Of a DNA stretch of 64,000 nucleotides, positions 1 through 64,000 are shown piece after piece (position 1 is the first letter of the stretch; each line of letters starts with the position of its first letter). The stretch is from Sphingobium chungbukense. GTDB taxonomy: Bacteria; Pseudomonadota; Alphaproteobacteria; Sphingomonadales; Sphingomonadaceae. The notes beneath the pieces were generated by a model. The model worked only from the letters and a program-made list of their open reading frames with translations, had not been told where the DNA came from and made no database searches. A program made the position numbers and the translations under genes. The stretch covers positions 1 through 64,000 of the forward strand of contig NZ_LBIC01000014.1 in the NCBI RefSeq assembly GCF_001005725.1. The letters run 5' to 3'.

Positions 1-18
1 CACCATCAGCGATGGTGA

Positions 19-174
19 CCTTGCGGGCGTGTCGGGGAGCGCAATCGTCGGCAGAAGCTCTCCTCGCTCACCGAAGAGGGACGTGCTCTCGCGCAAGCGC
101 TTTTCGAAGATCTCAGGCCCAACCTGGCGAATGCTTACTGGGGCAGCAAACGTATCGGCCGTTACGGCTGCTGA
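19..174 (+). pseudogene. MarR-type regulator C-terminal remnant
   Basis: From base 19 one frame reads a peptide containing GERNRRQKLSSLTEEGRAL, which resembles the wing and following helix of MarR-family regulators (pattern DRRQK..SLTEEGRAL). The frame ends at a TGA at 172-174. It is closed upstream by a TGA at 16-18, and the preceding residues look better in another frame, so a frameshift near bases 30-40 is likely. The rest of the gene lies outside the window. The unusual C-terminal tail and the neighbouring mobile debris fit a broken gene. The call rests on this short motif only. Confidence 0.33.
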
Positions 175-305
175 CAGTGATGGAGCATCTCTGCTGGCCG
201 GATCAGGCGAGCAATGCCGCCGGCTACAACCGCAGCATCAATGGCAGTAAACAGGTGCCGGACCAGGTCTGGGGGGCTGCGTCGACCTGGCCCGGCGGGT
301 ATCAC

Positions 306-884
306 CTATCCTGCAAGCCCGGTGGGGGTCAGCGACTTGCCGGTGGCGAGCTCGTTCTCCAGCACCGGGACCGCGGTACCGGCGACCTGCTGCAGCGCCG
401 GGTCGGTTCCGTCCTGTGCGTAACCCTTATGCACCGCCCAGGTATCCTGCTGAACCTGCGCCGACTGGGTGAGATAGAGGTTGTCGAAAGCGCTCTTCGG
501 CGCCTTCTGGAGCAGCTTGAGGAGGGCAGCGCGGTCGGCGGAAAGGGTCGAGGACGGCGCCTTGATCGTGCGCTGATCGTTCTTCAACGCCGCCAGCAGC
601 GCTTTGTGGCTACTTTGCGTCTCTGCCAGAACGCGCTTCGCATAGGCCTTGACGTCATCACGCTGCGCGCGCGTCGCGGCGAGCTGCGACGCCTTGATCT
701 GGTAAAGATTGGCGTCGGCCGCGGCGAGCACGTAGTTGGGTCCACTCTGGCTTGCGATCGGCGAGACGCCGATGTCGGCGCTGGTCATCGTTCCCGAAGT
801 CGCCGGCGAAACAGCCTGAGCCAACACCGGAACTGGCGCCAGGGTAAGCAGCGCGGCAAATATCGCAATCTTCATCGAAATCAT
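306..884 (-). CDS. DUF4142 secreted protein
   Basis: This 192-residue protein has a Sec signal peptide (MKIAIFAALLTLAPVPVLAQ) and then a helical domain of the DUF4142 type: a stretch with YQIKASQLAATRAQ, a DDVKAYAKR helix, and a C-terminal helix pair ending near ELATGKSL. Family members are periplasmic or outer-membrane-associated ferritin-like four-helix proteins of unknown function. Two starts are possible, ATG at 884 or ATG at 875; the second begins directly at the signal peptide. It lies alone between a regulator remnant and an IS element and has no obvious link to catabolism. Confidence 0.75.
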   Translation of the reverse strand: MISMKIAIFAALLTLAPVPVLAQAVSPATSGTMTSADIGVSPIASQSGPNYVLAAADANLYQIKASQLAATRAQRDDVKAYAKRVLAETQSSHKALLAALKNDQRTIKAPSSTLSADRAALLKLLQKAPKSAFDNLYLTQSAQVQQDTWAVHKGYAQDGTDPALQQVAGTAVPVLENELATGKSLTPTGLAG

Positions 885-1372
885 CCGTTGGTTTTGTTAG
901 ACATTGACCAAGATCAACGGCTCAAACGATAAGGAAACGGAACGGTTCCCTTTTTGGGTCTAATCTGGGTAAATCGGCCCGGCGCGTGACGGCGGGGGGC
1001 AGACCTTTGTCGGCGATCGGCCGCCTGATCCGCAGCGCCAGCAGCTCAGCGACATGACGCGCACCCAGCTCGGACATGGTCGCATTCTTTTCGCCATACC
1101 CGTTATCGCTGACTATCCTCGACCATGACAAGCTTCTCTCAAAGATCGCTCGTGCGGTCGATAATAAGCGGGTAGGTAATTTAGTTGTTCGCGCGCATAT
1201 CACTGATGTCCGACCGGGCCAGTTGAGTGCGTCAGGTCAAGGCGTTTACCTGCTGGTATGGGGCGGGTAGACAGCGACAATCGAACTCGCGACAGACTAA
1301 TTGCCGCGCGAACCTTGCACTGTGAGGATTTGACATCCAAGGCAGCGGTACCACGGTGAGCGTCGGGATTAA
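885..1372. other. Gap without a supported gene
   Basis: This stretch lies between the DUF4142 gene and the first IS5 element. A 93-codon frame on the minus strand (922-1203) has no recognisable motif and no good ribosome site. I see no RNA gene or clear terminator. It probably holds the DUF4142 promoter plus decayed sequence next to the insertion. Confidence 0.5.
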
Positions 1373-2302
1373 GAGCCGGATTCGGAAGTTTCTCAATTCT
1401 GACAAAGCCTTGCGGTTCTGCGCGTGAGCATGCGGATTGAGGCGACGAGGGCCCAAGCGGTGGACGAGGCTATGGATCGCTCCCAGTCTTTTGCGAGCCG
1501 ACGACAGCGCCCGAGCCAGGCAAAAGTCCGTTCGACCACCCATCTGCGGGGCAGCACCTGAAAGCCTTTCGCCTTGTCCGATCGCTTGATGATTTCGATC
1601 GTCCATTTGCCCATGCCAACCAAGGCGGATCGTAGCTTATCGCCTGCGTAACCGCCATCGGCAAAGATGTGTCGCAGCCAGGGAAACCGTTTGCGAATGG
1701 CTGCCAGCACATCGACGGCCCCATCTCGGTCCTGAATATCGGCGGCATGTACGAGGATGAAGATGAGGAAGCCGCAGGTGTCCGTCAGGATATGTCGCTT
1801 CCGGCCTTTCACCTTTTTGCCCGCGTCATAGCCCGAGATTCCGCCACTTTCGGTGGTCTTGACCGATTGGCTGTCGATCACTCCGGCGCTGGGCGAAGCT
1901 TCACGCCCTTCGATTTCCCGCAGGTTCATGACCAGCACCGTGTTGATCGCGTCGAACAGACCGGCATCGCGCCAGGCATAGAAATAGCGCCGCACCGTCG
2001 ATACCGGAGGAAAGCACTTCGGCAGAAGCCGCCACGCCCACCCGCTTGCCGCGATGTACAGCATCGCGTTCAGAACCTCGCGCATGTCGGTAGTCCGGCG
2101 TCGGCCACCTCGCCTCGCCGGTGGAACGAAAGGTGCTGCCAGCACCCACTCCGTGTCCGTCATATCCGATGGATATCGCAAACCTTCCCGACTATGCTCA
2201 CGCCGGGCAATACCAGTCCATGCCACCATCCACTCCTTCTTGTCGCAAAGAGGCGTGAATCACAACATGCTGGTATTGCTCAACAACTTTCGGATCGGGC
2301 TC
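1373..2302 (-). mobile_element. Complete IS5-family insertion sequence
   Basis: The element is about 930 bp and carries one transposase gene. Its ends are imperfect inverted repeats: the left end begins GAGCCGGATTCGGAAGTT and the right end read inward is GAGCCCGATCCGAAAGTT, matching at 15 of 18 positions. The flanking trinucleotides are TAA on the left and TGA on the right, so no matching TNA target duplication is visible. This suggests a rearrangement or a duplication that has decayed. It is related but not identical to the second element at 17573-18525. Confidence 0.8.
1393..2229 (-). CDS. IS5-family transposase
   Basis: This 278-residue DDE transposase shows the IS5 N-terminal helix-turn-helix region and the catalytic blocks: VIDSQSVKTTE with the first Asp, IFADGGYAGDKL with the second Asp, and RRWVVERTFAWLGR with the final Glu. 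The frame is full length. An AAGGAG ribosome site sits just before ATG 2229. It may be active, although missing target repeats leave its recent mobility uncertain. Confidence 0.92.
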   Translation of the reverse strand: MVAWTGIARREHSREGLRYPSDMTDTEWVLAAPFVPPARRGGRRRTTDMREVLNAMLYIAASGWAWRLLPKCFPPVSTVRRYFYAWRDAGLFDAINTVLVMNLREIEGREASPSAGVIDSQSVKTTESGGISGYDAGKKVKGRKRHILTDTCGFLIFILVHAADIQDRDGAVDVLAAIRKRFPWLRHIFADGGYAGDKLRSALVGMGKWTIEIIKRSDKAKGFQVLPRRWVVERTFAWLGRCRRLAKDWERSIASSTAWALVASIRMLTRRTARLCQN

Positions 2303-2373
2303 TGAAATATGCTTTGATATCAGCATAGCCAATTGCGGTCCTCTCGATGCAATTAGCGGCGGCGGTTCTTATC

Positions 2374-2399
2374 GCGTGCCTCCGGCGCCGGAGGCACGC
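2374..2399. repeat. 26-nt perfect palindrome
   Basis: Bases 2374-2399 equal their own reverse complement, with centre GGCGCC and arms GCGTGCCTCC / GGAGGCACGC. There is no loop and no T-run, so a classic terminator is unlikely. It lies about 70 bp outside the right end of the first IS5 element and just before IS3-type debris, so it may be an element end or recombination junction. Confidence 0.7.
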
Positions 2400-2546
2400 A
2401 GCCGATTTCATTGTCCATCGATCCCCCGTCTTGATCAGATCTGCGACGAGCTGGCGCGACGCCTCCCCAATCGTTCCTACCATTCGCGCGCTCTCGCCCC
2501 GATCGCGCGCGGTCTTCATGGCCCCGTCGCCAATCGCCTGAGCAGG

Positions 2547-2672
2547 CGCAAGGCGGGGACCCGGCGGCACTCGACCCTTGGCTATCTCAGCCCCATAGAT
2601 TTCGAACGGGAAGCTGGCGTAGCCTGGTTGAACCTATCTCGGTGTCCGCCAAACCGGCAGCCCGCTCGGTAG
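2547..2672 (+). pseudogene. IS3-family transposase C-terminal fragment
   Basis: The frame reads RRHSTLGYLSPIDFE, the typical C-terminal signature of IS3-family OrfB integrases, followed by a short tail and a stop at 2670-2672. The catalytic DDE core upstream is missing; the same frame upstream (2376-2546) does not look like a transposase. This is a dead fragment. Confidence 0.7.
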
Positions 2673-3013
2673 CAGTAGTCGTCACCGGCGAAGCGTCGAG
2701 CGATCCCGCTGAGACGGGAGCCGCGGGCGTGGTGAAGCTCCTCGATCAGCTCGCCGGATACGCCAGGGTAATAGACGCGCCTGCTCCGCGACGCGTCCGC
2801 TCATCGCGCGGTTCGCGCGTGTACTTCTCTGTAATGACTTCAACGCCGCCGACGCCGCCATGAAGGCGCGGCTTGGAAGCGACGTGCCAACGCCTTCAGT
2901 TTTAGTCCCAAGGAGATCGTCCGGTTCATCAAATCTCGGCCTAATTCCAGCCACGCGCTGGACGAGGCGAATGGGCGCGCTGTCTGGCCGCAAGCCCTGG
3001 CCGGACACTCGCC
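2673..3013. other. Mobile-element debris without an intact gene
   Basis: This stretch lies between two transposase remnants. Several short frames exist on both strands but none shows a recognisable domain or ribosome site. The last bases lead in frame into the IS5 fragment that follows. Confidence 0.45.
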
Positions 3014-3364
3014 TTGCTGGTCCATAGCGCTGAGGTGCAGGATCGCGATGGCGCTGTGCCGCTGCTCAAGCAATCGCGCCAGCGCCACCCTTGCGTTGAA
3101 CATATCTTCGCCGACAGCGCCTACAACAGCGATCGCGTCCGCAACGCTACCGCCATGACCGTCGAAATCGTCCGGAAATTCGCCGATCAGACCGGCTTCG
3201 TCGTCCATCCAAGGCGATGGGTCGTCGAGCGGAACTTCGCATGGAGCAATCGAAACCGACGCCTCGCCAAGGACTTTGAGCGAACCATAAATTCCGCGAC
3301 TGCTCTGCTATACGCCGCAGCAGCCAGGGCCTCATTGACCTTATGTCTTGACCCGACGCGATAA
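3014..3364 (+). pseudogene. IS5-family transposase C-terminal fragment
   Basis: The frame carries the second half of an IS5-type DDE transposase: VHSAEVQDRDGA, the IFADSAYNSD block, and RRWVVERNFAWSNRNRRLAKD with the catalytic Glu. The N-terminal half is absent. After about base 3325 the sequence no longer looks like an IS5 C-terminus and runs into the 3' end of the convergent EamA gene. It is a remnant of a third, different IS5-like element, in opposite orientation to the two complete ones. Confidence 0.8.
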
Positions 3365-4270
3365 GAGGATTGATGCAACCACCAACAGCGAACCGATTAG
3401 GTGGTATTTTGCGAACCGTTCTCCAAGCAGAGGTACGGCCATCAGGACCCCGAGCACCGATGGCAGGTTCATGTAGACCCCCGCGCGGCCCGAGCCGACC
3501 AAGGCGACCGCGCGATTGAACAGCGCGTAGGACAGCAGCGAAGGAAATATCCCGATATAGAGCAGCGATGCGAGCGCAGCAGGTGAAGCCACGGTCAGGC
3601 CAGCCCACCAGAGGTGCCAGGCATAGGGCACACTCAAAGCCGCGATCCCGACCCCGAACAGGACAGCCAGCAAACTGAGGTGGTGCATCGCCGGTGCGCG
3701 GCGCAGGAAGGTGGCATAGGCGGAATAGAGAAAAACCGCAATGATGGCGAGCAGATCGCCTCGGTTCAGCGCATCCCAGCGCAGATAGTCGGGATGCCCC
3801 TTGGTCATGATCCACGCGATTCCGGTGATCGAAAGGAGTGCGCAAACGAGGAGGATCGGGCGCACCCTCTCCCGAAACAGCACAACTGGCATGAGCAGGG
3901 TCATCACCGGCATGGTCGATTGCAACAGAAGATTGTTGGTCGCGGTGGTGAACTGCAGGCTTTGATAGACGAGAAAAGAAAACAGCCCCACCCCTACAGC
4001 CCCGAGGAGCCCAAGGAACCGCCAGCCGCCAACAATGGCGGGCAGGTCGTCGCGGAGGTGCCGCCAAGCGAAAGGGAGCACGAAGACCAGCGCCACCACC
4101 CACCGCCAGAACGCCAGAGTCACAGGTGAGAGCAAGTCCTTGGCCGCCCGCCCGACGATCGGATTCAGGGCCCAAAAGAACGAGGCCAGACACAGCAATA
4201 GGGCTGGTGATTGCCAGAGCCTGGACCCAAGACCAAGGATGCTGGACGTGTTGCTATCGGCATCTTGCAA
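3341..4270 (-). CDS. EamA/DMT-family inner-membrane transporter
   Basis: This protein of about 309 residues has ten predicted hydrophobic segments in two EamA repeats; the first starts LLLCLASFFWALNPIVGRA. EamA (drug/metabolite) proteins export small metabolites or amino acids. I chose TTG 4270 because GGGGAGA lies about 10 nt upstream and the leader before it is not protein-like; the open frame extends to ATG 4426, which would overlap the divergent dioxygenase promoter. The C-terminus ends LLSRRVKT near transposase debris. It is divergent from the dioxygenase operon and may export a pathway intermediate, but the substrate is unknown. Confidence 0.85.
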   Translation of the reverse strand: MQDADSNTSSILGLGSRLWQSPALLLCLASFFWALNPIVGRAAKDLLSPVTLAFWRWVVALVFVLPFAWRHLRDDLPAIVGGWRFLGLLGAVGVGLFSFLVYQSLQFTTATNNLLLQSTMPVMTLLMPVVLFRERVRPILLVCALLSITGIAWIMTKGHPDYLRWDALNRGDLLAIIAVFLYSAYATFLRRAPAMHHLSLLAVLFGVGIAALSVPYAWHLWWAGLTVASPAALASLLYIGIFPSLLSYALFNRAVALVGSGRAGVYMNLPSVLGVLMAVPLLGERFAKYHLIGSLLVVASILLSRRVKT

Positions 4271-4336
4271 CCTAACATTCTCCCCACAAACGCCCCTTGA
4301 GAATCGTCCTTGCGCCAACGGTAGGTTTTGCATATG

Positions 4337-4352
4337 GTGCATCGCGTTGCAT
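4337..4352. promoter_or_regulatory. Candidate operator, TGCA-type inverted repeat
   Basis: GTGCATCGCGTTGCAT lies between the divergent EamA gene and the dioxygenase operon, 56 bp before ATG 4408. It matches 12 of 16 positions of the perfect dyad at 54031-54046. The position suits control of one or both divergent promoters. The cognate regulator is unknown. Confidence 0.4.
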
Positions 4353-4407
4353 GTATAGCACGAATCGACTATGCGGCACTCGTAACAAAAAGCATGGGAG
4401 CGATGCG

Positions 4408-5787
4408 ATGAATGGATCGTCGGCACTCGTCGATAACGCCGGTGCGAGCCAGTCTCGCCGGGTGTTCTGGGATCAAGATGTCTATCAGCTGGAGCTGGAG
4501 CGAATATTCTCGCGATGCTGGCTCATGCTCGGGCATGATTCGCTAGTTCCCAAACCGGGCGACTTCATTACGACGTACATGGCAGAAGACCGTGTCATCT
4601 TGTCGCGGCAGCCGGACGGTTCGCTGAAGGCGTTCATCAATTCCTGCACGCACCGCGGCAACCAGATCTGTCATGCTGACAGCGGCAGCGCCAAGGCGTT
4701 CGTGTGCAATTATCATGGTTGGGTTTTCGGTCAGGATGGTTCGCTCGTCGATGTTCCGATGGAAGAGCGGTGCTATCACAGCGATCTCGACAAATCCAAG
4801 CTAGGGCTCGCGCCGATCCGGGTCGAAACTTACAAGGGCTTCATCTTCGGCTGCCATGATCCCGAAGCGCCATCGCTTGAGGACTATCTGGGGGACTTCT
4901 GCTGGTACCTCGATACGATCTGGGACGGTCCGGACGGTGGTCTGGAACTGGTCGGGCCGCCGTTGAAAAGCACCCTCGCCTGCAATTGGAAAGTCCCGAC
5001 CGAGAACTTCGTCGGCGATGGGTATCACGTGGGCTGGACGCATGCCGCCGCTCTCCAGATGATCGGGGGCGAGCTGGCTGGCCTGTCGGGCAATCGCGCC
5101 GACATGCCGTTTGACGACCTTGGTCTGCAATTCACCATGCGGCATGGCCACGGGTTTGGCCTGATCGATAATGCGGCGACTGCGATCCACGTCAAGCGCG
5201 ACGGGTACGTCAAATATCTCGAGCAGACGCGGGGCGGAATTCGCGAAAAATTCGGGCCGGAGCGCGAACGGCTCTATGTCGGTCACTGGAATACGTCGAT
5301 CTTCCCCAACTGTTCGTTCCTCTACGGAACCAACACCTTCAAGATCTGGCATCCGCGCGGGCCGCATGAAATCGAGGTCTGGACCTATACCATGGTGCCG
5401 AAGAATGCCGACACCGAAACTAAGCGGTCGATCCAGCGCGAAGCGATCCGTTCATTTGGTACGGCGGGAACGCTCGAAAGCGACGATGGCGAAAACATGT
5501 CGTCGGCCACCTACAACAACAACGGTATCATCACCCGAAAGGGGCGGATGAATTCGAGCATGGGCAAGGACCGCGAAGGGCCGCACCCCGTCTATCCAGG
5601 AATTGTCGGGGTCAGCTTCATCGGCGAAACCTCGTATCGAGGCTTTTATCGTTTCTGGCAAGAAATTCTCGATGCGCCAGATTGGGCCGCCATCCGGGCC
5701 AATGACGATACCTGGGATGCAATGTGGACCAACCGTAATTTCTGGCCTGAACGTCTGTCGGCGAAGCAAGCCGAGCCGCAAGACTGA
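4408..5787 (+). CDS. Naphthalene-dioxygenase-like oxygenase, alpha subunit
   Basis: This 459-residue protein is the catalytic subunit of a ring-hydroxylating dioxygenase, which adds O2 to an aromatic ring to give a cis-dihydrodiol. The Rieske [2Fe-2S] ligands are C80, H82, C100 and H103. The mononuclear iron motif NFVGDGYHVGWTH gives D204, H207 and H212, almost the same numbering as D205/H208/H213 of naphthalene dioxygenase, and the surrounding NWK..TENFVGD..HVGWTH is of the NahAc type. ATG 4408 follows GGGAG. It leads an operon with its beta subunit. No reductase lies nearby; the only ferredoxin in the window is at 52.6 kb. The aromatic substrate cannot be read from sequence. Confidence 0.9.
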   Translation: MNGSSALVDNAGASQSRRVFWDQDVYQLELERIFSRCWLMLGHDSLVPKPGDFITTYMAEDRVILSRQPDGSLKAFINSCTHRGNQICHADSGSAKAFVCNYHGWVFGQDGSLVDVPMEERCYHSDLDKSKLGLAPIRVETYKGFIFGCHDPEAPSLEDYLGDFCWYLDTIWDGPDGGLELVGPPLKSTLACNWKVPTENFVGDGYHVGWTHAAALQMIGGELAGLSGNRADMPFDDLGLQFTMRHGHGFGLIDNAATAIHVKRDGYVKYLEQTRGGIREKFGPERERLYVGHWNTSIFPNCSFLYGTNTFKIWHPRGPHEIEVWTYTMVPKNADTETKRSIQREAIRSFGTAGTLESDDGENMSSATYNNNGIITRKGRMNSSMGKDREGPHPVYPGIVGVSFIGETSYRGFYRFWQEILDAPDWAAIRANDDTWDAMWTNRNFWPERLSAKQAEPQD

Positions 5788-5812
5788 TCCCGACAGCAAT
5801 CTGGACCGCAAG

Positions 5813-6337
5813 ATGACCGAAACACGCAAGCCCGTAGGCATGGAACTGCATCATGCCATCGTCAGTCACTATTCCGCCGAGGTGCGGATGTTGCAAAACC
5901 AGCAATATCGCCAATGGTTCGATACTGTAATCGCCGAAGATATCCATTACTGGATGCCAGTTTACGAACAGCGGTTTGCACGTGACCGCCGCCCGGATCC
6001 AACCCCGGGGGATGCCGCAATCTACAACGATGACTATGCCGAGCTGCAGCAGCGGGTCGACCGGTTGCTGACGGGCCAGGTATGGATGGAAGATCCGCCA
6101 TCACGAATCCGCTATTTCGTTACCAATGTCGAAGCATTCGAAATTGCACCGTTTGAATTCGAGGTGTTCTCCAATGTTCTGGTGCACCGCAATCGCCGAC
6201 AGAGCGAAGTTTACGTGCACACGCTGGGACGCGAAGACAAGCTGCGGAAAACAGACAGCGGCTTCAAGGTATTCAGCAGGAAGCTGAATATCGACGCGCG
6301 CGTCGTGCAGGACAAGAATCTCTATTTCTTCGCATAA
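5813..6337 (+). CDS. Ring-hydroxylating dioxygenase, beta subunit
   Basis: This 174-residue SnoaL/NTF2-like small subunit contains IHYWMPVYEQR and RIRYFVTNVE, hallmarks of NahAd/BphE-type beta subunits. It packs with the alpha subunit in an alpha3beta3 hexamer and is structural. ATG 5813 lies 25 nt after the alpha stop; the frame is open further upstream inside alpha but that part is not beta-like. Confidence 0.9.
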   Translation: MTETRKPVGMELHHAIVSHYSAEVRMLQNQQYRQWFDTVIAEDIHYWMPVYEQRFARDRRPDPTPGDAAIYNDDYAELQQRVDRLLTGQVWMEDPPSRIRYFVTNVEAFEIAPFEFEVFSNVLVHRNRRQSEVYVHTLGREDKLRKTDSGFKVFSRKLNIDARVVQDKNLYFFA

Positions 6338-6379
6338 GCAAATTCGATCAAATAGAAATCAGGAAACGGGAGAGAAATA

Positions 6380-7477
6380 ATGGACGCATACGCGGCAATT
6401 ATTGAGCGTCAGGGTGGTGAATTCGTTCTGGATAACGTCTCAATCGAGGATCCGCGCGACGGCGAAGTGCTGGTCAAGGTTGCTGCAGCTGGCATGTGTC
6501 ATACCGACCTGACGGTTCGCGATCAATATTACCCGACGCCGCTGCCGGCGGTGCTGGGCCATGAAGGTTCGGGCGTTGTCGAAAAGGTCGGACGCGGCGT
6601 GACCACTGTCAAGCCAGGCGACAAGGTCGTGCTCTCCTTCAGCTATTGCGGCACCTGTCCATCGTGCCTCAAGGGGCATCAGGCCTACTGTCCGAGCCTG
6701 TTCCCGCTCAATTTCATGGGCCGCCGCCTGGATGGTTCGACGCCGATTACCCGCCACGGCCAAGAGGTCAACGCCTGCTTCTTCGGGCAATCCTCGTTCG
6801 CGACCTATTCGATCGCGTCGGAAAACAACTGCGTCAAGGTTGCCGACGACGCACAGATCGAACTTTTGGGCCCACTGGGCTGCGGCATCCAGACCGGGGC
6901 GGGCAGCATCCTCAATGCGCTTTGTCCCGAACCTGGCTCCTCGATCGCGATCTTCGGGGCCGGGTCGGTGGGCCTCAGCGCAGTGATGGCCGCCAAGGCC
7001 TCGGGCTGCCTCAAGATCATCGCGGTTGACCGCAACGCAGGCCGCTTGGAACTGGCGCGTGAACTGGGCGCCACCGATGTGATCGACGCCAACACGGTCA
7101 ACGCTCAGGAAGCGATCGTCGCGATGACCGGTGGCGGCGCCGACTATGCCATGGATACTACCGCCATTCCAGCGGTGCTGCGCTCGGCGGTGGACAGCAC
7201 GCACAACATGGGTGAAACCGCAGTGGTCGGCGGGGCGCAGCTGGGCACCGAATTTTCGCTAGACATGAACAACATGCTGTTTGGCCGCAAGTTGCGTGGC
7301 GTAGTCGAAGGATCGAGCACCCCGCAGGTCTTCATCCCGCAACTGATTGCGATGCAGAAGGCCGGGCTGTTCCCGTTCGAGAAGCTCTGCACCTTCTATG
7401 ATCTCGACCAGATCAACCAGGCCGTCGAGGATACCGAAAAGACCGGCAAGGCGATCAAGGCCATTCTCAAAATGTAG
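6380..7477 (+). CDS. Zinc-dependent aryl-alcohol dehydrogenase
   Basis: This 365-residue medium-chain dehydrogenase shows catalytic zinc ligands in GMCHTDL and GHEGSG, a structural zinc loop [15 protein letters not shown], and a GAGSVG nucleotide site with [11 protein letters not shown], suggesting NAD. It resembles benzyl-alcohol dehydrogenases such as XylB/AreB and so may oxidise a benzylic alcohol to the aldehyde. GGAAACGGGAGAG precedes ATG 6380. It sits 42 nt after the dioxygenase beta gene, suggesting that the operon handles a substrate with an alcohol side chain. Confidence 0.88.
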
Positions 7478-7488
7478 ATCGCTTCTGG

Positions 7489-7516
7489 GGCGGCGCACCA
7501 ATCGAATTGCGCCGCC
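7489..7516 (+). terminator. Intra-operon hairpin
   Basis: GGCGGCGCA (7489-7497) pairs perfectly with TGCGCCGCC (7508-7516) around a 10-nt loop, 11 nt past the alcohol dehydrogenase stop. No T-run follows, so it may act as an attenuator or mRNA stability element rather than a full terminator before ppdK. Confidence 0.5.
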
Positions 7517-7549
7517 TTGGACCTGCACCTGAACCTCAGGAATTTAACA

Positions 7550-10216
7550 ATGTCGAGTGTGTTTCCCTTCGGTTCCGGCGTTCTGGTCGCAGGTCAGATT
7601 GACCTCGACAAGCGCGTCCTGGGCGGGAAGGGGGCCAACCTCGCCGAGATGGCGCGGATCGGGCTGCCCGTCCCGCCTGGATTCACGATCTCCGCCGGCG
7701 AATGCCTCGCTTATCTTGACCACGGCAGAGCTTCACTTGATCGCATCCGCGATGAGGTTTCGGCTGCTTTGGGGCTGGTCGAACGGGCGACGGGCAAGAC
7801 GTTCGGCAATCCTCGCGATCCCCTGCTGGTCTCGGTGCGTTCGGGAGCGCGGGTATCCATGCCGGGGATGATGGACACGATCCTCAACCTTGGCATCAAT
7901 GATGCGACCGTCACCGGCCTGGGCCAGTCCTCCGGGGATGAGCGGTTCGCGCTCGACAGTTATCGCCGCTTCATCCAGATGTATTCCAGTGTCGTGCTCG
8001 AAATCGAGCATGGCGTATTCGAGGCAGCCCTTGACCGCATCAAGGAAGATCGCGGCGTCGATGAGGATATCGATCTTCGAGTGGACGATCTGCGCGGCCT
8101 GATCGCGACCTTCAAGGATCTCGTGCTTGCCCATCACGGCGCGGCCTTTCCTCAGGATGTACATGAACAACTCTGGACGGCAATCGAGGCGGTGTTCCTC
8201 TCATGGGACTCACCGCGAGCCAAGGTCTACCGGCGCCTGAACGATATCCCCGGAGATTGGGGCACGGCGGTTAACGTCCAGGCCATGGTGTTCGGAAATC
8301 TTGGCGAGACCAGCGCTACCGGTGTCGCCTTTACCCGCAACCCTGCAACCGGCGAGAAGGCCTACTACGGCGAATGGCTGGCCAACGCCCAGGGTGAGGA
8401 TGTTGTCGCCGGCATCCGCACGCCCCAGTATCTGACCAGGGCTGCCCGCGAAGCCGCAGGTGCGCGGCTTCCCTCAATGCAGGAAGCGATGCCGAAGGCC
8501 TATGCTCAACTTGCTGAGGTGTTCGAACTGCTGGAGCGCCACTATCGCGACATGCAGGACATCGAATTCACAGTCGAACGCGGCAGGCTCTACCTCCTTC
8601 AGACCCGTTCGGGCAAGCGCACTGCCATGGCCGCGCTCAAGATTGCCGTCGACATGGTCGAAGAGAGCCTGGTCGACGAAGTGACCGCGCTGCTCCGCCT
8701 CGACCCGGCCTCGCTCGACCAGTTGCTTCACCCCTCGCTCGATCCGAATGCGCCGCGGGTGCTGCTCGGAAAGGGTTTGCCTGCCTCGCCCGGGGCAGCC
8801 TCGGGGGGTGTGGTATTCGATGCGGAAACAGCGGAACGGTGGGCCGAATTTGGAGAGAAGGTCATCCTCGTCAGGCATGAGACGTCGCCTGACGACATCC
8901 ATGGCATGCACGTCGCAACCGGCATTCTGACGGCGCGCGGCGGCATGACCAGCCACGCGGCCGTGGTCGCGCGGGGTATGGGCCGGCCATGCGTGGCGGG
9001 CACCGCCAGTCTCAAGATCGACCCGGTCGCGCGGGTCGCCGAGATCGGCGGCCAGCGGCTCGAAGAGGGCGCATTCATTACGATCGACGGTTCGACCGGC
9101 GAAGTGTTCCTGGGCGAACTACCGACAATCCAGCCCAAACTTTCGGGCGATTTCGCAACGGTGATGGCATGGGCTGACAAGCATCGCCGCCTGAAGGTTC
9201 GGACCAACGCGGAAACCCCGCTCGATTGCGAAATGGCCCGCCGGTTCGGGGCCGAAGGGGTCGGGCTTTGCCGAACCGAGCACATGTTCTTCGATGAAAG
9301 TCGGATCCTCGCTATGCGGCAGATGATCCTGGCCGACAGCGAAAAGGAACGACGCTCCGCGCTCGACCAGCTTTTGCCCGAACAGCGCGCCGACTTCCGA
9401 CGAATCTTCGAGATCATGGAAGGCTTGCCAGTCACCATCCGCCTCCTCGATCCGCCGCTGCACGAGTTTCTGCCGCATACGGATAGCGAGTTCACCGAGC
9501 TTTCGCGGGCGATGGGTATTGACGTGGAGCAGGTTCGGAATCGCGCAATCGAATTGGCGGAAACCAACCCCATGCTGGGGCATCGAGGCTGCCGACTTGG
9601 CGTGGTCTATCCCGAAATATACGAAATCCAGGCTCGCGCGATTTTCGAGGCTGCGCTCGAAGTCGCGGGCGAGGCGGGCATGGCGGTCTGTCCCGAAATC
9701 ATGATCCCGCTGGTCGGATTGCCGCGTGAACTCGAATCACTGAAGGATACCCTGTACAGGGTAGCTGAAGTCGTGTTCGCCGAAAAAGGCGAGCGGATCG
9801 CCTTTAGCGTTGGCACCATGATCGAGCTGCCGGGGGCAGCCCTGGTTGCCGACGAAATCGCTGCAAGCGGGGAATTCTTCTCGTTCGGAACCAATGATCT
9901 GACCCAGACTACGCTGGGCATCAGCCGCGACGATGCGGCGCGTTTCCTGGGTGCTTATGTGGAAAAAGGCATTATCGCCAAGGACCCGTTCGTCACTCTC
10001 GATATCGAAGGGGTCGGCAAGCTGATCGAAATGGCATCGCGCAAAGGGCGCGAAACTCGGCCCGACCTTAAACTGGGGATCTGCGGCGAGCACGGCGGCG
10101 ATCCGGCCACGATCGCTTTCTGTGAGGAGATCGGGTTGGACTATGTCAGCGCATCGCCTTTCCGGGTGCCGATTGCCCGACTGGCTGCGGCCCAGGCGGC
10201 GCTGGCGCCTTCATGA
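7550..10216 (+). CDS. ppdK: Pyruvate, phosphate dikinase
   Basis: This 888-residue enzyme interconverts pyruvate + ATP + Pi and PEP + AMP + PPi. It has the N-terminal ATP-grasp domain (KGANLAEMARIGLPVPPGFT), the swivelling phosphohistidine domain with GGMTSHAAVVARGMGRPC (His about 469), and the C-terminal PEP/pyruvate barrel (GLCRTEHMF, SFGTNDLTQTTLG, GICGEHGGDP). ATG 7550 follows AGGA. Its place in the dioxygenase operon suggests that pyruvate from ring cleavage is returned to PEP for gluconeogenesis; a housekeeping gene moved here is the alternative. Confidence 0.95.
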   Translation: MSSVFPFGSGVLVAGQIDLDKRVLGGKGANLAEMARIGLPVPPGFTISAGECLAYLDHGRASLDRIRDEVSAALGLVERATGKTFGNPRDPLLVSVRSGARVSMPGMMDTILNLGINDATVTGLGQSSGDERFALDSYRRFIQMYSSVVLEIEHGVFEAALDRIKEDRGVDEDIDLRVDDLRGLIATFKDLVLAHHGAAFPQDVHEQLWTAIEAVFLSWDSPRAKVYRRLNDIPGDWGTAVNVQAMVFGNLGETSATGVAFTRNPATGEKAYYGEWLANAQGEDVVAGIRTPQYLTRAAREAAGARLPSMQEAMPKAYAQLAEVFELLERHYRDMQDIEFTVERGRLYLLQTRSGKRTAMAALKIAVDMVEESLVDEVTALLRLDPASLDQLLHPSLDPNAPRVLLGKGLPASPGAASGGVVFDAETAERWAEFGEKVILVRHETSPDDIHGMHVATGILTARGGMTSHAAVVARGMGRPCVAGTASLKIDPVARVAEIGGQRLEEGAFITIDGSTGEVFLGELPTIQPKLSGDFATVMAWADKHRRLKVRTNAETPLDCEMARRFGAEGVGLCRTEHMFFDESRILAMRQMILADSEKERRSALDQLLPEQRADFRRIFEIMEGLPVTIRLLDPPLHEFLPHTDSEFTELSRAMGIDVEQVRNRAIELAETNPMLGHRGCRLGVVYPEIYEIQARAIFEAALEVAGEAGMAVCPEIMIPLVGLPRELESLKDTLYRVAEVVFAEKGERIAFSVGTMIELPGAALVADEIAASGEFFSFGTNDLTQTTLGISRDDAARFLGAYVEKGIIAKDPFVTLDIEGVGKLIEMASRKGRETRPDLKLGICGEHGGDPATIAFCEEIGLDYVSASPFRVPIARLAAAQAALAPS

Positions 10217-10268
10217 ACGGCAGATGCAAGCTGAAATTCTGAACCAAATCGAGATGAGGTGCACATCA

Positions 10269-11231
10269 ATGGAATATGATCGTAAGGACGCCAAGGCTTG
10301 GGCTACGAAGACCGTCAGGGGCTTCTATCAGTGTCCGATTACCCCGATGACCGCCGATTACAAGTTCGATGTGGACGGTATCCGCTACAACATCGATAAA
10401 TATGTCGAAATGGGCGTAGATGGCTTGGCCGTCGGCGGGTTCATCTCCGAATGTTGGAACGTCTCAGCGTCAGACTGGTTTCGCTATCACGAGATCGTCG
10501 CCGAGGCGAATGCCGGGCGGCTCGATCTGTGGACCATCGTGCTCGATCCCAGCGTCTATACCGCGATCGAGAAGATGCAGTTCGTCGAGAAGCTCGGGTA
10601 TAACGGGGCTGAGGTGATCAACCCGGTTGTGCAGCTCAAGCGCGACGACGAAATCTATGCCTGGTTCAAGTTCCTGACCGACAACACCGATCTGGCCGTC
10701 TGCCTCTACCGGACCCCGGTTTCGGGAACCGTGCTGAGCTGGGACCTGATGCGCCGCCTGGCCGATATCGATACCGTGATCGGCGTCAAACAAGGTGCCA
10801 TGAGCCGTGCCGAGACAATCAAAATCCGCCAGCTAATGCCCGAAGGCTTCAACACGATGGAGCCATTCGAATACTTCTTCCTCGACGATCTGCGTCTTGG
10901 CGGCACCGTTTGCTGGGGTGAATTGTCTTACATGCTGTACGGCAAGAAGCGCCATTTCGCCAAGGAATACATCCGCCTGGCGCATGAAGGAAAATGGGAG
11001 GAAGCGCGGGCCGCTTCCGATCAGCTCAGCGAAGTCCGCGAATTCTATCACGACAACTTCCTGTGGGATATCGCCCGCACCGCGACCTATGCCAGCGCAC
11101 TTGCCAATGTGAAGGCCTGGTACGAAGCGATTGGCCTCAAGGCTGGCCCGATCCTGCCGCCGGTGGCTGATGTGACGCCGGAAAAGAAAGAGCAGATCAG
11201 GGCCAAGCTGGTCGAACTGGGCATTGCCTGA
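10269..11231 (+). CDS. DapA-family aldolase/dehydratase
   Basis: This 320-residue TIM-barrel protein is of the dihydrodipicolinate synthase / N-acetylneuraminate lyase family. The Schiff-base lysine is in VIGVKQG, and CLYRTPVSG carries the catalytic tyrosine position. Members perform pyruvate aldol cleavage, hydration-aldol cleavage (for example NahE) or sugar-acid dehydration. The C-terminus KAGPILPP resembles NahE-like hydratase-aldolases, but the GTFGECAT loop of NahE is replaced by GGFISECWN. GAGGTG precedes ATG 10269. Given the operon, cleavage of a ring-fission product releasing pyruvate is attractive but unproven. Confidence 0.75.
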   Translation: MEYDRKDAKAWATKTVRGFYQCPITPMTADYKFDVDGIRYNIDKYVEMGVDGLAVGGFISECWNVSASDWFRYHEIVAEANAGRLDLWTIVLDPSVYTAIEKMQFVEKLGYNGAEVINPVVQLKRDDEIYAWFKFLTDNTDLAVCLYRTPVSGTVLSWDLMRRLADIDTVIGVKQGAMSRAETIKIRQLMPEGFNTMEPFEYFFLDDLRLGGTVCWGELSYMLYGKKRHFAKEYIRLAHEGKWEEARAASDQLSEVREFYHDNFLWDIARTATYASALANVKAWYEAIGLKAGPILPPVADVTPEKKEQIRAKLVELGIA

Positions 11232-11256
11232 GCCGAACCAACGGGAATCCCAAAGC

Positions 11257-12270
11257 ATGTCCAAGCAATTGCATTTCTGTTTCCACGGTGCCGGCGGGCT
11301 AGGCTCGGTCATCGGCGGATTCCTGGCGCGCGGCGGCCACAAGGTCACGCTGATTGCGCGCAAGCCCCATGTCGAGGCGATCCGCCGGGATGGCCTGAGT
11401 ATTTCGGGTGTGCGGGCGCAATTCGTCCAGCGCGAAAACCTCTTCGCGGTCGAAACGCCCGAGGAGGTTGAAGGCGACATCGACTATTACATCCTGCTGA
11501 CCAAGGCCAAGGGTACCGATCAGGCGCTGGCCGATGCGCAGGTGTTGGTCGATCGCACCGCTTGCGCGCTGACTTTGCAGAACGGCGTGGGCAAGGAAGG
11601 CAAACTCCAGGCCGCGTTTGGCAAGGACAAGGTGATCGGCGGCTCGATCATGGACGGGGCGACCCTGCTCGAACCGGGCAAGGCGCTCAATCACATGGCG
11701 GTTCCCGTCACCGCCTATTTCGGCGAGCTGGAAGGCGGGGAGAGCGAGCGCACGCGGATCATGGCCGTAGCGCTCGACGCTGCGGGCATGGGTTCGCGCT
11801 CAACTCCCGATATCGTCCATGTCCATTGGGAAAAAGTGGTTCAGGTCGGTGGAGCATCGTCGTGGAGCGCCAGTACGCTGGGCGCGCTTCCAAAGCTCGA
11901 TTTTGTGGATGGTGTGGCGGTTCGCGAAGGCGCCGAACACTATGTCCACGTCGTCAAGGATCTGCTGGCGATCTACAAGGCACTTGGCTACGAACCGCAG
12001 AACTATTTCGCGCCTGTATCCAGATTGGTCGAGATTGACCGTGAAAGCTTTGAAGAGGCAGTGTACGGTGTCATGGCGATGGGCACCAGATTCAAGCCGG
12101 AAAACCGTCCCGTCCGCACCTCGATGCATGACGATCTCGTGGCGGGCCGGCGGATGGAAGTTGACGAGGTCCTGGGGCCGCTCGCGGCGGCAGCGGAGCA
12201 ACTGCAGGTTCCTGCGCCAGCCTTTCTCAGCGCTTATCGGGTGCTCAAGACTTTGAACAGCTATCTGTAG
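11257..12270 (+). CDS. Ketopantoate-reductase-like oxidoreductase
   Basis: This 337-residue protein has an N-terminal GAGGLGSVIGG nucleotide-binding site, a conserved LQNGVG segment and the ApbA/PanE C-terminal helical domain. Canonical PanE makes pantoate with NADPH; catabolic relatives reduce or oxidise other 2-oxo or 2-hydroxy acids. It sits 25 nt after the DapA-like gene and 13 nt before the malate/tartrate dehydrogenase-like gene, so the three likely act on one acid. A second family member lies nearby at 14102-15034, which argues against a pantothenate role for both. Confidence 0.8.
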   Translation: MSKQLHFCFHGAGGLGSVIGGFLARGGHKVTLIARKPHVEAIRRDGLSISGVRAQFVQRENLFAVETPEEVEGDIDYYILLTKAKGTDQALADAQVLVDRTACALTLQNGVGKEGKLQAAFGKDKVIGGSIMDGATLLEPGKALNHMAVPVTAYFGELEGGESERTRIMAVALDAAGMGSRSTPDIVHVHWEKVVQVGGASSWSASTLGALPKLDFVDGVAVREGAEHYVHVVKDLLAIYKALGYEPQNYFAPVSRLVEIDRESFEEAVYGVMAMGTRFKPENRPVRTSMHDDLVAGRRMEVDEVLGPLAAAAEQLQVPAPAFLSAYRVLKTLNSYL

Positions 12271-12283
12271 GGAAAGATTGACC

Positions 12284-13351
12284 ATGAGGCGTTATTCCAT
12301 CGCCAGCATTCCGGGAGATGGAATTGGCCGCGAAGTGGTGCCTGCCGCAATCGCGGTGCTGACGGCGGCAGCGGCCAAGTGCGGTTTCGTGCTCGAATTC
12401 CGGCACTTCGACTGGAGCTGCCAGACCTACCTCAAAACCGGCAAGATGATGCCCGATGATGGGCTAGACCGGTTGCGCGATCATGATGCGGTGTTCCTCG
12501 GCGCGGTCGGCTTTCCCGGGGTACCCGATCATATCTCGCTGTGGGGGCTGCTGTTGCCGATCCGGCGCGAGTTCGAGCAGTACGTCAATCTGCGTCCGGT
12601 GCGGCTGCTGCCGGGCATCGCTTCGCCCCTGCGCGACAAGGCTCGCGGCGACATCGATTTCTGGGTGGTGCGCGAAAACTCGGAAGGCGAATATTCCCAG
12701 ATCGGCGGTCGGACCGGAACTGGCGAGAACGAAATCGTCGTCCAGCAGGCGATCTTCACCCGCCGGGGCACCGACCGCATCTTGCGCTATGCCTTCGACT
12801 TCGCTCGGCGGAGCGGGCGCAGGCATGTGACCAGCGCGACGAAGTCCAATGGACTCTATCATTCGATGCCGTTCTGGGACGAGCGCTTTGCCGCGATCGG
12901 CGCCGAATACCCCGATGTTGCCGCCGATCAGTATCATGTCGATATTCTCGCCGCACGCTTTGTGATGTCGCCCGAACGGTTCAATGTGGTGGTTGGTTCG
13001 AACCTTTTTGGTGATATCCTTTCCGATCTGGGGCCGGGAATCACTGGCACCATCGCTGTGGCTCCTTCTGCTAACCTCAACCCCGAACGGCGGTTCCCTT
13101 CGATGTTCGAGCCGGTCCACGGGTCTGCCCCGGACATCGCCGGGCAGGGCATCGCCAATCCGATCGGCCAGATTTGGTCGGGTGCAATGATGCTGGAGCA
13201 TCTCGGCGAAACCGAGCCCGCCGCGCTGGTGATGCGCGCACTCGAAACGGCGCTCATTGCGCCCGATATCGCGAGGACCCCCGATCTTGGCGGAAACGGG
13301 ACAACTGCGGGATTTGCGCAAGCTGTTCGCAACACCTTGCTGGGGCTCTAG
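12284..13351 (+). CDS. Tartrate/D-malate dehydrogenase-like decarboxylating enzyme
   Basis: This 355-residue member of the isocitrate/isopropylmalate dehydrogenase family has SIPGDGIGREVV at the N-terminus, the substrate motif VVRENSEGEYS typical of TtuC/DmlA, a metal site near GSNLFGDILSDL, and the NAD loop EPVHGSAPDIAG. It oxidatively decarboxylates a 2-hydroxy acid using NAD and a divalent metal. ATG 12284 follows GGGAAAG. It most likely forms pyruvate or a related oxo acid from a hydroxy-dicarboxylate produced by its neighbours. Confidence 0.85.
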   Translation: MRRYSIASIPGDGIGREVVPAAIAVLTAAAAKCGFVLEFRHFDWSCQTYLKTGKMMPDDGLDRLRDHDAVFLGAVGFPGVPDHISLWGLLLPIRREFEQYVNLRPVRLLPGIASPLRDKARGDIDFWVVRENSEGEYSQIGGRTGTGENEIVVQQAIFTRRGTDRILRYAFDFARRSGRRHVTSATKSNGLYHSMPFWDERFAAIGAEYPDVAADQYHVDILAARFVMSPERFNVVVGSNLFGDILSDLGPGITGTIAVAPSANLNPERRFPSMFEPVHGSAPDIAGQGIANPIGQIWSGAMMLEHLGETEPAALVMRALETALIAPDIARTPDLGGNGTTAGFAQAVRNTLLGL

Positions 13352-13395
13352 CGGGAAAGCTGGCGGTCCCGGCGCTGACCAAAGGAAACGGAGTG

Positions 13396-13680
13396 ATGGC
13401 TGCCTATTTCATCGGATCGATCAAATCGCACGACGAAACCTGGGTGGCAGGCTATATGGCCGCAGTTCCGGCGCTGGTCGGACGCCACGGCGGGGAAATG
13501 GTCTGCCGTTCGCACGAGTTCGTCCGTTATGAGGGCGAGGGAGCCGCACCTGACTATGTCGTGGTGATCCGGTTTCCTTCGATGGAGGCGATCGACGCCT
13601 TCATGAACGATCCGGACTATGCGCCGCACAAGGATGCGCGCATCGCCTGCGCCACATCGGATATCTTCGCGATCGCCTGA
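13396..13680 (+). CDS. DUF1330 protein
   Basis: This 94-residue protein has the ferredoxin-like dimeric alpha-beta barrel fold expected from MAAYFIGSIKSHDETWVAGY, VVIRFPSMEAIDAF and NDPDYAPHKDAR. The function is unknown. AAAGGAAACGGAG precedes ATG 13396. It follows the dehydrogenase by 44 nt and the next gene follows by 10 nt, so it belongs to the operon. Confidence 0.8.
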   Translation: MAAYFIGSIKSHDETWVAGYMAAVPALVGRHGGEMVCRSHEFVRYEGEGAAPDYVVVIRFPSMEAIDAFMNDPDYAPHKDARIACATSDIFAIA

Positions 13681-13690
13681 GGAGGCCGCC

Positions 13691-14101
13691 ATGAAGGTTC
13701 TGCGCACTTACCTGATCGCCGTGGGGATCTGGTATCTCTGCAATCTCGTGCTGCTCTGGCCGCCGGTCTATGCGGGGGCCCTGCGGCTGATCTACCCCGG
13801 TATTGCGCTGGGGCAGGGGACGCCGTCTTTCGGCCTGCTGCTTGATGCCTGGTTGATCGTTGGCATCCAACTGGCAGCAATCGGCCTCGTGGCGTTGTGG
13901 GGCGCGCGCGATCCGTTGCGCTACTGGGCGCTGGTTCCGGTGATCGTGCTGACCGAACTCGTCGGCTCCGCCTGGGACATCTATAGCGTCGTTTGGAGCG
14001 GCGAAGCCTTGTGGGTCGGCTTGACGACCTTGGCCGCGCATGCTGTGATCATGGCGGGTGCATGGTTTGCCAGGCGCGCGATGGAGCGGGATATCGTCTG
14101 A
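13691..14101 (+). CDS. Small four-helix membrane protein, BphX-like
   Basis: This 136-residue protein has four hydrophobic segments, starting at TYLIAVGIWYLCNLVLLW and ending at LTTLAAHAVIMAGAWFA. Size and N-terminal pattern resemble the BphX-like family linked to aromatic clusters, but the match is by eye. A perfect GGAGG precedes ATG 13691. It is the last gene of the plus operon, and its stop at 14099-14101 directly abuts the stop of the convergent gene, leaving no terminator space. Confidence 0.6.
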   Translation: MKVLRTYLIAVGIWYLCNLVLLWPPVYAGALRLIYPGIALGQGTPSFGLLLDAWLIVGIQLAAIGLVALWGARDPLRYWALVPVIVLTELVGSAWDIYSVVWSGEALWVGLTTLAAHAVIMAGAWFARRAMERDIV

Positions 14102-15034
14102 TCAATCAGGTTGAAGCCCGCGGGCGCGCAGCCGCGCGAGGATTTCGTCTGTGGCCGGGCAGGGCAGGTCGGCCTGTCGCGCGAAGCGGGGTATGGCCCC
14201 ACTGAGGTGGACGAATTCCGACGGTCTGCCCGCTTCGAGATCGCGCTGCAGCGAACTGGTGACGTCGGGTGGAAAGCGGCCGATGAAGTCCAGCTTCTCG
14301 TATATGCAATCGGGCGGCAATTCGATGCCCAACGCCGCTGCGATCCGTTCGACCTCGGCCATGGCCTCGCGCAAAAGCGCGCTGGCCTGGGGATGGCCCA
14401 GCACCTGACCGACCTTCAGGCCGAACGCCGGGGCCACCGCGCCGATCGTCGCGGCCATCAGGAACTTGTCCCACAACGCTGGGCGCATGTCGCCTGTCAG
14501 AGTGGTGGGGACCCCAGCGGCAATAAGGTCGCCCGCAAGGATTGCCGAGGCCTGTCCGGCAGCCGGGTCGGTTGCGCGATCGGCGACCGGGCCGGCCAGC
14601 AGCGTGGCGGGGACGCCGGTGTGGCGCACGATCCCGTCTTCCAGCTCGAAGAAGCCGTGCATGCGTGCGCCAAGCACGACAGCGCGGGGCAGGGCGGCCT
14701 GGGCGATGCCGGGTGCTTCGACCCCATTCTGCACCGTCAGCAGCGTGAAGCGGCTTCCGCGCAGTGGTTCGAGCAGGGCAAGCGCCGATTCGATCTGAAA
14801 CGTCTTGGTTGCCAGGATGGCATGATCCGGCGGCGTTGCGGGATCGCATGCTGCGGACACCGGCACACGCACTTGCCGCTCGGCCCCGCCTTCGGACAGC
14901 AGCACGCCCGTGTTTCGCAAGGCCTCGAGCCGCGCTCCTCGGGCGATCAGCAGAACTTCATGCCCGGCGTTGTGCAACCGCGTGCTCAGGAAACTGCCGA
15001 TTGCCCCGGCGCCGATGATGACAAACCGGCTCAC
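14102..15034 (-). CDS. Ketopantoate-reductase-like oxidoreductase (second copy)
   Basis: This 310-residue protein has FVIIGAGAIGSFLS for NAD(P) binding, ILATKTFQ and LTVQNGVE in the first domain and the ApbA/PanE helical C-domain (DKFLMAATIG, LEAGRPSEFVHLSG). It is last in a minus operon after the flavin monooxygenase (4-nt gap). It is clearly diverged from the copy at 11257-12270, so they are not a recent tandem duplication. The substrate is unknown; a 2-oxo acid from the pathway is likely. Confidence 0.8.
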   Translation of the reverse strand: MSRFVIIGAGAIGSFLSTRLHNAGHEVLLIARGARLEALRNTGVLLSEGGAERQVRVPVSAACDPATPPDHAILATKTFQIESALALLEPLRGSRFTLLTVQNGVEAPGIAQAALPRAVVLGARMHGFFELEDGIVRHTGVPATLLAGPVADRATDPAAGQASAILAGDLIAAGVPTTLTGDMRPALWDKFLMAATIGAVAPAFGLKVGQVLGHPQASALLREAMAEVERIAAALGIELPPDCIYEKLDFIGRFPPDVTSSLQRDLEAGRPSEFVHLSGAIPRFARQADLPCPATDEILARLRARGLQPD

Positions 15035-15038
15035 CGCA

Positions 15039-16358
15039 TCAGGCGAAGAAGCGGTTGTCCGGGCGCGGCAGGCCTAGATGGTCGCGCAGCGTTTCGCCTT
15101 CGTATTCGGTGCGGAACAGGCCGCGCGCCTGCAGTTCGGGCACAACCTTGCCGGCAAAGTCTTCCAGGCCTTCCGGCAGGTAAGGGAACATGGTGGTAAA
15201 ACCGTCGCAAGCGCCTTGCTCAAGCCAATGCTGCATCTCGTCGGCGATGGTCTTGGCGGTGCCGACAAAAGCCAAACCGCCATAGCTGCCGGCCTTCGCG
15301 GCGAGCTGGCGGATCGTCAGGCTCTCAGCTCTGGCCAATTCGATCATGAACCGCCGCGAACTTTTGCTGGCGTTGGATTCGGGGATGTCGGGCAGGGGGC
15401 CATCGGGATCGAAGCCCGATACGTCGTGACCCAGCATGCCGGACAGTGAATGGATGCCGCTGTCGTAGTGGACCAGGCTGTCCAGTTTCGCGCGCTTCGC
15501 GTGGGCTTCCTCGACGGTGTCTCCAACAACCAGGAATACGGCCGGCATGATCTTGATGTGATCGGGATTGCGTCCTACCGTCGCCGCCCGCCCTTTGACG
15601 TCGTCGTAATAGGCTTTGCTGCCTTCCAGCGTCGATTCCGCAGCAAATACGGCTTCGGCGGTTTCGGCAGCGAGCTGGCGGCCCGGGTCCGAGGCACCGG
15701 CCTGGAAGATGACCGGCCAGCCTTGAACCGGACGGGCGATGTTAAGCGGCCCGGTGACCGAGAAATGCTCGCCCTTGTGGTTCAGCGCACGCATCCGGGC
15801 GGGGTCGAAATAGATGCCCTTTGCTGCGTCCATAACGAAGGCATCGTCGGCGAAACTGTCCCACAGCCCGGTCACAACGTCATGAAACTCGCGGGCGCGG
15901 TGATAGCGCGCGGCGTGATCTGGCTGGGTCTCCAGGCCGAAGTTGCGGCTGCTGTCCGGATTCGAAGTGGTCACCACGTTCCAGCCGGTCCGCCCGCCGC
16001 TGATGTGATCGAGAGAGGCAAAGCGGCGCGCGACATGGAACGGCTCGTCGTAAGTGGTCGAGGCCGTTGCGACGAGGCCGATTCGCTCAGTCACCCCGGC
16101 CAGTGCGGAAAGCAACGTGAATGGCTCGAACGAGGTCACAGTGTGGCTGCGCATCAGCGCCTGGCGTGGCAGGTTGAGCACGCCGAGGTGATCAGCCATG
16201 AAGAAATAATCGAACTTGGCAGCTTCAAGGCTGCGGATGAAGCGCTGGATCGCTGCCAGGCTGAAGTTCGCGTCGGGTAAGGCACCTGGATACCGCCAGG
16301 CTCCGGTGTGGATGCTGACCGGGCGCATGAACGCGCCAAGGTGAAGTTGCTTGGCCAT
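15039..16358 (-). CDS. NtaA/DszA-type FMNH2-dependent monooxygenase
   Basis: This 439-residue luciferase-like TIM barrel belongs to the NtaA/SnaA/DszA group: KQLHLGAFM at the start, FDYFFMADHL, the RTGWNVVTT motif with residues near the flavin phosphate, and PVIFQAGASDPGR. Such enzymes hydroxylate amines, sulfones or related compounds using reduced FMN from a separate reductase. No flavin reductase gene is visible. It lies in an apparent operon with the desaturase-like gene and a ketopantoate-reductase-like gene. Confidence 0.88.
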   Translation of the reverse strand: MAKQLHLGAFMRPVSIHTGAWRYPGALPDANFSLAAIQRFIRSLEAAKFDYFFMADHLGVLNLPRQALMRSHTVTSFEPFTLLSALAGVTERIGLVATASTTYDEPFHVARRFASLDHISGGRTGWNVVTTSNPDSSRNFGLETQPDHAARYHRAREFHDVVTGLWDSFADDAFVMDAAKGIYFDPARMRALNHKGEHFSVTGPLNIARPVQGWPVIFQAGASDPGRQLAAETAEAVFAAESTLEGSKAYYDDVKGRAATVGRNPDHIKIMPAVFLVVGDTVEEAHAKRAKLDSLVHYDSGIHSLSGMLGHDVSGFDPDGPLPDIPESNASKSSRRFMIELARAESLTIRQLAAKAGSYGGLAFVGTAKTIADEMQHWLEQGACDGFTTMFPYLPEGLEDFAGKVVPELQARGLFRTEYEGETLRDHLGLPRPDNRFFA

Positions 16359-16420
16359 CAGTGCGTTTCCCGGTCTGGAGGTACGGCCGGACCATACCGA
16401 ACGGTCCGGCCGTTATTTCG

Positions 16421-17350
16421 TTAGGCAGGCCTTGCCTTGCCTTGCGCCTGGTCGAGTTCCCGGCGAACCGCAAAGTGGTCGTCATAGTTCTCGGGCTTCA
16501 GGGCGAAGGCTTTCTGGCGCGGGATGCGGTTGGCGTTGATTTCATCGTACTTGAGGTAATAGGCCTTGTGCATCCGGTAGAACGGGATTTCAGGCCAGAG
16601 GTGGTGGATCAGGTGGTAATTCTGATAAACCAGCAGCGGGTTGAGCAACCATTCCCAGCCGAACCGCATGGTTGTCGCCATGTAAGGGTCTTCGTCTTGC
16701 GCGATGATCGCGGGATGATGTGGCAGGATGACGAAGACGATGGCGATGATGAACAGCGTGATCCGTGACGGCACGAACCACAGCATGAACAGTTCCCAGC
16801 CGAAGCCGAAGTAAATTGCCGCAACGAACAGCAGCGCGAGGAGCGAATAGAAGACAAGCAGTTCGGTGCCATGTTTCTTGCGCACGTTCTGACCATATTT
16901 GACGAAATACCAGATGTAGGCACCATCGAAGAAGGTCCAGCGGAATGGAACCTGCCACCAGGGCGATTCATGCTCGAACCGGTCGGGGTCTTTGGGTCCA
17001 TTGGTATGCGTGTGGTGCTTGTTGTGGACCCAGCGGAGCAGGACCATCGGGGCATAGGGAAAGAGGAAGAACAAGCCGATCGCGCCGATCGATTCGTTGA
17101 TCCAGCCAACGCTCGACAGCGACTTGTGCGAGGCGTCGTGGATCACGCTGAAAAGCAGATAGGTGACGAGGCCGTTTGAGATCGCACCGACCCAAAGCGG
17201 AAGCATAGCGTTCAGCGCCAGGTACCAGGTCGTTGCGATCCCTGCCATGGAAACGACAAACAAGAGAGCTGTCGGCAGGGCGAGAACGGGCGCCTTTCGC
17301 AACTCTTCGAAATGCTCTTCGGACGATCTGGGAAACGCGATTGCAGCCAT
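16421..17350 (-). CDS. Membrane fatty-acid-desaturase-family protein
   Basis: This 309-residue integral membrane di-iron protein has the three histidine boxes HDASH, HNKHHTHTN and YHLIHH among about four membrane helices. The family includes fatty acid desaturases and hydroxylases of alkyl chains or carotenoids. GGAAAG lies before ATG 17350. It opens a minus operon with the luciferase-type monooxygenase. An IS5 element sits 222 bp upstream with its transposase pointing at this gene, so expression may be altered. Confidence 0.85.
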   Translation of the reverse strand: MAAIAFPRSSEEHFEELRKAPVLALPTALLFVVSMAGIATTWYLALNAMLPLWVGAISNGLVTYLLFSVIHDASHKSLSSVGWINESIGAIGLFFLFPYAPMVLLRWVHNKHHTHTNGPKDPDRFEHESPWWQVPFRWTFFDGAYIWYFVKYGQNVRKKHGTELLVFYSLLALLFVAAIYFGFGWELFMLWFVPSRITLFIIAIVFVILPHHPAIIAQDEDPYMATTMRFGWEWLLNPLLVYQNYHLIHHLWPEIPFYRMHKAYYLKYDEINANRIPRQKAFALKPENYDDHFAVRRELDQAQGKARPA

Positions 17351-17439
17351 TACCCGACTTCCTTTCCTCTCACTGGTTTTTAAGCGCCTGGTTGGGTTGA
17401 CGCTCGGCCTCTTTGTCGCAATTGACTCAGATCATCCCC

Positions 17440-17455
17440 TTGCACGCGTTTGCAC
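17440..17455. promoter_or_regulatory. Phased TTGCAC direct repeat in divergent promoter region
   Basis: TTGCAC at 17440-17445 repeats at 17450-17455, exactly 10 bp apart. Related elements follow downstream (TATGCAA near 17480 and AATGCAA near 17497). It lies between the desaturase start and the original start codon of the interrupted IclR gene, where autoregulation sites are common. The TTGCA core recurs in other control regions of this window. Confidence 0.35.
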
Positions 17456-17544
17456 CTTACACTATTCGTTGGACAATATGCAACTCCTTTCCCATAATGC
17501 AAGGGGCTTTGGGGCCGGGGAGTGGCTGGTGAAGGGGAATACCG

Positions 17545-17572
17545 ATGAACGCACGCAAGGCTAGCCAGCTTA
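17545..17572 (+). pseudogene. Severed 5' end of the IclR-type regulator gene
   Basis: ATG 17545 follows GAAGGGG at ribosome-site spacing and encodes MNARKASQL plus the first base of codon 10, where the IS5 element begins. Removing the element and one TTA copy joins this frame exactly to the regulator frame at 18529, giving a 283-residue IclR protein. This is therefore the native start and translation signal of the regulator, now separated from its body. Confidence 0.8.
17570..17572. repeat. Left copy of TTA target-site duplication
   Basis: TTA at 17570-17572 matches TTA at 18526-18528 on the other side of the element. A TNA duplication is what this group of IS5-family elements produces, so it supports a simple, fairly recent insertion. 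Confidence 0.8.
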
Positions 17573-18525
17573 GAGTCGGATTCGAAACTATTTGGCGGTC
17601 TGACAAGCCCTTGCGGCACGGCGGATGAATGCTTGCACTGACGCTGCGAAGAGCCAGGCAGTAGCGGAGGCGATGGTCTGCTCAAAGTCTTTGGCCAGTC
17701 GGCGATTACGGTTGAGCCAGGCAATGGTGCGTTCAACCACCCATCGACGCGGTAAGACTTCAAAGCCCTTGGCGGCGTCCGATCGCTTGATGATCGCGAT
17801 TGTCCATTTGCCGAGCGGCTGCAATGCGTCTTTGAGTTTCTGGCCCGCATAGCCGCCGTCGGCGAAGACATGTCGTAGCCAGGGGAAGCGCTTGATGACC
17901 CCGCCGAGAACCATTGGCGCGCCGTCTCGGTCCTGGATATCAGCAGTGTGAATGACGGCATGGACCAGATTGCCTTCGGTATCGGTCAGGATATGGCGCT
18001 TTCGTCCCTTGATCTTCTTGCCTGCATCATAACCACTGGGACCGCCCGCTTCTGTGGTTTTCACGCTCTGGCTGTCGACCACCCCAGCACTGGGCGAAGC
18101 TTCACGACCTTGAGCCTCTCGGACCAGCATAAGCAATCCATGGTTGATTGCCTGCCAGAGCCCATTGTCGCGCCAGAGGTAGAACCACCGCCGCACTGTC
18201 GAGACCGGGGGGAAACACGGCGGCAACATCCGCCACGGCAAACCGCCGCGTAGCAAATAGAAAATCGCTTCAACAATCCGGCGCATCTTCCACTTGCGTG
18301 GCCGCCCGGTCGGCGCGCGAGGAGGGAGAAGAGGCTCGAACAGCGCCCACTCGGCGTCGGTTAAATCTGTTGGCAAAGACAGCCCGCTTCGCGCATGTAG
18401 CGCGCGAGTGGTATCGGTCCACATCGTTGATCCTTGGTAGTTTCGCAAAAACCCCTGAATCAGCGACAGGCCCAGCCGTCAAGCTAACCTGCTGATACCA
18501 CTCAACTTAGTTTCGGATCGGACAC
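17573..18525 (-). mobile_element. Complete IS5-family insertion sequence with target duplication
   Basis: This 953-bp element has imperfect inverted ends: left GAGTCGGATTCGAAACT, right (read inward) GTGTCCGATCCGAAACT, 14 of 17 matching. The flanks carry a TTA duplication. It contains one complete transposase on the minus strand. It interrupts the IclR-type gene in codon 10. Ends and protein resemble the element at 1373-2302 but are clearly not identical. Confidence 0.92.
17588..18424 (-). CDS. IS5-family transposase
   Basis: This 278-residue DDE transposase has VVDSQSVKTTE, the VFADGGYAGQKL block and RRWVVERTIAWLNRNRR. ATG 18424 with AAGGA upstream is preferred over a TTG 24 nt earlier, and gives the same length as the transposase at 1393-2229. 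The frame looks functional. It is transcribed towards the desaturase operon. Confidence 0.93.
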   Translation of the reverse strand: MWTDTTRALHARSGLSLPTDLTDAEWALFEPLLPPRAPTGRPRKWKMRRIVEAIFYLLRGGLPWRMLPPCFPPVSTVRRWFYLWRDNGLWQAINHGLLMLVREAQGREASPSAGVVDSQSVKTTEAGGPSGYDAGKKIKGRKRHILTDTEGNLVHAVIHTADIQDRDGAPMVLGGVIKRFPWLRHVFADGGYAGQKLKDALQPLGKWTIAIIKRSDAAKGFEVLPRRWVVERTIAWLNRNRRLAKDFEQTIASATAWLFAASVQAFIRRAARACQTAK

Positions 18526-18528
18526 TTA
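18526..18528. repeat. Right copy of TTA target-site duplication
   Basis: Partner of the TTA at 17570-17572, lying directly outside the right inverted repeat. Confidence 0.8.
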
Positions 18529-18569
18529 CAGCTAAAGGTGATGAAATCGAACATCAGGCTAACGAGCGC

Positions 18570-19352
18570 TTGCCTCCCGAAGATTTGAGCGCGAATGATT
18601 CGCCGCGCAAGGCTATCCAGTCCGTGGAAATTGGTGTTCGCGTCCTCAGGGCCTTGATGGATTGCCCAAGGGATGGCGCACATCTGCGTGAAGTTGCCGA
18701 GAAATCGGGTCTGTCACGCAGCCAGGCACACCGTTACCTGCTGGCTTTTGTCAATACAGGCGTGGTCGAGCAGAATGTCCAGAATGGCCGCTATGCACTA
18801 GGTGAGTTTTCAGTTCGTATTGGCATGGCCGCGCTGGCGCGGGTGGAGCCGGTACGGATCGCTGGCGATAATCTGGCGAGCGTGCTGGAAGAACTGCAAA
18901 CGACAGGGTTGCTGGCGGTCTGGGGTAATTACGGGCCATCGGTGATTCGCTGGATCGATGGCGGTCTGCCCCTGTTTACCAGTTTGCACGTCGGCTCTGT
19001 TTTGCCATTGCAGGCTTCGTCGACTGGCATCCTGTATTTGACCCATTGTTCACGAACTTTGACCCAGCCCGTCATCGAGCAAGAGCGCGCCAGCGGGCTG
19101 GTGGTTTCCGACGACGAACTGGAAAGGCAGATAGTCCAAGCGCGCGAGCTGGGATACGCGACCACACAGGGTACGGTTGTGCCTGGTCTCTCTGCCTTGA
19201 GTGTACCTGTGTTTGATTCCGCGAACAGGCTTGTTGCGACGATGAGCGTTCTCTCGCGAGTTCAGGACAAGCATTTTTATTCGAAGACGAAGATCGAAAA
19301 GATCCTTTCGGCGGCCATAGCAGCGAGTCGTGCGATCGGCTGGCAAGGATAG
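18570..19352 (+). CDS. IclR-family regulator, 5' end cut off by an IS5 element
   Basis: The frame encodes an IclR-type regulator: winged helix-turn-helix near the N-terminus (SVEIGVRVLRAL, LSRSQAHRYLLAF) and a C-terminal ligand-binding domain (SALSVPVFDSANRLVATM). The reading frame continues upstream to 18529 and, across the IS5 insertion, to the original ATG 17545. The only in-frame restart before the DNA-binding domain is TTG 18570, with no clear ribosome site, so the protein may be absent or poorly made. It is the only substantial regulator gene seen in the window and probably controlled nearby catabolic promoters. Confidence 0.85.
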   Translation: MPPEDLSANDSPRKAIQSVEIGVRVLRALMDCPRDGAHLREVAEKSGLSRSQAHRYLLAFVNTGVVEQNVQNGRYALGEFSVRIGMAALARVEPVRIAGDNLASVLEELQTTGLLAVWGNYGPSVIRWIDGGLPLFTSLHVGSVLPLQASSTGILYLTHCSRTLTQPVIEQERASGLVVSDDELERQIVQARELGYATTQGTVVPGLSALSVPVFDSANRLVATMSVLSRVQDKHFYSKTKIEKILSAAIAASRAIGWQG

Positions 19353-19452
19353 CTCCTGCGGCTTTACATCAGAAGTGGACGGGCCTCCATATTGGTGGAC
19401 CGGCTTCATGGCGGGGGCGCTGCCAGGCCCGACCATCCGGAAGGTATGAACG

Positions 19453-20685
19453 TTGTCGCTGTCCGATAAAGAGCCAATCGGCAAACGGGAGTTCATCGCC
19501 ATGATGGCGATGATCCAGGCATTGCAGTCACTTGGGTTTACAACGTTGCTTCCGGCTTTGGGTGCCATGGCAACCGATCTGGGAGCAAGCGGTTCAAACC
19601 AGCGGCAATGGGTCATCGGCACCTTCCTGATCTGCTCGGGCCTGTTTTCGCTCGTCCCGGGGACGATCTCCGACCGGCTTGGGAGGAGGCCGGTCCTGCT
19701 GGTTTGCATGGTTCTGTTCGCCCTGATCAATCTGCTTTGTGCTTTCGTGGCTGACTTTTCGGTCCTGCTGGCGGCCCGCGCGCTGCTTGGCTGTGCCTCT
19801 TCCGCCCTGACCGTCCTTCCTCTGGCGATCGTTCGCGACCGCTATCAGGGCGAAGACATGGCCAAGCTGCAGGCCTTTGTCGCGATGCTGTTTATGGCAG
19901 TCCCGACCCTCGCCCCAAGTTTGGGTTATGTGATCTTTACAGCGCTCGGCTGGCGTGCCGTCTTCATCGTCATCGGGGTGCTGTCGATGGGAGTGTCAGC
20001 TTGGTATTTCTTCCGCATGGAAGAAACGCTGCCGCTTTCCCGGCGGCAGTCTCATGGTGCGAGTGAATTGTTCGGCAACATCCGCCTCGTTCTGACAAAT
20101 CGCCGGTCGATCGGTTACGTCATTGGCATGGCCCTGATTTTCGGCGCTCACTTCGGCTTCATCAACAGCTCGCAGCAATTGATCGGCGAACATTTCGGGG
20201 CCGGTGGGGCCTATTCGGTAATCTTTGGCTTGATGGCGGGCTCGATGATGCTGGCCAGCATTGCCAATTCCGCTATCGTACACCGTTTCGGCATCCGAGG
20301 GATCGGCCATGCCGCCATCCTGTGCCATTTCCTTGTGTCGATCGGCCAGATCTATGTGGCATCCCGACCGGGCGAAACCCTGCTTCAGTTCGTGCTTCTG
20401 ACATCCGCGAACATGTGCTTGCTGATCACGGTCTTCATCAATTTCACTGCGATTTCCCTGCAGCCATTCGGCAAGGTGGCCGGGGCCGCGGCCTCTGTTC
20501 AGACGTTCTTCCGTTTGGTGCTTGGCGCGGGGCTGGGCGCACTGATCGGGCAGGCCTACAATGGTTCCCCGCTGCCTCTGGCCTATTCGTTCTTCGGGGT
20601 GGCGAGCGTGACCATCGTGCTTGTACTGTTCAGCGAAGGCTGGCGATTGTTCGGGGGACCTATACCGGTTCAGGCTGCGAACTGA
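19453..20685 (+). CDS. MFS transporter, Bcr/CflA-like
   Basis: This 410-residue protein has about 12 membrane segments and the MFS motif DRLGRRPVLL after helix 2. The opening pattern and LAIVRDRYQGEDMAKLQAF resemble the Bcr/CflA drug-efflux subfamily. TTG 19453 follows GGAAGG at good spacing; a nearby ATG (19446) opens only a short frame. It may export toxic aromatic intermediates. It converges on the CoA-transferase gene with a 9-nt gap. Confidence 0.85.
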   Translation: MSLSDKEPIGKREFIAMMAMIQALQSLGFTTLLPALGAMATDLGASGSNQRQWVIGTFLICSGLFSLVPGTISDRLGRRPVLLVCMVLFALINLLCAFVADFSVLLAARALLGCASSALTVLPLAIVRDRYQGEDMAKLQAFVAMLFMAVPTLAPSLGYVIFTALGWRAVFIVIGVLSMGVSAWYFFRMEETLPLSRRQSHGASELFGNIRLVLTNRRSIGYVIGMALIFGAHFGFINSSQQLIGEHFGAGGAYSVIFGLMAGSMMLASIANSAIVHRFGIRGIGHAAILCHFLVSIGQIYVASRPGETLLQFVLLTSANMCLLITVFINFTAISLQPFGKVAGAAASVQTFFRLVLGAGLGALIGQAYNGSPLPLAYSFFGVASVTIVLVLFSEGWRLFGGPIPVQAAN

Positions 20686-20694
20686 CTGCGCCGC

Positions 20695-21861
20695 CTATTC
20701 GTCTCCGACCGACTCGGGACTTCCCGGCGCGGCCAGATCCGAAACCATTCGCACCCCGTCGATCACGATCGGGCTGGCGACGCCTTTGCGCCCTCCGGCC
20801 ATTGCGGCGAGGCCCCTGGCGATGACCTGTGGATCGGCGAACACTTCGTCGAGTTCGTTGATTGGTCCGGCTGGCACGCCAACCTCTTCAAGCGCGTCGA
20901 ACAGCGCTTGTCGGTTCCACTGGGCCGTGCGCCCCTCGACCGTTGTGACCAGTTCCGCCCGGTTCGAGAGACGGGCAGGATTTGTGGCGAAGCGTGGGTC
21001 TTCATGCAGTGAACACCGCAAAACGCGGCACAAGCTGGCGAACTGGCCGTCGTTGCCGGCCGCAATCACCAAGGGCCCGTCAAGCGTGGGGAAGGCTTGA
21101 TAGGGTGCCAGATTGGCGTGACCGTTGCCGAACCGGCGCGGCACATTACCCGATGTCATCCAGTTCATCGCCTGATTGGCCATGACAGTCACCTGGGTGT
21201 CGAGCAGTGCCATGTCGATGTGGGCGCCGCTGCCGGTGCGGTCCCGGCGGTTGAGCGAAGCGAGGATCGCCACCGTGCTGTACATGCCCGTGAACAGATC
21301 GGCCACGGCGATGCCCGCCTTCTGCGGTTCGCCATCGGGTTCGCCGGTCATCGACATCATGCCGCCCATGGCCTGGGCGATGAAATCGTAGCCTGCGCGG
21401 TGGGCGTATGGCCCGGTTTGTCCGAACCCTGTGATCGAGCAGGTGATCAGGCGCGGATTCAGTGCGGAAAGCGCGGCATGGTCAAGCCCGTACTTCGACA
21501 GCCCGCCGACCTTGTAGTTCTCGATCACGATATCTGCGCCGCTTGCCAGATCGCGAATGATGGCCTGGCCCTCCGCGCTGGCGATGTCGATTGCGAAAGA
21601 CCGCTTGCCGCGATTGGTCGAATGGAAATAAGCCGCTCCCAAATTGGTGCCATCTTCTGCTGTCACGAACGGCGGCCCCCAATGCCGCGTATCGTCTCCT
21701 ACGCGGGGCCGTTCGATCTTGATCACTTCGGCGCCAAGGTCCGCCAGCAGCTGTCCGCACCATGGGCCAGCCAGGATGCGGGCTAATTCAAGCACCCGGA
21801 CGCCATCAAGCGGTTTGACCGGGTCACTGGAACGAGGCGTCTGCCAAGCCGGTTTTGCCAT
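20695..21861 (-). CDS. Class III CoA-transferase (CaiB/BaiF)
   Basis: This 388-residue protein has the family start LDGVRVLELARILAGPWCGQLLADLGAEVIK, the catalytic Asp region (AVADLFTGMYS) and GNGHANLAPYQAF. Family members move CoA between carboxylic acids. ATG 21861 lies 4 nt past the aldolase stop and has GAGG just upstream, suggesting coupling. With HpaI- and HpaH-like genes it forms a three-gene minus operon, so it may activate an acid released by the aldolase. Confidence 0.9.
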   Translation of the reverse strand: MAKPAWQTPRSSDPVKPLDGVRVLELARILAGPWCGQLLADLGAEVIKIERPRVGDDTRHWGPPFVTAEDGTNLGAAYFHSTNRGKRSFAIDIASAEGQAIIRDLASGADIVIENYKVGGLSKYGLDHAALSALNPRLITCSITGFGQTGPYAHRAGYDFIAQAMGGMMSMTGEPDGEPQKAGIAVADLFTGMYSTVAILASLNRRDRTGSGAHIDMALLDTQVTVMANQAMNWMTSGNVPRRFGNGHANLAPYQAFPTLDGPLVIAAGNDGQFASLCRVLRCSLHEDPRFATNPARLSNRAELVTTVEGRTAQWNRQALFDALEEVGVPAGPINELDEVFADPQVIARGLAAMAGGRKGVASPIVIDGVRMVSDLAAPGSPESVGDE

Positions 21862-21865
21862 AGCC

Positions 21866-22654
21866 TCAGTTGCCGCCCTGTGCCGCGATACGCTCACGCC
21901 AGACCCGGAGTCCGTCGCCCGCGCCCTTGGCCATCGTGAAGCTGTCGATCCCGTTGGCGATGAAGCGGGCACCGCCATCGAGGAACTGCTGGACGAGGCG
22001 TTCGTCGCGCGAAAGGATCCCGGCCGGTTTGCCGGTTGAGACGATCCGCGCCAGTGCTTCGCCGGTCAGCTTGAACAGGGCATCGAAATTGATTGCGCCC
22101 AGCAAACCTTCGGTCGCGGCCAGGTCCGCAGGTCCAAGGAACAGCGCGTCGATTCCGTCCACTGCGGCGATCGCCTCAATGTTGTCGACGGCGGTCGCGG
22201 TCTCGATCTGGGCGATGATGCAAACCTGCGCATTGGCTTCTGCGACATAGGCAGGATAGCCACCCCAGCGCGCGGCACGGGCGCCGCCGAGGCCGCGTTC
22301 GCCTGCAGGCGGATAGCGGGACGCAGTTACGATGGCCTGGGCCTGTTCGGCGGTCTCGACCATCGGAACCATCAGAGTCTGCGCTCCAAGATCGAGAACC
22401 TGCTTGATCGCTACCGGATCGTGGCCGGCAATCCGGACGATCGCCGAACACGGCGGCGTCGCCTCGACCGCACGCAGCTGCGCGACGATGCCGGGCAGGG
22501 TTTGCGGGCCATGTTCGCCATCGATCAGCAGCCAGTCATAGCCATGGCCCGCGCAGATTTCGGCAATGTCTGGATGGGCCAGGGCCAACCAGAAGCCAAG
22601 CTGGACCGGACCTTCGCGCAAGGCCGCCTTGAAGCGGTTGACCGGTGTCTGCAT
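21866..22654 (-). CDS. hpaI: HpaI/HpcH-family class II pyruvate aldolase
   Basis: This 262-residue protein has the HpaI signatures LLIDGEHGPQ, IVRIAGHDPVAIKQ, the metal site ending in QIET, and LGPADLAAT. It cleaves 4-hydroxy-2-oxo acids to pyruvate and an aldehyde using a divalent metal. It follows the hydratase gene by 9 nt, the same order of activities as the homoprotocatechuate lower pathway. No homoprotocatechuate dioxygenase is present, so the true substrate may differ. Confidence 0.9.
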   Translation of the reverse strand: MQTPVNRFKAALREGPVQLGFWLALAHPDIAEICAGHGYDWLLIDGEHGPQTLPGIVAQLRAVEATPPCSAIVRIAGHDPVAIKQVLDLGAQTLMVPMVETAEQAQAIVTASRYPPAGERGLGGARAARWGGYPAYVAEANAQVCIIAQIETATAVDNIEAIAAVDGIDALFLGPADLAATEGLLGAINFDALFKLTGEALARIVSTGKPAGILSRDERLVQQFLDGGARFIANGIDSFTMAKGAGDGLRVWRERIAAQGGN

Positions 22655-22663
22655 TTTCGCCCC

Positions 22664-23479
22664 TTAAACGAACCGGAACCCGATTGAACCAAACTCGCCA
22701 AAATCGGCGTTGAAGACATCGCCCGGCGCCGCTTCGACCGGGCGCGTGAACGATCCGCCAAGCACGACTTCTCCGGCTTCGAGCCCTTGCCCCCAAGGCG
22801 CGAGCCGCCGTACCAGCCAGGCGACGCCGTTGGCGGGGTGGTTAAGCACCCCTGCCGCAAGGCCGGTTTCCTCGATCACCCCGTTGCGGCTGAGCAGGGC
22901 GCCGATGCGGCGCAGATCGAGCCCGTCGGGTTTCGCCGGCAGACCGCCGACGATGATTCCGGCATTGGCGGCATTGTCGCTGATCGTATCCAGGACCTTG
23001 CGCGCCACTCCGGTTTCGGCATCCTTGGGATGCACCCGGGTGTCTATGATCTCGATTGCCGGAGCCACATAGTCGGTGGCGCTCAGGACGTCGAAAATCG
23101 TCGTCTGTGCTCCTTCCAGGCGGCGCCCGAGCACAAAGGCCAGTTCGACCTCGACCTTGGGCGTGATGAACCGGGCGGTCGGCACGTCGCTGCCCTGTTC
23201 GAACACCATGTCATCCAGCAAGGTGCCGTAATCGGGTTCGGTGATTCCGGCTGCCTGCTGCATCGCGCGCGAGGTCAGGCCGATCTTGTGACCAAAGACG
23301 GCCCGGCCGCGCTCTCGCTTGAGATCGACCCAGGCCTGGTTGATGCGGTAGGCATCCTCGATCTGCATGCCTGGATAGCGCACGGAGAACGGCCGGATCC
23401 GTTCGCGGGTCTGCTCGGCATGGTCGAGTTCCTGCGCCAATTGCGCGACCAGTCGATCGTCGAATGTCTCGCCTGTCAT
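22664..23479 (-). CDS. hpaH: 2-oxo-alkenoate hydratase, HpaH/HpcG-like
   Basis: This 271-residue fumarylacetoacetase-fold hydratase shows [23 protein letters not shown], the metal-site stretch [12 protein letters not shown] and PAIEIIDTR. It hydrates 2-hydroxy-alka-2,4-dienoates to 4-hydroxy-2-oxo acids for the aldolase that follows. Start ATG 23479 was chosen; 13 extra upstream codons do not look conserved. It is divergent from a meta-cleavage hydrolase, which would supply its substrate. Confidence 0.9.
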
Positions 23480-23515
23480 GTGTCCTGCTCCCAATGCGCA
23501 ACACTTGGGAAAACT

Positions 23516-23527
23516 CATTGCACAATG
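23516..23527. promoter_or_regulatory. Candidate operator in hydratase/hydrolase divergent promoter
   Basis: CATTGCACAATG is a perfect 12-nt palindrome between divergent starts at 23479 (minus) and 23619 (plus). Read on the minus strand it shares the 11-mer CATTGTGCAAT with the site at 54028-54038. Confidence 0.45.
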
Positions 23528-23618
23528 TCAAACGATATCTTAGGCTCCGGCAAAATTGACTGTGAACTCCGGCAAGGAGTCGCGCGAATATATCGTCAGG
23601 ATCACATGGGAGAATGTC

Positions 23619-24479
23619 ATGGCTGCTGAAGGGGTTATCAGGGAAGAAAAGATCACGGGCCGCGGCTTGACCTCGCACACCCTCTTGGCGGGCGATCCGT
23701 CCAAGCCGGCAATTCTGCTGCTTCACGGTGCGGGTCCGGGCGCACATGCCGCATCCAACTGGTATCACCTGATGCCGGACCTCGCCGAAAACTTCTTCGT
23801 GATCGCGCCCGACCTGATCGGTTTCGGCCAGTCGGTGATTCCCGATCCGTGGCCTGACAGCGTGATGGGCTGGATCGGCACCCGGGTCGACCAGTGCTTT
23901 GGCCTGCTTGAGGCGCTCGGTGTGAAGAAGGCCCACGTTGTAGGCAATTCGATGGGCGGCGCGCTGACCCTGCAAATGATGAGCGAGGAGCCCGACACAA
24001 TCGACAAGGTGGTGCTGATGGGTTCGATCGGAGCCCCCGGCCCGCGCACCCCGGAACTGATCCGCCTGCTCTCGTTCTATTCCGACCCACGATATGCCCG
24101 CTATCGCCAGGTGATGCACAGCTTCGCCTACGATGCCGAGAAGTTCGAAGGCATGGAGGAAATCGTCGAGAACCGTTACAAGATCGCCACCGATCCGGGA
24201 ATCATGAAGACCGCGGTCAAGATGATCGATTCGATGAAGAACGGCATTGAGACGCTCAACATGCCGCCCGAACTGCTGGGCAAAATGCCGCACGAAGTGC
24301 TGATCTTCCATGGCCGTCAGGACCGGGTGGTGCCGCTCGACACCAGCCTATACCTGATCCAGCATCTCAAGCATGCCGAACTGTACGTTCTCGACCGTTC
24401 GGGCCACTGGTCGCAGCTGGAACGGTGGGATGTCATGCGTCCGATGATGGAAATCCATTTCGGCGCCCGCACGTTCTAG
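23619..24479 (+). CDS. Meta-cleavage product hydrolase (BphD/HsaD-like)
   Basis: This 286-residue alpha/beta hydrolase has oxyanion loop LLHGAGPGAHAASNW, nucleophile GNSMGG, the Asp region GRQDRVVPL and catalytic His in SGHWSQLE. These are C-C hydrolases that split ring-fission products into a 2-hydroxydienoate and an acid. ATG 23619 follows GGGAGA. It likely works with the divergent hydratase and aldolase. No extradiol dioxygenase gene adjoins it; the nearest is at 53 kb. Confidence 0.88.
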   Translation: MAAEGVIREEKITGRGLTSHTLLAGDPSKPAILLLHGAGPGAHAASNWYHLMPDLAENFFVIAPDLIGFGQSVIPDPWPDSVMGWIGTRVDQCFGLLEALGVKKAHVVGNSMGGALTLQMMSEEPDTIDKVVLMGSIGAPGPRTPELIRLLSFYSDPRYARYRQVMHSFAYDAEKFEGMEEIVENRYKIATDPGIMKTAVKMIDSMKNGIETLNMPPELLGKMPHEVLIFHGRQDRVVPLDTSLYLIQHLKHAELYVLDRSGHWSQLERWDVMRPMMEIHFGARTF

Positions 24480-24496
24480 GCGGTTGGCCTCGTTGC

Positions 24497-25102
24497 ATGT
24501 CTGGTCAGCATTTTCACCAAGGTCCGCGATTGGGTACTTCGGCACGGTCGGACCAAGGCCCGGCCGTGCCGCCAGTGGGTGATGAAGCTTCAATTCAGGT
24601 GGAGCAGCACGCGGCGGCGTTATGGGACTATTCCTTACACATTTATGCCAAGCCGGGCGTGGCAGCTTCCTGCCTTGCCTTGCAGGATCAGCATGGGTGT
24701 GACGTCAACACGGTGTTGCTTTGCCTTTGGTTGGCAGGGGCGCGTTGCACCATTCTCGCTGTTTCGGACATCGAGGCCGCGCAGCACTCGGCAGCAACTG
24801 CGAATGAACGCTTCGTGCAACCGGTCCGTTCGGTGCGGCGCTGGATGAAGCAGTGGTGCCAATGTACGCCTGAGTCGGAAATTAACGCCGCAGCCTATGC
24901 GGCGCTGAAGACGGCAGAGTTGCATGGTGAACGTCTGGTCCAGTCCCAAATGCTCGCTGGGCTGGACCTGGACCAGTTGACCCGTGCCGAGTCGTCCGAA
25001 GCAGCAGTCCAGGCAAGCTTTGCCAACTATTGTACCTTGGCGAGCACATCTGGCGGAGTGGCAGAGGAACTGGGTGAGCTTGTTGCCAGAGCCTGGCATT
25101 GA
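24497..25102 (+). CDS. DUF2390 (TIGR02444-type) protein
   Basis: This protein of about 201 residues contains ALWDYSLHIYAKPGVAASC, LALQDQHGCDVN, LLCLWLA and a VRSVRRWMK helix, the pattern of the TIGR02444/DUF2390 family of unknown function. ATG 24497 is weakly supported; the conserved part begins about 40 residues in. It precedes the beta-oxidation genes on the same strand, 43 nt before the next start, and may simply be co-transcribed. Confidence 0.7.
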   Translation: MSGQHFHQGPRLGTSARSDQGPAVPPVGDEASIQVEQHAAALWDYSLHIYAKPGVAASCLALQDQHGCDVNTVLLCLWLAGARCTILAVSDIEAAQHSAATANERFVQPVRSVRRWMKQWCQCTPESEINAAAYAALKTAELHGERLVQSQMLAGLDLDQLTRAESSEAAVQASFANYCTLASTSGGVAEELGELVARAWH

Positions 25103-25145
25103 GCCAGTCCTGCCTGTCGGGCTAATTGCATTTGAGGAACGGGAT

Positions 25146-26063
25146 ATGGATCGGTGCCTGGATGGATCAGTTGTCGCGATCACTGGTGCCGGGCGCGGAA
25201 TAGGTCGCCAACTGGCGTTGTATTGCGCCGCGCAGGGGGCGGCAATTATCGTCAACGATCCTGGCGTGGCGCAGGCGGGCAACGGCGGCGATACCGCATT
25301 CGCTCAGAACACCGCTAACGACATCATCGGTGCCGGGGGCAAAGCGGCGGCCAACTTCGGTAATGTTGCAGATCCGGCGGAGGCGCAGAGCATTATCGAG
25401 GATGCGGTACGGAAATTTGGCCGAATCGATGCGGTCGTGAACAATGCAGGCATCTTGCGAGACAGCATCTGGCACAAGATGAGTCACGCGGACTGGACCA
25501 GCGTCATCGCGGTCAATCTTACTGGTGTCTTCAACGTTTCCAAGGCCGCCACGCCCTATTTTCGTGAACAGAAGGCGGGCAGTTTCGTTCATTTCACTTC
25601 GACGAGCGGTCTGATCGGCAACATCGGGCAGGCGAACTATTCGGCGGCAAAGTTGGCCGTCGTCGCGCTTTCGCAGTCTATCGCGCTCGACATGGCGCGA
25701 GTTGGCGTCCGCTCGAACTGCATCGCGCCTTTTGCGTGGAGCCGCATGACCTCGTCAATTCCCGCGACAACGCCTGCCGAACACGAACGTGTCCAACGGT
25801 TGCAATCCATGTCGGCAGACAAGATCGCGCCGTTGGTTGCCTATCTGGCATCCGACCTATCCAAGGACGTGACCAACCAGATTTTCGCGGTTCGCAAGAA
25901 TGAAATCGCCCTGTTTTGCAAGCCCCGGCCGATCCGGTCGATGACCAAGGTCGAAGGCTGGACGCCGGAGGCAATTGCCCACGAGCTTGTACCTTCGTTT
26001 CGCAGCAGCTTCGCGCGCGCCGATGAAGTCTCGGCGCATGTCTTTCCTTATGATCCAATCTGA
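25146..26063 (+). CDS. MFE2-type (3R)-hydroxyacyl-CoA dehydrogenase (SDR)
   Basis: This 305-residue short-chain dehydrogenase has NAD motif TGAGRGIG, VNNAGILRDSIW, and catalytic Ser plus QANYSAAK. IIVNDPG after the first strand and SNCIAPFAWSRMT match the dehydrogenase part of peroxisomal multifunctional enzyme type 2. It would oxidise a 3-hydroxyacyl-CoA. GAGGAACGGG precedes ATG 25146. A hydratase-2-like partner lies in the same operon at 32252. Confidence 0.88.
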   Translation: MDRCLDGSVVAITGAGRGIGRQLALYCAAQGAAIIVNDPGVAQAGNGGDTAFAQNTANDIIGAGGKAAANFGNVADPAEAQSIIEDAVRKFGRIDAVVNNAGILRDSIWHKMSHADWTSVIAVNLTGVFNVSKAATPYFREQKAGSFVHFTSTSGLIGNIGQANYSAAKLAVVALSQSIALDMARVGVRSNCIAPFAWSRMTSSIPATTPAEHERVQRLQSMSADKIAPLVAYLASDLSKDVTNQIFAVRKNEIALFCKPRPIRSMTKVEGWTPEAIAHELVPSFRSSFARADEVSAHVFPYDPI

Positions 26064-26073
26064 CAGGTAACCG

Positions 26074-27243
26074 ATGAGCAACGCCGGCATGGATGCAGAA
26101 GTCTTCGAACAATTCTTGATACAGCTTGAACGCTTCGTGCGCGACCGGCTCATTCCTGTCGAGCGCAAAATTATTGAAACCGACCTCATCCCCGAAAACG
26201 TCCTCGAAGCGATGCGCGACATGGGTCTGTTTGGATTGACCATACCGGAAGAGCATGGCGGCGCCGGCATGAACATCAGCCAGTATATCCGCACCATGCA
26301 CACGCTAAGTTATGCGATGCCGGCATTCCGCTCGATCATCTCGATCAATGTCGGCATGTTCGCCTCAGCCCTCAAGAATGGTGGAACAGAAGCGCAGAAG
26401 GCTGCATGGCTGCCGCGCATTGCCGCGGGTGAAATCGCCGCTTTCGGCCTGACCGAACCGGGTTCGGGATCAGATGCGGCGGGTCTGCAGACGACTGCGG
26501 TGCCGACCGGCGACGGCTGGCTTCTCAATGGCACCAAGCGATATATTACCAACTCGCCCTTTGCGAAGGTTGGACTGATCATGGCGCGGACGGCCATGGA
26601 AAATCTGCCCAAAAACGCCCATATATCGGCATTCATCGTCCCGCTTGACATACCCGGCGTGACGATCTGCAAGTCGGACAGGAAGATGGGCCAGTCGGGT
26701 AGCCATATCGCCGATATCGGGCTGGAAGATGTCCACGTTGGCAGCGAGGCTCTGCTCGGCGGCGAACTTGGCAAGGGCTTCGCATTCGCGATGATGAGCC
26801 TCGACAACGGCAGGATGTCGGTGGGCGCCGCAGCGACCGCTTATGCCCGCCGGGCGCTGGATAGCGCCATCCGATACGCGACCGAGCGCAAGGCATTCGG
26901 CGAGCCGATTGCCAACTTCCAGTTGATCCAGCAGATGCTCGCCCAGAGCGAGATCGAAATCTATGCCGCCGAATGCATGATGGACGATGTCACTCGGCGC
27001 GCCGACGCAGGCGAGAACATCTTGCGCAAAGCAGCGGCGTTCAAGGTTTTCGCGACAGAAATGTGCGGCCGCGTGGTGGATGCCTGCGTCCAGATCCACG
27101 GCGGTGCCGGCTATCTTGCCGAATACGATGCCGAACGTTTCTTCCGCGATGCGCGCATATATCGGATTTATGAAGGCACGACCCAGATCCTGCAACTCCA
27201 GATCGCTAAGCACATGCTGCGTGAATTTGCGGCGGCGAATTGA
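26074..27243 (+). CDS. Acyl-CoA dehydrogenase
   Basis: This 389-residue FAD enzyme shows GLFGLTIPEEHGGAG, the FAD signature AFGLTEPGSGSD, QIHGGAGYLAEYDAER, and the catalytic Glu in IYEGTTQIL. It makes a 2,3-enoyl-CoA. It starts 10 nt after the SDR gene. Chain-length preference cannot be read by eye. Confidence 0.92.
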   Translation: MSNAGMDAEVFEQFLIQLERFVRDRLIPVERKIIETDLIPENVLEAMRDMGLFGLTIPEEHGGAGMNISQYIRTMHTLSYAMPAFRSIISINVGMFASALKNGGTEAQKAAWLPRIAAGEIAAFGLTEPGSGSDAAGLQTTAVPTGDGWLLNGTKRYITNSPFAKVGLIMARTAMENLPKNAHISAFIVPLDIPGVTICKSDRKMGQSGSHIADIGLEDVHVGSEALLGGELGKGFAFAMMSLDNGRMSVGAAATAYARRALDSAIRYATERKAFGEPIANFQLIQQMLAQSEIEIYAAECMMDDVTRRADAGENILRKAAAFKVFATEMCGRVVDACVQIHGGAGYLAEYDAERFFRDARIYRIYEGTTQILQLQIAKHMLREFAAAN

Positions 27244-27351
27244 CCTTCGTGGGTTGCACTTCATCCGCAGGCTGCACCATGGGCGGCCAGGGGGTTCATT
27301 CCGCCCCGCCCTGGCGCATGGCCAATTCGCCTGCGGGCCGGATCAAACGCC

Positions 27352-28566
27352 ATGTATAATTTTCTCGATGGCCTATCGATCATTGAGGCATCGTCATTCG
27401 TCGCCTCTCCCACGGCGGGCCTTTATTGCGCGCAATTTGGCGCACAGGTGATACGCGTCGACCAGATTGGCGGCGGCCCCGATTACCGGCGCTGGCCTGT
27501 GACGGCGGCGAATGATTCGCTCTATTGGGAGAATCTCAATCGTGCAAAAAAGTCAGTCGCGGTTGATCTTCGCAGGCCTGAGGGGCGTGAAATAGTGCAG
27601 GAACTCGTGAGGGCAACCGGCCAGTTCATCACCAATTTTCCGGTGGATGGTTTCCTGTCCCATGCCCTCCTCGCGCAGGGGTGTCCGGATCTTGTCACCT
27701 TGCGGATAATGGGATGGGCCGATGGCTCGCCCGCGCTCGATTACACCATAAACAATGCCGTGGGATACCCTATGCTGACTGGAACGGGCCCCGATCCGGT
27801 CAATCATGTCCTGCCCGCATGGGATCTCATTTCCGGCGCATACGGAGCATTCGCCATGCTTGCCGCGATGCAGTGGCGAAGCACCAGTGGCGAAGGATGC
27901 GAGATCCGGCTGCCGTTGTCAGACGTGGCGATTGGCACGGTCGCCAACCTCGGTGGACTTGCAGAAATGCTCTATACGGGCCGGGATCGTCCGCGCCTTG
28001 GCAATGCAGTTTATGGTTTGTTCGGTCGCGACTTCACCACGCGCGACGGGGTGCGGACAATGATTGTCGTTGCCACGCATCGCCAGTGGGCCCATTTGCT
28101 GGGGGCGCTGGGCCTTTCCGAAGATGTTGCGGCCATCGAACAAGAGCGCGGTGTTTCTTTCGAACAGGATGACGGCCTCCGATATACCTTGCGTGACATG
28201 CTCTATCCCTTGTTTGAACGGGCGATCCGGTCGCGTGATTACGCCGATCTGTCTACTGCCTTCGATGCGGGGGGAATCGTCTTTTCGCCCTATCGCAGGA
28301 TGCTTGATGCGGTTCACGATCCAGCGCTGGTAGCGAACAATCCGATTTTCGGGATGGTGCCAAATCCCAGCGGCTTCGACTATCCCGCCGCGGGCACATT
28401 CGCCACCGTTCCCCAAATGCACCGTCGGGATCCTTGTCCCGCGCCGTGCAATGGCCAGCATACCGAAGAAGTCCTGGCGGATCTGCTCTCGCTGCCTGCC
28501 GCCGAAATCGCCCGCCTGATCGACGCAGGTATTGTGGGCAACATGGCGAGTGGAGACCCGAAATGA
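27352..28566 (+). CDS. Class III CoA-transferase (CaiB/BaiF)
   Basis: This 404-residue protein has LDGLSIIEASSFVASPTAGLY, LNRAKKSVAVDLRRPEGR and the conserved Asp in LPAWDLISGAYGAFA. Members transfer CoA between acids, often dicarboxylates; one (Mct) moves CoA within mesaconyl-CoA. A 108-nt gap precedes it, and its stop overlaps the thiolase start (ATGA). It may activate the operon's acid substrate. Confidence 0.88.
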   Translation: MYNFLDGLSIIEASSFVASPTAGLYCAQFGAQVIRVDQIGGGPDYRRWPVTAANDSLYWENLNRAKKSVAVDLRRPEGREIVQELVRATGQFITNFPVDGFLSHALLAQGCPDLVTLRIMGWADGSPALDYTINNAVGYPMLTGTGPDPVNHVLPAWDLISGAYGAFAMLAAMQWRSTSGEGCEIRLPLSDVAIGTVANLGGLAEMLYTGRDRPRLGNAVYGLFGRDFTTRDGVRTMIVVATHRQWAHLLGALGLSEDVAAIEQERGVSFEQDDGLRYTLRDMLYPLFERAIRSRDYADLSTAFDAGGIVFSPYRRMLDAVHDPALVANNPIFGMVPNPSGFDYPAAGTFATVPQMHRRDPCPAPCNGQHTEEVLADLLSLPAAEIARLIDAGIVGNMASGDPK

Positions 28567-29777
28567 CCCTTCGTCGCGCAGCCATTGTCATGCCGATCCG
28601 CACTGCGGTGGGCAAGTTTGGCGGCTCTCTTTCGCCGATGACTGCAGGCGAGCTTGGCGCAGTCATCCTCAAGGCCCTGATCGAGCGCACGAAGATCGAT
28701 CCCGCCCGGGTCGACGATGTCGTGTTCAGTCAGGGATATGGCAACGGCGAGGCGCCGGCCATCGGCCACTGGTCATGGCTGGCTGCCGACCTGCCGCTTG
28801 AAGTCCCCGGCTATCAGCTCGACCGGCGCTGCGGTTCGGGGCTACAGGCGATCGTCAACGCCGCGATGATGGTGCAGACGGGGATGTCCGACGTTGTTGT
28901 CGCCGGCGGGGTCGAATCAATGTCCAACGTCGAACATTATTCAACCGACCTTCGCGGGGGCAAACGTTCCGGCAGTATCACCCTTCACGACAGGTTGACG
29001 CGCGGACGCCTTATGTCTCAGCCGACGGAGCGTTTTGGTGTTATCTCCGGCATGATCGAAACGGCCGAAAATCTTGCCAGGGATTATGACATCAGCCGGG
29101 AACAGGCAGATGCCTATGCCGTGCGCAGCCACCAGCGGGCCGCGGCCGCCTGGGCGAATGGAATGTTCGACGACGAAATCGTGCCGGTTGTGGTGCCGCA
29201 AAGAAAGGGCGCGCCTGCCATCTTCGCACACGATGAAGGTTATCGCGGCGACGCGACGATGGCTTCGCTCGGCGCGCTGAAGGCGATTGAGGGCGGCGTC
29301 GTAACCGCTGGCAACGCCAGTCAGCAGAACGACGCCGCTGCCGCTTGCCTTGTGGTGGCCGAAGACAAACTCGACGAACTGGGGGTGGAACCGATCGCCT
29401 TTTATCATAGCTCGGCCGCGGCGGGCTGTGATCCCAGTCGTATGGGAATTGGTCCCGTTCCTGCAGTGCAACGCTTGTTCGCCCGCAGCGGCCTTGGCTG
29501 GGGCGATATTGATCTGGTTGAGCTGAACGAAGCCTTCGCACCGCAAGTCCTGGCGGTTCTGAAAGGATGGGGCTGGTCGGATGACGACGGCCGGAACGAA
29601 ATCCTCAATGTCAATGGTTCGGGTATATCGCTTGGCCACCCGATCGGTGCAACCGGTGGTCGTATTCTTGCCAACCTTACCCGCGAACTTGTGCGCACGA
29701 AAGGCCGCTACGGTCTTGAGACGATGTGCATCGGCGGCGGACAAGGCATCGCCGCAATCTTCGAGCGCGCGGCCTGA
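28563..29777 (+). CDS. Thiolase (acetyl-CoA acyltransferase)
   Basis: This 404-residue enzyme has nucleophile Cys about 90 in LDRRCGSGLQA, TAGNASQQNDAAAA, NVNGSGISLGHPIGATGGR with the catalytic His, and the second Cys in CIGGGQGIAAIF. It thiolytically cleaves a 3-oxoacyl-CoA. ATG 28563 overlaps the CoA-transferase stop, showing translational coupling. Confidence 0.93.
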   Translation: MTLRRAAIVMPIRTAVGKFGGSLSPMTAGELGAVILKALIERTKIDPARVDDVVFSQGYGNGEAPAIGHWSWLAADLPLEVPGYQLDRRCGSGLQAIVNAAMMVQTGMSDVVVAGGVESMSNVEHYSTDLRGGKRSGSITLHDRLTRGRLMSQPTERFGVISGMIETAENLARDYDISREQADAYAVRSHQRAAAAWANGMFDDEIVPVVVPQRKGAPAIFAHDEGYRGDATMASLGALKAIEGGVVTAGNASQQNDAAAACLVVAEDKLDELGVEPIAFYHSSAAAGCDPSRMGIGPVPAVQRLFARSGLGWGDIDLVELNEAFAPQVLAVLKGWGWSDDDGRNEILNVNGSGISLGHPIGATGGRILANLTRELVRTKGRYGLETMCIGGGQGIAAIFERAA

Positions 29778-29779
29778 AG

Positions 29780-31372
29780 GTGGCTGATCTGCGCCAGGCC
29801 CTGAACGCCGCGAGAGACTATCGCGACTCGGTCAAGGCAGCGTTGGGCGCGCGCTTGGTGTCCGGAAGGATTGATGAGGAGCAGCGGGCCGCGCACGGTT
29901 ATGCCTGGGTGGCCACGCTTGTGGCTGCGCTTGAAGCGGTGCTCGAATGGTCCGAAGCCAGGGGCAGCAAGAATGACTTTGACGCCAGGATCGCCACTCT
30001 GGCCTTCGCTGAATGCATTGGCCAGATCGGTGGCGGCCTGCCGATGGGCCAGAACGAAATCTTCCGCCCCGGCGACCTCGGACTTGGCAGCGCTGCCCGC
30101 ACGCTTTTCGACCGGTGCGTGGACCTACTCGATGTGGACTATGCTGCAACCAGAGGCGAAGTGGCTGCAGCCCTGGCCCAGGGGCAATGGCCAAGCGAGT
30201 CGCTCGATGATGCCGAAGCCGACACGATCCGCGAGCAATACCGTCGCTTCACCAATGCTGTCATCGTGCCCCAGGCTCACGGATGGCATCTGGCGAATGA
30301 TCTGATCCCCGAGGCAGTGATTCAGGCCATGGCCGATCTCGGTACATTCGGAGTCTGCATACCCGAAATCTATGGGGGACTTGGCCTCGGTAAGCTAAAG
30401 ATGTGCATCATAACCGAGGAATTGTCGCGGGGCTGGATTGGCGCGGGCTCGCTTGGCACGCGGTCGGAAATCGCCGGCGAACTGATCGGCTTGAACGGCA
30501 CCGAAGCGCAAAAGGCCTGGTGGTTGCCCAGGATCGCAAGCGGCGAGGTTTTGCCGTCAGCAGCCTTCACCGAACCCGACACCGGATCGGATCTTGGCTC
30601 CATTCAAACCCGCGCACGGCACGACGGCGATCACTGGGTCATCAACGGGGCGAAAAACTGGATTACCCATGCCAGCCGATCAGATCTGATGACGATGCTG
30701 GTGCGAACATTACCTGAAGCCAGGGGTTACGCCGGGCTGTCGATGTTGCTGGTGCCCAAGCCTCGGGGCACGAGCGATGACGGTTTCCCAGCCCCTGGCA
30801 TGACCGGAAGCGAGATCGAGGTCCCCGGTTATCGCGGGATGCGCGAATATGCCCTGCAGTTCGATGCCATGACCGCGCCGGCAGACGCCCTGCTGGGCGG
30901 CGAGGAGGGGAAAGGGTTCAAGCAGCTCATGCGTACCTTCGAGGGCGCACGCATCCAGACCGCCGCGCGGGCTATCGGCGTCGCGCGGCGGGCCATCGAA
31001 CTGGGCCTCGACTATGCCTTGGTTCGCAAGCAATTCGGCAGGGCCATCGTCGGGTTTCCGCGCGTGTCGGACAAGCTGGCGATGAGCCTTGTCGATTTTG
31101 TGATGGCGCGTGAACTCTGCTATGCTGCCGCGCGAGCCAGGGATTCGGACAAGCGCTGCGATATTGAGGCCGGCATGGCAAAGTTGCTTGCCGCTCGCGC
31201 CGCCTGGTCGAACGCCGACGCTGCGCTGCAGATCCACGGCGGCAATGGTTATGCCCTTGAATACGAGATCAGTCGCATCCTTTGCGATGCGCGCATCCTC
31301 AACATTTTCGAGGGCGCTGCGGAAATTCAGGCTCAGGTGATTGCCCGCGGCCTGACCGGGGATGATATATGA
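29780..31372 (+). CDS. Acyl-CoA dehydrogenase resembling methylsuccinyl-CoA dehydrogenase
   Basis: This 530-residue protein has a helical N-terminal extension of about 140 residues (HGYAWVATLVAALEAVLEW, QIGGGLPMGQNEI) before a standard acyl-CoA dehydrogenase body with AAFTEPDTGSDLGS, QIHGGNGYALEYEISR and catalytic IFEGAAEI. The extension and its GGLPM.Q.E signature recall (2S)-methylsuccinyl-CoA dehydrogenase of the ethylmalonyl-CoA pathway. GTG 29780 lies 2 nt after the thiolase stop; the frame is open further upstream but inside thiolase. A branched dicarboxylyl-CoA substrate is inferred. Confidence 0.82.
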   Translation: MADLRQALNAARDYRDSVKAALGARLVSGRIDEEQRAAHGYAWVATLVAALEAVLEWSEARGSKNDFDARIATLAFAECIGQIGGGLPMGQNEIFRPGDLGLGSAARTLFDRCVDLLDVDYAATRGEVAAALAQGQWPSESLDDAEADTIREQYRRFTNAVIVPQAHGWHLANDLIPEAVIQAMADLGTFGVCIPEIYGGLGLGKLKMCIITEELSRGWIGAGSLGTRSEIAGELIGLNGTEAQKAWWLPRIASGEVLPSAAFTEPDTGSDLGSIQTRARHDGDHWVINGAKNWITHASRSDLMTMLVRTLPEARGYAGLSMLLVPKPRGTSDDGFPAPGMTGSEIEVPGYRGMREYALQFDAMTAPADALLGGEEGKGFKQLMRTFEGARIQTAARAIGVARRAIELGLDYALVRKQFGRAIVGFPRVSDKLAMSLVDFVMARELCYAAARARDSDKRCDIEAGMAKLLAARAAWSNADAALQIHGGNGYALEYEISRILCDARILNIFEGAAEIQAQVIARGLTGDDI

Positions 31373-32229
31373 CCACCCAGCCGTACGTACAATGGCAAAG
31401 CTGGATTGGTCGTGAAGAATTGCGTCACGACTATCTGGAACCCGCTGCCGCACGACGGTGGCTGGCGACTTTCGACCGCGTTGCGCCGGCAGATGGCAGC
31501 GTGCCGCAAGGCTATCATTGGTGCCTTTGCCTGCCAGACGCGCCAACAGCCGCATTGAGCGTGGATGGACATCCGGTGCGCGGCGGCGAAAGCAGCTTCA
31601 TGCCACCACTTCCTCAGTCGCGCCGGATGTGGGCATCGAGCAGGATCGAATTTCTTTCGCCGTTGCTCATCGGCCAGAAGGTGCAGCGCAGATCGCGGAT
31701 CAATTCCATCGCCGAAAAGCAAGGCGCGACCGGCAAGCTTGTTTTTGTCGAGATGGCACAGGAAATCCACTGCAAAGGCGAAATCTTCGTTCGCGAAACC
31801 CAAGCGATCGTTTATCGGGATCCCATGCCTTTGGGGCCCGCAGAGCTGCCGCGGCCGCCTGACATGACCTTCGACGGATCTCGATGGGTTGCGCACCGCG
31901 CGCTGGTCCCCTCGGAAGCCTTGCTGTTCCGATTTTCGGCGCTGACCTTCAACAGTCACCGGATTCATTATGATCGGGCCTACACCTGCGAAATCGAGGG
32001 GTATCGCGGCCTCGTCGTTCACGGTCCGTTGACGGCGACACTGCTGCTGGAACTCGCCCAGCAGCACTTCGGCGACAATGCGCTTCGGTGCTTCGATTGC
32101 CGAGCGGTGTCTGCCGCGATCTGCGGCGAGGAACTGCATTTGGCGCTTCGCGCGAACGGTAATAGTGTTCAGTTCGTCGCCCATGCGCGCGACGGCCGTC
32201 CGATCATGGTTGCCAGCGCCACCCTTTGA
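31369..32229 (+). CDS. HTD2/MaoC-type hydratase, mesaconyl-C4-CoA hydratase-like
   Basis: This 286-residue double hot-dog protein has an N-terminal FAS1-like dehydratase half and a C-terminal half with FSALTFNSHRIHYDR and GLVVHGPLTATLL. This pattern is shared by mesaconyl-C4-CoA hydratase, itaconyl-CoA hydratase and HTD2. It would add water across an enoyl-CoA. The start overlaps the previous stop (ATGA), pairing it with the methylsuccinyl-CoA-dehydrogenase-like gene. Confidence 0.85.
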   Translation: MTTQPYVQWQSWIGREELRHDYLEPAAARRWLATFDRVAPADGSVPQGYHWCLCLPDAPTAALSVDGHPVRGGESSFMPPLPQSRRMWASSRIEFLSPLLIGQKVQRRSRINSIAEKQGATGKLVFVEMAQEIHCKGEIFVRETQAIVYRDPMPLGPAELPRPPDMTFDGSRWVAHRALVPSEALLFRFSALTFNSHRIHYDRAYTCEIEGYRGLVVHGPLTATLLLELAQQHFGDNALRCFDCRAVSAAICGEELHLALRANGNSVQFVAHARDGRPIMVASATL

Positions 32230-32251
32230 CCACCTTCCAGGGAAATTGAAA

Positions 32252-33127
32252 GTGACAATCGATCCGCAAAAATTGCTCAACTTTCGTATTCCTGCGGTTC
32301 GTCAGACCGTCACTCCACGCGATGCTGCATTTTACGCCTTATCGATCGGGATGGGGCGAGATCCTACCGACCTCGCGCAGCTGCCATTCGTGGATCCCCT
32401 TCGTGGACCGGTTGCCATGCCCGGCATGGCGCTCGTTCTCGCGAGTCCCGGGTTCTGGCTGGGGCACCCTGATTCCGGTGTGGATCCGGTTTCCGTCCTG
32501 CATGCCGGTCAATCCATGGTACTGCTTGGCCCGGTTCCGGCAACTGGCGAAGTCGAAAGCACAACCCGCGTCACCCACATTGTCGACAAAGGCGTGGGCA
32601 AGGCCGCGTTGATATTCACCGAAACCAATATCCGCGATGATTGCGGCACCTGCTTTGCCTGTCTTGAACGTACGATCTTCATTCGCGGCGGCGGCGGGTT
32701 CGGAGGGGAAGGCGAAGCTCCGCGAAGTTCGCCGGTACCCGTGGCGGAAGGCAATGCCGCTCTTGTCATTGACCTGACGACCGGTCCCGAACAGGCCCTG
32801 ATCTATCGTCTAAATGGAGATCTCAACCCGCTGCACAGCGATCCAGCAATCGCGGCGCGCGCCGGGTACAGGATGCCGATATTGCACGGCCTGGGCACGA
32901 TGGGCATCATCGTTCACGCCATCCTCCGCGGGCGGCTCGGCTACCAGACCGAGCGCCTGCGCGCAGTGCAACTGCGTTTCGCCGCACCGGTGTTCCCTGG
33001 TGAAACCATCAGAACCGAAATCTGGAATAACGGCGCTTTTCGGGCATCGGTGCTCGAGCGCGACGTCATCGTTGCAGATCAAGGGTTTTTCACAATCTCT
33101 CCGGATGAGGGCGATGCAGTTTCTTAG
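32252..33127 (+). CDS. MaoC-domain enoyl-CoA hydratase 2
   Basis: This protein of about 291 residues has the hydratase-2 motif RLNGDLNPLHSDPAIA and MPILHGLGTMG in its C-terminal hot-dog domain; the N-terminal half is a second, degenerate hot-dog. It hydrates trans-2-enoyl-CoA to the 3R-hydroxyacyl-CoA, the substrate for the MFE2-type dehydrogenase in the same operon. GTG 32252 follows CCAGGGAAA. Confidence 0.87.
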   Translation: MTIDPQKLLNFRIPAVRQTVTPRDAAFYALSIGMGRDPTDLAQLPFVDPLRGPVAMPGMALVLASPGFWLGHPDSGVDPVSVLHAGQSMVLLGPVPATGEVESTTRVTHIVDKGVGKAALIFTETNIRDDCGTCFACLERTIFIRGGGGFGGEGEAPRSSPVPVAEGNAALVIDLTTGPEQALIYRLNGDLNPLHSDPAIAARAGYRMPILHGLGTMGIIVHAILRGRLGYQTERLRAVQLRFAAPVFPGETIRTEIWNNGAFRASVLERDVIVADQGFFTISPDEGDAVS

Positions 33128-34289
33128 TCCTTTCGAACCTCAACACTTTCACGAAATCCGCGACGGTGTGCGCCGGCTTTGTGAAAAGTTCCCGGGTGAA
33201 TATTGGCGCAAGCTCGACGCTGATCGCGAATATCCGACTTCTTTTGTCGATGCGTTGACGAGCGCTGGCTATCTTTCGGTACTTATACCCGAGGAATATG
33301 GCGGATCAGGTCTGGGCCTTTCGGCTGCAGTTGCCATCCTTGAGACGATTCAAGCGATGGGTTGCAACGGAGCGGCATGCCATGCCCAGATGTATAACAT
33401 GGCCATCATCCTTAGACATGGATCGGATGAGCAAAAGCGCCTTTATCTGCCCGCGATCGCAAGCGGCGCACTGCGCTTGCAGGCTTTCGGCGTAACCGAG
33501 CCGGGAAGCGGCTCCGATACCACTGCGTTAAGGACGACGGCAGTTCGCGATGGGGACTATTTCGTGGTGAGCGGCCAGAAAATCTGGACCAGTCGCGCCG
33601 AACACAGCGATCTCATGCTGCTGCTAGCGAGGACTTCGCCGCGCGATCAAGTGACGAAGAAAACCGACGGTCTTTCCATATTCATCGTCGATATGAACCA
33701 GGCTCGCACCGCGGGTTCGCTAACGATCCGGCCTATCCGCACCATGATGAACCATGCCACGACGGAACTTTTCTTCGACAGGATGCGCATCCCGGTCGCC
33801 AATCTCTTAGGCAAAGAAGGCAAGGGCTTTCATTGCATCCTTTCGGGCATGAATGCGGAAAGAGTTCTTATTGCTGCCGAATGCGTCGGTGATGCGAAAT
33901 GGTTCACCCGAAAATCCATTGCTTATGCCAATCAACGGGTGGTGTTCGATCGCCCCATTGGCATGAACCAGGGCGTCTCTTTTCCGATCGCGCGAGCCCA
34001 CGCAAATATGCGCGCTGCCGAGCTCATGGTCCATGAGGCCGCGCGCCTTTACGAAGCGGGGCTTGAACATGGACCCGAGGCGAACATGGCAAAAATGCTT
34101 GCCGCGGACGTAGCAGTCGAAGCGGGCAACGCCTGCATCCAGACATATGGCGGATATGGCTTTGCTGAGGAATACGACATCGAACGGAAATTTCGAGAGG
34201 CCCGCCTTTATCAGGTGGCACCTGTTTCGACCAATCTCATATTGTCATTCATCGCAGAGCATGTCCTGAAACTACCGCGAAGCTATTGA
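33114..34289 (+). CDS. Acyl-CoA dehydrogenase lacking the usual C-terminal catalytic Glu motif
   Basis: This 391-residue protein has LSVLIPEEYGGSGLG, AFGVTEPGSGSD and QTYGGYGFAEEYDIER. Where most relatives have YEGT the sequence reads LYQVAPVSTN, so the base must sit elsewhere (as in isovaleryl-CoA dehydrogenase) or be lost. ATG 33114 with GAGGG upstream is preferred to ATG 33105. The start overlaps the MaoC gene end by 14 nt. It is the last gene of the operon. Confidence 0.85.
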   Translation: MQFLSPFEPQHFHEIRDGVRRLCEKFPGEYWRKLDADREYPTSFVDALTSAGYLSVLIPEEYGGSGLGLSAAVAILETIQAMGCNGAACHAQMYNMAIILRHGSDEQKRLYLPAIASGALRLQAFGVTEPGSGSDTTALRTTAVRDGDYFVVSGQKIWTSRAEHSDLMLLLARTSPRDQVTKKTDGLSIFIVDMNQARTAGSLTIRPIRTMMNHATTELFFDRMRIPVANLLGKEGKGFHCILSGMNAERVLIAAECVGDAKWFTRKSIAYANQRVVFDRPIGMNQGVSFPIARAHANMRAAELMVHEAARLYEAGLEHGPEANMAKMLAADVAVEAGNACIQTYGGYGFAEEYDIERKFREARLYQVAPVSTNLILSFIAEHVLKLPRSY

Positions 34290-34383
34290 GGCGGCCACCA
34301 CGCTCCGTCGTTTCCGCTCACTCGACACAACGACTGTTGCTGCGACCAGGCAGCGCAACACTGAAGAAGAAAGGTGGCCTACC

Positions 34384-35568
34384 CTAGAATGCGGCAATGC
34401 CAGTGAGTGCTCGACCAAGGATGAGCGCGTGTACATCGTGCGCGCCTTCATAGGTGTTGACGGTTTCCAGATTCACCATGTGCCGCATGACTTGATATTC
34501 ATCGCTGATGCCATTACCGCCGTGCATGTCTCGGGCATGGCGCGCAATATCAAGCGATTTTCCGACATTGTTACGCTTGACGAGAGAGACCATCTCCGGC
34601 GCGAACCTGCCTTCGTCCATTAGGCGGCCGACACGCAATGAGGCTTGCAACCCTAGCGCAATGTCCGTTTGCATATCGGCGAGCTTCTTTTGATAAAGTT
34701 GGTTGGCGGCAAGCGGCTTTCCAAACTGGTGCCGATCAAGTCCATATTGGCGGGCTGCGTGCATGCAATATTCCGCGGCGCCGAGCGCTCCCCAACTGAT
34801 CCCATAGCGTGCGCGGTTTAGGCAATCGAAGGGGCCCTTGAGACCCTGGACCCCGGGGAGCAAGGCTTCTTCGTCAACCTCAACCTCGTCCATCAAGATC
34901 ATGCCGGTGGTCGAGGCACGCAGGCTGAGCTTGCCCTTGATCTTGGGAGCGGAAAGCCCCTTCAGGCCCTTTTCAAGCACGAAGCCGCAAATGGCCCCAT
35001 CATGTGCTTCGCTCTTTGCCCAGACAACAAAGACGTCGGCGAAAGGAGCATTCGAAATCCATGTTTTTATGCCGGAAAGGACATAGCCACCATCAATCCT
35101 CTTCGCGATTGTGCGCATGCCCGCAGGATCAGATCCCGCATCAGGTTCTGTCAGGCCGAAGCAGCCGATCAGCGAGCCTGCGGCTAGGCCAGGCAGATAT
35201 TTAAACCGCTGTTCTTCCGAGCCGAAAGCAAAAATCGGATACATGACGAGCGAGCTTTGCACCGATGCCATTGACCGATAGCCCGAATCCACGCGCTCAA
35301 TCTCACGCGCGATCAGGCCGTAGGAGACATAGCCAGCTCCAGCACCGCCATAAGACTGTGGGATCGTCGCTCCAAGCAAGCCGGCTTGTCCCATGAGTGG
35401 AAACAACTCTGCTGCATCCAGCTCTTCGCGGAAGGCATTGATGACCCGGGGCTGAAGTTCCCCTTGCGCGAAGCCATGAGCCGCATCACGCACCATTCGT
35501 TCTTCTTCAGTCAGTTGATCGTCAAAGTTGAAGGGATCGCTCCAATTAAAGCGTGCCATTTCAGTCAT
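34384..35568 (-). CDS. gcdH: Glutaryl-CoA dehydrogenase
   Basis: This 394-residue enzyme is a close match to GcdH by eye: [13 protein letters not shown], the stretch around [41 protein letters not shown] with the catalytic Glu, and end [14 protein letters not shown]. It oxidises and decarboxylates glutaryl-CoA to crotonyl-CoA. Starts at 35568 or 35559 are both possible. It converges on the beta-oxidation operon with 94 nt between the stops and may drain a glutaryl-CoA product of it. Confidence 0.93.
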
Positions 35569-35986
35569 ACATTCAGCTCGTCATATAATGAAATTAAGTT
35601 CATATCCCGTAATGGCGAGGAGTTCTTCAACCGTTACCGCGAGTTTTGTGATTTGGGCGATAAGACTGAAAGTGAAACAATCCACGCAAATACCCGCATG
35701 CGGTTGTAGCGAGCTGAAATTCCCAGGAAGGCTACGCTGCCGAGCACAAGGCCAACCGGGCCAGCGAGGAAAGCTGGACCGAAAGCGCTTTTGTGGTGCG
35801 GCGAGCGGAACCAGACAACAGCGTAACTAAGCGATCACTTGTGTACCGTAGCTATCGATAATGACGACTATCAAACACAAGGTGCGTGCTCACCAAAGCA
35901 ACCAGCTATCCGCATACTCCGTTGGCACCCTAGCAATTTCAGCCTTACGAACCCTGTCGACCTTTTCCGCCCAGCTTGATTTGACC
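35569..35986. other. Intergenic region with a short unresolved frame
   Basis: The gcdH promoter should lie here, upstream of 35568, and the end of the cytochrome operon at the other side. On the plus strand 35718-35861 a 47-codon stretch reads protein-like (ASEESWTESAFVVRRAEPD) and ends in TAA, but a TGA precedes it and no start is in frame. It may be the tail of a lost gene. Nothing else is recognisable. Confidence 0.4.
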
Positions 35987-36352
35987 TCAAAGTGCCTTGT
36001 TTTTGGCGGGTTCGGCCTTTGCGGGGGGAAGCTTCTGCGCCACGATGTGATCGTAGATCTGCTTGATCTCCGCGTCCGACAATTCGGTCGGTCGGAACGG
36101 CGGCATTTCGATCAGGCCCTGGCGAACGACCGAATGTAGGTAATCGTAATCTAAGTCCTTGCGACCGATGAGCGAAGGCACCGGAGCACCTTTTTCGGCC
36201 AGCAGCATGGTGCCACCGTGGCCCGGGCCGGGGTTGTGGCAACCTGCGCAGTAACGCTCATAATTCTCCGCACCGTCCACCACTGATTCGCCTTGTGCGG
36301 ACGAACAGGCAGCAAGTGCAGCGAAAAGCGAAAGGGCGAGGAACTTATTCAT
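35987..36352 (-). CDS. Lipoprotein cytochrome c, PchC-like
   Basis: This 121-residue protein has a lipoprotein signal (lipobox ALAAC, Cys16), heme motif CAGCH (C35-H39) and likely axial Met83 in EMPPFRPTELSD. It resembles the small cytochrome c partner that takes electrons from p-cresol-methylhydroxylase-type flavoproteins, here anchored to a membrane in the periplasm. GAGGTAAA precedes ATG 36352. It ends the operon, 31 nt after the second flavoprotein. Confidence 0.85.
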   Translation of the reverse strand: MNKFLALSLFAALAACSSAQGESVVDGAENYERYCAGCHNPGPGHGGTMLLAEKGAPVPSLIGRKDLDYDYLHSVVRQGLIEMPPFRPTELSDAEIKQIYDHIVAQKLPPAKAEPAKNKAL

Positions 36353-36383
36353 TTTACCTCCGCAGGCATGGCGACGCATCGGC

Positions 36384-37850
36384 TCAGACCGAGGCAAAGA
36401 TCGAGTTGGGATCAAGCGCCTGCTTGACCCGCGCATGCAGGGCCGAGCGGCCACCCTTTTCATAGGTCTTGGCAACCGCCGCCCCCAGCCCGGGGTCGGT
36501 CAGGATCTGGCCGAAGCCGGCCTCGGCCTGCGCGGCGATCAGGGCTTCGGCGCAGGTCTTGGCCCGTACCGCATCCTCGCCCTTCCCGGCGGCATGGGGC
36601 AGCACCTGGCGATGGTTGGCCGAACGCCAGATCGCGGTGGTTTCGCCAACGAAGTCGAAGCCGTTTTTGGCACAGATATCGCGCGACAGTTCATAGAGCT
36701 TGACGGCTTCCTCGCCATCCACAGGGCTGACCGGGTTGACCGTAAGCGCCATGTCGCCGCTCCAGCCTGCTGTCCTGGCCGGGGGATCGGCCACCACACC
36801 GGTCATAGTGCCCATCCGCCAGGCCCACAGCTTGGGATCGATGCCCTTGCCATCGGTAATCACCCTTGCGCCGCTGATCGACGAGAACGCGCCCTTGACC
36901 ATGTCCCACAGGATCGCGACGTTGCCGGGCAGGCCATAGAGCGAGCCGTAAAGGTTCCAGTAGCCTAGTCCGAGCACCTCACCAGCGGCCTTGACCGCGC
37001 TTGCCGCCATCGGCCCCTGGCCCTCAAAATCGGCGCGGCGCTTGCCGAGCAGGGCCGCTTCGTGGAGCGCATTGCCCACCGCGACGCCATTGGCCACCAC
37101 CATGTTGAGCTTGAGCGGCCCGAGCACGTCCAACAACGCGCCCAGATCGTCCTCCTTGGGGACCGAGACCATGAAGGTCTGGTGCGCCGGGGGCTGCGGC
37201 ATCATCCACATGCCCACCTTGGTCACCACCCCGAAATCGGACTGGGTGAACAGGCCATCGACCCAAGGGCCATAGCCGAACTTGAACAGCTGCCAGCAGG
37301 TGCTCTTGGGCATGGCGCCCATGCCGGTGCGCACCATCTTGCCATCAGCCAGCATGACCTCGAGCCCGCACTGCATCAGGAAATGATCGGAATAGGGGGT
37401 GTAGCCGGGGCGGCGGTTGATGAAACTGGCGGCCACGCTTTCATCGGGATTGCCGGGAAAGTCGACCCACAACTTAATTCCCTTTTCCTTGATGTGGGCA
37501 TCGAGCTGGCGGAAGGTGACGCCCGGTTCGACAAGGCAGGTGGCCAGTTCGTCATTGACCTCGAGGACCTTGTTCATCTTCTGCAGGTCAAGCACGATCA
37601 CCTTGTCCTGTACGGCTTTTTCAAGTCCGTAGGCGCCGTTGCAGACCGTCTGGACCACACCGCCGCTGGTGCGCGCAGCTTCCAGCACCTTGGCGAGCTG
37701 GGCTTCATCGGCCGGAAGCACCACGCCTGCCGGTGCCATCCCTGGGACAGCATAGCGGGCCAGGGTCTGCGGGCTGGTATCGACGGCGGCCTTGCCGAGT
37801 GCCTGGGCGAGGGTGCCGAGCGTGGCCGTCTGGCGGGCTTGATCGATCAT
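36384..37850 (-). CDS. Diverged VAO/PCMH-family flavoprotein paralogue
   Basis: This 488-residue protein of the vanillyl-alcohol-oxidase / p-cresol-methylhydroxylase fold keeps an FAD-domain core (VLDLQKMNKVLEVND, CLVEPGVTFRQLD) and GYTPYSDHFLMQCGLEVM. Aligned with the paralogue at 41004-42599, the flavin-linking His384 is Ala368 and the phenol-binding Tyr465-Arg466 pair is Ile449-Leu450. The N-terminus is also shorter. It may bind FAD non-covalently, act on another substrate, or serve as a partner subunit. Start ATG 37850 lies 13 nt after the small decarboxylase subunit gene. Confidence 0.82.
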   Translation of the reverse strand: MIDQARQTATLGTLAQALGKAAVDTSPQTLARYAVPGMAPAGVVLPADEAQLAKVLEAARTSGGVVQTVCNGAYGLEKAVQDKVIVLDLQKMNKVLEVNDELATCLVEPGVTFRQLDAHIKEKGIKLWVDFPGNPDESVAASFINRRPGYTPYSDHFLMQCGLEVMLADGKMVRTGMGAMPKSTCWQLFKFGYGPWVDGLFTQSDFGVVTKVGMWMMPQPPAHQTFMVSVPKEDDLGALLDVLGPLKLNMVVANGVAVGNALHEAALLGKRRADFEGQGPMAASAVKAAGEVLGLGYWNLYGSLYGLPGNVAILWDMVKGAFSSISGARVITDGKGIDPKLWAWRMGTMTGVVADPPARTAGWSGDMALTVNPVSPVDGEEAVKLYELSRDICAKNGFDFVGETTAIWRSANHRQVLPHAAGKGEDAVRAKTCAEALIAAQAEAGFGQILTDPGLGAAVAKTYEKGGRSALHARVKQALDPNSIFASV

Positions 37851-37863
37851 GGCGTTGGGAGCC

Positions 37864-38088
37864 TTATTGCTGGAGAATCTTGGGATAACGCTGGAGATCG
37901 CCGGCATCGACGGCGAAATCGGCCGAGCGCACAGCCGGGTCGATAGCGCGGGCCGGTTCGCTGTCGCGCCAGGAAAAGTTGCAGGTCGGGCAGCGCAGGA
38001 TCGTCCACACGACCGCGCCGTCCTGCCTGCCCTGATGATCGGTGACAGCGCCGCTCGATTTGCAGCGCCCGCAGACGGTGGTGGTCAT
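37864..38088 (-). CDS. vdcD: Small zinc-ribbon subunit of hydroxyarylate decarboxylase (VdcD-like)
   Basis: This 74-residue protein has four cysteines (C6, C9, C33, C36) in a zinc-ribbon arrangement, and VVWTILRCPTCNFSWRDSEP matches the VdcD/BsdD/ShdD subunit D pattern. This subunit accompanies the UbiD-type catalytic subunit in non-oxidative vanillate or 4-hydroxybenzoate decarboxylases; its exact role is unclear. Its start overlaps the UbiD stop (ATGA). Confidence 0.88.
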   Translation of the reverse strand: MTTTVCGRCKSSGAVTDHQGRQDGAVVWTILRCPTCNFSWRDSEPARAIDPAVRSADFAVDAGDLQRYPKILQQ

Positions 38089-39545
38089 GACAGGGCTCCC
38101 AGCTGCATTTCGCGGATCCGCTTGCTCAGGGCGTCGATCTCGTCCCCGGTCGGCGGGGTGACAAGGTGCGCTTCACCCACCGGATCGGGCGGGAGATAGC
38201 TGGTCGCGTCGATGATCAGGCGGTGCCCCTTGCCCGGGACCACTGCCGAAGGATCGATCGGCACGGCAGGCATGTTGGGCAGCACGATGATATCGTCCGC
38301 ACGGGTGCGGGTCGAAAGCGCCCACATCACCTGGTTGAGATCGAACGGATCGACATCGGCATCGACCATAATCAGGTTCTTGAGGTACATCACGCCGTGC
38401 GGCGTGCTCAGCGCGCGCAGCGCGACCGTCTTGGCAAAGCCGGCCATGCGGTTCTTGACCGAGATGATCCCGGTCAGTCCGTGCTGGTAAAGCGCGTTGA
38501 CCGCGGTGACTTCGGGGAAGCTCTGGCGCAGCTGGGCATAGATCGGGGCGGAGGTGTGCAGGCCGATCAGCGTATCGTGCTCGGTCCAGCCGCGCCCGAT
38601 GTAAATGTTCTCGAAGATCGGATCGCGCCGGTGCGACACCGCCGTGACCTTGAAGATCGGCGCCTTGCGCACGCCGCTGTAGGAACCGGGGAATTCGCCG
38701 AACGGCCCTTCCAGCTCGCGTTCACCCAGTTGCAGTTCGGCCTCTATCACGATTTCGCTGTCGGCCAGGATGTCGATCCCGTTGCCCGATTTGGTCAGCC
38801 GGATTGGCGCGCCCATCATCGCCGAGGCATAGGAATATTCCGATTCCTCGTAGCCGATCGGGGTGGCAGCAAACACCGCAAGGCCGGGATGATTACCCAG
38901 CATGACCGCAATCTTTAGCGGAACGCCTTCCCGTTCGGCCGCCATGATCTGACGTCCCATGTCGTGGGAGGGGATCGTCATCAGGGTGAAGCTGTCCGGC
39001 CCTTGGATCTGCAGGCGATAGATGCCGACATTCTGCTTGCCGAAATTGTCTGGATCGAGCGGATCGCGCGAGGCGACCGAGGCCTTGCCGATGTAGAACC
39101 CGCCATCATATTCGTTGATCCGATAGACCGGCAGGACATCGTAAAGGTTGATGTCCTGTTCGATCCGGCATTCGTGCACCGGGGCCTGGGCTTCTGGGAC
39201 AAAGCTGATTTGCGCTTCCTGATCGCCCCAGCGGCCGGCGATCTCGAAGAAAAGCTCGCGGATGGTCGTGCCTTTAGGTCGGCCCAGCAGCAGGGCGATA
39301 TTGTCCCACGAACCATGGACGCCCACCGCCAAGCGCTTGCCGGGGTAACCGGTGATATTGTCGAATACGATCGCCGGCGCGCCGTTGGCATCGCGCGATG
39401 CGGCGACGGCTATGTTGCGCACGCCGGGTTCGGGCATCACCGCATCGCTCCAGGTGATCGCCTGGCCGGCATCCTCGAGCAGTTCGAGGAAGTCGCGCAG
39501 CGACGAGATCGAGCGGGCGCGGTTAGGGAGATCGTTCATGGTCAT
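38085..39545 (-). CDS. vdcC: UbiD-family hydroxyarylate decarboxylase, catalytic subunit
   Basis: This 486-residue UbiD-fold enzyme uses prenylated FMN. The catalytic set is visible as R177 in VGIYRLQ and E279/E284 in ELEGPFGEFPG. The presence of subunits B (UbiX, 43168-43782) and D (37864-38088) in the same operon identifies a VdcBCD/ShdBCD-type complex that decarboxylates vanillate, 4-hydroxybenzoate or protocatechuate without oxygen; the reaction is reversible. It follows the aldehyde dehydrogenase by 13 nt, which should supply the acid. Confidence 0.9.
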   Translation of the reverse strand: MTMNDLPNRARSISSLRDFLELLEDAGQAITWSDAVMPEPGVRNIAVAASRDANGAPAIVFDNITGYPGKRLAVGVHGSWDNIALLLGRPKGTTIRELFFEIAGRWGDQEAQISFVPEAQAPVHECRIEQDINLYDVLPVYRINEYDGGFYIGKASVASRDPLDPDNFGKQNVGIYRLQIQGPDSFTLMTIPSHDMGRQIMAAEREGVPLKIAVMLGNHPGLAVFAATPIGYEESEYSYASAMMGAPIRLTKSGNGIDILADSEIVIEAELQLGERELEGPFGEFPGSYSGVRKAPIFKVTAVSHRRDPIFENIYIGRGWTEHDTLIGLHTSAPIYAQLRQSFPEVTAVNALYQHGLTGIISVKNRMAGFAKTVALRALSTPHGVMYLKNLIMVDADVDPFDLNQVMWALSTRTRADDIIVLPNMPAVPIDPSAVVPGKGHRLIIDATSYLPPDPVGEAHLVTPPTGDEIDALSKRIREMQLGALS

Positions 39546-39558
39546 TCGTTCCCGCCTG

Positions 39559-40998
39559 TCAGTGTCCGCCCTCAGTCGCCGACTGGATCGTGACCCATTT
39601 CCATTCGGTCATGATCTCGAGATCGGCTTCGGTCCCTTCGCGCCCGAAACCTGACGCTTTGGTTCCGCCGAACGGGACGTGGGGCTCGTCGTGAAGGGTC
39701 GGCGCGTTGATGTGGACCATCCCCGCTTCGGCACGTTGGGCAAAGGCCAGAGCCTTGTCGAGATCGCGGGTGAAGATCGACGCGCTGAGGCCGTATTCGG
39801 TGTTGTTGGCGAGTTCGAGCACTTCCTCAAGTGTGTTGAACGGAAAGAGCGAGGTGACCGGGCCGAAGGTCTCTTCCTCGAACACGGTCATTTCGGCTGT
39901 AACGCCGCGCAGTACCGTCGCTGAGCATACGTTTCCGTTCCACTCAGCACCGGCTAGCAGTTCTGCGCCCTTGGACCGGGCATCGTCGATGTGGCGGCAG
40001 ACCCGGTCGCGCTGGCGTTCGGAAATTATCGGGCCCAGCATGGTGGTAGGATCGCGCAGGTCGCCGCTCTTGGCGCGGCCTGTCGCGGCGGCGAAGGCCT
40101 TGGCGAACTGGTCGAAGATCGACTGTTCCACATAGATCCGCGAAGCCCCCATGCAGACCTGGCCCTGGTACATGAAGATGCTGAACAGCGCGGCGTTGAC
40201 CGCCTTGTCCAGATCGGCATCGGCGCAGATCACCAGCGGGCTCTTGCCGCCCAGCTCCAGCGTGTACTTCTTGAGGTTGCGGGCCGCGATTTCGGCGATG
40301 TGCTTGCCGACGCGCGAGGACCCGGTGAAGGTTATCGATGCGACCTTGGGATGGCCGGTCAGCACGTCGCCGATCTCCGCGCCATTGCCGTAGACCACGT
40401 TGAACAAGCCGTCGGGAACGCCGGCCTCCTTCCACAATTTAGCGAGCAGATCGGCGATCATTGGCGCGGCTTCCGAGGGTAGCAGCACGAAGGCGTTGCC
40501 TGTGGCCAGGGCCATGGCCGACTGTTTGATCCCCTTGATCAGCGGCACGTTGAACGGGGTAATCCCGGCGACCACACCGACCGGCTGGCGCAGGCTCATG
40601 CTGAACCGCCCAGGGGTGTCCGAAGGGATCGTTTCCCCCCGAATCCGGCGCGGCACGCCGATCGCCGCGCGCAGGAAGCTGACCGCGAAGCGGGTTTCGA
40701 ACCCGGCCTTGGCGATCGGCGAACCGATTTCGTCGACCAGCACGTCGGCGAATTTGGCGGTATCGCGCTCCATGATTTCGGCGGCTTTCGCGATCCACCC
40801 TTCGCGCACTGCGGCGGGCAGATCGCGATGCTGGAGATAGGCCTGATGCGCGTTCTCCACGGCGCGGTTCACGTCTTCCGCGGTGCCGGCGGGGACCCGG
40901 GAATAGACCGAATCGTCGACCGGGTTGAGATCGTCGAAATAGGCCCCGCCCGTTGCAGCCACGGCGGTGCCGCCAATCCAGTGCTCAATTTGCGTCAT
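39559..40998 (-). CDS. Aromatic aldehyde dehydrogenase
   Basis: This 479-residue NAD(P)-dependent aldehyde dehydrogenase has ITPFNVPL, general base in LELGGKSPLV and nucleophile in GQVCMGASR, followed by EETFGPV. It resembles vanillin/benzaldehyde dehydrogenases. ATG 40998 is preferred; the open frame extends upstream inside the flavoprotein gene. Lying between the flavoprotein and UbiD genes, it fits oxidation of a 4-hydroxybenzaldehyde to its acid. Confidence 0.9.
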   Translation of the reverse strand: MTQIEHWIGGTAVAATGGAYFDDLNPVDDSVYSRVPAGTAEDVNRAVENAHQAYLQHRDLPAAVREGWIAKAAEIMERDTAKFADVLVDEIGSPIAKAGFETRFAVSFLRAAIGVPRRIRGETIPSDTPGRFSMSLRQPVGVVAGITPFNVPLIKGIKQSAMALATGNAFVLLPSEAAPMIADLLAKLWKEAGVPDGLFNVVYGNGAEIGDVLTGHPKVASITFTGSSRVGKHIAEIAARNLKKYTLELGGKSPLVICADADLDKAVNAALFSIFMYQGQVCMGASRIYVEQSIFDQFAKAFAAATGRAKSGDLRDPTTMLGPIISERQRDRVCRHIDDARSKGAELLAGAEWNGNVCSATVLRGVTAEMTVFEEETFGPVTSLFPFNTLEEVLELANNTEYGLSASIFTRDLDKALAFAQRAEAGMVHINAPTLHDEPHVPFGGTKASGFGREGTEADLEIMTEWKWVTIQSATEGGH

Positions 40999-41003
40999 GG
41001 TCG

Positions 41004-42599
41004 TCAATCCTTGAAGTCTTTGTTCAGCCGGCCGTGTGATTGCGCTTGGTTGCGCATCGCCTGGGGCCATATCCCCTGCTTGCCGGGGGAGAGGATGCCG
41101 TTGGGGTCTAGCACGTCCTTGAGACGGTGGTGCAGGTCCCACAGCGCCCCATCGTTGTGCTTATAGGTCTTGGCGATCTGGTCCATGAAGGCGAGGTGGG
41201 TGCGGTATTCGCCGAAGCCCGCACCGGCTGCCTCGTCTACCAGCTTGCCGAACAGGTCATAGGCGCTCTTGCGCATGCCGTCGTCGGCGCGATCGTACAT
41301 GATCATCAGGATGTGGTGCATGTCGCGCCAGCCGACCAGGAATTCGCCGATATAGTCGAACCCGAAATCGTGGCAGCGTTGCTTGATCAAGTTGTATTGG
41401 CTCAGCGCTTCCTTGCCGTCGGGTGCCGAGATTGGCGAAAAGTTGATGTGCCCGCCGCCGCCGATCCAGTTCATGATGCTGAACTCGGTCATGTTGGGTT
41501 CACCGCGCATCAGCTGGACGCGATAGTCCCAGGCGGGGTCGTTCTCGCGGTCAAGGTGCAGTTTGGCACCCGGAATGCTCATCATCGCTGCCTCGACGAG
41601 CTTCCAGTTGTTCTCGATGATCGGTGGCGGGCCATAGAGCGCTGCGTAGAAGTTCCACATGCCTAACCCATGATCCGACGCGATCTTTTTGCGGATCGAA
41701 TCCGGGATAGGGCCCTTGCCGTCGAAGTAATGGCGACGCGTGGTCTTGGCGGACACTTCCCACAACAGATCGACCGCCACAGCGGCGTTCGGGATAACCT
41801 GGTTGATTTTCAGCGGCAGCACCGCATCGAAGATTGCGGCAAGGTCTTCCTCGCGCTCGTAAGTGATCATGAACGGCTTGTAGCCCGGCGGTTCGGGCAT
41901 CAACCAGATACCCATCTTGGTCACAATGCCGAAATTGGACTGGGTGAACATGCCATCAAAATGCGGACCGGCGGCATGCTTGGTGGATTGCCAATGCTGC
42001 GACCCCTCGATCGCGCCCTGACCGGTGCGGACGACCTTACCGTCGGCAAGGACCACTTCCATGCCGCACTGCATGACGAAGTGATCGCCGTAGGGGGTGT
42101 AACCCGCGCCATGTTCAAGCGCGTTGCCCATGACGCCGCCCCAACCTGGTGCCGCAGGATCGACCCAAAGCTTGCTGCCGATCTTGCGCAGATGGCGGTG
42201 AAGCTGAAAATAGGACACGCCTGGTTCGACCAGCGCATAGCCGTATTTCTCGTTGACTTCGAGAATGCGGTTCATCCGCTTGAGGTCGAACATGACATAA
42301 CCGGACTGGCGCGGGGCCGGGCCACCATAAGCGAAATTGCGGCCGTTGCCGAATGTCCAGATCGGCAGCTTGTAAGCGTTGAATACCTTCAGCGCCTGCT
42401 GAATCTGTTCCATGTTGGCCGGTGCCACGGCAGCCGAGGGCAGCATCTCGCCATCGGCCAGCGGTGAATAGGCGTCGCGATAGGCCGACAGCGGCAGTTC
42501 ATCGACGAAGACCCATTCCTTGCCGACGATAGCCGCTAATTCGTCCAGAGCCTTGGTAAAGGTTGCGGCGTCGACCCCTTGTGGCATGCGCGTACTCAC
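41004..42599 (-). CDS. VAO/PCMH-family 4-alkylphenol-oxidising flavoprotein
   Basis: This 531-residue protein has the FAD domain NGRNFAYGG and ALVEPGVSYFQL, the motif GYTPYGDHFVMQCGMEVV, and a C-terminus with GGGHINFSPIS and FGEYRTHLAFMDQ. His384 aligns with the flavinylated His422 of vanillyl-alcohol oxidase, and Tyr465-Arg466 with its Tyr503-Arg504 phenolate clamp. It should oxidise a para-alkylphenol or 4-hydroxybenzyl alcohol to the alcohol or aldehyde. GTG 42599 overlaps the upstream stop (GTGA) with GGGAG upstream; ATG 42587 is an alternative. Electrons may go to the operon's cytochrome c or to O2. Confidence 0.87.
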   Translation of the reverse strand: MSTRMPQGVDAATFTKALDELAAIVGKEWVFVDELPLSAYRDAYSPLADGEMLPSAAVAPANMEQIQQALKVFNAYKLPIWTFGNGRNFAYGGPAPRQSGYVMFDLKRMNRILEVNEKYGYALVEPGVSYFQLHRHLRKIGSKLWVDPAAPGWGGVMGNALEHGAGYTPYGDHFVMQCGMEVVLADGKVVRTGQGAIEGSQHWQSTKHAAGPHFDGMFTQSNFGIVTKMGIWLMPEPPGYKPFMITYEREEDLAAIFDAVLPLKINQVIPNAAVAVDLLWEVSAKTTRRHYFDGKGPIPDSIRKKIASDHGLGMWNFYAALYGPPPIIENNWKLVEAAMMSIPGAKLHLDRENDPAWDYRVQLMRGEPNMTEFSIMNWIGGGGHINFSPISAPDGKEALSQYNLIKQRCHDFGFDYIGEFLVGWRDMHHILMIMYDRADDGMRKSAYDLFGKLVDEAAGAGFGEYRTHLAFMDQIAKTYKHNDGALWDLHHRLKDVLDPNGILSPGKQGIWPQAMRNQAQSHGRLNKDFKD

Positions 42600-43165
42600 G
42601 ACTGCTGTACTCCCACTTCGAATGCCCATGAAACCAGCATGCCGGGGCTCTTGCCACCGAGGCCGCAATGTCCTGACTGGCACCGCAGTTCGGCATCCTG
42701 GCGATCGCCGACGAGCGCATCCTGCATGTGGTGGGCAAGAACGCTGGGCCAGCCGACGCTGGCCCGCGCAAGCAGCGTTGGCGCGCCGACAGTCTGGTGT
42801 TCCCAGCGCAGCTTGCGGTATTGATGGGTCCACTGCAGTAGCGGGCGGGCGCCGCCGGCCACAAGGATCTGCCCGGCGATCATCGCCGCGGGATCGGAAG
42901 TAAGGCCGACCAGCACGCCTTCAACCGCTTCAAGTTCATGCAGCAGGCCGTTGAAGCTCCGGTCGATCCGGACAACCTGCGCTGCGCGCCCCGAATTGAT
43001 AAAGGTTTCGGCAAATAGTCGACTTTCGGGAACGTGCGTCTCTTCGATGACGATGATCTTGCGCGGCCGCTGAGCAAAAGCGCTGCGGCCGATTCCCAGA
43101 CCGGCAACGACAGCACCCACGGCGCCACCGCTCACGACGGTGCGACGGCTGACATCCCACGCCAT
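42596..43165 (-). CDS. Tat-exported protein of unknown function
   Basis: This 189-residue protein starts with a Tat signal: SRRTVVSGG followed by a hydrophobic stretch ending IGRSAFAQ. The mature part (RKIIVIEETHVPESRLFAETF and later AMIAGQILVAGGARPLLQW) is not recognised. It lies between UbiX and the flavoprotein gene, like the unknown pchX in p-cresol operons as I recall them, so it may assist maturation or export of the flavocytochrome. ATG 43165 lies 2 nt after the UbiX stop. Confidence 0.7.
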   Translation of the reverse strand: MAWDVSRRTVVSGGAVGAVVAGLGIGRSAFAQRPRKIIVIEETHVPESRLFAETFINSGRAAQVVRIDRSFNGLLHELEAVEGVLVGLTSDPAAMIAGQILVAGGARPLLQWTHQYRKLRWEHQTVGAPTLLARASVGWPSVLAHHMQDALVGDRQDAELRCQSGHCGLGGKSPGMLVSWAFEVGVQQS

Positions 43166-43167
43166 TC

Positions 43168-43782
43168 TCAATTCCCTTCCATTTGCCCAGCACCCGAAAC
43201 AAGGCTTGCCGCCTCTTTGCTAAGGCCTTGCCAGCGTTTCTCCGACTTCAAATGAAGCCCGAACAGATCCAGTACCCGCATGCAGCTGTGATCGACCACG
43301 TCGGCCAGCGAGGTCGGCCGCGCATAGAAAGCCGGCACCGGGGGGAAGATCATCGCCCCCATTTCGGTGCAGGCCGTCATGTTGCGCAGGTGCGCCAGGT
43401 TGAGCGGCGTTTCGCGGGTGATCATCACAAGGCGGCGCCGTTCCTTCAGCATCACGTCGGCCGCACGGGTGATAAGGTTGTCGGACAGGGCGTGCGCCAC
43501 CGCGCCCAGCGTGCGCATCGAACAGGGCGCGATCGCCATGCCTTCGCACACGAACGAACCGCTGGCGATCGAGGCGCCGACGTTGCGGACGTTGTGCACC
43601 ACATCGGCCAGTGCTTCGAGCCGGGCCTTGCCTTCGGGCAGTTCCTCGCGAATGTTGAGCAGCGCCGCCGGAGACATCACCAGATGGGTTTCCCAACCGC
43701 CCGTCTCGCGCAGTAGCTCAAGCAGGCGAAGGCCATAGACCGAGCCGGTTGCGCCGGTCATCCCCACGACCATGCGCTTCAC
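43168..43782 (-). CDS. ubiX: UbiX-type flavin prenyltransferase
   Basis: This 204-residue flavoprotein has the UbiX start VVGMTGATGSVYGLRLLELL, the flavin stretch ASGSFVCEGMAIAPCSMRTL, and RRRLVMITRETPLNLAHLRNM. UbiX makes prenylated FMN from dimethylallyl phosphate; in VdcB/ShdB form it is dedicated to the UbiD partner. It is first in the operon, which argues for a specialised copy rather than the ubiquinone housekeeping gene. Confidence 0.93.
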   Translation of the reverse strand: MKRMVVGMTGATGSVYGLRLLELLRETGGWETHLVMSPAALLNIREELPEGKARLEALADVVHNVRNVGASIASGSFVCEGMAIAPCSMRTLGAVAHALSDNLITRAADVMLKERRRLVMITRETPLNLAHLRNMTACTEMGAMIFPPVPAFYARPTSLADVVDHSCMRVLDLFGLHLKSEKRWQGLSKEAASLVSGAGQMEGN

Positions 43783-43884
43783 GGCAGGACACTTTCCTGC
43801 GCGTTCTGGGCGGTCAAGGTAGCATAAGGCCTAACCCTGAAGGGCATGCTGAATTCCGTCTCCCACTCTTTTGCCGACATCATA

Positions 43885-43901
43885 CAATGCATTCCGCATT
43901 G
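43885..43901. promoter_or_regulatory. Palindrome upstream of the UbiX/VAO operon
   Basis: CAATGC-ATTCC-GCATTG is a perfect 6-5-6 inverted repeat 102 bp before the UbiX start, in the 157-bp gap after the aldehyde dehydrogenase gene. The half site resembles those of the other control regions but is spaced differently. It is a good operator candidate. Confidence 0.45.
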
Positions 43902-43939
43902 AGCAACGAAAATCTTGACTCCTCGGGACCGCATTCCGC

Positions 43940-45412
43940 TTACACCGGACTCTCGTTCCGGACCCCAACACTGATGGTCTTCATCTCCAAGAATTCTTCA
44001 ATACCGTGTCGCGAACCTTCTCGGCCAAGTCCCGATTCCTTGATGCCGCCAAACGGTGCGGTCTCGGTCGAGACGATGCCGCTGTTTAAGCCGACCATCC
44101 CGGTCTCAAGTCCTTCGGAAACCCGCCAGGCGCGGTCAATGTCGCGGGTGAAGGCATAGGCCGCCAGCCCCGAGCGCGTGGCGTTGGCAAGCGTTAGCGC
44201 TTCGACCTCGGTTTCGAAACGGAACACCGGGGCAACCGGCCCGAAAGTCTCCTCGTCCGCTAGCCGCATCGCCGGGCTCGCTCCGGTCAGAACAGTTGGT
44301 TGGAAGAACAGCTCTCCGGCCTCGTGTCCCTTGCCGCCTGTGACCAGCTGGGCACCTTGCGCCACGGCGTCGGCGACATGCCCGTGAACCTTGGCCAAGG
44401 CTGATGCGGTGATTAACGGTCCCTGGTCGGTTGCACCTTCAAGGCCGTTGCCGACCCGGAACGCGGAGACCCTGGCGGCCAGCGCCTCGACGAAGCGGTC
44501 ATGAATGCCGCTCTGCACCAGGATCCGGTTGGCGCAAACGCAGGTCTGTCCGGTGTTACGGAATTTCGATGCGATCACCCCCTCGACCGCCTGATCGAGA
44601 TCGGCATCGTCGAACACTAGCAGCGGGGCATTGCCGCCCAGTTCCATCGAAACCCGTTTCAGGGTGGTGGCGCATTGCGCAGTCAGCAGCTTGCCAACCG
44701 CGGTCGAACCGGTGAAAGTGAACTTGGTGACATCGGGATGGCTGGTCAGGACCGATCCGATCGCGGGTGCATCCCCGCAGACCACGTTGAACACGCCGGG
44801 CGGAATGCCCGCTTCGAGAGCGAGCTTTGCCAGAGCGCAAGCGGTCAGCGGGGTGAGTTCGGACGGTTTGAGGGTCACGGTGCAGCCCGCCGCCAGTGCA
44901 GGCGCGACCTTGCGGGTGATCATCGCGGCGGGAAAGTTCCACGGCGTAATGGCGCCAGCCACGCCGACCGGCTGACGGATCACGATAATCCGCCGCTCGG
45001 AACTGGCCGGAATGACCTCGCCATAGACACGGCGCGCCTCTTCGGCGAACCACTGGATGAAGCTTGCGGCGTAATCGACCTCGCCCAGCGCTTCGGCCAG
45101 CGGTTTGCCCTGTTCGGCGGTCATCAGCAGGGCCAGATCCTCGCGATGCAGCTGGACCAGTGCTAGCCAGCCCTGCAGCAGTCGGACACGCTCTTGCGCG
45201 GATCGCTTTCGCCAATCGGCATAGGTGCGGGAATTGCTTTCGATCGCCTGGCGAGTTTCGGCTTCGCCCAGTAGGCCAACTGTTGCGAGCGTCTTGCCGG
45301 TGGCGGGGTTCGTGACATCAAAGGTGGAGCTGGCTTCTACTGATTTCCCGTTGATGATCGACTGGTTGGTCAGAAAATCGCTGCGGTGGAGTGGAGGGAT
45401 TGTGACAGCCAA
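43940..45412 (-). CDS. Succinate-semialdehyde-type aldehyde dehydrogenase
   Basis: This protein of about 490 residues has ITPWNFPAAM, the base in MELGGNAPL, nucleophile in GQTCVCANR, and GLNSGIVSTETAPFGG and KESGLGREGS near the end, typical of the GabD subgroup. TTG 45412 was chosen because CAGGAG lies about 9 nt upstream. It may oxidise succinate semialdehyde or a related aliphatic aldehyde from ring cleavage. It sits downstream of the TonB receptor genes with a hairpin between. Confidence 0.85.
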   Translation of the reverse strand: MAVTIPPLHRSDFLTNQSIINGKSVEASSTFDVTNPATGKTLATVGLLGEAETRQAIESNSRTYADWRKRSAQERVRLLQGWLALVQLHREDLALLMTAEQGKPLAEALGEVDYAASFIQWFAEEARRVYGEVIPASSERRIIVIRQPVGVAGAITPWNFPAAMITRKVAPALAAGCTVTLKPSELTPLTACALAKLALEAGIPPGVFNVVCGDAPAIGSVLTSHPDVTKFTFTGSTAVGKLLTAQCATTLKRVSMELGGNAPLLVFDDADLDQAVEGVIASKFRNTGQTCVCANRILVQSGIHDRFVEALAARVSAFRVGNGLEGATDQGPLITASALAKVHGHVADAVAQGAQLVTGGKGHEAGELFFQPTVLTGASPAMRLADEETFGPVAPVFRFETEVEALTLANATRSGLAAYAFTRDIDRAWRVSEGLETGMVGLNSGIVSTETAPFGGIKESGLGREGSRHGIEEFLEMKTISVGVRNESPV

Positions 45413-45503
45413 TGTCTGAACTCCTGTGGCCGCAGGACCAGATGCCAAGCGGATGTTGGTCGGTTAGGCGGTGCTTCCGAAGCAAGCACGTCCGAAACGG
45501 TGA

Positions 45504-45527
45504 GGACGGCAGCGAACCGCCGCCCTC
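45504..45527 (-). terminator. Hairpin after the TonB-receptor operon
   Basis: In the minus-strand transcript AGGGCGGC pairs with GCCGUCCU (one G-U pair) around an 8-nt loop, 11 nt past the receptor stop. There is no clear U-run, so termination may be partial. Confidence 0.42.
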
Positions 45528-45537
45528 TGCTCTTGCG

Positions 45538-48033
45538 TTAGTACTTGTAGGCCAGCTTAAGGAACCATTCACGCGGACGTGAGTAAGTTGCCAGCGCTGT
45601 CCCCGCGACGTCACGGTCGACATATCCGCCCTGAATATACCGCTTATCGGTCAGGTTAGTTACACCAGCTGTCACTGTAAAATGCTCGCTACTCTCAGTA
45701 AATGATGCGCTTGCGCCGAATACGCTATAGCCAGGCTGCTTTAATTCAGAACTGTTTAGCGCATCTTTGTACGTTGTGCTCTGGTACGACCAATCGCCAC
45801 GAAGAGTCAGCTTGCCCCTGTCTCCTCGATAAACATCGGCGTTGAAAGAAGCCGAGCCAGTCCACTCCGGCACGAAGGCAAACTTCGAATTGAGGCCTAT
45901 CGGGAATGCCGCCGGATCGATTTCACGAAAATAAGCATCCAGATAACCAACACCGAATGTCAGTCGCAACCAATCGGCAGGAGCTGCTTCGCCTTCAATC
46001 TCGAAGCCCTTAATTCGACCAGTGCCAGCATTGCGCGCCCTAGGCGCGATGCCTTCGTTTACAACAACTTGGATGTTGCTGTAGTCGGAAAGAAACGCAG
46101 CGATATTAACGCGAAGTCGACGATCAAAAATCTCTGTTTTAAGACCTATCTCATAAGATTCTACAAATTCAGGAGTGAAAGAAGGGGCAACTTGCTCAGC
46201 AGGAAATATTCGTTGAGTAAATCCGCCGTTTTTGAAGCCTTTAGAATATGATGCATATGCGAGAACATCATCGCTAATCTTATAGTCCATTGAAATTGCC
46301 GGTGTCCACTCCTTCGCCTTTACAGCAACTTGAACAGCCGGCATCGTGTGGTTTCCGCCAGGGTTGGTGGCGGCAGGAGCGCATCCACCAGGTAGTGGGA
46401 AACCAAATAGTGGGCTGGCTGGGTCGGTCACTAGCAATGGCGTGGGTTGGCCAGTAACGCATTGGCTGAAAGCGATGAATACACCATCTGGATAGGGAAG
46501 AATTCCTGCCTGCCCGAGAGGTGCCGTGTAATCACGGTTAATAGTCTGGAACGACGGGTCAAAACGCTTTGTTTCGTCCGTGTAACGAATTCCCGGTGTT
46601 ATGGAAAATCGGTCGGTTACCTTGAAAGTGGCCTGCAGGTAAGCGGCATAGCTGTCGTTGTCAATCTTGCCACCACTGAAGAAATCCGCAAACCCGAAGC
46701 GCAGATCATTCTTGTCCTGTCCTTTTTCTTTCAGATAGTATCCGCCGAGCACAAACTTTAACCGGTCGTTCAACAAACTGCCGGTCAGCTGCAACTCCTG
46801 TGATGCCTGCCATAAGTCGATATTGTTGGTCAGCTGCAGATAGGGATGGGGCGTGCCATCAAAGTCGAACTGGATTGTTGCCTTTTGGTCGCGATAGGCG
46901 CTGATTGATTTGAGGTTAATGCCACCGAAATCATAGTCGAGTGTCAGGTTGGTGCCCCACAAATCGAAATCCGACTGGTTTTTCGTGCCCGACCAAGTCG
47001 AGTCGATATTGCCAGTTACCCATTGGGTAGTTGCACACAGGGGATTGTTGACTGGGGCAAGCTGACCGTCCGCGCCACAAACACCGGCCCCCCCCTGTAG
47101 CTTGTTCCATGCATATGTAGAGCTTGGGAATGCTAAGGTCCGCCCATTCCGATTGACGATCTGAAGCAGGTTGGGCGATTCAAAAAGGTTAACTAAAGTA
47201 GATGCGGCCATCTCCTCCCGGCGGATGTTGATGTCCCCACTGAGATTGACCGTGAGTTTGTCTGTCGGTTCCCATTTAAAGGCGACACGCCCACCAAAGC
47301 TATCTTTGTTACCCTGGCGACCGCCATCGAACAGACGTTTCTGATAGCCGTCGCGCGTTTCATAGGAAGCAACAGCCCGCATCGCTAGGTTGTCGTTCAG
47401 CGGTACATTGATAATGCCCTTGAAATCGGCGCGATTGAACCGGCCGGTTGCCGCTTCGAGCTTCAGGTCGAAATCCTTCTGCGGCTCAACCGAATTGACC
47501 ACGATCGCTCCGCCGATCGTGTTCTTGCCAAACAGCGTACCCTGCGGACCGCGCAAGACCTGGACGCTTGAAACGTCTGCCATGTCGAGTAGCGCTCCGA
47601 CGGAACGCGCGACATATACGCCATCTACATAGACGCCAACGCCGGGATCGACAGTGATGTTGAAGTCGGTCTGTCCGACGCCGCGGATGAAAGCGGTAAT
47701 CGAGGCACTCGAACCCGAGATGTTAGCAACCGGCGAAATGTTGACATTGGGAGCGAACTTGGCAACTTCCGCTACGTTGACGATCTGCTTTTCTTCGAGC
47801 ATCTCACCAGTCATCGCCGTGATCGCGATGGGTGTTTCCTGCAGATTTTCAGAGCGTTTCCGAGCTGTAACAATAATATCACCAAGTCCTGAAACTGCTG
47901 TCTCGGATTGTGGGTTACTATCCGATCTGTCTTGTGCATACACATGGGTCGGCGCTAGCAGTAAGAGCGCGAGCATCGGGGGCGCGTTCGACAGCAGTAG
48001 ATTTTTTATTTTTGGATGATTAATTTTCTTCAT
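45538..48033 (-). CDS. TonB-dependent outer-membrane receptor
   Basis: This 831-residue protein has a signal peptide, plug domain (DIIVTARKRSENLQETPIAI; RGPQGTLFGKNTIGGAI) and a 22-strand barrel ending in the aromatic residues FLKLAYKY. It resembles sphingomonad receptors of the FecA/CirA class found in catabolic operons. AAGGAGG precedes ATG 48033. Last in the operon, it probably takes up an aromatic compound or its complex; the ligand is unknown. Confidence 0.93.
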   Translation of the reverse strand: MKKINHPKIKNLLLSNAPPMLALLLLAPTHVYAQDRSDSNPQSETAVSGLGDIIVTARKRSENLQETPIAITAMTGEMLEEKQIVNVAEVAKFAPNVNISPVANISGSSASITAFIRGVGQTDFNITVDPGVGVYVDGVYVARSVGALLDMADVSSVQVLRGPQGTLFGKNTIGGAIVVNSVEPQKDFDLKLEAATGRFNRADFKGIINVPLNDNLAMRAVASYETRDGYQKRLFDGGRQGNKDSFGGRVAFKWEPTDKLTVNLSGDINIRREEMAASTLVNLFESPNLLQIVNRNGRTLAFPSSTYAWNKLQGGAGVCGADGQLAPVNNPLCATTQWVTGNIDSTWSGTKNQSDFDLWGTNLTLDYDFGGINLKSISAYRDQKATIQFDFDGTPHPYLQLTNNIDLWQASQELQLTGSLLNDRLKFVLGGYYLKEKGQDKNDLRFGFADFFSGGKIDNDSYAAYLQATFKVTDRFSITPGIRYTDETKRFDPSFQTINRDYTAPLGQAGILPYPDGVFIAFSQCVTGQPTPLLVTDPASPLFGFPLPGGCAPAATNPGGNHTMPAVQVAVKAKEWTPAISMDYKISDDVLAYASYSKGFKNGGFTQRIFPAEQVAPSFTPEFVESYEIGLKTEIFDRRLRVNIAAFLSDYSNIQVVVNEGIAPRARNAGTGRIKGFEIEGEAAPADWLRLTFGVGYLDAYFREIDPAAFPIGLNSKFAFVPEWTGSASFNADVYRGDRGKLTLRGDWSYQSTTYKDALNSSELKQPGYSVFGASASFTESSEHFTVTAGVTNLTDKRYIQGGYVDRDVAGTALATYSRPREWFLKLAYKY

Positions 48034-48060
48034 GGCATCCTCCTTGATTAAAGTTATTGT

Positions 48061-50241
48061 TTAAATTTTCGTTTCTATAGTTATTCCAATCTTACGAGGT
48101 TGTTCATAGAACCCGTCGGTTCCCAACGTTCCGGGGCGCACGGTTTGCAGCACCTTCTCGTTGGTCAGGTTCGTCACCCACAGGCCGACCTTGAAGGCTT
48201 CGCTTCCAGGCTGCCAATTGATCGAGAGGTTAGACAGGGTGTAGGGGCGCTGCGAGAATATGTTGGCGAAGTCGTAGTATACCCTGGAACTCCACAGCAG
48301 ATTTCCGGCCAGAGTGACGCGCCCGTTGCCGACGTCATGGCTCCAATCAAACCCCACATTGCCCGACCATTCAGGCGCCCGGGTCATGACCTTGCCTGAA
48401 GCATCGTAGGGAGCAGCCACGTTGCCGGCGTAGTTGCCGTTGCCATTCACGATCGGCGTAAAGCCCTGGGCGTTGGGGAAATCCTTGTAGCGGGCATGGG
48501 TATAGGCAACCGCCGCACGCAGCCTTAGGTCGCGGACCGGATTGATGATGGTCTCAAACTCGCCGCCATAGATTTCGGCGTTGGCTGCATTCTGCAGGAT
48601 GTATCCGGGACCGGTCGGAGCCTTCGACTGAAGTTGGAGGCCCTTGTAGTCGTAATAATAGGCGGCAAGGTTGGTGCGCAGCCATTCCAATGGATCGGAC
48701 TTGATCCCGAATTCAGCCGCCTTGATGTTCTCCGGATTGACCGGGGTGCCGCTGATTCCCGCCATGTTGTATACCCCGCTCTTGAACGCGGTGCTGTAGG
48801 TGGCGTAGACGTTAGTCTTGTCGGTCACCTCATAACGGATACCGACTTTGTAGTTAAACTTTTTGAACGTTTTTGAAACGTCATTGACCAGCAATACGCC
48901 ATTGTTACTTTGGCTAAACCAGCGCGTCTCGGTAGTGTATCGGCCGCCGAGCGTGATGAACAGGTTCGGCTGAACCTCATAGGTGCCTTCGGCAAAGACC
49001 GCGAATGAGCGTCCATCAAGCTTGGGTGTCAACGACGGCCCTGCCAAGGGCAGAGCTGGGTTGGTGGTGGTCCAAGGCTCGAGGACCGGGGCACCACCGC
49101 CGAACTGGTAGAAGTACCCGCCGACCAGCCACTGGAAGCGGCCGGGATTGGCCGAACTCAGCTTGATTTCCTGACTGCCCGACTCCGATTCAAACACTGC
49201 CGGAAAGTTCGACAGCTTTATGTTCGAGGCATCGCCATCGGTCGTCTGCCGCCAGCGCAGGTTGAGAAAACCGGTGGTGGTTTCAAGCAGGACGCTACCC
49301 AGATCGAGCCGGGTGTGCAGTGCCGCGCTCCAACGTGTGAGGTTGAGCAACGGCACCTCGGTCAACGAGGCCTGCCAGGCACGGGTCGGTACGATCACGC
49401 CCGGCCAATTGTTGCCTGCGGTGTTGCCATCCAGCGGCTGCGGCGAATTGGTGGTGCTTTCCTGGTTGAAGTATTCCCCGGTCAGAACAACCTTGAAATT
49501 GTCGGTCGGCTTGAACAGCAACTTGCTGCGCAGGTCGATGACGCGCTGGTTGCCCAGAGTGCCTCCACGGACCAGATCGTCGATGTATCCGTCGTTTTTG
49601 CGGAAAAGCGCGGCAAAGTCAGCCGCGACCTTGTCGCCCATTGGCCCGGTAAAATAGAGCCGGGCGTCGTAATCGCCGGCATCGCGCCTCATCCGGCCCA
49701 AGCGCAGCGAAGCCTTGCCGCGGAAGTCGAAGCTGGGATCGGGGGTGATGACGTTGATCAGTCCGCCGGTGGCATTGCGACCGAAGGTCGTGCCCTGCGG
49801 CCCGCGCAGCACCTCGACCCGCTCGACCTCGACCAGGTCGATCCAGTTGGCGGCCGATTCCGGTTGGTAGACGCCGTCGACGTAGGTTGCGATATTGGGT
49901 TCATCACCAACCGAAATGCCGGTTGAGCCGACGCCGCGTACGACCGGCTGGAAGACACCCATATTACGGCTGCCGATGAAGCCTGGCACAACCTGAGTGA
50001 GGGAGCGGACCGTTGAAACATCGGCGGAAGCAAGAGCATCGCCGGTAACCGCAGTAACTGCAACCGGCACGGTTTGCAGCTTGGCCTCGTGCCGAGTGGC
50101 GGTGACGATAATGTCACCTAGACCCGTGCTGGCAGGCTGGGATTCGTCCGTTTCGCTTGTGAAGTCTTGTGCTAAGGCCATCTGCGGCGTCAGCGCGGTC
50201 ACTCCCAACAAGGCGACAAAAAAGCAATCATACCTTTTCAT
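48061..50241 (-). CDS. TonB-dependent outer-membrane receptor
   Basis: This 726-residue receptor has a signal peptide, plug (DIIVTATRHEAKLQTVPVAV; RGPQGTTFGRNATGG) and beta-barrel ending KIGITIETKI. It differs clearly from the neighbouring receptor, so the pair likely bind different ligands. It starts 27 nt after the isomerase gene with GGGGGGA as ribosome site. Its place behind oxygenase genes suggests uptake of the substrate they use. Confidence 0.93.
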   Translation of the reverse strand: MKRYDCFFVALLGVTALTPQMALAQDFTSETDESQPASTGLGDIIVTATRHEAKLQTVPVAVTAVTGDALASADVSTVRSLTQVVPGFIGSRNMGVFQPVVRGVGSTGISVGDEPNIATYVDGVYQPESAANWIDLVEVERVEVLRGPQGTTFGRNATGGLINVITPDPSFDFRGKASLRLGRMRRDAGDYDARLYFTGPMGDKVAADFAALFRKNDGYIDDLVRGGTLGNQRVIDLRSKLLFKPTDNFKVVLTGEYFNQESTTNSPQPLDGNTAGNNWPGVIVPTRAWQASLTEVPLLNLTRWSAALHTRLDLGSVLLETTTGFLNLRWRQTTDGDASNIKLSNFPAVFESESGSQEIKLSSANPGRFQWLVGGYFYQFGGGAPVLEPWTTTNPALPLAGPSLTPKLDGRSFAVFAEGTYEVQPNLFITLGGRYTTETRWFSQSNNGVLLVNDVSKTFKKFNYKVGIRYEVTDKTNVYATYSTAFKSGVYNMAGISGTPVNPENIKAAEFGIKSDPLEWLRTNLAAYYYDYKGLQLQSKAPTGPGYILQNAANAEIYGGEFETIINPVRDLRLRAAVAYTHARYKDFPNAQGFTPIVNGNGNYAGNVAAPYDASGKVMTRAPEWSGNVGFDWSHDVGNGRVTLAGNLLWSSRVYYDFANIFSQRPYTLSNLSINWQPGSEAFKVGLWVTNLTNEKVLQTVRPGTLGTDGFYEQPRKIGITIETKI

Positions 50242-50268
50242 GCATCCCCCCTTGTGTAATCGAATTTT

Positions 50269-50862
50269 TTATTTTGACTTGTTCAAATACTCGGCAAGAA
50301 AATCCAATCGGTCATTCCCCCAGAAAACCTGGTCGTCAACGAACATCAGCGGCGCACCGTACACGCCGCGCTGGATCGCCTGGCTCCGGGCCTTGCGATA
50401 TTCGTTCTGGCCAGTCGGCGATTCAACGAAGGCAATCAGCGCCTCAGCGTCGAGACCCGCTGCTTTGGCGCATGCGGCCAGCTCGTTGCGGTCGCCCGGA
50501 TCGATCCCCTGGCCCCAGATCCGGCGGTAGGCATCGGTCACAAATGCCTCGGCCTTACCGTGCTCGCGGGCGAACAGCACCGCGCAATTCCAGTCTGCGC
50601 AAGCGAAGCTCGCCGGGAAGGTGAGGGGCACCCCATAACGTTCGGCCCAGCGCTCAAGGTCTGCCTTCATGACCTTGATCTTGGGCAAGACTTCGCGATT
50701 GGACGGGCCATAGTTGCCGGCGGCAATTTTGGCTTCAGGAATGTCAATCGGCCAGTATTCCACCGTGCTTCCCGCTGCCCGCGCGATCCCCGGCAGCTTG
50801 AGCTGGGCAAGGTAGCTGAACGGGCTGATGAAATCGAAGTAGAAGTCGATCGTGCGGGTCAT
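50269..50862 (-). CDS. nahD: 2-hydroxychromene-2-carboxylate isomerase
   Basis: This 197-residue DsbA/kappa-GST-fold protein has FYFDFISPFSY at the start (Ser where DsbA has Cys, the glutathione-activating position) and GVYGAPLMFVDDQVFWGNDRL near the end. The NahD family isomerises 2-hydroxychromene-2-carboxylate to a hydroxybenzylidenepyruvate in naphthalene-type pathways, with glutathione. The start overlaps the oxygenase alpha stop (ATGA). With the BphC-type dioxygenase in the same operon it points to a bicyclic aromatic substrate. Confidence 0.87.
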   Translation of the reverse strand: MTRTIDFYFDFISPFSYLAQLKLPGIARAAGSTVEYWPIDIPEAKIAAGNYGPSNREVLPKIKVMKADLERWAERYGVPLTFPASFACADWNCAVLFAREHGKAEAFVTDAYRRIWGQGIDPGDRNELAACAKAAGLDAEALIAFVESPTGQNEYRKARSQAIQRGVYGAPLMFVDDQVFWGNDRLDFLAEYLNKSK

Positions 50863-52121
50863 GCCGGTTCCACCTCAAAGCCGACCATTTTGCGATAATT
50901 GTCCCAGAACCCGATGATCGCGCCCTCGGTGACGAGATGGTCGGCATCCTCGGCTCGACCGCCACCCATCGCGATGTAGGACGTCGCGCTTGCCTCGCCG
51001 ACGATGGCGTTCTGGACGATTTCCACCGCTTCGCCGTCTTCCATCGAAATGAGTCCTGCAGGTCCGATCAGGTTAGCCTGTTTTAGCCGGATGGCCTGCA
51101 TTTCCTCGTCGTCGTCCTGGTAGCCGAAATGGGTCCAGACCAATTCGAATTCGTCTGGGCCGTAAGTCACGGTCTGGCGTACGGCGAGCGTGTTCTGGAT
51201 CTGCTGGAGGACGAGGTTGGGGTAGACCGCGAGGATCACCAGAGTGACATTGTCCGCGAACTCCTGCCGACCTTTCAGCAGCGACATGTCCTGCAGCTTG
51301 AATTCGGTGTCGAAGGTGCGGGAATCGCCGTAGGCCTGCTTGTCGGCGGCATCGTCGTTGCTGGCCGCGATCGAATAGAGCAGCGAGTGGCGTTTGTTGG
51401 CATCCATAAGCGCCTTACCGGTCTGGGTTGAGCGATACAGACCGAACGTGTTGTGGAATAGGTGCAGCAGGCTCGCGTGGTAGGGATCGCGGGTGTTCTC
51501 CGCGTAAAGCTTCCAATTCCCGCGGATGCGCTGGCGCTGGTCGCCCAGAACGGTGACGGGTTTGCACATGATCCGCTCGATCTGCTCGACCACGATCGGA
51601 CCGAGGAAATCACGGCAGGATTCAACCGTTTCGGAGAAAGAAGCGAAGACCAGACCGTTGACCGATTCGGTGCGTAACTGTCTCAGATTGTGCTGGCTCA
51701 TGTCAAAATCGCCAGGCATCCCGCCTTGCCCCTTGAGGCCGCGGCGGAAGGGCACGCCGATCAGCTTACCCTTCAGGTCGTAGGCCCACTGGTGGTAGAC
51801 GCATTCCAGACTTGAGCGGTTGCCGCGCATTTCGCGGCAGACCAGGGCACCGCGATGGGCGCAGCGATTGACCACGACATGCACCGAGCCGTCGCTGTCG
51901 CGCGTGAGGATCACCGGCGTTTCGCCCACGAAGGTCGATTTGAAATCACCTGCCTTCGGAACTTCAGCTTCAAGTCCGACGAAGGACCAGCAGTCACCCT
52001 TAAAAATTTTCTCCTGTTCGCGATCATAGTACTGGCGATCGGTGAAAACGCGGTACGGAACCCGGCATCCGGCAGTGGACGGGGCTTGATCCAAGGTGTC
52101 TTGTTGCTGGGCAATGGACAT
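50859..52121 (-). CDS. Salicylate/anthranilate-type Rieske hydroxylase, alpha subunit
   Basis: This 420-residue oxygenase has Rieske ligands C87, H89, C107 and H110 (CAHRG, CVYHQW) and iron ligands D212, H215 and H220 in RDPYHASLLH. YHQWAYDLKGKLIGVPFRRG is typical of sphingomonad salicylate 1-hydroxylases and of AndAc-type anthranilate dioxygenases. It would convert salicylate or a like acid to catechol. It is followed by the isomerase and preceded by its beta subunit. A related copy lies at 57032-58312. Confidence 0.88.
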   Translation of the reverse strand: MSIAQQQDTLDQAPSTAGCRVPYRVFTDRQYYDREQEKIFKGDCWSFVGLEAEVPKAGDFKSTFVGETPVILTRDSDGSVHVVVNRCAHRGALVCREMRGNRSSLECVYHQWAYDLKGKLIGVPFRRGLKGQGGMPGDFDMSQHNLRQLRTESVNGLVFASFSETVESCRDFLGPIVVEQIERIMCKPVTVLGDQRQRIRGNWKLYAENTRDPYHASLLHLFHNTFGLYRSTQTGKALMDANKRHSLLYSIAASNDDAADKQAYGDSRTFDTEFKLQDMSLLKGRQEFADNVTLVILAVYPNLVLQQIQNTLAVRQTVTYGPDEFELVWTHFGYQDDDEEMQAIRLKQANLIGPAGLISMEDGEAVEIVQNAIVGEASATSYIAMGGGRAEDADHLVTEGAIIGFWDNYRKMVGFEVEPA

Positions 52122-52145
52122 GATTGGGTGCTTTCAACTTTGCAG

Positions 52146-52634
52146 CTAGATCGGGCGGACCATCATCGTATCGATGAGGTGGGTGTCGAAGATTGCGGTC
52201 TTGGAAAGGAAGCGCGAGCCAGCGCCGGAAACGTCGATTTGATCGACATATTTTCCGGAATTGTAGATCGACGTCTGACCGTCGTTGCGCGTCATCAGGA
52301 CCACATAGTTGGTCTGTGTGGTGACGATCTGCCCGCTGGTCGACTTCACGCGGGTCGGACCGAGAATATGCCGGTAGCTGTGCGCGGGAAAGATATTGGC
52401 GCGGCGCAAAGAGACGATGCGATCGACCAGCATGCCGCGGCTGTCGCAGAACACCGCAGCCAGGTTCAGCGAACGATTGTGGTTCTCCGCTGAGATCACA
52501 CTGTACTGGCACTTTTCTTCAAACAGGTTAGGCCATTCTTCCAACCGGTCGTCATCGATCAGTTCCGCATGAAGCGCATTAAGTTGCGCAGCGGCATGCT
52601 GAAACTGCATCTGCTCAAGGGTGGGAAGGCCCAT
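52146..52634 (-). CDS. Rieske hydroxylase, beta subunit
   Basis: This 162-residue SnoaL-fold subunit has ELIDDDRLEEWPNLF, CDSRGMLVDRIVSLR and TRNDGQTSIYNSGKY, as in AndAd and AhdA2-type small subunits. ATG 52634 overlaps the ferredoxin stop by one base (TGATG). It pairs with the alpha subunit that follows. Confidence 0.9.
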   Translation of the reverse strand: MGLPTLEQMQFQHAAAQLNALHAELIDDDRLEEWPNLFEEKCQYSVISAENHNRSLNLAAVFCDSRGMLVDRIVSLRRANIFPAHSYRHILGPTRVKSTSGQIVTTQTNYVVLMTRNDGQTSIYNSGKYVDQIDVSGAGSRFLSKTAIFDTHLIDTMMVRPI

Positions 52635-52960
52635 CAGGCTGCTCCTTCGGGCTTCGTGATGCAGACCCAACCATCCTCGATTTCGACCGGATAGGACGCG
52701 ATCGCCACTTGGCAGGGAAAGGCCTTGGCTGCGCCGGTCTTGATGTCGAACGAGCCGCCATGGAACGGACACTCGATGATGTCGCCATCCTGATATCCGT
52801 CGGTCAGCATGGCATTGCCGTGAGTGCAAAGATTGTCGGTAACGAAAATCTCGCCATCAACATTATATACTGCGAGGGCGGGCATTCCTTCGGCGAACGC
52901 CGCGACCGGCTCGCCGTCTTTTACGCCGGCAACTTCACAAAGGCGCAATTGGTTCGACAT
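52634..52960 (-). CDS. Rieske-type ferredoxin
   Basis: This 108-residue [2Fe-2S] Rieske ferredoxin has ligands in LCTHGNAML and CPFHGGSFD. It carries electrons from a reductase to ring-hydroxylating oxygenases. It is the only ferredoxin gene in the window and may serve several of the oxygenases. No reductase gene accompanies it. Confidence 0.93.
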   Translation of the reverse strand: MSNQLRLCEVAGVKDGEPVAAFAEGMPALAVYNVDGEIFVTDNLCTHGNAMLTDGYQDGDIIECPFHGGSFDIKTGAAKAFPCQVAIASYPVEIEDGWVCITKPEGAA

Positions 52961-53004
52961 GATGGGGTTGTTTTCCTGTCAAGAATTGATTTACACGAAG
53001 ATTG

Positions 53005-53904
53005 TCACAGCAGCGGAACGTCCATTCCGTAACCAGCAGCCTCGTTGCCATGACCGAAGATGTCACGGGTGTAGTATTCCTGCTGGCTCGGCGCCTGGCG
53101 CGCACCCCAGCCAAATTCCCACAGCCAACCCGACGGGTTAGCGCAGTAAAACGTCAGGGCCTGGTCGTTGGCGTGCTTGCCCAACTGGAGCGCGACGTCA
53201 ATCTTCTTCGCACGCACAACGTCATGGGCCATGCCGAGATCATCGAGTTCGGTGTATTCGAACATCAGGTGATTGATGCGCTTTTCCATCGGCCCAAGAC
53301 CGAAAGCAACAGAATGCTGTCGTTCGTTGCAGTGCATGAAGTAGGGCTGGGCAACCATGCCGTTCGGCAGATGAAGGTGGTATTCGACTGAACCGCGCAG
53401 ACCCAGCAGTTCATAGAAACGAGCCGCCGCCTCGACATCGTCCTGGCGCAGAATGCAGTGCCCAACGCCTTGCGATCCGGTCAGGAACTTGCCGAACATC
53501 GGACGGCCAGGATGAAACGGCTTGTGCGTATCGACCTGGGGGCCGAAGAAGATCTCGGTCGGATTGCCGCCCGGATCGGCCAGCTTGAGTAGCCCGAGAA
53601 CGCGGCGCTCGCGCGCTTCGGCTTCGGTGCCCACGGTGAAGGGGATTCCCGCCGCGCTCAGCTTTTCCTGCATCGCGGCGAATTCCTGCGGCCCGGCCAC
53701 GCGCCAGCCCATGTAGGCCAGGTCATCGCTGCCATCAGCGTGCAGAACGATGCGGTGATGCCAAAGGTCCATCCGCAGATAGAGCCGATCCCCTTCGCCT
53801 TCATCGACGACTTCCATGCCGGCGACTTCGGCGGCGTAAGCGCGCCAGGCAGCGAGATCGGAAACGGAAAGACCAAGATAGCCGAGTTCGGTGACGACCG
53901 ACAT
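53005..53904 (-). CDS. Type I extradiol dioxygenase, BphC/NahC-like
   Basis: This 299-residue two-domain vicinal-oxygen-chelate protein binds Fe(II) through H149 (GVGHCIL), H212 (INHLMFE) and E263 (WLWEFG). It cleaves bicyclic or monocyclic catechols next to the diol. As first gene of the operon that includes the isomerase at 50269, it likely acts on a dihydroxynaphthalene- or dihydroxybiphenyl-like compound. It starts divergently from the benzoate-dioxygenase-like operon. Confidence 0.93.
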
Positions 53905-54030
53905 AGTTCAAACTCTCCCAATTCACCCCAAAACAGGGCCATTTTGCGATTTGCTGGCAACCTTGCTTCGATTCGAGCCGCCGGTTTCAGCCATTTCTGA
54001 CCCACTACCTACCAGAACGTTTTTCATTGT

Positions 54031-54046
54031 GCAATACGTTGCACGA
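54031..54046. promoter_or_regulatory. Perfect dyad operator candidate
   Basis: GTGCAATACGTTGCAC is a perfect GTGCAA-N4-TTGCAC inverted repeat in the 231-bp region between divergent starts at 53904 (minus) and 54136 (plus). It resembles the site at 4337-4352 (12/16) and shares an 11-mer with the site at 23516-23527. Confidence 0.55.
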
Positions 54047-54135
54047 AATGATGGGATGAGGTAATCACCGTGTGCCATCTGCGGTTGATTCGCGGATGGT
54101 ATTGGGTGCCCGACGCACAGAACGGGAGAGGATCG

Positions 54136-55554
54136 ATGGAACTCAATGATAAAATCGGCGGCAGGATTGCCGACTTGCAGGGCTTGAAAGGGCGCATGCG
54201 CGCTTGGCTCAAGAAGGATCACGAGCGCGGGATCTTCCAGCTGGACCGCGCCGCTTTCACCGAAGCTGCGCTGTTTGAGCTCGAGATGAAGTACATCTTC
54301 GAACGGAACTGGGTCTACCTCGCGCACGAGAGCCAGGTTTCCAAGCCGAACGATTTCATCACCACGAAAATCGGCCGCGTCCCCATCCTTGTAACCCGGG
54401 ACAAGTCCGGCGATGTCGGCGCCTTCGTGAATGCCTGTTCGCACCGTGGCGCGCGCCTGTGCCGCGAGCGGGCCGGCAACAAGCGCAACCACATGTGCCC
54501 GTTTCATGGTTGGACGTTCTCGTCCGGGGGCGACCTGCTGGACGTCACCGATGAGAGCATCGGGGGCTATCCGGAGGCATTCAATCGCGCCGATTTCGGG
54601 CTTCAACCGGTCGCCCGGGTGGAAAGCTACCGCGGCTTCATTTTTGCCAGCCTCTCCGCCGATGTCGTCCCGCTGGTCGATCACCTCGCCGGCGCGCGGG
54701 ATTTCATCGATATCCTGGTGGACCAGTCGAAGTCCGGCGCAATGGAAGTTTTGCCCGGAACCAACCGCTACCGCTATCACGGCAACTGGAAGATGCAGGT
54801 CGAGAACGGGCTCGACGGCTATCACGTCATGACCACGCATGCCAACTACTTCATGACGGTTCAGCGCCGCGTCGAAGGCATTTCGAAGAACGAAACCAAG
54901 GCGATTAGCTTCAATGGCTTCACCGCGCGCGATGGCGGGTCGTTCTCGTTCCACAACGGACACACGGTGTTGTGGGCCGACTATGCCAACTTCATGGATC
55001 GCCCCAATTTCGAGATCATCGACTGGCTCGAAGAGTCCTACGGCGCCGAAAAGGCCAAGTGGATGAACAAGCGCATCCGTAACCTGCAGCTGTTTCCCAA
55101 CGTCTTCCTGATGGACCAGACCAGCACGCAGATCCGCATCATCCAGCCGCTGGCCCTGGATGAGACCGAAGTCAGCACGGTGTGCATCGCCCCGGTCGGC
55201 GAAAGCCCCGAGGCGCGGGCCCTGCGGCTGCGTCAGTATGAGGATTTCTTCAATTCGACCGGCATGGCGACCCCGGACGACCTGACCGAATTCAACAACT
55301 GCCAGACCGGGTATGGCGCCGGCGAAGGCCGCTACAACGAGATGTCGCGCGGTTCGACGCGCTGGGACACCGGCCCGGGCAAGTTCGGCGAGCCGCTCGA
55401 TTTCAATGTGGTGCTGAGCAGCCCGGCGGTTGCCGACGAAGGCCTCTATGTGGCGATCCATGACGAATGGCTCACGCTCATGGAAAAGGCCATCGACAGC
55501 GAGTGCAGCGAGCTTGCCGCCTTCCTTGAGCGTTCACTGGAGAAGGCACGATGA
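54136..55554 (+). CDS. Benzoate-dioxygenase-like oxygenase, alpha subunit
   Basis: This 472-residue Rieske oxygenase has C101, H103, C121, H124 (CSHRGARLC, CPFHGW) and iron ligands D227, H230, H235 in GLDGYHVMTTH, in the style of BenA/XylX. It would dihydroxylate a benzoate at C1-C2. GGGAGAGG precedes ATG 54136. Benzoate-type systems use a reductase (BenC) directly, but none is nearby. The next genes are its beta subunit and a PdxA-like dehydrogenase rather than BenD, so a dicarboxylate or substituted benzoate is possible. Confidence 0.9.
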   Translation: MELNDKIGGRIADLQGLKGRMRAWLKKDHERGIFQLDRAAFTEAALFELEMKYIFERNWVYLAHESQVSKPNDFITTKIGRVPILVTRDKSGDVGAFVNACSHRGARLCRERAGNKRNHMCPFHGWTFSSGGDLLDVTDESIGGYPEAFNRADFGLQPVARVESYRGFIFASLSADVVPLVDHLAGARDFIDILVDQSKSGAMEVLPGTNRYRYHGNWKMQVENGLDGYHVMTTHANYFMTVQRRVEGISKNETKAISFNGFTARDGGSFSFHNGHTVLWADYANFMDRPNFEIIDWLEESYGAEKAKWMNKRIRNLQLFPNVFLMDQTSTQIRIIQPLALDETEVSTVCIAPVGESPEARALRLRQYEDFFNSTGMATPDDLTEFNNCQTGYGAGEGRYNEMSRGSTRWDTGPGKFGEPLDFNVVLSSPAVADEGLYVAIHDEWLTLMEKAIDSECSELAAFLERSLEKAR

Positions 55555-56045
55555 CCGCATTCCATTCGCGCTGGCTGGCGGTTTCCCGCTTCATCGGTCA
55601 GGAAGCCATGGCGCTTGACGACAAGGACTGGGATGCCTGGCTGGCGCTCTATCACGAAGAGGCGGAATACTGGGTTCCAGCCTGGGACGATCACGAACGG
55701 CCGACTGCGGATCCGCAGAACGAAGTCTCGCTGATCTACTATCCCAACCGGGGCGGGCTTGAGGATCGGGTGTTCCGGATCAGGACCCGGCGCTCGGCGG
55801 CGAGCACGCCGCAGCCACGCACGGTTCACCAGTTCTCCCTGCTGTCTGCTGAGGAGAGCGATGACCAGGTGCATGCGCGGACGTCTTGGACCACGGTTTC
55901 GGTGCTGGAAGGCAAAGTCGCCACTCTCAGCGGGTGGGCCTTCTATGATCTCGAACCTCGGGATGATTCGTTCGTGATCCGCCGCAAGAAGACGGTTGTC
56001 GTCACCGATCTGTTCCAAGAAGTAGCCGATGTCTACAGCCTCTGA
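55551..56045 (+). CDS. Benzoate-dioxygenase-like oxygenase, beta subunit
   Basis: This 164-residue BenB/XylY-like small subunit has DDKDWDAWLALYHEEAEYWVP and VSLIYYPNRGGLEDRVFRI. The start overlaps the alpha stop (ATGA) and its end overlaps the PdxA-like gene by 17 nt, so the three are tightly coupled. Confidence 0.92.
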   Translation: MTAFHSRWLAVSRFIGQEAMALDDKDWDAWLALYHEEAEYWVPAWDDHERPTADPQNEVSLIYYPNRGGLEDRVFRIRTRRSAASTPQPRTVHQFSLLSAEESDDQVHARTSWTTVSVLEGKVATLSGWAFYDLEPRDDSFVIRRKKTVVVTDLFQEVADVYSL

Positions 56046-57021
56046 GCGGGTGCGCCCCGTCGTGGGGACGATGATCGGTGATCCCGCCGGGATCGGACCC
56101 GAAGTGGCTGTCAGGGCGCTGGCCGACGGTGCCGTACACACGGATTCGATCCCCGTGCTGGTCGGGTCTGCTGCGGCGGTAGAGCGGGCGCTCGATTTCA
56201 CTGGCACCAAGGCACGGCTGCGGGTGATGCGCGGCTTCGAAAAACCCAGCGACGATCCCGCGATCATCGACGTCATCGATACCGGCGCGCTGCCCGATGG
56301 CGTTCTGCCCCTGGGCGAGGACACCGAGGCCGCCGGGCACGCCACCGCGCAATGGCTGGATGAGCTCGACGCGTTGGCCCGCGACGGTTCTTTCGCCGCC
56401 ACGATCATGGGGCCGATCAGCACTGGTTCGCTTAAACTTGCCAAGAAGCTCGACAGGGTCATCAGCCCGACCCCGGGCGAAAGCTATCTGGTGCTGCTGA
56501 CCGGGCCGCTCAGGGTTGCGCATCTCACCGACCACATGTCGCTGCGGCAAGTGATCGACGTCATTTCAGCCGATCTCGTCGCCACGGCGGTGGGGCAACT
56601 GCACGAGGCCATGCAATCGTGGGGCATCGCCCAACCGCGGATCGCGGTTGCCGGTCTCAACCCACATGCCATGGGCGACGAGGATCGCCTTGAAATTGCG
56701 CCTGGGATTGAAGCCGCGCGGGCAAGGGGCATCGATGTCGAAGGGCCTATCGCGCCTGACTCGGTCTTCCGCCACTGCATCGAGGGTCGCTACGACATGG
56801 TCCTGGCGATGTTCCACGATCAGGGCCACATCGCGGTCAAGACCTGGGGCTTTTCGGGCAATAGCGTGATCATCATGGGGCCGCCGTACCTGCACATGTC
56901 GGTGGCCCATGGCACCGCCTACGACATCGTCGGTACCGGCAAGGCCGATGCCGCGATGATGCTGAGCGCGATGCGCACTTGCGGACGACTCGCTTCGGGC
57001 CGCGGTTTCGAACAAGCTTAG
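56029..57021 (+). CDS. PdxA-family dehydrogenase, probable cis-diol carboxylate dehydrogenase
   Basis: This 330-residue protein of the PdxA fold keeps the three metal-binding histidines in DHMSLRQV, AGLNPHAMG and MFHDQGH. PdxA itself oxidises 4-phosphohydroxythreonine in vitamin B6 synthesis, but TphB, the terephthalate diol dehydrogenase, is in the same family. Its overlap with the BenB-like gene strongly suggests that it oxidises and decarboxylates the cis-diol acid made by that oxygenase. Confidence 0.87.
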   Translation: MSTASERVRPVVGTMIGDPAGIGPEVAVRALADGAVHTDSIPVLVGSAAAVERALDFTGTKARLRVMRGFEKPSDDPAIIDVIDTGALPDGVLPLGEDTEAAGHATAQWLDELDALARDGSFAATIMGPISTGSLKLAKKLDRVISPTPGESYLVLLTGPLRVAHLTDHMSLRQVIDVISADLVATAVGQLHEAMQSWGIAQPRIAVAGLNPHAMGDEDRLEIAPGIEAARARGIDVEGPIAPDSVFRHCIEGRYDMVLAMFHDQGHIAVKTWGFSGNSVIIMGPPYLHMSVAHGTAYDIVGTGKADAAMMLSAMRTCGRLASGRGFEQA

Positions 57022-57031
57022 GGAGAAGACC

Positions 57032-58312
57032 ATGAACGCCGAAACCATGCCCGTCGCCGCGGGGTCGGAGCCGACTGCGGTCGATTACGCAGTCTATCAC
57101 AGCCAAGCGATCTTCACTGCCGAACAGGAAAACATCTTTCGCGGACAGACCTGGTGCTACCTCGGCCTCGAAGCCGAGCTGGCCAACAGCGGCGATTTCC
57201 GTTCGACCCATGTCGGCAATACTCCGGTGGTGGTGACGCGGGCAACCGATGGCACCATCCATGCCTGGGTAAATCGCTGCGCCCACAAGGGCGCAACCGT
57301 GTGCCGCTCGCTGCGTGGCAACCAGGCCGACGGGGCGTTCGTCTGCGTCTATCACCAGTGGGCCTACGACGCGACCGGTGCGCTTGTCGGCGTGCCGTTC
57401 CGGCGGGGGCTGAAAGGCGTGGGCGGCTATTCGAAGGAATTCAATATGGCCGAGCATTCGCTGGAGCGGTTGCGGGTCGAGACATTCGGCGGCCTCGTGT
57501 TCGGCACCTTCAACCCGACCATCGCCCCGCTCGACGACTTTCTGGGTCCAGTGATGCGCAAATACATTCAGCGCGTCTTCCAGCGCCCGGTCAAGGTTCT
57601 GGGCTATGCGCGACAGTTCATGGCCGGCAACTGGAAGCTCTATTCGGAAAACAGTCGTGACAGCTACCACGGCGGTCTGTTGCACCTGTTCTATCCCACT
57701 TTCGGCATCTACCGCCAGAGCCAGGAAAGCGCGGGTCTGGTTTCGGACGAGGGCTACCACACCGTCTTTACCGTGTCTAAGCCCAAGGGCGATGTCGACT
57801 ACGGCTCGTTCGGTGACGAGGCCAACCGCGAGATGCAGGGTGAGGCCAAGTTGCAGGACGAGCGCCTGCTGGCATTCCGCCCGGAGATCGCTGATGATGT
57901 CGGACTGCACATCCAGTCGATCTTCCCGTCTGTCGTTGTCCAGCAGATCCAGAACACCCTCGCCACCAGGCAGATCGTGCCCCACGGGACCGACAAGACC
58001 GAGCTGGTCTGGACCTATTTCGGCTATGCCGACGATGATGATGAAACGACTCGCCACCGCCTTCGCAACCTCAACCTGGTTGGACCGTCTGGGTTGATTT
58101 CGATGGAAGACGGCGAAGCGGTCGAACTGTGCCAGCAGGGCACGATCGGTGCCGAAGGCAAGCGCAGCTTTGTCGAGATGGGCGGGGACGATGTCCGACC
58201 GTCATACGCCCCGATGGGTATGGATGAAAATTCCGTGCGCGGGTTCTGGAAGGGCTATCTCGGGCTGATGGGCAATGCCTTGGCCGATCTCGCAGCGGAG
58301 GGCCGGGCATGA
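57032..58312 (+). CDS. Salicylate/anthranilate-type Rieske hydroxylase, alpha subunit (second copy)
   Basis: This 426-residue oxygenase has C83, H85, C105, H108 (CAHKG, CVYHQW) and D210, H213, H218 in RDSYHGGLLH, with YHQWAYD and GVPFRRGLKG as in the copy at 50859-52121. The two are clearly homologous but well diverged. GGGAGAAG precedes ATG 57032. It likely makes catechol for the dioxygenase at 60483. Confidence 0.88.
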   Translation: MNAETMPVAAGSEPTAVDYAVYHSQAIFTAEQENIFRGQTWCYLGLEAELANSGDFRSTHVGNTPVVVTRATDGTIHAWVNRCAHKGATVCRSLRGNQADGAFVCVYHQWAYDATGALVGVPFRRGLKGVGGYSKEFNMAEHSLERLRVETFGGLVFGTFNPTIAPLDDFLGPVMRKYIQRVFQRPVKVLGYARQFMAGNWKLYSENSRDSYHGGLLHLFYPTFGIYRQSQESAGLVSDEGYHTVFTVSKPKGDVDYGSFGDEANREMQGEAKLQDERLLAFRPEIADDVGLHIQSIFPSVVVQQIQNTLATRQIVPHGTDKTELVWTYFGYADDDDETTRHRLRNLNLVGPSGLISMEDGEAVELCQQGTIGAEGKRSFVEMGGDDVRPSYAPMGMDENSVRGFWKGYLGLMGNALADLAAEGRA

Positions 58313-58797
58313 GCGTTGCAGCCGAAGTAGCGCAAGTCGCGCAAAGTGCGATCGACGATTTCAACGCGGCTTACGGGCTTTGCCTTGATGATGACCGGCT
58401 CGAGCAATGGCCTACGCTGTTCGTTGACGATTGCCTGTACCAGGTGATCGCGCGCGAGAATGTCGATAACGGCTTGCCCGCAGCTGTGATGTATTGCGAC
58501 AGCAAAGGGATGCTGGCGGATCGGGTTGTCGCGCTGCGCAAGGCAAACGTCTTCCCCGAACATTTCAACCGGCACCTGATCGGGCGTGCGGTGATCACCG
58601 GCGCGGAAGGCAACCAGGTTTCTGCTGAAGCCAGCTATGTCGTCTTCCAGACCCGTAACGATGGTGAAACGCGTATCTACAATGCCGGCAAATATGTCGA
58701 CTGGTTCGATCTTAGCGGTGGAACCGTTCGTCTGAAGAGCCGGACCTGCATCTACGACACGCTGCGAATCGCCACCCTGTTGGCGACCCCGATCTGA
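58309..58797 (+). CDS. Rieske hydroxylase, beta subunit (second copy)
   Basis: This 162-residue small subunit has LDDDRLEQWPTLFVDD, CDSKGMLADRVVALRKANVFPEH cut here into its conserved blocks, and TRNDGETRIYNAGKYVD. It is the same length as the copy at 52146-52634 and similar throughout. Its start overlaps the alpha stop (ATGA). Confidence 0.9.
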   Translation: MSVAAEVAQVAQSAIDDFNAAYGLCLDDDRLEQWPTLFVDDCLYQVIARENVDNGLPAAVMYCDSKGMLADRVVALRKANVFPEHFNRHLIGRAVITGAEGNQVSAEASYVVFQTRNDGETRIYNAGKYVDWFDLSGGTVRLKSRTCIYDTLRIATLLATPI

Positions 58798-58839
58798 GCC
58801 GATCCCGCATTTCCTGGTTTGCCCAAAAGGAGACTATCC

Positions 58840-59445
58840 ATGAAGCTGTTCATTAGCCCTGGTGCCTGCTCGCTCGCACCGCATATTGCCCTGCGCGAAA
58901 CCGGTGCGGCGTTCGATGCGGTGAAGGTCGATCTGGCGACCCGCAAGGTAGAGACCGGAGACGATTTCCTGACGGTCAATCCGTCAGGCAAAGTTCCTGC
59001 GCTGACCCTCGACAGTGGCGAAACCCTGACTGAAAATCCTGCGATCCTGCTCTACATCGCCGATCAGAAGCCAGACGCGGCCCTGGCGCCTCGTGATGGC
59101 ACGTTGGAGCGTTACCGCCTGATCAGCCGACTGAGTTTTCTGGGGTCGGAATTCCACAAGGCGTTCGTACCGCTTTTCACACCCGGCAGCAGCGACGAAG
59201 CAAAGCTCGCGGCCTCGACCGCCGTCAAGAATCATCTGGGTGCGCTGGACAAGGAACTTTTGGACAAGGAACACTATGCCGGTTCTGAATTCAGCGTCGC
59301 CGACATCTATCTGTTCGTGATGCTGGGCTGGCCGGCCCATGTCGGGATCGACATGAGCGCCTATCCCAACCTTGGTGCTTATTGCGGCCGGATCGCGCAG
59401 CGCCCGTCGGTTGGCGCAGCACTCAAGGCCGAAGGGCTCGTCTGA
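58840..59445 (+). CDS. bphK: BphK-like glutathione S-transferase
   Basis: This 201-residue beta-class GST starts MKLFISPGACSLAPHIALRE, with the conserved Cys10 of BphK, and has NPSGKVPALTL and ADIYLFVMLGW. BphK-type enzymes occur in aromatic operons of sphingomonads and biphenyl degraders and can dehalogenate some ring-cleavage products. AAAAGGAGA precedes ATG 58840. A strong hairpin follows. Confidence 0.9.
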   Translation: MKLFISPGACSLAPHIALRETGAAFDAVKVDLATRKVETGDDFLTVNPSGKVPALTLDSGETLTENPAILLYIADQKPDAALAPRDGTLERYRLISRLSFLGSEFHKAFVPLFTPGSSDEAKLAASTAVKNHLGALDKELLDKEHYAGSEFSVADIYLFVMLGWPAHVGIDMSAYPNLGAYCGRIAQRPSVGAALKAEGLV

Positions 59446-59456
59446 TCGGGCATGCG

Positions 59457-59481
59457 CGAGGCGGCGATTTCTGCCGCCTCG
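59457..59481 (+). terminator. Terminator after the oxygenase-GST operon
   Basis: CGAGGCGGC pairs perfectly with GCCGCCTCG around a 7-nt loop, 12 nt past the GST stop, followed within 7 nt by a T-rich TTCTTTATTT stretch. Confidence 0.7.
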
Positions 59482-59612
59482 CCGCATTCTTTATTTGCCA
59501 ATGCGTTTGAAATAGTGCAATGAAAGCTACTGTAAGGTGTCAGTTCGCCGACTCGGTCCCGACACCATGTGGATACAAAATCAACGAAGCGGGAAAGGAC
59601 TGGTTGGCTATC

Positions 59613-60464
59613 ATGGCAAGCGCGACATTGGACACGAGCCGACCGGAAATCGCCAATTCGTTCGTCATCGGCGGAAGCTCGACCAATTATCATGACGTCG
59701 GCGAGGGCGATCCGGTCCTGTTGGTTCATGGTTCCGGGCCTGGCGTGACTGCATGGGCCAACTGGCGCCTGAACATTCCGGTTCTTGCTCAGGATTTCCG
59801 GGTCATCGCGCCCGACATGTTCGGTTTCGGCTATTCGGACAGCAAGGGCCGGATCGAAGACAAGCAGGTCTGGGTCGATCAGCTCGCCAGTTTTCTCGAC
59901 GGATTGGGCATCGACAAGATTTCGATGGTCGGCAACTCGTTCGGTGGCGGGATCACGCTGGCATTCATGATTGCCCACCCCGATCGGGTGGAACGCGCCG
60001 TTCTGATGGGGCCTGCAGGGCTCAACTTTCCGATTACTCCTGCGCTCGACAAGGTTTGGGGCTACGTGCCGTCAGTTGAGGCCATGCGCGAATCGCTCAA
60101 GTACCTTGCCTGGGATCACAGCCGCCTGACGGAGGATCTGATCCAGTCGCGCTATGTCGCCAGCGCCCGGCCCGAAGCACATGAACCCTATCATGCAACG
60201 TTCGGCGGCGCCGACCGCCAGGCCAACGTGGCGATGCTCGCCAGCCGCGAGGAGGACATCGCCGCAATCGCGCACGAGACCTTGATCCTGCACGGGATTG
60301 CCGATCAGGTGATCCCGCTCGATTCTACCGTACGCTTGGCCACGCTGATGCAGCGGGCCGATCTGCACCTGTTCGCCGAATGCGGACACTGGGTGCAGAT
60401 CGAGCGGATGGCAAGTTTCAACCGGATGGTTGCCGAGTTCTTTAAGCATGGCCTCAAGGCCTGA
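59613..60464 (+). CDS. xylF: 2-hydroxymuconate-semialdehyde hydrolase
   Basis: This 283-residue C-C hydrolase has LLVHGSGPGVTAWANW, nucleophile GNSFGGG, HGIADQVIPLD and catalytic His in CGHWVQIER, the DmpD/XylF pattern. It hydrolyses the ring-fission product to 2-hydroxypentadienoate and an acid. TTG 59604 with AAAGGA upstream is an alternative start. It opens the meta-pathway operon after a terminator; GTGCAATG at 59515 may be a control half site. Confidence 0.9.
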   Translation: MASATLDTSRPEIANSFVIGGSSTNYHDVGEGDPVLLVHGSGPGVTAWANWRLNIPVLAQDFRVIAPDMFGFGYSDSKGRIEDKQVWVDQLASFLDGLGIDKISMVGNSFGGGITLAFMIAHPDRVERAVLMGPAGLNFPITPALDKVWGYVPSVEAMRESLKYLAWDHSRLTEDLIQSRYVASARPEAHEPYHATFGGADRQANVAMLASREEDIAAIAHETLILHGIADQVIPLDSTVRLATLMQRADLHLFAECGHWVQIERMASFNRMVAEFFKHGLKA

Positions 60465-60482
60465 TCGGAGAGGAGATTCTTC

Positions 60483-61406
60483 ATGGCTTTGACTGGTGTA
60501 ATTCGTCCTGGCTATGTCCAGCTCAGGGTTCTGGACTTGGACGAGGCCATTATCCACTACCGCGACCGGATTGGTCTAAACTTCGTCAATCGCGAGGGGG
60601 ATCGGGCCTTTTTCCAGGCGTTCGACGAATTCGATCGTCACAGTATCATCCTTCGCGAGGCCGATCAGGCGGGCATGGATGTGATGGGCTTCAAGGTCGC
60701 CAAGGACGCGGACTTGGACCATTTTACCGAGCGCTTGCTCGATATCGGTGTCCATGTCGACGTGATCCCGGCGGGGGAAGATCCCGGTGTAGGCCGCAAG
60801 ATTCGGTTTAACACGCCGACACAGCACGTCTTCGAACTTTACGCCGAGATGGCGCTGTCGGCCACCGGTCCGGCCGTCAAGAACCCCGATGTCTGGGTCG
60901 TGGAGCCACGTGGCATGCGTGCCACCCGCTTTGATCACTGTGCGCTCAACGGCGTGGATATAGCCAGTTCGGCCAAGATTTTTGTCGATGCGCTTGATTT
61001 CTCAGTCGCCGAGGAACTGGTCGATGAAACCAGCGGCGCCCGGCTCGGCATCTTTCTTAGCTGCAGCAACAAAGCACACGATGTCGCCTTCTTAGGCTAT
61101 CCCGAAGACGGTAAGATCCACCATACCTCGTTCAACCTGGAATCCTGGCACGATGTTGGCCATGCCGCCGACATCATCAGCCGCTACGATATTTCGCTGG
61201 ATATCGGGCCGACCCGTCATGGGATCACCCGCGGGCAGACGATCTACTTCTTCGATCCCTCGGGCAACCGCAACGAAACCTTCAGCGGCGGTTACATTTA
61301 TTATCCGGACAATCCGCAGCGCCTGTGGCAGGCAGAGAACGCCGGCAAGGCCATCTTCTACTACGAAAAGGCGCTCAACGACCGCTTCATGACGGTGAAC
61401 ACCTGA
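60483..61406 (+). CDS. xylE: Catechol 2,3-dioxygenase
   Basis: This 307-residue extradiol enzyme has the same length as XylE, with metal ligands H152 (RFDHCALNG), H214 (HHTSFNLE) and E265 (NRNETFSGGY). It cleaves catechol to 2-hydroxymuconate semialdehyde. GGAGAGGAG precedes ATG 60483. It sits between the hydrolase and semialdehyde dehydrogenase genes that use its product. Confidence 0.95.
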   Translation: MALTGVIRPGYVQLRVLDLDEAIIHYRDRIGLNFVNREGDRAFFQAFDEFDRHSIILREADQAGMDVMGFKVAKDADLDHFTERLLDIGVHVDVIPAGEDPGVGRKIRFNTPTQHVFELYAEMALSATGPAVKNPDVWVVEPRGMRATRFDHCALNGVDIASSAKIFVDALDFSVAEELVDETSGARLGIFLSCSNKAHDVAFLGYPEDGKIHHTSFNLESWHDVGHAADIISRYDISLDIGPTRHGITRGQTIYFFDPSGNRNETFSGGYIYYPDNPQRLWQAENAGKAIFYYEKALNDRFMTVNT

Positions 61407-61408
61407 TC

Positions 61409-61840
61409 ATGGACGGGGTGGTTTCGGTCCGGACAGTAGGCCACGAATTGGCGCTCAAGGCAGCGGCTGCCGCCGTTGCCATGGGTGCGGCGGCGGGCTG
61501 TCCGGTCGTTGCCGCGGTGGTCGGCGCGGGGGGAGACCTGGTCGCGTTCGTGCGCGCCAGCGGCTCCCCTTCGCCGTCTGCAAAGATCGCGCAGGACAAG
61601 GCTTACAGCGCCGCCAGCTTCCGCGTCCCGACGCCGGATCTCTATGCGATGGTTTCGGGCAATCCGGCCTTGCGCGACGGGATCGTCGCGCAGCCGGGAA
61701 TAGCGATGTTCGGCGGCGGCCTACCGATCGAAATTGCCGGTGAATTCGTCGGTGCGATTGGTATTTCCGGCGGGAGCGAAGCGATGGACGTCGAGTACGC
61801 CAACGCCGGCCTCGCTGCGATCGGCGCAAGGCAATTCTGA
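61409..61840 (+). CDS. GlcG/HbpS-like DUF336 protein
   Basis: This 143-residue protein has AAAAAVAMGAAAGCPVVAAVV, VRASGSPSPSAKIAQDKAYSA and FGGGLPIEIAGEFVGAIGISG, the DUF336 pattern. The family includes heme-binding HbpS, and members occur in many aromatic operons without a clear role. The start is 2 nt after the dioxygenase stop. A role in maintaining the dioxygenase is a guess. Confidence 0.88.
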   Translation: MDGVVSVRTVGHELALKAAAAAVAMGAAAGCPVVAAVVGAGGDLVAFVRASGSPSPSAKIAQDKAYSAASFRVPTPDLYAMVSGNPALRDGIVAQPGIAMFGGGLPIEIAGEFVGAIGISGGSEAMDVEYANAGLAAIGARQF

Positions 61841-61880
61841 CGCCCCATGGGTTCTGGCAAAACGTAGGTAATATGCACCA

Positions 61881-63365
61881 ATGACTTCCGTCTCCTCCTC
61901 TCCAATCACGGATACTATCCTGAACTTCATCGACGGGTCCTATCGCGAAGGCAGCGAGGGCAAGTCGTTTTCCAACGTCAATCCGGCCACCGGGGCCGAG
62001 ATCGGGGTTGTGCACGAAGCAAGCCAGGCAGACGTCGCCGACGCCGTGGCTGCGGCCAAGGCCGCGCTTACCGGGCCGTGGGGCAAGATGACCACGGCCG
62101 AACGGGTCAAGCTGATCACCGCCGTGGCGACCGAGATCGAACGCCGAGCGGATGATTTCCTGGCTGCCGAAGTGGCCGACACCGGCAAGCCGCGTCATGT
62201 TGCGTCGCATATCGATATTCCGCGCGGAGCCGCTAACTTCCGCATGTTCGCCGATGTCGTCTCGACGATGCCGGGCGAAAGCTTCAACACGCCAACCCCC
62301 GATGGCGGCCAGGCGTTCAACTATACCGTGCGCAAGCCCAAGGGTGTGGTCGCCGTCGTCTGCCCGTGGAACTTCCCGCTGCTGCTGATGACCTGGAAGG
62401 TTGGCCCGGCGCTTGCCTGCGGCAATACCGTGGTGGTCAAGCCGTCCGAGGAAACGCCTCGTACCGCTGCCCTACTGGGCGAAGTGATGAACGCGGTGGG
62501 CATGCCCAAGGGTGTCTACAACGTCGTCCATGGATTCGGTCCGGGTTCGGCCGGCGAATTCCTCACGTCCAACCCCGATGTCGATGCCATCACCTTCACC
62601 GGCGAAACCGGCACCGGACAGGCCATCATGCAGAAGGCCGCGACCGGCGTTCGCGACATCTCGTTCGAACTCGGTGGCAAGAACCCGGCGATCGTGTTCG
62701 CCGATGCCGACCTCGACAAAGCGGTCGAGGGTCTGTCGCGCTCGGTCTTCCTGAACACCGGGCAGGTCTGCCTCGGAACCGAGCGGGTCTATGTCGAACG
62801 GCCGATCTTCGATGCCTTCGTGGCGCGGATGGCGGCGGCGGCGCAGGACTTCAAGCCGGGCGTGACCGGTGATCGCGCCTATCTCGGCCCTCTGATCAGC
62901 GCCGAGCACCGCGAGAAAGTGCTGGGCTACTATCGCCGTGCGGTCGAGGACGGGGCCACCGTGGTCACCGGCGGCGGCGTTCCTGAAATCTCGGGCGCGG
63001 AAGCCGGCGGCTTCTTCGTGGAACCGACGTTGTGGATCGACGTCGCCCACGGCGACACCGTGATGCGCGAGGAAATCTTCGGGCCGTGCTGCGGCATCTT
63101 ACCGTTCGACAGCGAGGACGAGGTGATCGCGCTGGCAAACGATACGGTATACGGCCTGTGCGCCTCAGTCTGGACCGAAAACCTGTCCCGCGGACACCGC
63201 GTGGCGGCGGCGATGGAGGTGGGGGTGTGCTGGGTCAATTCCTGGTTCCTGCGCGATCTGCGCACGGCTTTCGGCGGGTCCGGCCATTCCGGCATAGGCC
63301 GGGAAGGCGGGGTGCACAGCCTCGAATTCTACACCGAGATCACCAACATCTGCGTAAAGCTTTAA
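61881..63365 (+). CDS. xylG: 2-hydroxymuconate-semialdehyde dehydrogenase
   Basis: This 494-residue NAD-dependent aldehyde dehydrogenase of the XylG/DmpC type has VVCPWNFPLLLMTWK, base in FELGGKNPAIV, nucleophile in GQVCLGTERVYVER, and ending HSLEFYTEITNICVKL. It oxidises the semialdehyde to 2-hydroxymuconate, the oxalocrotonate branch that runs beside the hydrolase branch. Confidence 0.93.
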   Translation: MTSVSSSPITDTILNFIDGSYREGSEGKSFSNVNPATGAEIGVVHEASQADVADAVAAAKAALTGPWGKMTTAERVKLITAVATEIERRADDFLAAEVADTGKPRHVASHIDIPRGAANFRMFADVVSTMPGESFNTPTPDGGQAFNYTVRKPKGVVAVVCPWNFPLLLMTWKVGPALACGNTVVVKPSEETPRTAALLGEVMNAVGMPKGVYNVVHGFGPGSAGEFLTSNPDVDAITFTGETGTGQAIMQKAATGVRDISFELGGKNPAIVFADADLDKAVEGLSRSVFLNTGQVCLGTERVYVERPIFDAFVARMAAAAQDFKPGVTGDRAYLGPLISAEHREKVLGYYRRAVEDGATVVTGGGVPEISGAEAGGFFVEPTLWIDVAHGDTVMREEIFGPCCGILPFDSEDEVIALANDTVYGLCASVWTENLSRGHRVAAAMEVGVCWVNSWFLRDLRTAFGGSGHSGIGREGGVHSLEFYTEITNICVKL

Positions 63366-63369
63366 GACG

Positions 63370-64000
63370 ATGACTATCGACCCTAAAACCATCGAACAAG
63401 CGGCTCTGGCGCTGCGCGGCGCCGCCGAAAGCGGCACACCGGTCAGTCCGATCCGAGACCTGATTGCCGCCGGTGGCGTTGAGGCCGCCTATGCTGTGCA
63501 GGAATCCAACACCCGGCACTACCTGGCTAGCGGGCGGCGGCTCGTAGGGCGCAAGATCGGCCTGACGTCGCTTGCAGTCCAGCGCCAGTTGGGGGTGGAC
63601 CAGCCCGATTACGGGATGCTGTTCGCAGACATGGACGTGCCGGAAGGTATCCCGGTGTCGCTTGATCAGGTCATCCAGCCCAAGGTCGAGGCCGAGATTG
63701 CGATCGTCGTTGGGCGGGATTTGCCCCACCCCGACATGACCACCGCCGAGATGATCCGCGCGGTCGAATATGTCGTTCCGGCAATCGAGATCGTCGACAG
63801 CCGCGTCGCCAACTGGGACATCAAGATCTGGGACACGATCGCCGACAACGCGTCGAGCGGACTGTTCGTGCTCGGCGCGGTGCCGCGCAAGCTAGATAGG
63901 CTGGATTTGCGCACGTGCGGCATGGTTATGGAGGTAAAAGGCGAACCGATTTCGGTCGGCGCCGGGATCGCCTGTCTTGGTAGCCCAATCACCTCTTCCC
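63370..64000 (+). CDS. xylJ: 2-oxopent-4-enoate hydratase (cut by window end)
   Basis: From ATG 63370 an open frame runs past the window end. It shows RLVGRKIGLTSLAVQRQLG, PDYGMLFADM, KVEAEIAIVVGRDL and PAIEIVDSRVANWDIKIWDT cut here into its family blocks. This is the DmpE/XylJ hydratase family; the related 4-oxalocrotonate decarboxylase is an alternative. It starts 4 nt after the dehydrogenase stop. A pyruvate aldolase and acetaldehyde dehydrogenase would be expected next. Confidence 0.88.
   Translation, partial: MTIDPKTIEQAALALRGAAESGTPVSPIRDLIAAGGVEAAYAVQESNTRHYLASGRRLVGRKIGLTSLAVQRQLGVDQPDYGMLFADMDVPEGIPVSLDQVIQPKVEAEIAIVVGRDLPHPDMTTAEMIRAVEYVVPAIEIVDSRVANWDIKIWDTIADNASSGLFVLGAVPRKLDRLDLRTCGMVMEVKGEPISVGAGIACLGSPITSS

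Follow-up and report, generated by a model that had tools for sequence, protein, structure and literature searches.

In the pollutant degrader Sphingobium chungbukense, a gene for a PdxA-family protein follows the two subunit genes of a benzoate-type ring dioxygenase (positions 54136 to 57021 of the window, i.e. the whole stretch of 64,000 nucleotides that was analyzed, from contig NZ_LBIC01000014.1). With a chance slightly above even, the PdxA-like protein is an analog of BenD that dehydrogenates and decarboxylates cis-diol carboxylates in a metal-dependent reaction. It would thus be a second type of enzyme for the BenD/XylL step, not homologous to the first, and may also serve an AhdA1d-type oxygenase. 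Diol oxidation is indicated because the gene overlap and the metal site are conserved, the phosphate site is lost, and three genomes carry benA-benB-pdxA without a BenD-type short-chain dehydrogenase (SDR). On the same evidence, the coupling of a benzoate-type oxygenase to a PdxA-family dehydrogenase, first proposed in a sequence-only reading of this DNA, is upheld.

More tentatively, and at somewhat less than an even chance, the PdxA family contains a third functional branch in which two active-site loops are shorter and whose members, the present protein included, act as benzoate-type cis-diol dehydrogenases. These would be a backup to BenD/XylL in most carrier sphingomonads and marine PAH degraders and an outright replacement in some sphingomonads (genomes G202, G282 and G045). 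If the protein is a diol dehydrogenase, the BenD step would have been solved a second time by a non-homologous protein, perhaps independently of TphB, and this would account for sphingomonads carrying a benzoate-type dioxygenase without BenD. If the replacement reading is true, a textbook step of aromatic catabolism would have undergone non-homologous replacement. The protein is named a vitamin B6 enzyme in public annotation, so that dozens of genomes of sphingomonads and marine PAH degraders may contain an overlooked pathway step. A functional study of this PdxA branch was not found in a literature search of limited reach that covered few subscription papers, which is weak evidence of absence; the accessible part of PMC13273656 contains nothing on the pdxA-like gene.

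Gene layout and the partner oxygenase

The locus is a pNL1-type catabolic region of sphingomonads, with the following features.

52634..52960, minus strand: Rieske ferredoxin (AhdA3-type) by profile match, probable shared electron donor by analogy with Sphingobium sp. PNB (PMC4048848)
53005..53904, minus strand: bphC-type extradiol dioxygenase, oriented divergently to the operon (TIGR03213, 407 bits, above the cut-off of 366)
54136..55554, plus strand: benA/xylX-like, large subunit (472 aa) of a Rieske dioxygenase of the benzoate/toluate type (TIGR03229, 565 bits, under the cut-off of 781)
55551..56045, plus strand: benB/xylY-like small subunit, 164 aa (TIGR03232, 160 bits, under the cut-off of 226; PF00866)
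56029..57021, plus strand: PdxA-family protein of 330 aa, probably a cis-diol-carboxylate dehydrogenase of the decarboxylating kind (PF04166, 228 bits, cut-off 27)
57032..58312, plus strand: AhdA1d/BphA1d-type large subunit (salicylate 1-hydroxylase type), directly after the pdxA-like gene (NF041684 AndAc, 484 bits, under the cut-off of 750)
58309..58797, plus strand: AhdA2d-type small subunit (NF041685, 179 bits, under the cut-off of 230)
59613..60464, plus strand: xylF-type meta-cleavage product hydrolase (PF00561, within a longer ORF; equivalent place in pNL1)
60483..61406, plus strand: xylE-type catechol 2,3-dioxygenase, the expected catechol sink (TIGR03211, 418 bits, above the cut-off of 320)
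61881..63365, plus strand: xylG-type 2-hydroxymuconic semialdehyde dehydrogenase (TIGR03216, 868 bits, above the cut-off of 693)

The benA-like and benB-like genes overlap by 4 nt. The ATG of the pdxA-like gene at 56029 lies 17 nt inside the benB-like gene, and benC is absent from the operon. The three open reading frames and the 17-nt overlap of the last two are thus as first described. The same ATG overlap is present in 41 of the 44 benB/pdxA pairs compared, in which identity falls as low as 59% for BenB and 73% for PdxA. Since the overlap recurs in this way, and since the counterpart of the PdxA-like protein on pLA1 was detected in the proteome (PMC3946609), the arrangement appears to be more than chance. 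Gene order in the XylXY loci of pNL1 and pLA1 is identical to that of the window, pNL1 of N. aromaticivorans DSM 12444 encodes an identical PdxA-like protein, and the pLA1 counterpart of the AhdA1d-type gene is named as a salicylate 1-hydroxylase alpha subunit (PMC3946609). In PNB, which is likened here by published description and not by sequence, xylX, xylY and the next ORF also overlap (PMC4048848).

The best NCBIfam models for the two subunits are BenA and BenB, with the scores given above; benA of the benABCD cluster on contig C5 of this genome likewise falls short of the BenA cut-off, at 724 bits. The alpha subunit is 49.4% identical to TOL XylX, 48-50% to the two other BenA proteins of the genome, and 26.5% to the presumed TpaAa oxygenase of RHA1, and the beta subunit is 43.6% identical to TOL XylY. 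The reactions of BenD and TphB are identical in chemistry: a 1-carboxy-1,2-diol is oxidized at its C2 hydroxyl and CO2 is lost. Membership in the PdxA family therefore does not call for a second carboxylate. XylXY of PNB, which corresponds to the oxygenase of the window in name and gene order, converted benzoate and p-toluate, and with ferredoxin and reductase in E. coli it produced catechols; the list of amplified genes in the accessible part of that report contains no PdxA-type gene (PMC4048848). The oxygenase alone was assayed there, and a 4-hydroxythreonine-4-phosphate dehydrogenase is left without an assigned role. The initial suggestion that a carboxylated or para-substituted benzoate is the substrate rather than benzoate itself is accordingly not supported: para-substituted substrates are compatible with the PNB conversions, while benzoate is not excluded by them, by the chemistry or by the placement of the protein outside the TphB clade.

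In the proposed scheme, the benA-like, benB-like and pdxA-like genes are probably translated together, as their overlaps suggest. The BenAB-like (XylXY-type) oxygenase, fed by the shared ferredoxin and a reductase, would add hydroxyls at C1 and C2 of its substrate, benzoate or a methylbenzoate. Using NAD(P)+ and a divalent metal at H169, H213 and H263, the PdxA-like protein would then oxidize the hydroxyl at C2, and the resulting beta-keto acid would lose CO2 to yield a catechol for XylE. The same enzyme may additionally act for the neighboring AhdA1d-type oxygenase. In TphB, metal-dependent dehydrogenation is followed by CO2 loss (PMC13040137, accessible part), which together with the common fold counts in favor of diol dehydrogenation.

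Residues, fold and phylogeny of the PdxA-like protein

On alignment, the metal histidines of the window protein are H169, H213 and H263, the counterparts of H166, H211 and H266 of E. coli PdxA, which we take to be the metal-binding histidines. That the window protein keeps all three had been noticed at the outset; together with D, D and K they make up the metal/active-site set, which is conserved in 97 of 97 proteins of the family alignment. At the positions of H136, T137, N283 and R292 of E. coli PdxA, presumably the substrate residues, the window protein has a gap, a gap, V280 and H289. The H136/T137 phosphate-anchor loop is deleted and D296 is replaced in 67/67 members of its clade, R292 is replaced in 63/67, and a second loop, that after H211, is shortened. 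The control rows of PdxA and PdxA2 (n=7) are themselves not uniform, with H136 present in 5 and T137, N283 and R292 in 6 each. The regions that bind the vitamin precursor thus appear to be lost, and the protein therefore probably represents a second enzyme type, unrelated to the first, for rearomatization of the ring.

The window protein does not have the short-chain dehydrogenase fold; it carries the PdxA domain and fold. It is therefore unrelated in family to BenD/XylL (SDR-type 1,6-dihydroxycyclohexa-2,4-diene-1-carboxylate dehydrogenase), which it would resemble in predicted reaction and pathway place. The predicted model (pLDDT 92) matches solved PdxA, PdxA2 and TphB structures at Z 28-39, the next fold being at Z 17; values are 34-39 for PdxA/PdxA2 (35.7 for 1ptm), apart from one chain at 27.9, and 30-33 for TphB. 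The solved structures nearest in sequence are 6e85 and 2hi1, of PdxA2 (D-threonate 4-phosphate dehydrogenase). Fold and metal-site residues are common to PdxA (4-hydroxythreonine-4-phosphate dehydrogenase), PdxA2 and the window protein, whereas the latter differs in the two shortened loops and in the replacement of N283, R292 and D296.

A tree was built after removal of 26 near-identical rows out of 97. The clade of the window protein (42 rows) was supported at 100/100, apart from PdxA and TphB, and an oxygenase alpha-subunit gene was found within the fetched stretch, whose length differs between loci, at 59 of 63 clade loci and at none of the 17 from the next branch.

BenD-type dehydrogenases in the carrier genomes

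The PdxA-like gene had been taken to stand instead of BenD. This is so within the operon but not in the genome, which has three BenD-type SDRs: in benABCD on C5, in benA-benB-benD on C12, and a XylL-type SDR on C14, in the window's own catabolic region about 25 kb downstream of the operon. The view that BenD is simply replaced in this genome is hence rejected. A BenD-type SDR was present in 44 of 48 tested genomes that carry the clade (the test omits L050, which shares its strain with L043, and also omits L087-L091 and more distant loci). One further scoring covered 10 candidates per genome, and another covered all candidates for G202, G282, G085 and G045. A BenD-type SDR was not found in three sphingomonad genomes with benA-benB-pdxA (G045, G202 and G282), where all candidates were scored. 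An intradiol dioxygenase was also not found in these three, and therefore catechol is not certain as the product there; nor was a XylE relative found, in a search without a positive control, and BphC and XylE queries against one contig of G202 gave no match.

The three SDRs and the 44 of 48 genomes count against a second enzyme for the BenD/XylL step, as do the PNB catechols formed without a listed PdxA-type gene, seven gammaproteobacterial loci in which PdxA is paired with an AhdA1d-type gene, and the missing intradiol dioxygenase and XylE matches in the three BenD-less genomes. The pLA1 proteome, in the accessible part of the report, points both ways (PMC3946609). On phenanthrene, XylX, XylY and the PdxA protein were up by small ratios (log2 0.487, 0.399 and 0.722), and the XylL entry reads MB throughout the three comparisons, taken here as marine-broth only; on benzo(a)pyrene, the PdxA protein was down, again by a small ratio (log2 -0.274), which counts against.

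Alternative roles

The enzyme could mainly serve the AhdA1d-type oxygenase, acting on cis-diols of other aryl carboxylates such as bicyclic acids from PAH breakdown, with the benAB link secondary and XylL taking the benzoate diol; we consider this unlikely. In the seven gammaproteobacterial loci, PdxA adjoins not benAB but the AhdA1d-type alpha gene (60-63% identity), which directly follows it, and the 44 genomes with a BenD-type SDR also fit this role. Oxygenation of salicylate and o-halobenzoate by this oxygenase class, however, requires no dehydrogenase. In L083 and the Sphingopyxis loci, benAB-pdxA has no AhdA1d next to it, the conserved overlap is with benB, and a BenA-type oxygenase (46-49% identity), which PdxA could serve, is encoded elsewhere in 9 of 10 gammaproteobacterial genomes searched. 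To our knowledge, naphthalene does not yield benzoate. Expression of the PdxA-annotated gene in the PAH cluster of Cycloclasticus pugetii on naphthalene, at or above the 95th percentile (PMC11099662, accessible part), thus speaks for the AhdA1d-type role.

Oxidation of some other beta-hydroxy acid, a lower-pathway or dead-end product and not a ring diol, is improbable. The known members PdxA and D-threonate 4-phosphate dehydrogenase do use non-aromatic beta-hydroxy acids, and the authors of the PNB study were unable to assign a role (PMC4048848, accessible part), but the phosphate-site residues are lost, the gene is flanked on either side by a ring-oxygenase pair, and the clade loci carry the oxygenase alpha gene at the frequency given above for stretches of differing length.

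A TphB-type dehydrogenase for a para-carboxylated or other second-carboxylate substrate is very improbable. The kinship with TphB of terephthalate degradation that was originally pointed out is borne out as to family and fold. TphB/TpaB (terephthalate 1,2-cis-dihydrodiol dehydrogenase, PDB 4aty, 8zhy-8zj7) has the metal triad in common, has likewise lost R292 (6/6 rows) and D296, and its gene follows an oxygenase beta gene with a short overlap. The window protein is 34% identical to an RHA1 protein, which we take to be TpaB and whose best solved match is 4aty. TphB nevertheless retains both loops at full length and goes with another oxygenase type and an adjacent reductase gene. Its clade (6 rows) is separate at 100/100 and excludes the window protein, the partner oxygenase here is far closer to XylX than to TpaAa, and the downstream genes in the window serve catechols, not protocatechuate. 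Membership in TphB is rejected on the separate clade, the XylX-like partner and the shortened loops. A topology joining the two branches was not rejected (AU p 0.0775), and a separate origin is therefore not claimed.

A spare pdxA for vitamin B6, suggested by the database product name only, is hardly credible and was rejected: the window protein is in a separate clade, lacks the phosphate residues for the substrate, with the anchor loop missing throughout its clade, and is under every listed NCBIfam PdxA cut-off (240.6 bits at best against 470; 203.6 against 290), whereas the genome's own PdxA, on contig C21, passes the curated cut-off with 414 bits against 378.

The benAB-pdxA operon and its setting

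C14, an 87 kb contig of the 5.5 Mb genome, begins with the 64 kb of the window. The right part of the window is the aromatic catabolic region familiar from pNL1, a plasmid of Novosphingobium aromaticivorans; over 330 residues the PdxA-like protein of the window matches its pNL1 counterpart at 100% identity, and the two regions share their gene order. The benA-like, benB-like and pdxA-like genes lie where the sequence-only reading had placed them, with the 17-nt overlap between the last two.

52634-52960, Rieske ferredoxin, in the window
54136-55554 (+), benA-like gene
55551-56045 (+), benB-like gene
56029-57021 (+), pdxA-like gene
57032-58312 (+), AhdA1d-type oxygenase alpha gene
C14 81793-82569, XylL-type protein, ~25 kb from the pdxA-like gene
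C14, beyond the window and further along the contig, ferredoxin reductase

The benA-benB-pdxA operon has no benC. The genome carries three benzoate-type dioxygenase loci: benABCD (C5:532600-536330), benA-benB-benD (C12:148035-150700) and benAB-pdxA (window 54136-57021). With the BenA proteins of C5 and C12, that of the window shares 48-50% identity. A further Rieske oxygenase alpha-type ORF occupies 4297-5787, at the window's left end (150 bits to the BenA model).

Relation of the protein to PdxA and TphB

Assignment of the window gene to vitamin B6 synthesis was rejected. A second PdxA on contig C21 scored over two curated PdxA cut-offs (414 vs 378 and 348 vs 290 bits), whereas the window protein fell below every curated PdxA cut-off listed and has lost a loop and residues. 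These were compared in an alignment of 97 proteins, in E. coli PdxA numbering. H166, H211, H266, D247, D267 and K274 are invariant, so that the three metal-binding histidines are kept as had been read from the sequence. In all 67 members of this PdxA branch the H136/T137 loop is missing, the loop following H211 has 7 residues instead of 12 and D296 is replaced, as is R292 in 63. Among the controls, Chloroflexi relatives retain H136, R292 and D296 (17/17), and seven PdxA/PdxA2 rows have H136 in 5, R292 in 6 and D296 in 6, one or two rows deviating. N283 is replaced in the Chloroflexi relatives too and is therefore not telling. For all the residues named here, the roles in E. coli PdxA are assumed by us. 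Since the metal and active-site positions are invariant and the H136/T137 loop, D296 and, in most members, R292 are gone, the branch appears to have retained the machinery for beta-hydroxy-acid oxidation and lost the residues expected to hold a phosphate.

Identity with TphB was likewise rejected, as in a tree of 71 proteins TphB (6 rows) forms a clade separate from that of this branch (42 rows), each with 100/100 support. A tree joining the two was not rejected (AU p 0.0775), and hence diol oxidation may have arisen either once or twice. Against solved structures, the predicted model (pLDDT 92) reached Z 34-39 for PdxA/PdxA2, apart from one at 27.9, and Z 30-33 for TphB; the next fold was at Z 17.

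BenD-type dehydrogenases and the role of the PdxA-like protein

The PdxA-type protein had been proposed to stand in place of BenD. This is not so in this genome, where BenD-type short-chain dehydrogenases (SDRs) are encoded on C5, C12 and C14. Three proteins of the genome matched TOL XylL closely in a search (61, 55 and 49% identity), the remainder being at 38% or below. On C5 benA, benB, benC and benD are consecutive, with BenC and BenD over their cut-offs; on C12 benA, benB and benD adjoin a catechol 1,2-dioxygenase type gene. The XylL-type C14 protein passes the cut-off of one family so named (367 vs 322) and is under that of the stricter BenD family (313 vs 380). Plasmids pNL1 and pLA1 also encode a XylL-type protein. 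A BenD-type SDR (E 1e-40 or better) was found in 44 of the 48 genomes with this PdxA branch; at that threshold none was found in the genomes of L051, L080 and L084, all MAGs, or in that of L083, a record titled uncultured and of unstated completeness.

When 249 genomes of the family were sampled, the branch (E 1e-90 or better) was present in four, this genome included. Two of these lack a BenD-type SDR: G202, 99% complete in about 100 contigs, and G282, 98% complete in about 340. With all candidates scored, the best SDR matches to XylL are at most 37% in G202, in G282 and in G045 (which contains L083). All three carry a benA-like gene (53, 62 and 53% identity), a benB-like gene immediately upstream of pdxA, and a PdxA with the same loop deletions. 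G202 also has genes for a LysR protein, TonB receptor, MFS transporter, alpha/beta hydrolase, ferredoxin reductase, Rieske ferredoxin, AMP-binding enzyme and second oxygenase. These genomes are the strongest sequence evidence suggesting that a PdxA-type protein can carry out the dehydrogenation alone. No intradiol dioxygenase was found in the three (four in this genome as positive control), nor any XylE relative in a search without positive control, which counts against a simple catechol pathway there.

Both BenD and TphB act on a 1-carboxy-1,2-diol, with identical chemistry, and PdxA carries out the corresponding reaction on a beta-hydroxy acid that is phosphorylated. The substrate of a PdxA-type protein encoded next to a benzoate dioxygenase therefore need not bear a second carboxylate, and the carboxylated benzoate suggested earlier is not required. 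On balance, the pdxA-like protein may well be a decarboxylating dehydrogenase of benzoate-type cis-diols, with benzoate and toluates the likeliest substrates in this genome. The sequence-only reading stands in its observation and in pairing a PdxA-family dehydrogenase with a benzoate-type oxygenase; a replacement of BenD in this genome does not. PdxA-family diol dehydrogenases are a known kind, and the putative one here points to a gap, in a much-studied plasmid, that experiment could address.

The partner oxygenase and published evidence

Neighbours were mapped at 80 related loci from named genomes and in 7 plasmid stretches. benB adjoins PdxA in 38/38 loci with PdxA at least 73% identical (L038-L075), and the ATG lies at the exact 17-nt overlap in 41 of 44 benB/pdxA pairs, plasmids counted (exceptions L083, L095 and L099). 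The main competitor is that the neighbouring AhdA1d oxygenase, rather than benAB, is the partner. Such pairing would fit seven loci of Cycloclasticus and other gammaproteobacteria (PdxA 54-60% identity), where an AhdA1d-type gene directly follows PdxA and benAB is not alongside; a BenA-type oxygenase (46-49%) is at another site in 9 of 10 genomes of that group. The Sphingopyxis loci and L083 have PdxA with benAB and without AhdA1d, as expected if benAB is the partner. Of the 63 clade loci, 59 showed an oxygenase alpha gene (none in the stretches of L079, L087, L092 and L093), vs 0/17 in the next branch (Chloroflexi), the stretches being of unequal length.

With ferredoxin and reductase in E. 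coli, the XylXY counterpart of Sphingobium sp. PNB turned benzoate into catechol and p-toluate into 4-methylcatechol; xylX, xylY and the ORF after them overlap, XylL is reported, and the role of a 4-hydroxythreonine-4-phosphate dehydrogenase 'could not be determined' by the authors (PMC4048848). From the gene order, we read that next ORF as the PdxA-type gene. The PdxA-type protein of N. pentaromativorans was detected and increased on phenanthrene (log2 0.722; 0.252 on pyrene, -0.274 on benzo(a)pyrene), with XylX at 0.487 and XylY at 0.399 on phenanthrene, all small emPAI ratios; the XylL entry is "MB" throughout (PMC3946609). On a scaffold of a phenanthrene-degrading consortium the same dehydrogenase adjoins benzoate dioxygenase subunits, with a BenD-type enzyme elsewhere (PMC5591006). 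A diol role has thus already been suspected in published annotation; no experimental test for this branch was found in the literature searched. TphB is described as catalysing metal-dependent dehydrogenation followed by CO2 loss (PMC13040137).

PdxA relatives ~40% identical often lie downstream of other oxygenase pairs, and in several loci of a hydrolase. In three of these a distant SDR (29-33% to XylL) directly follows PdxA (L093:8984-9703, L096:9003-9722, L097:8991-9710). The L098 PdxA, from a record titled Klebsiella pneumoniae MAG, adjoins oxygenase and hydrolase genes and clusters tightly with that of the Betaproteobacteria MAG L099; the contig is probably mis-binned. At L078:5250-6503 and related Cycloclasticus loci, an oxygenase divergent from PdxA is ~55% identical to AhdA1c, a carboxylated-substrate class. 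If it corresponds to rhdPS1 of PMC11099662, a match that gene order alone suggests, it would more likely act in the lower pathway than in the first naphthalene step proposed in that paper.
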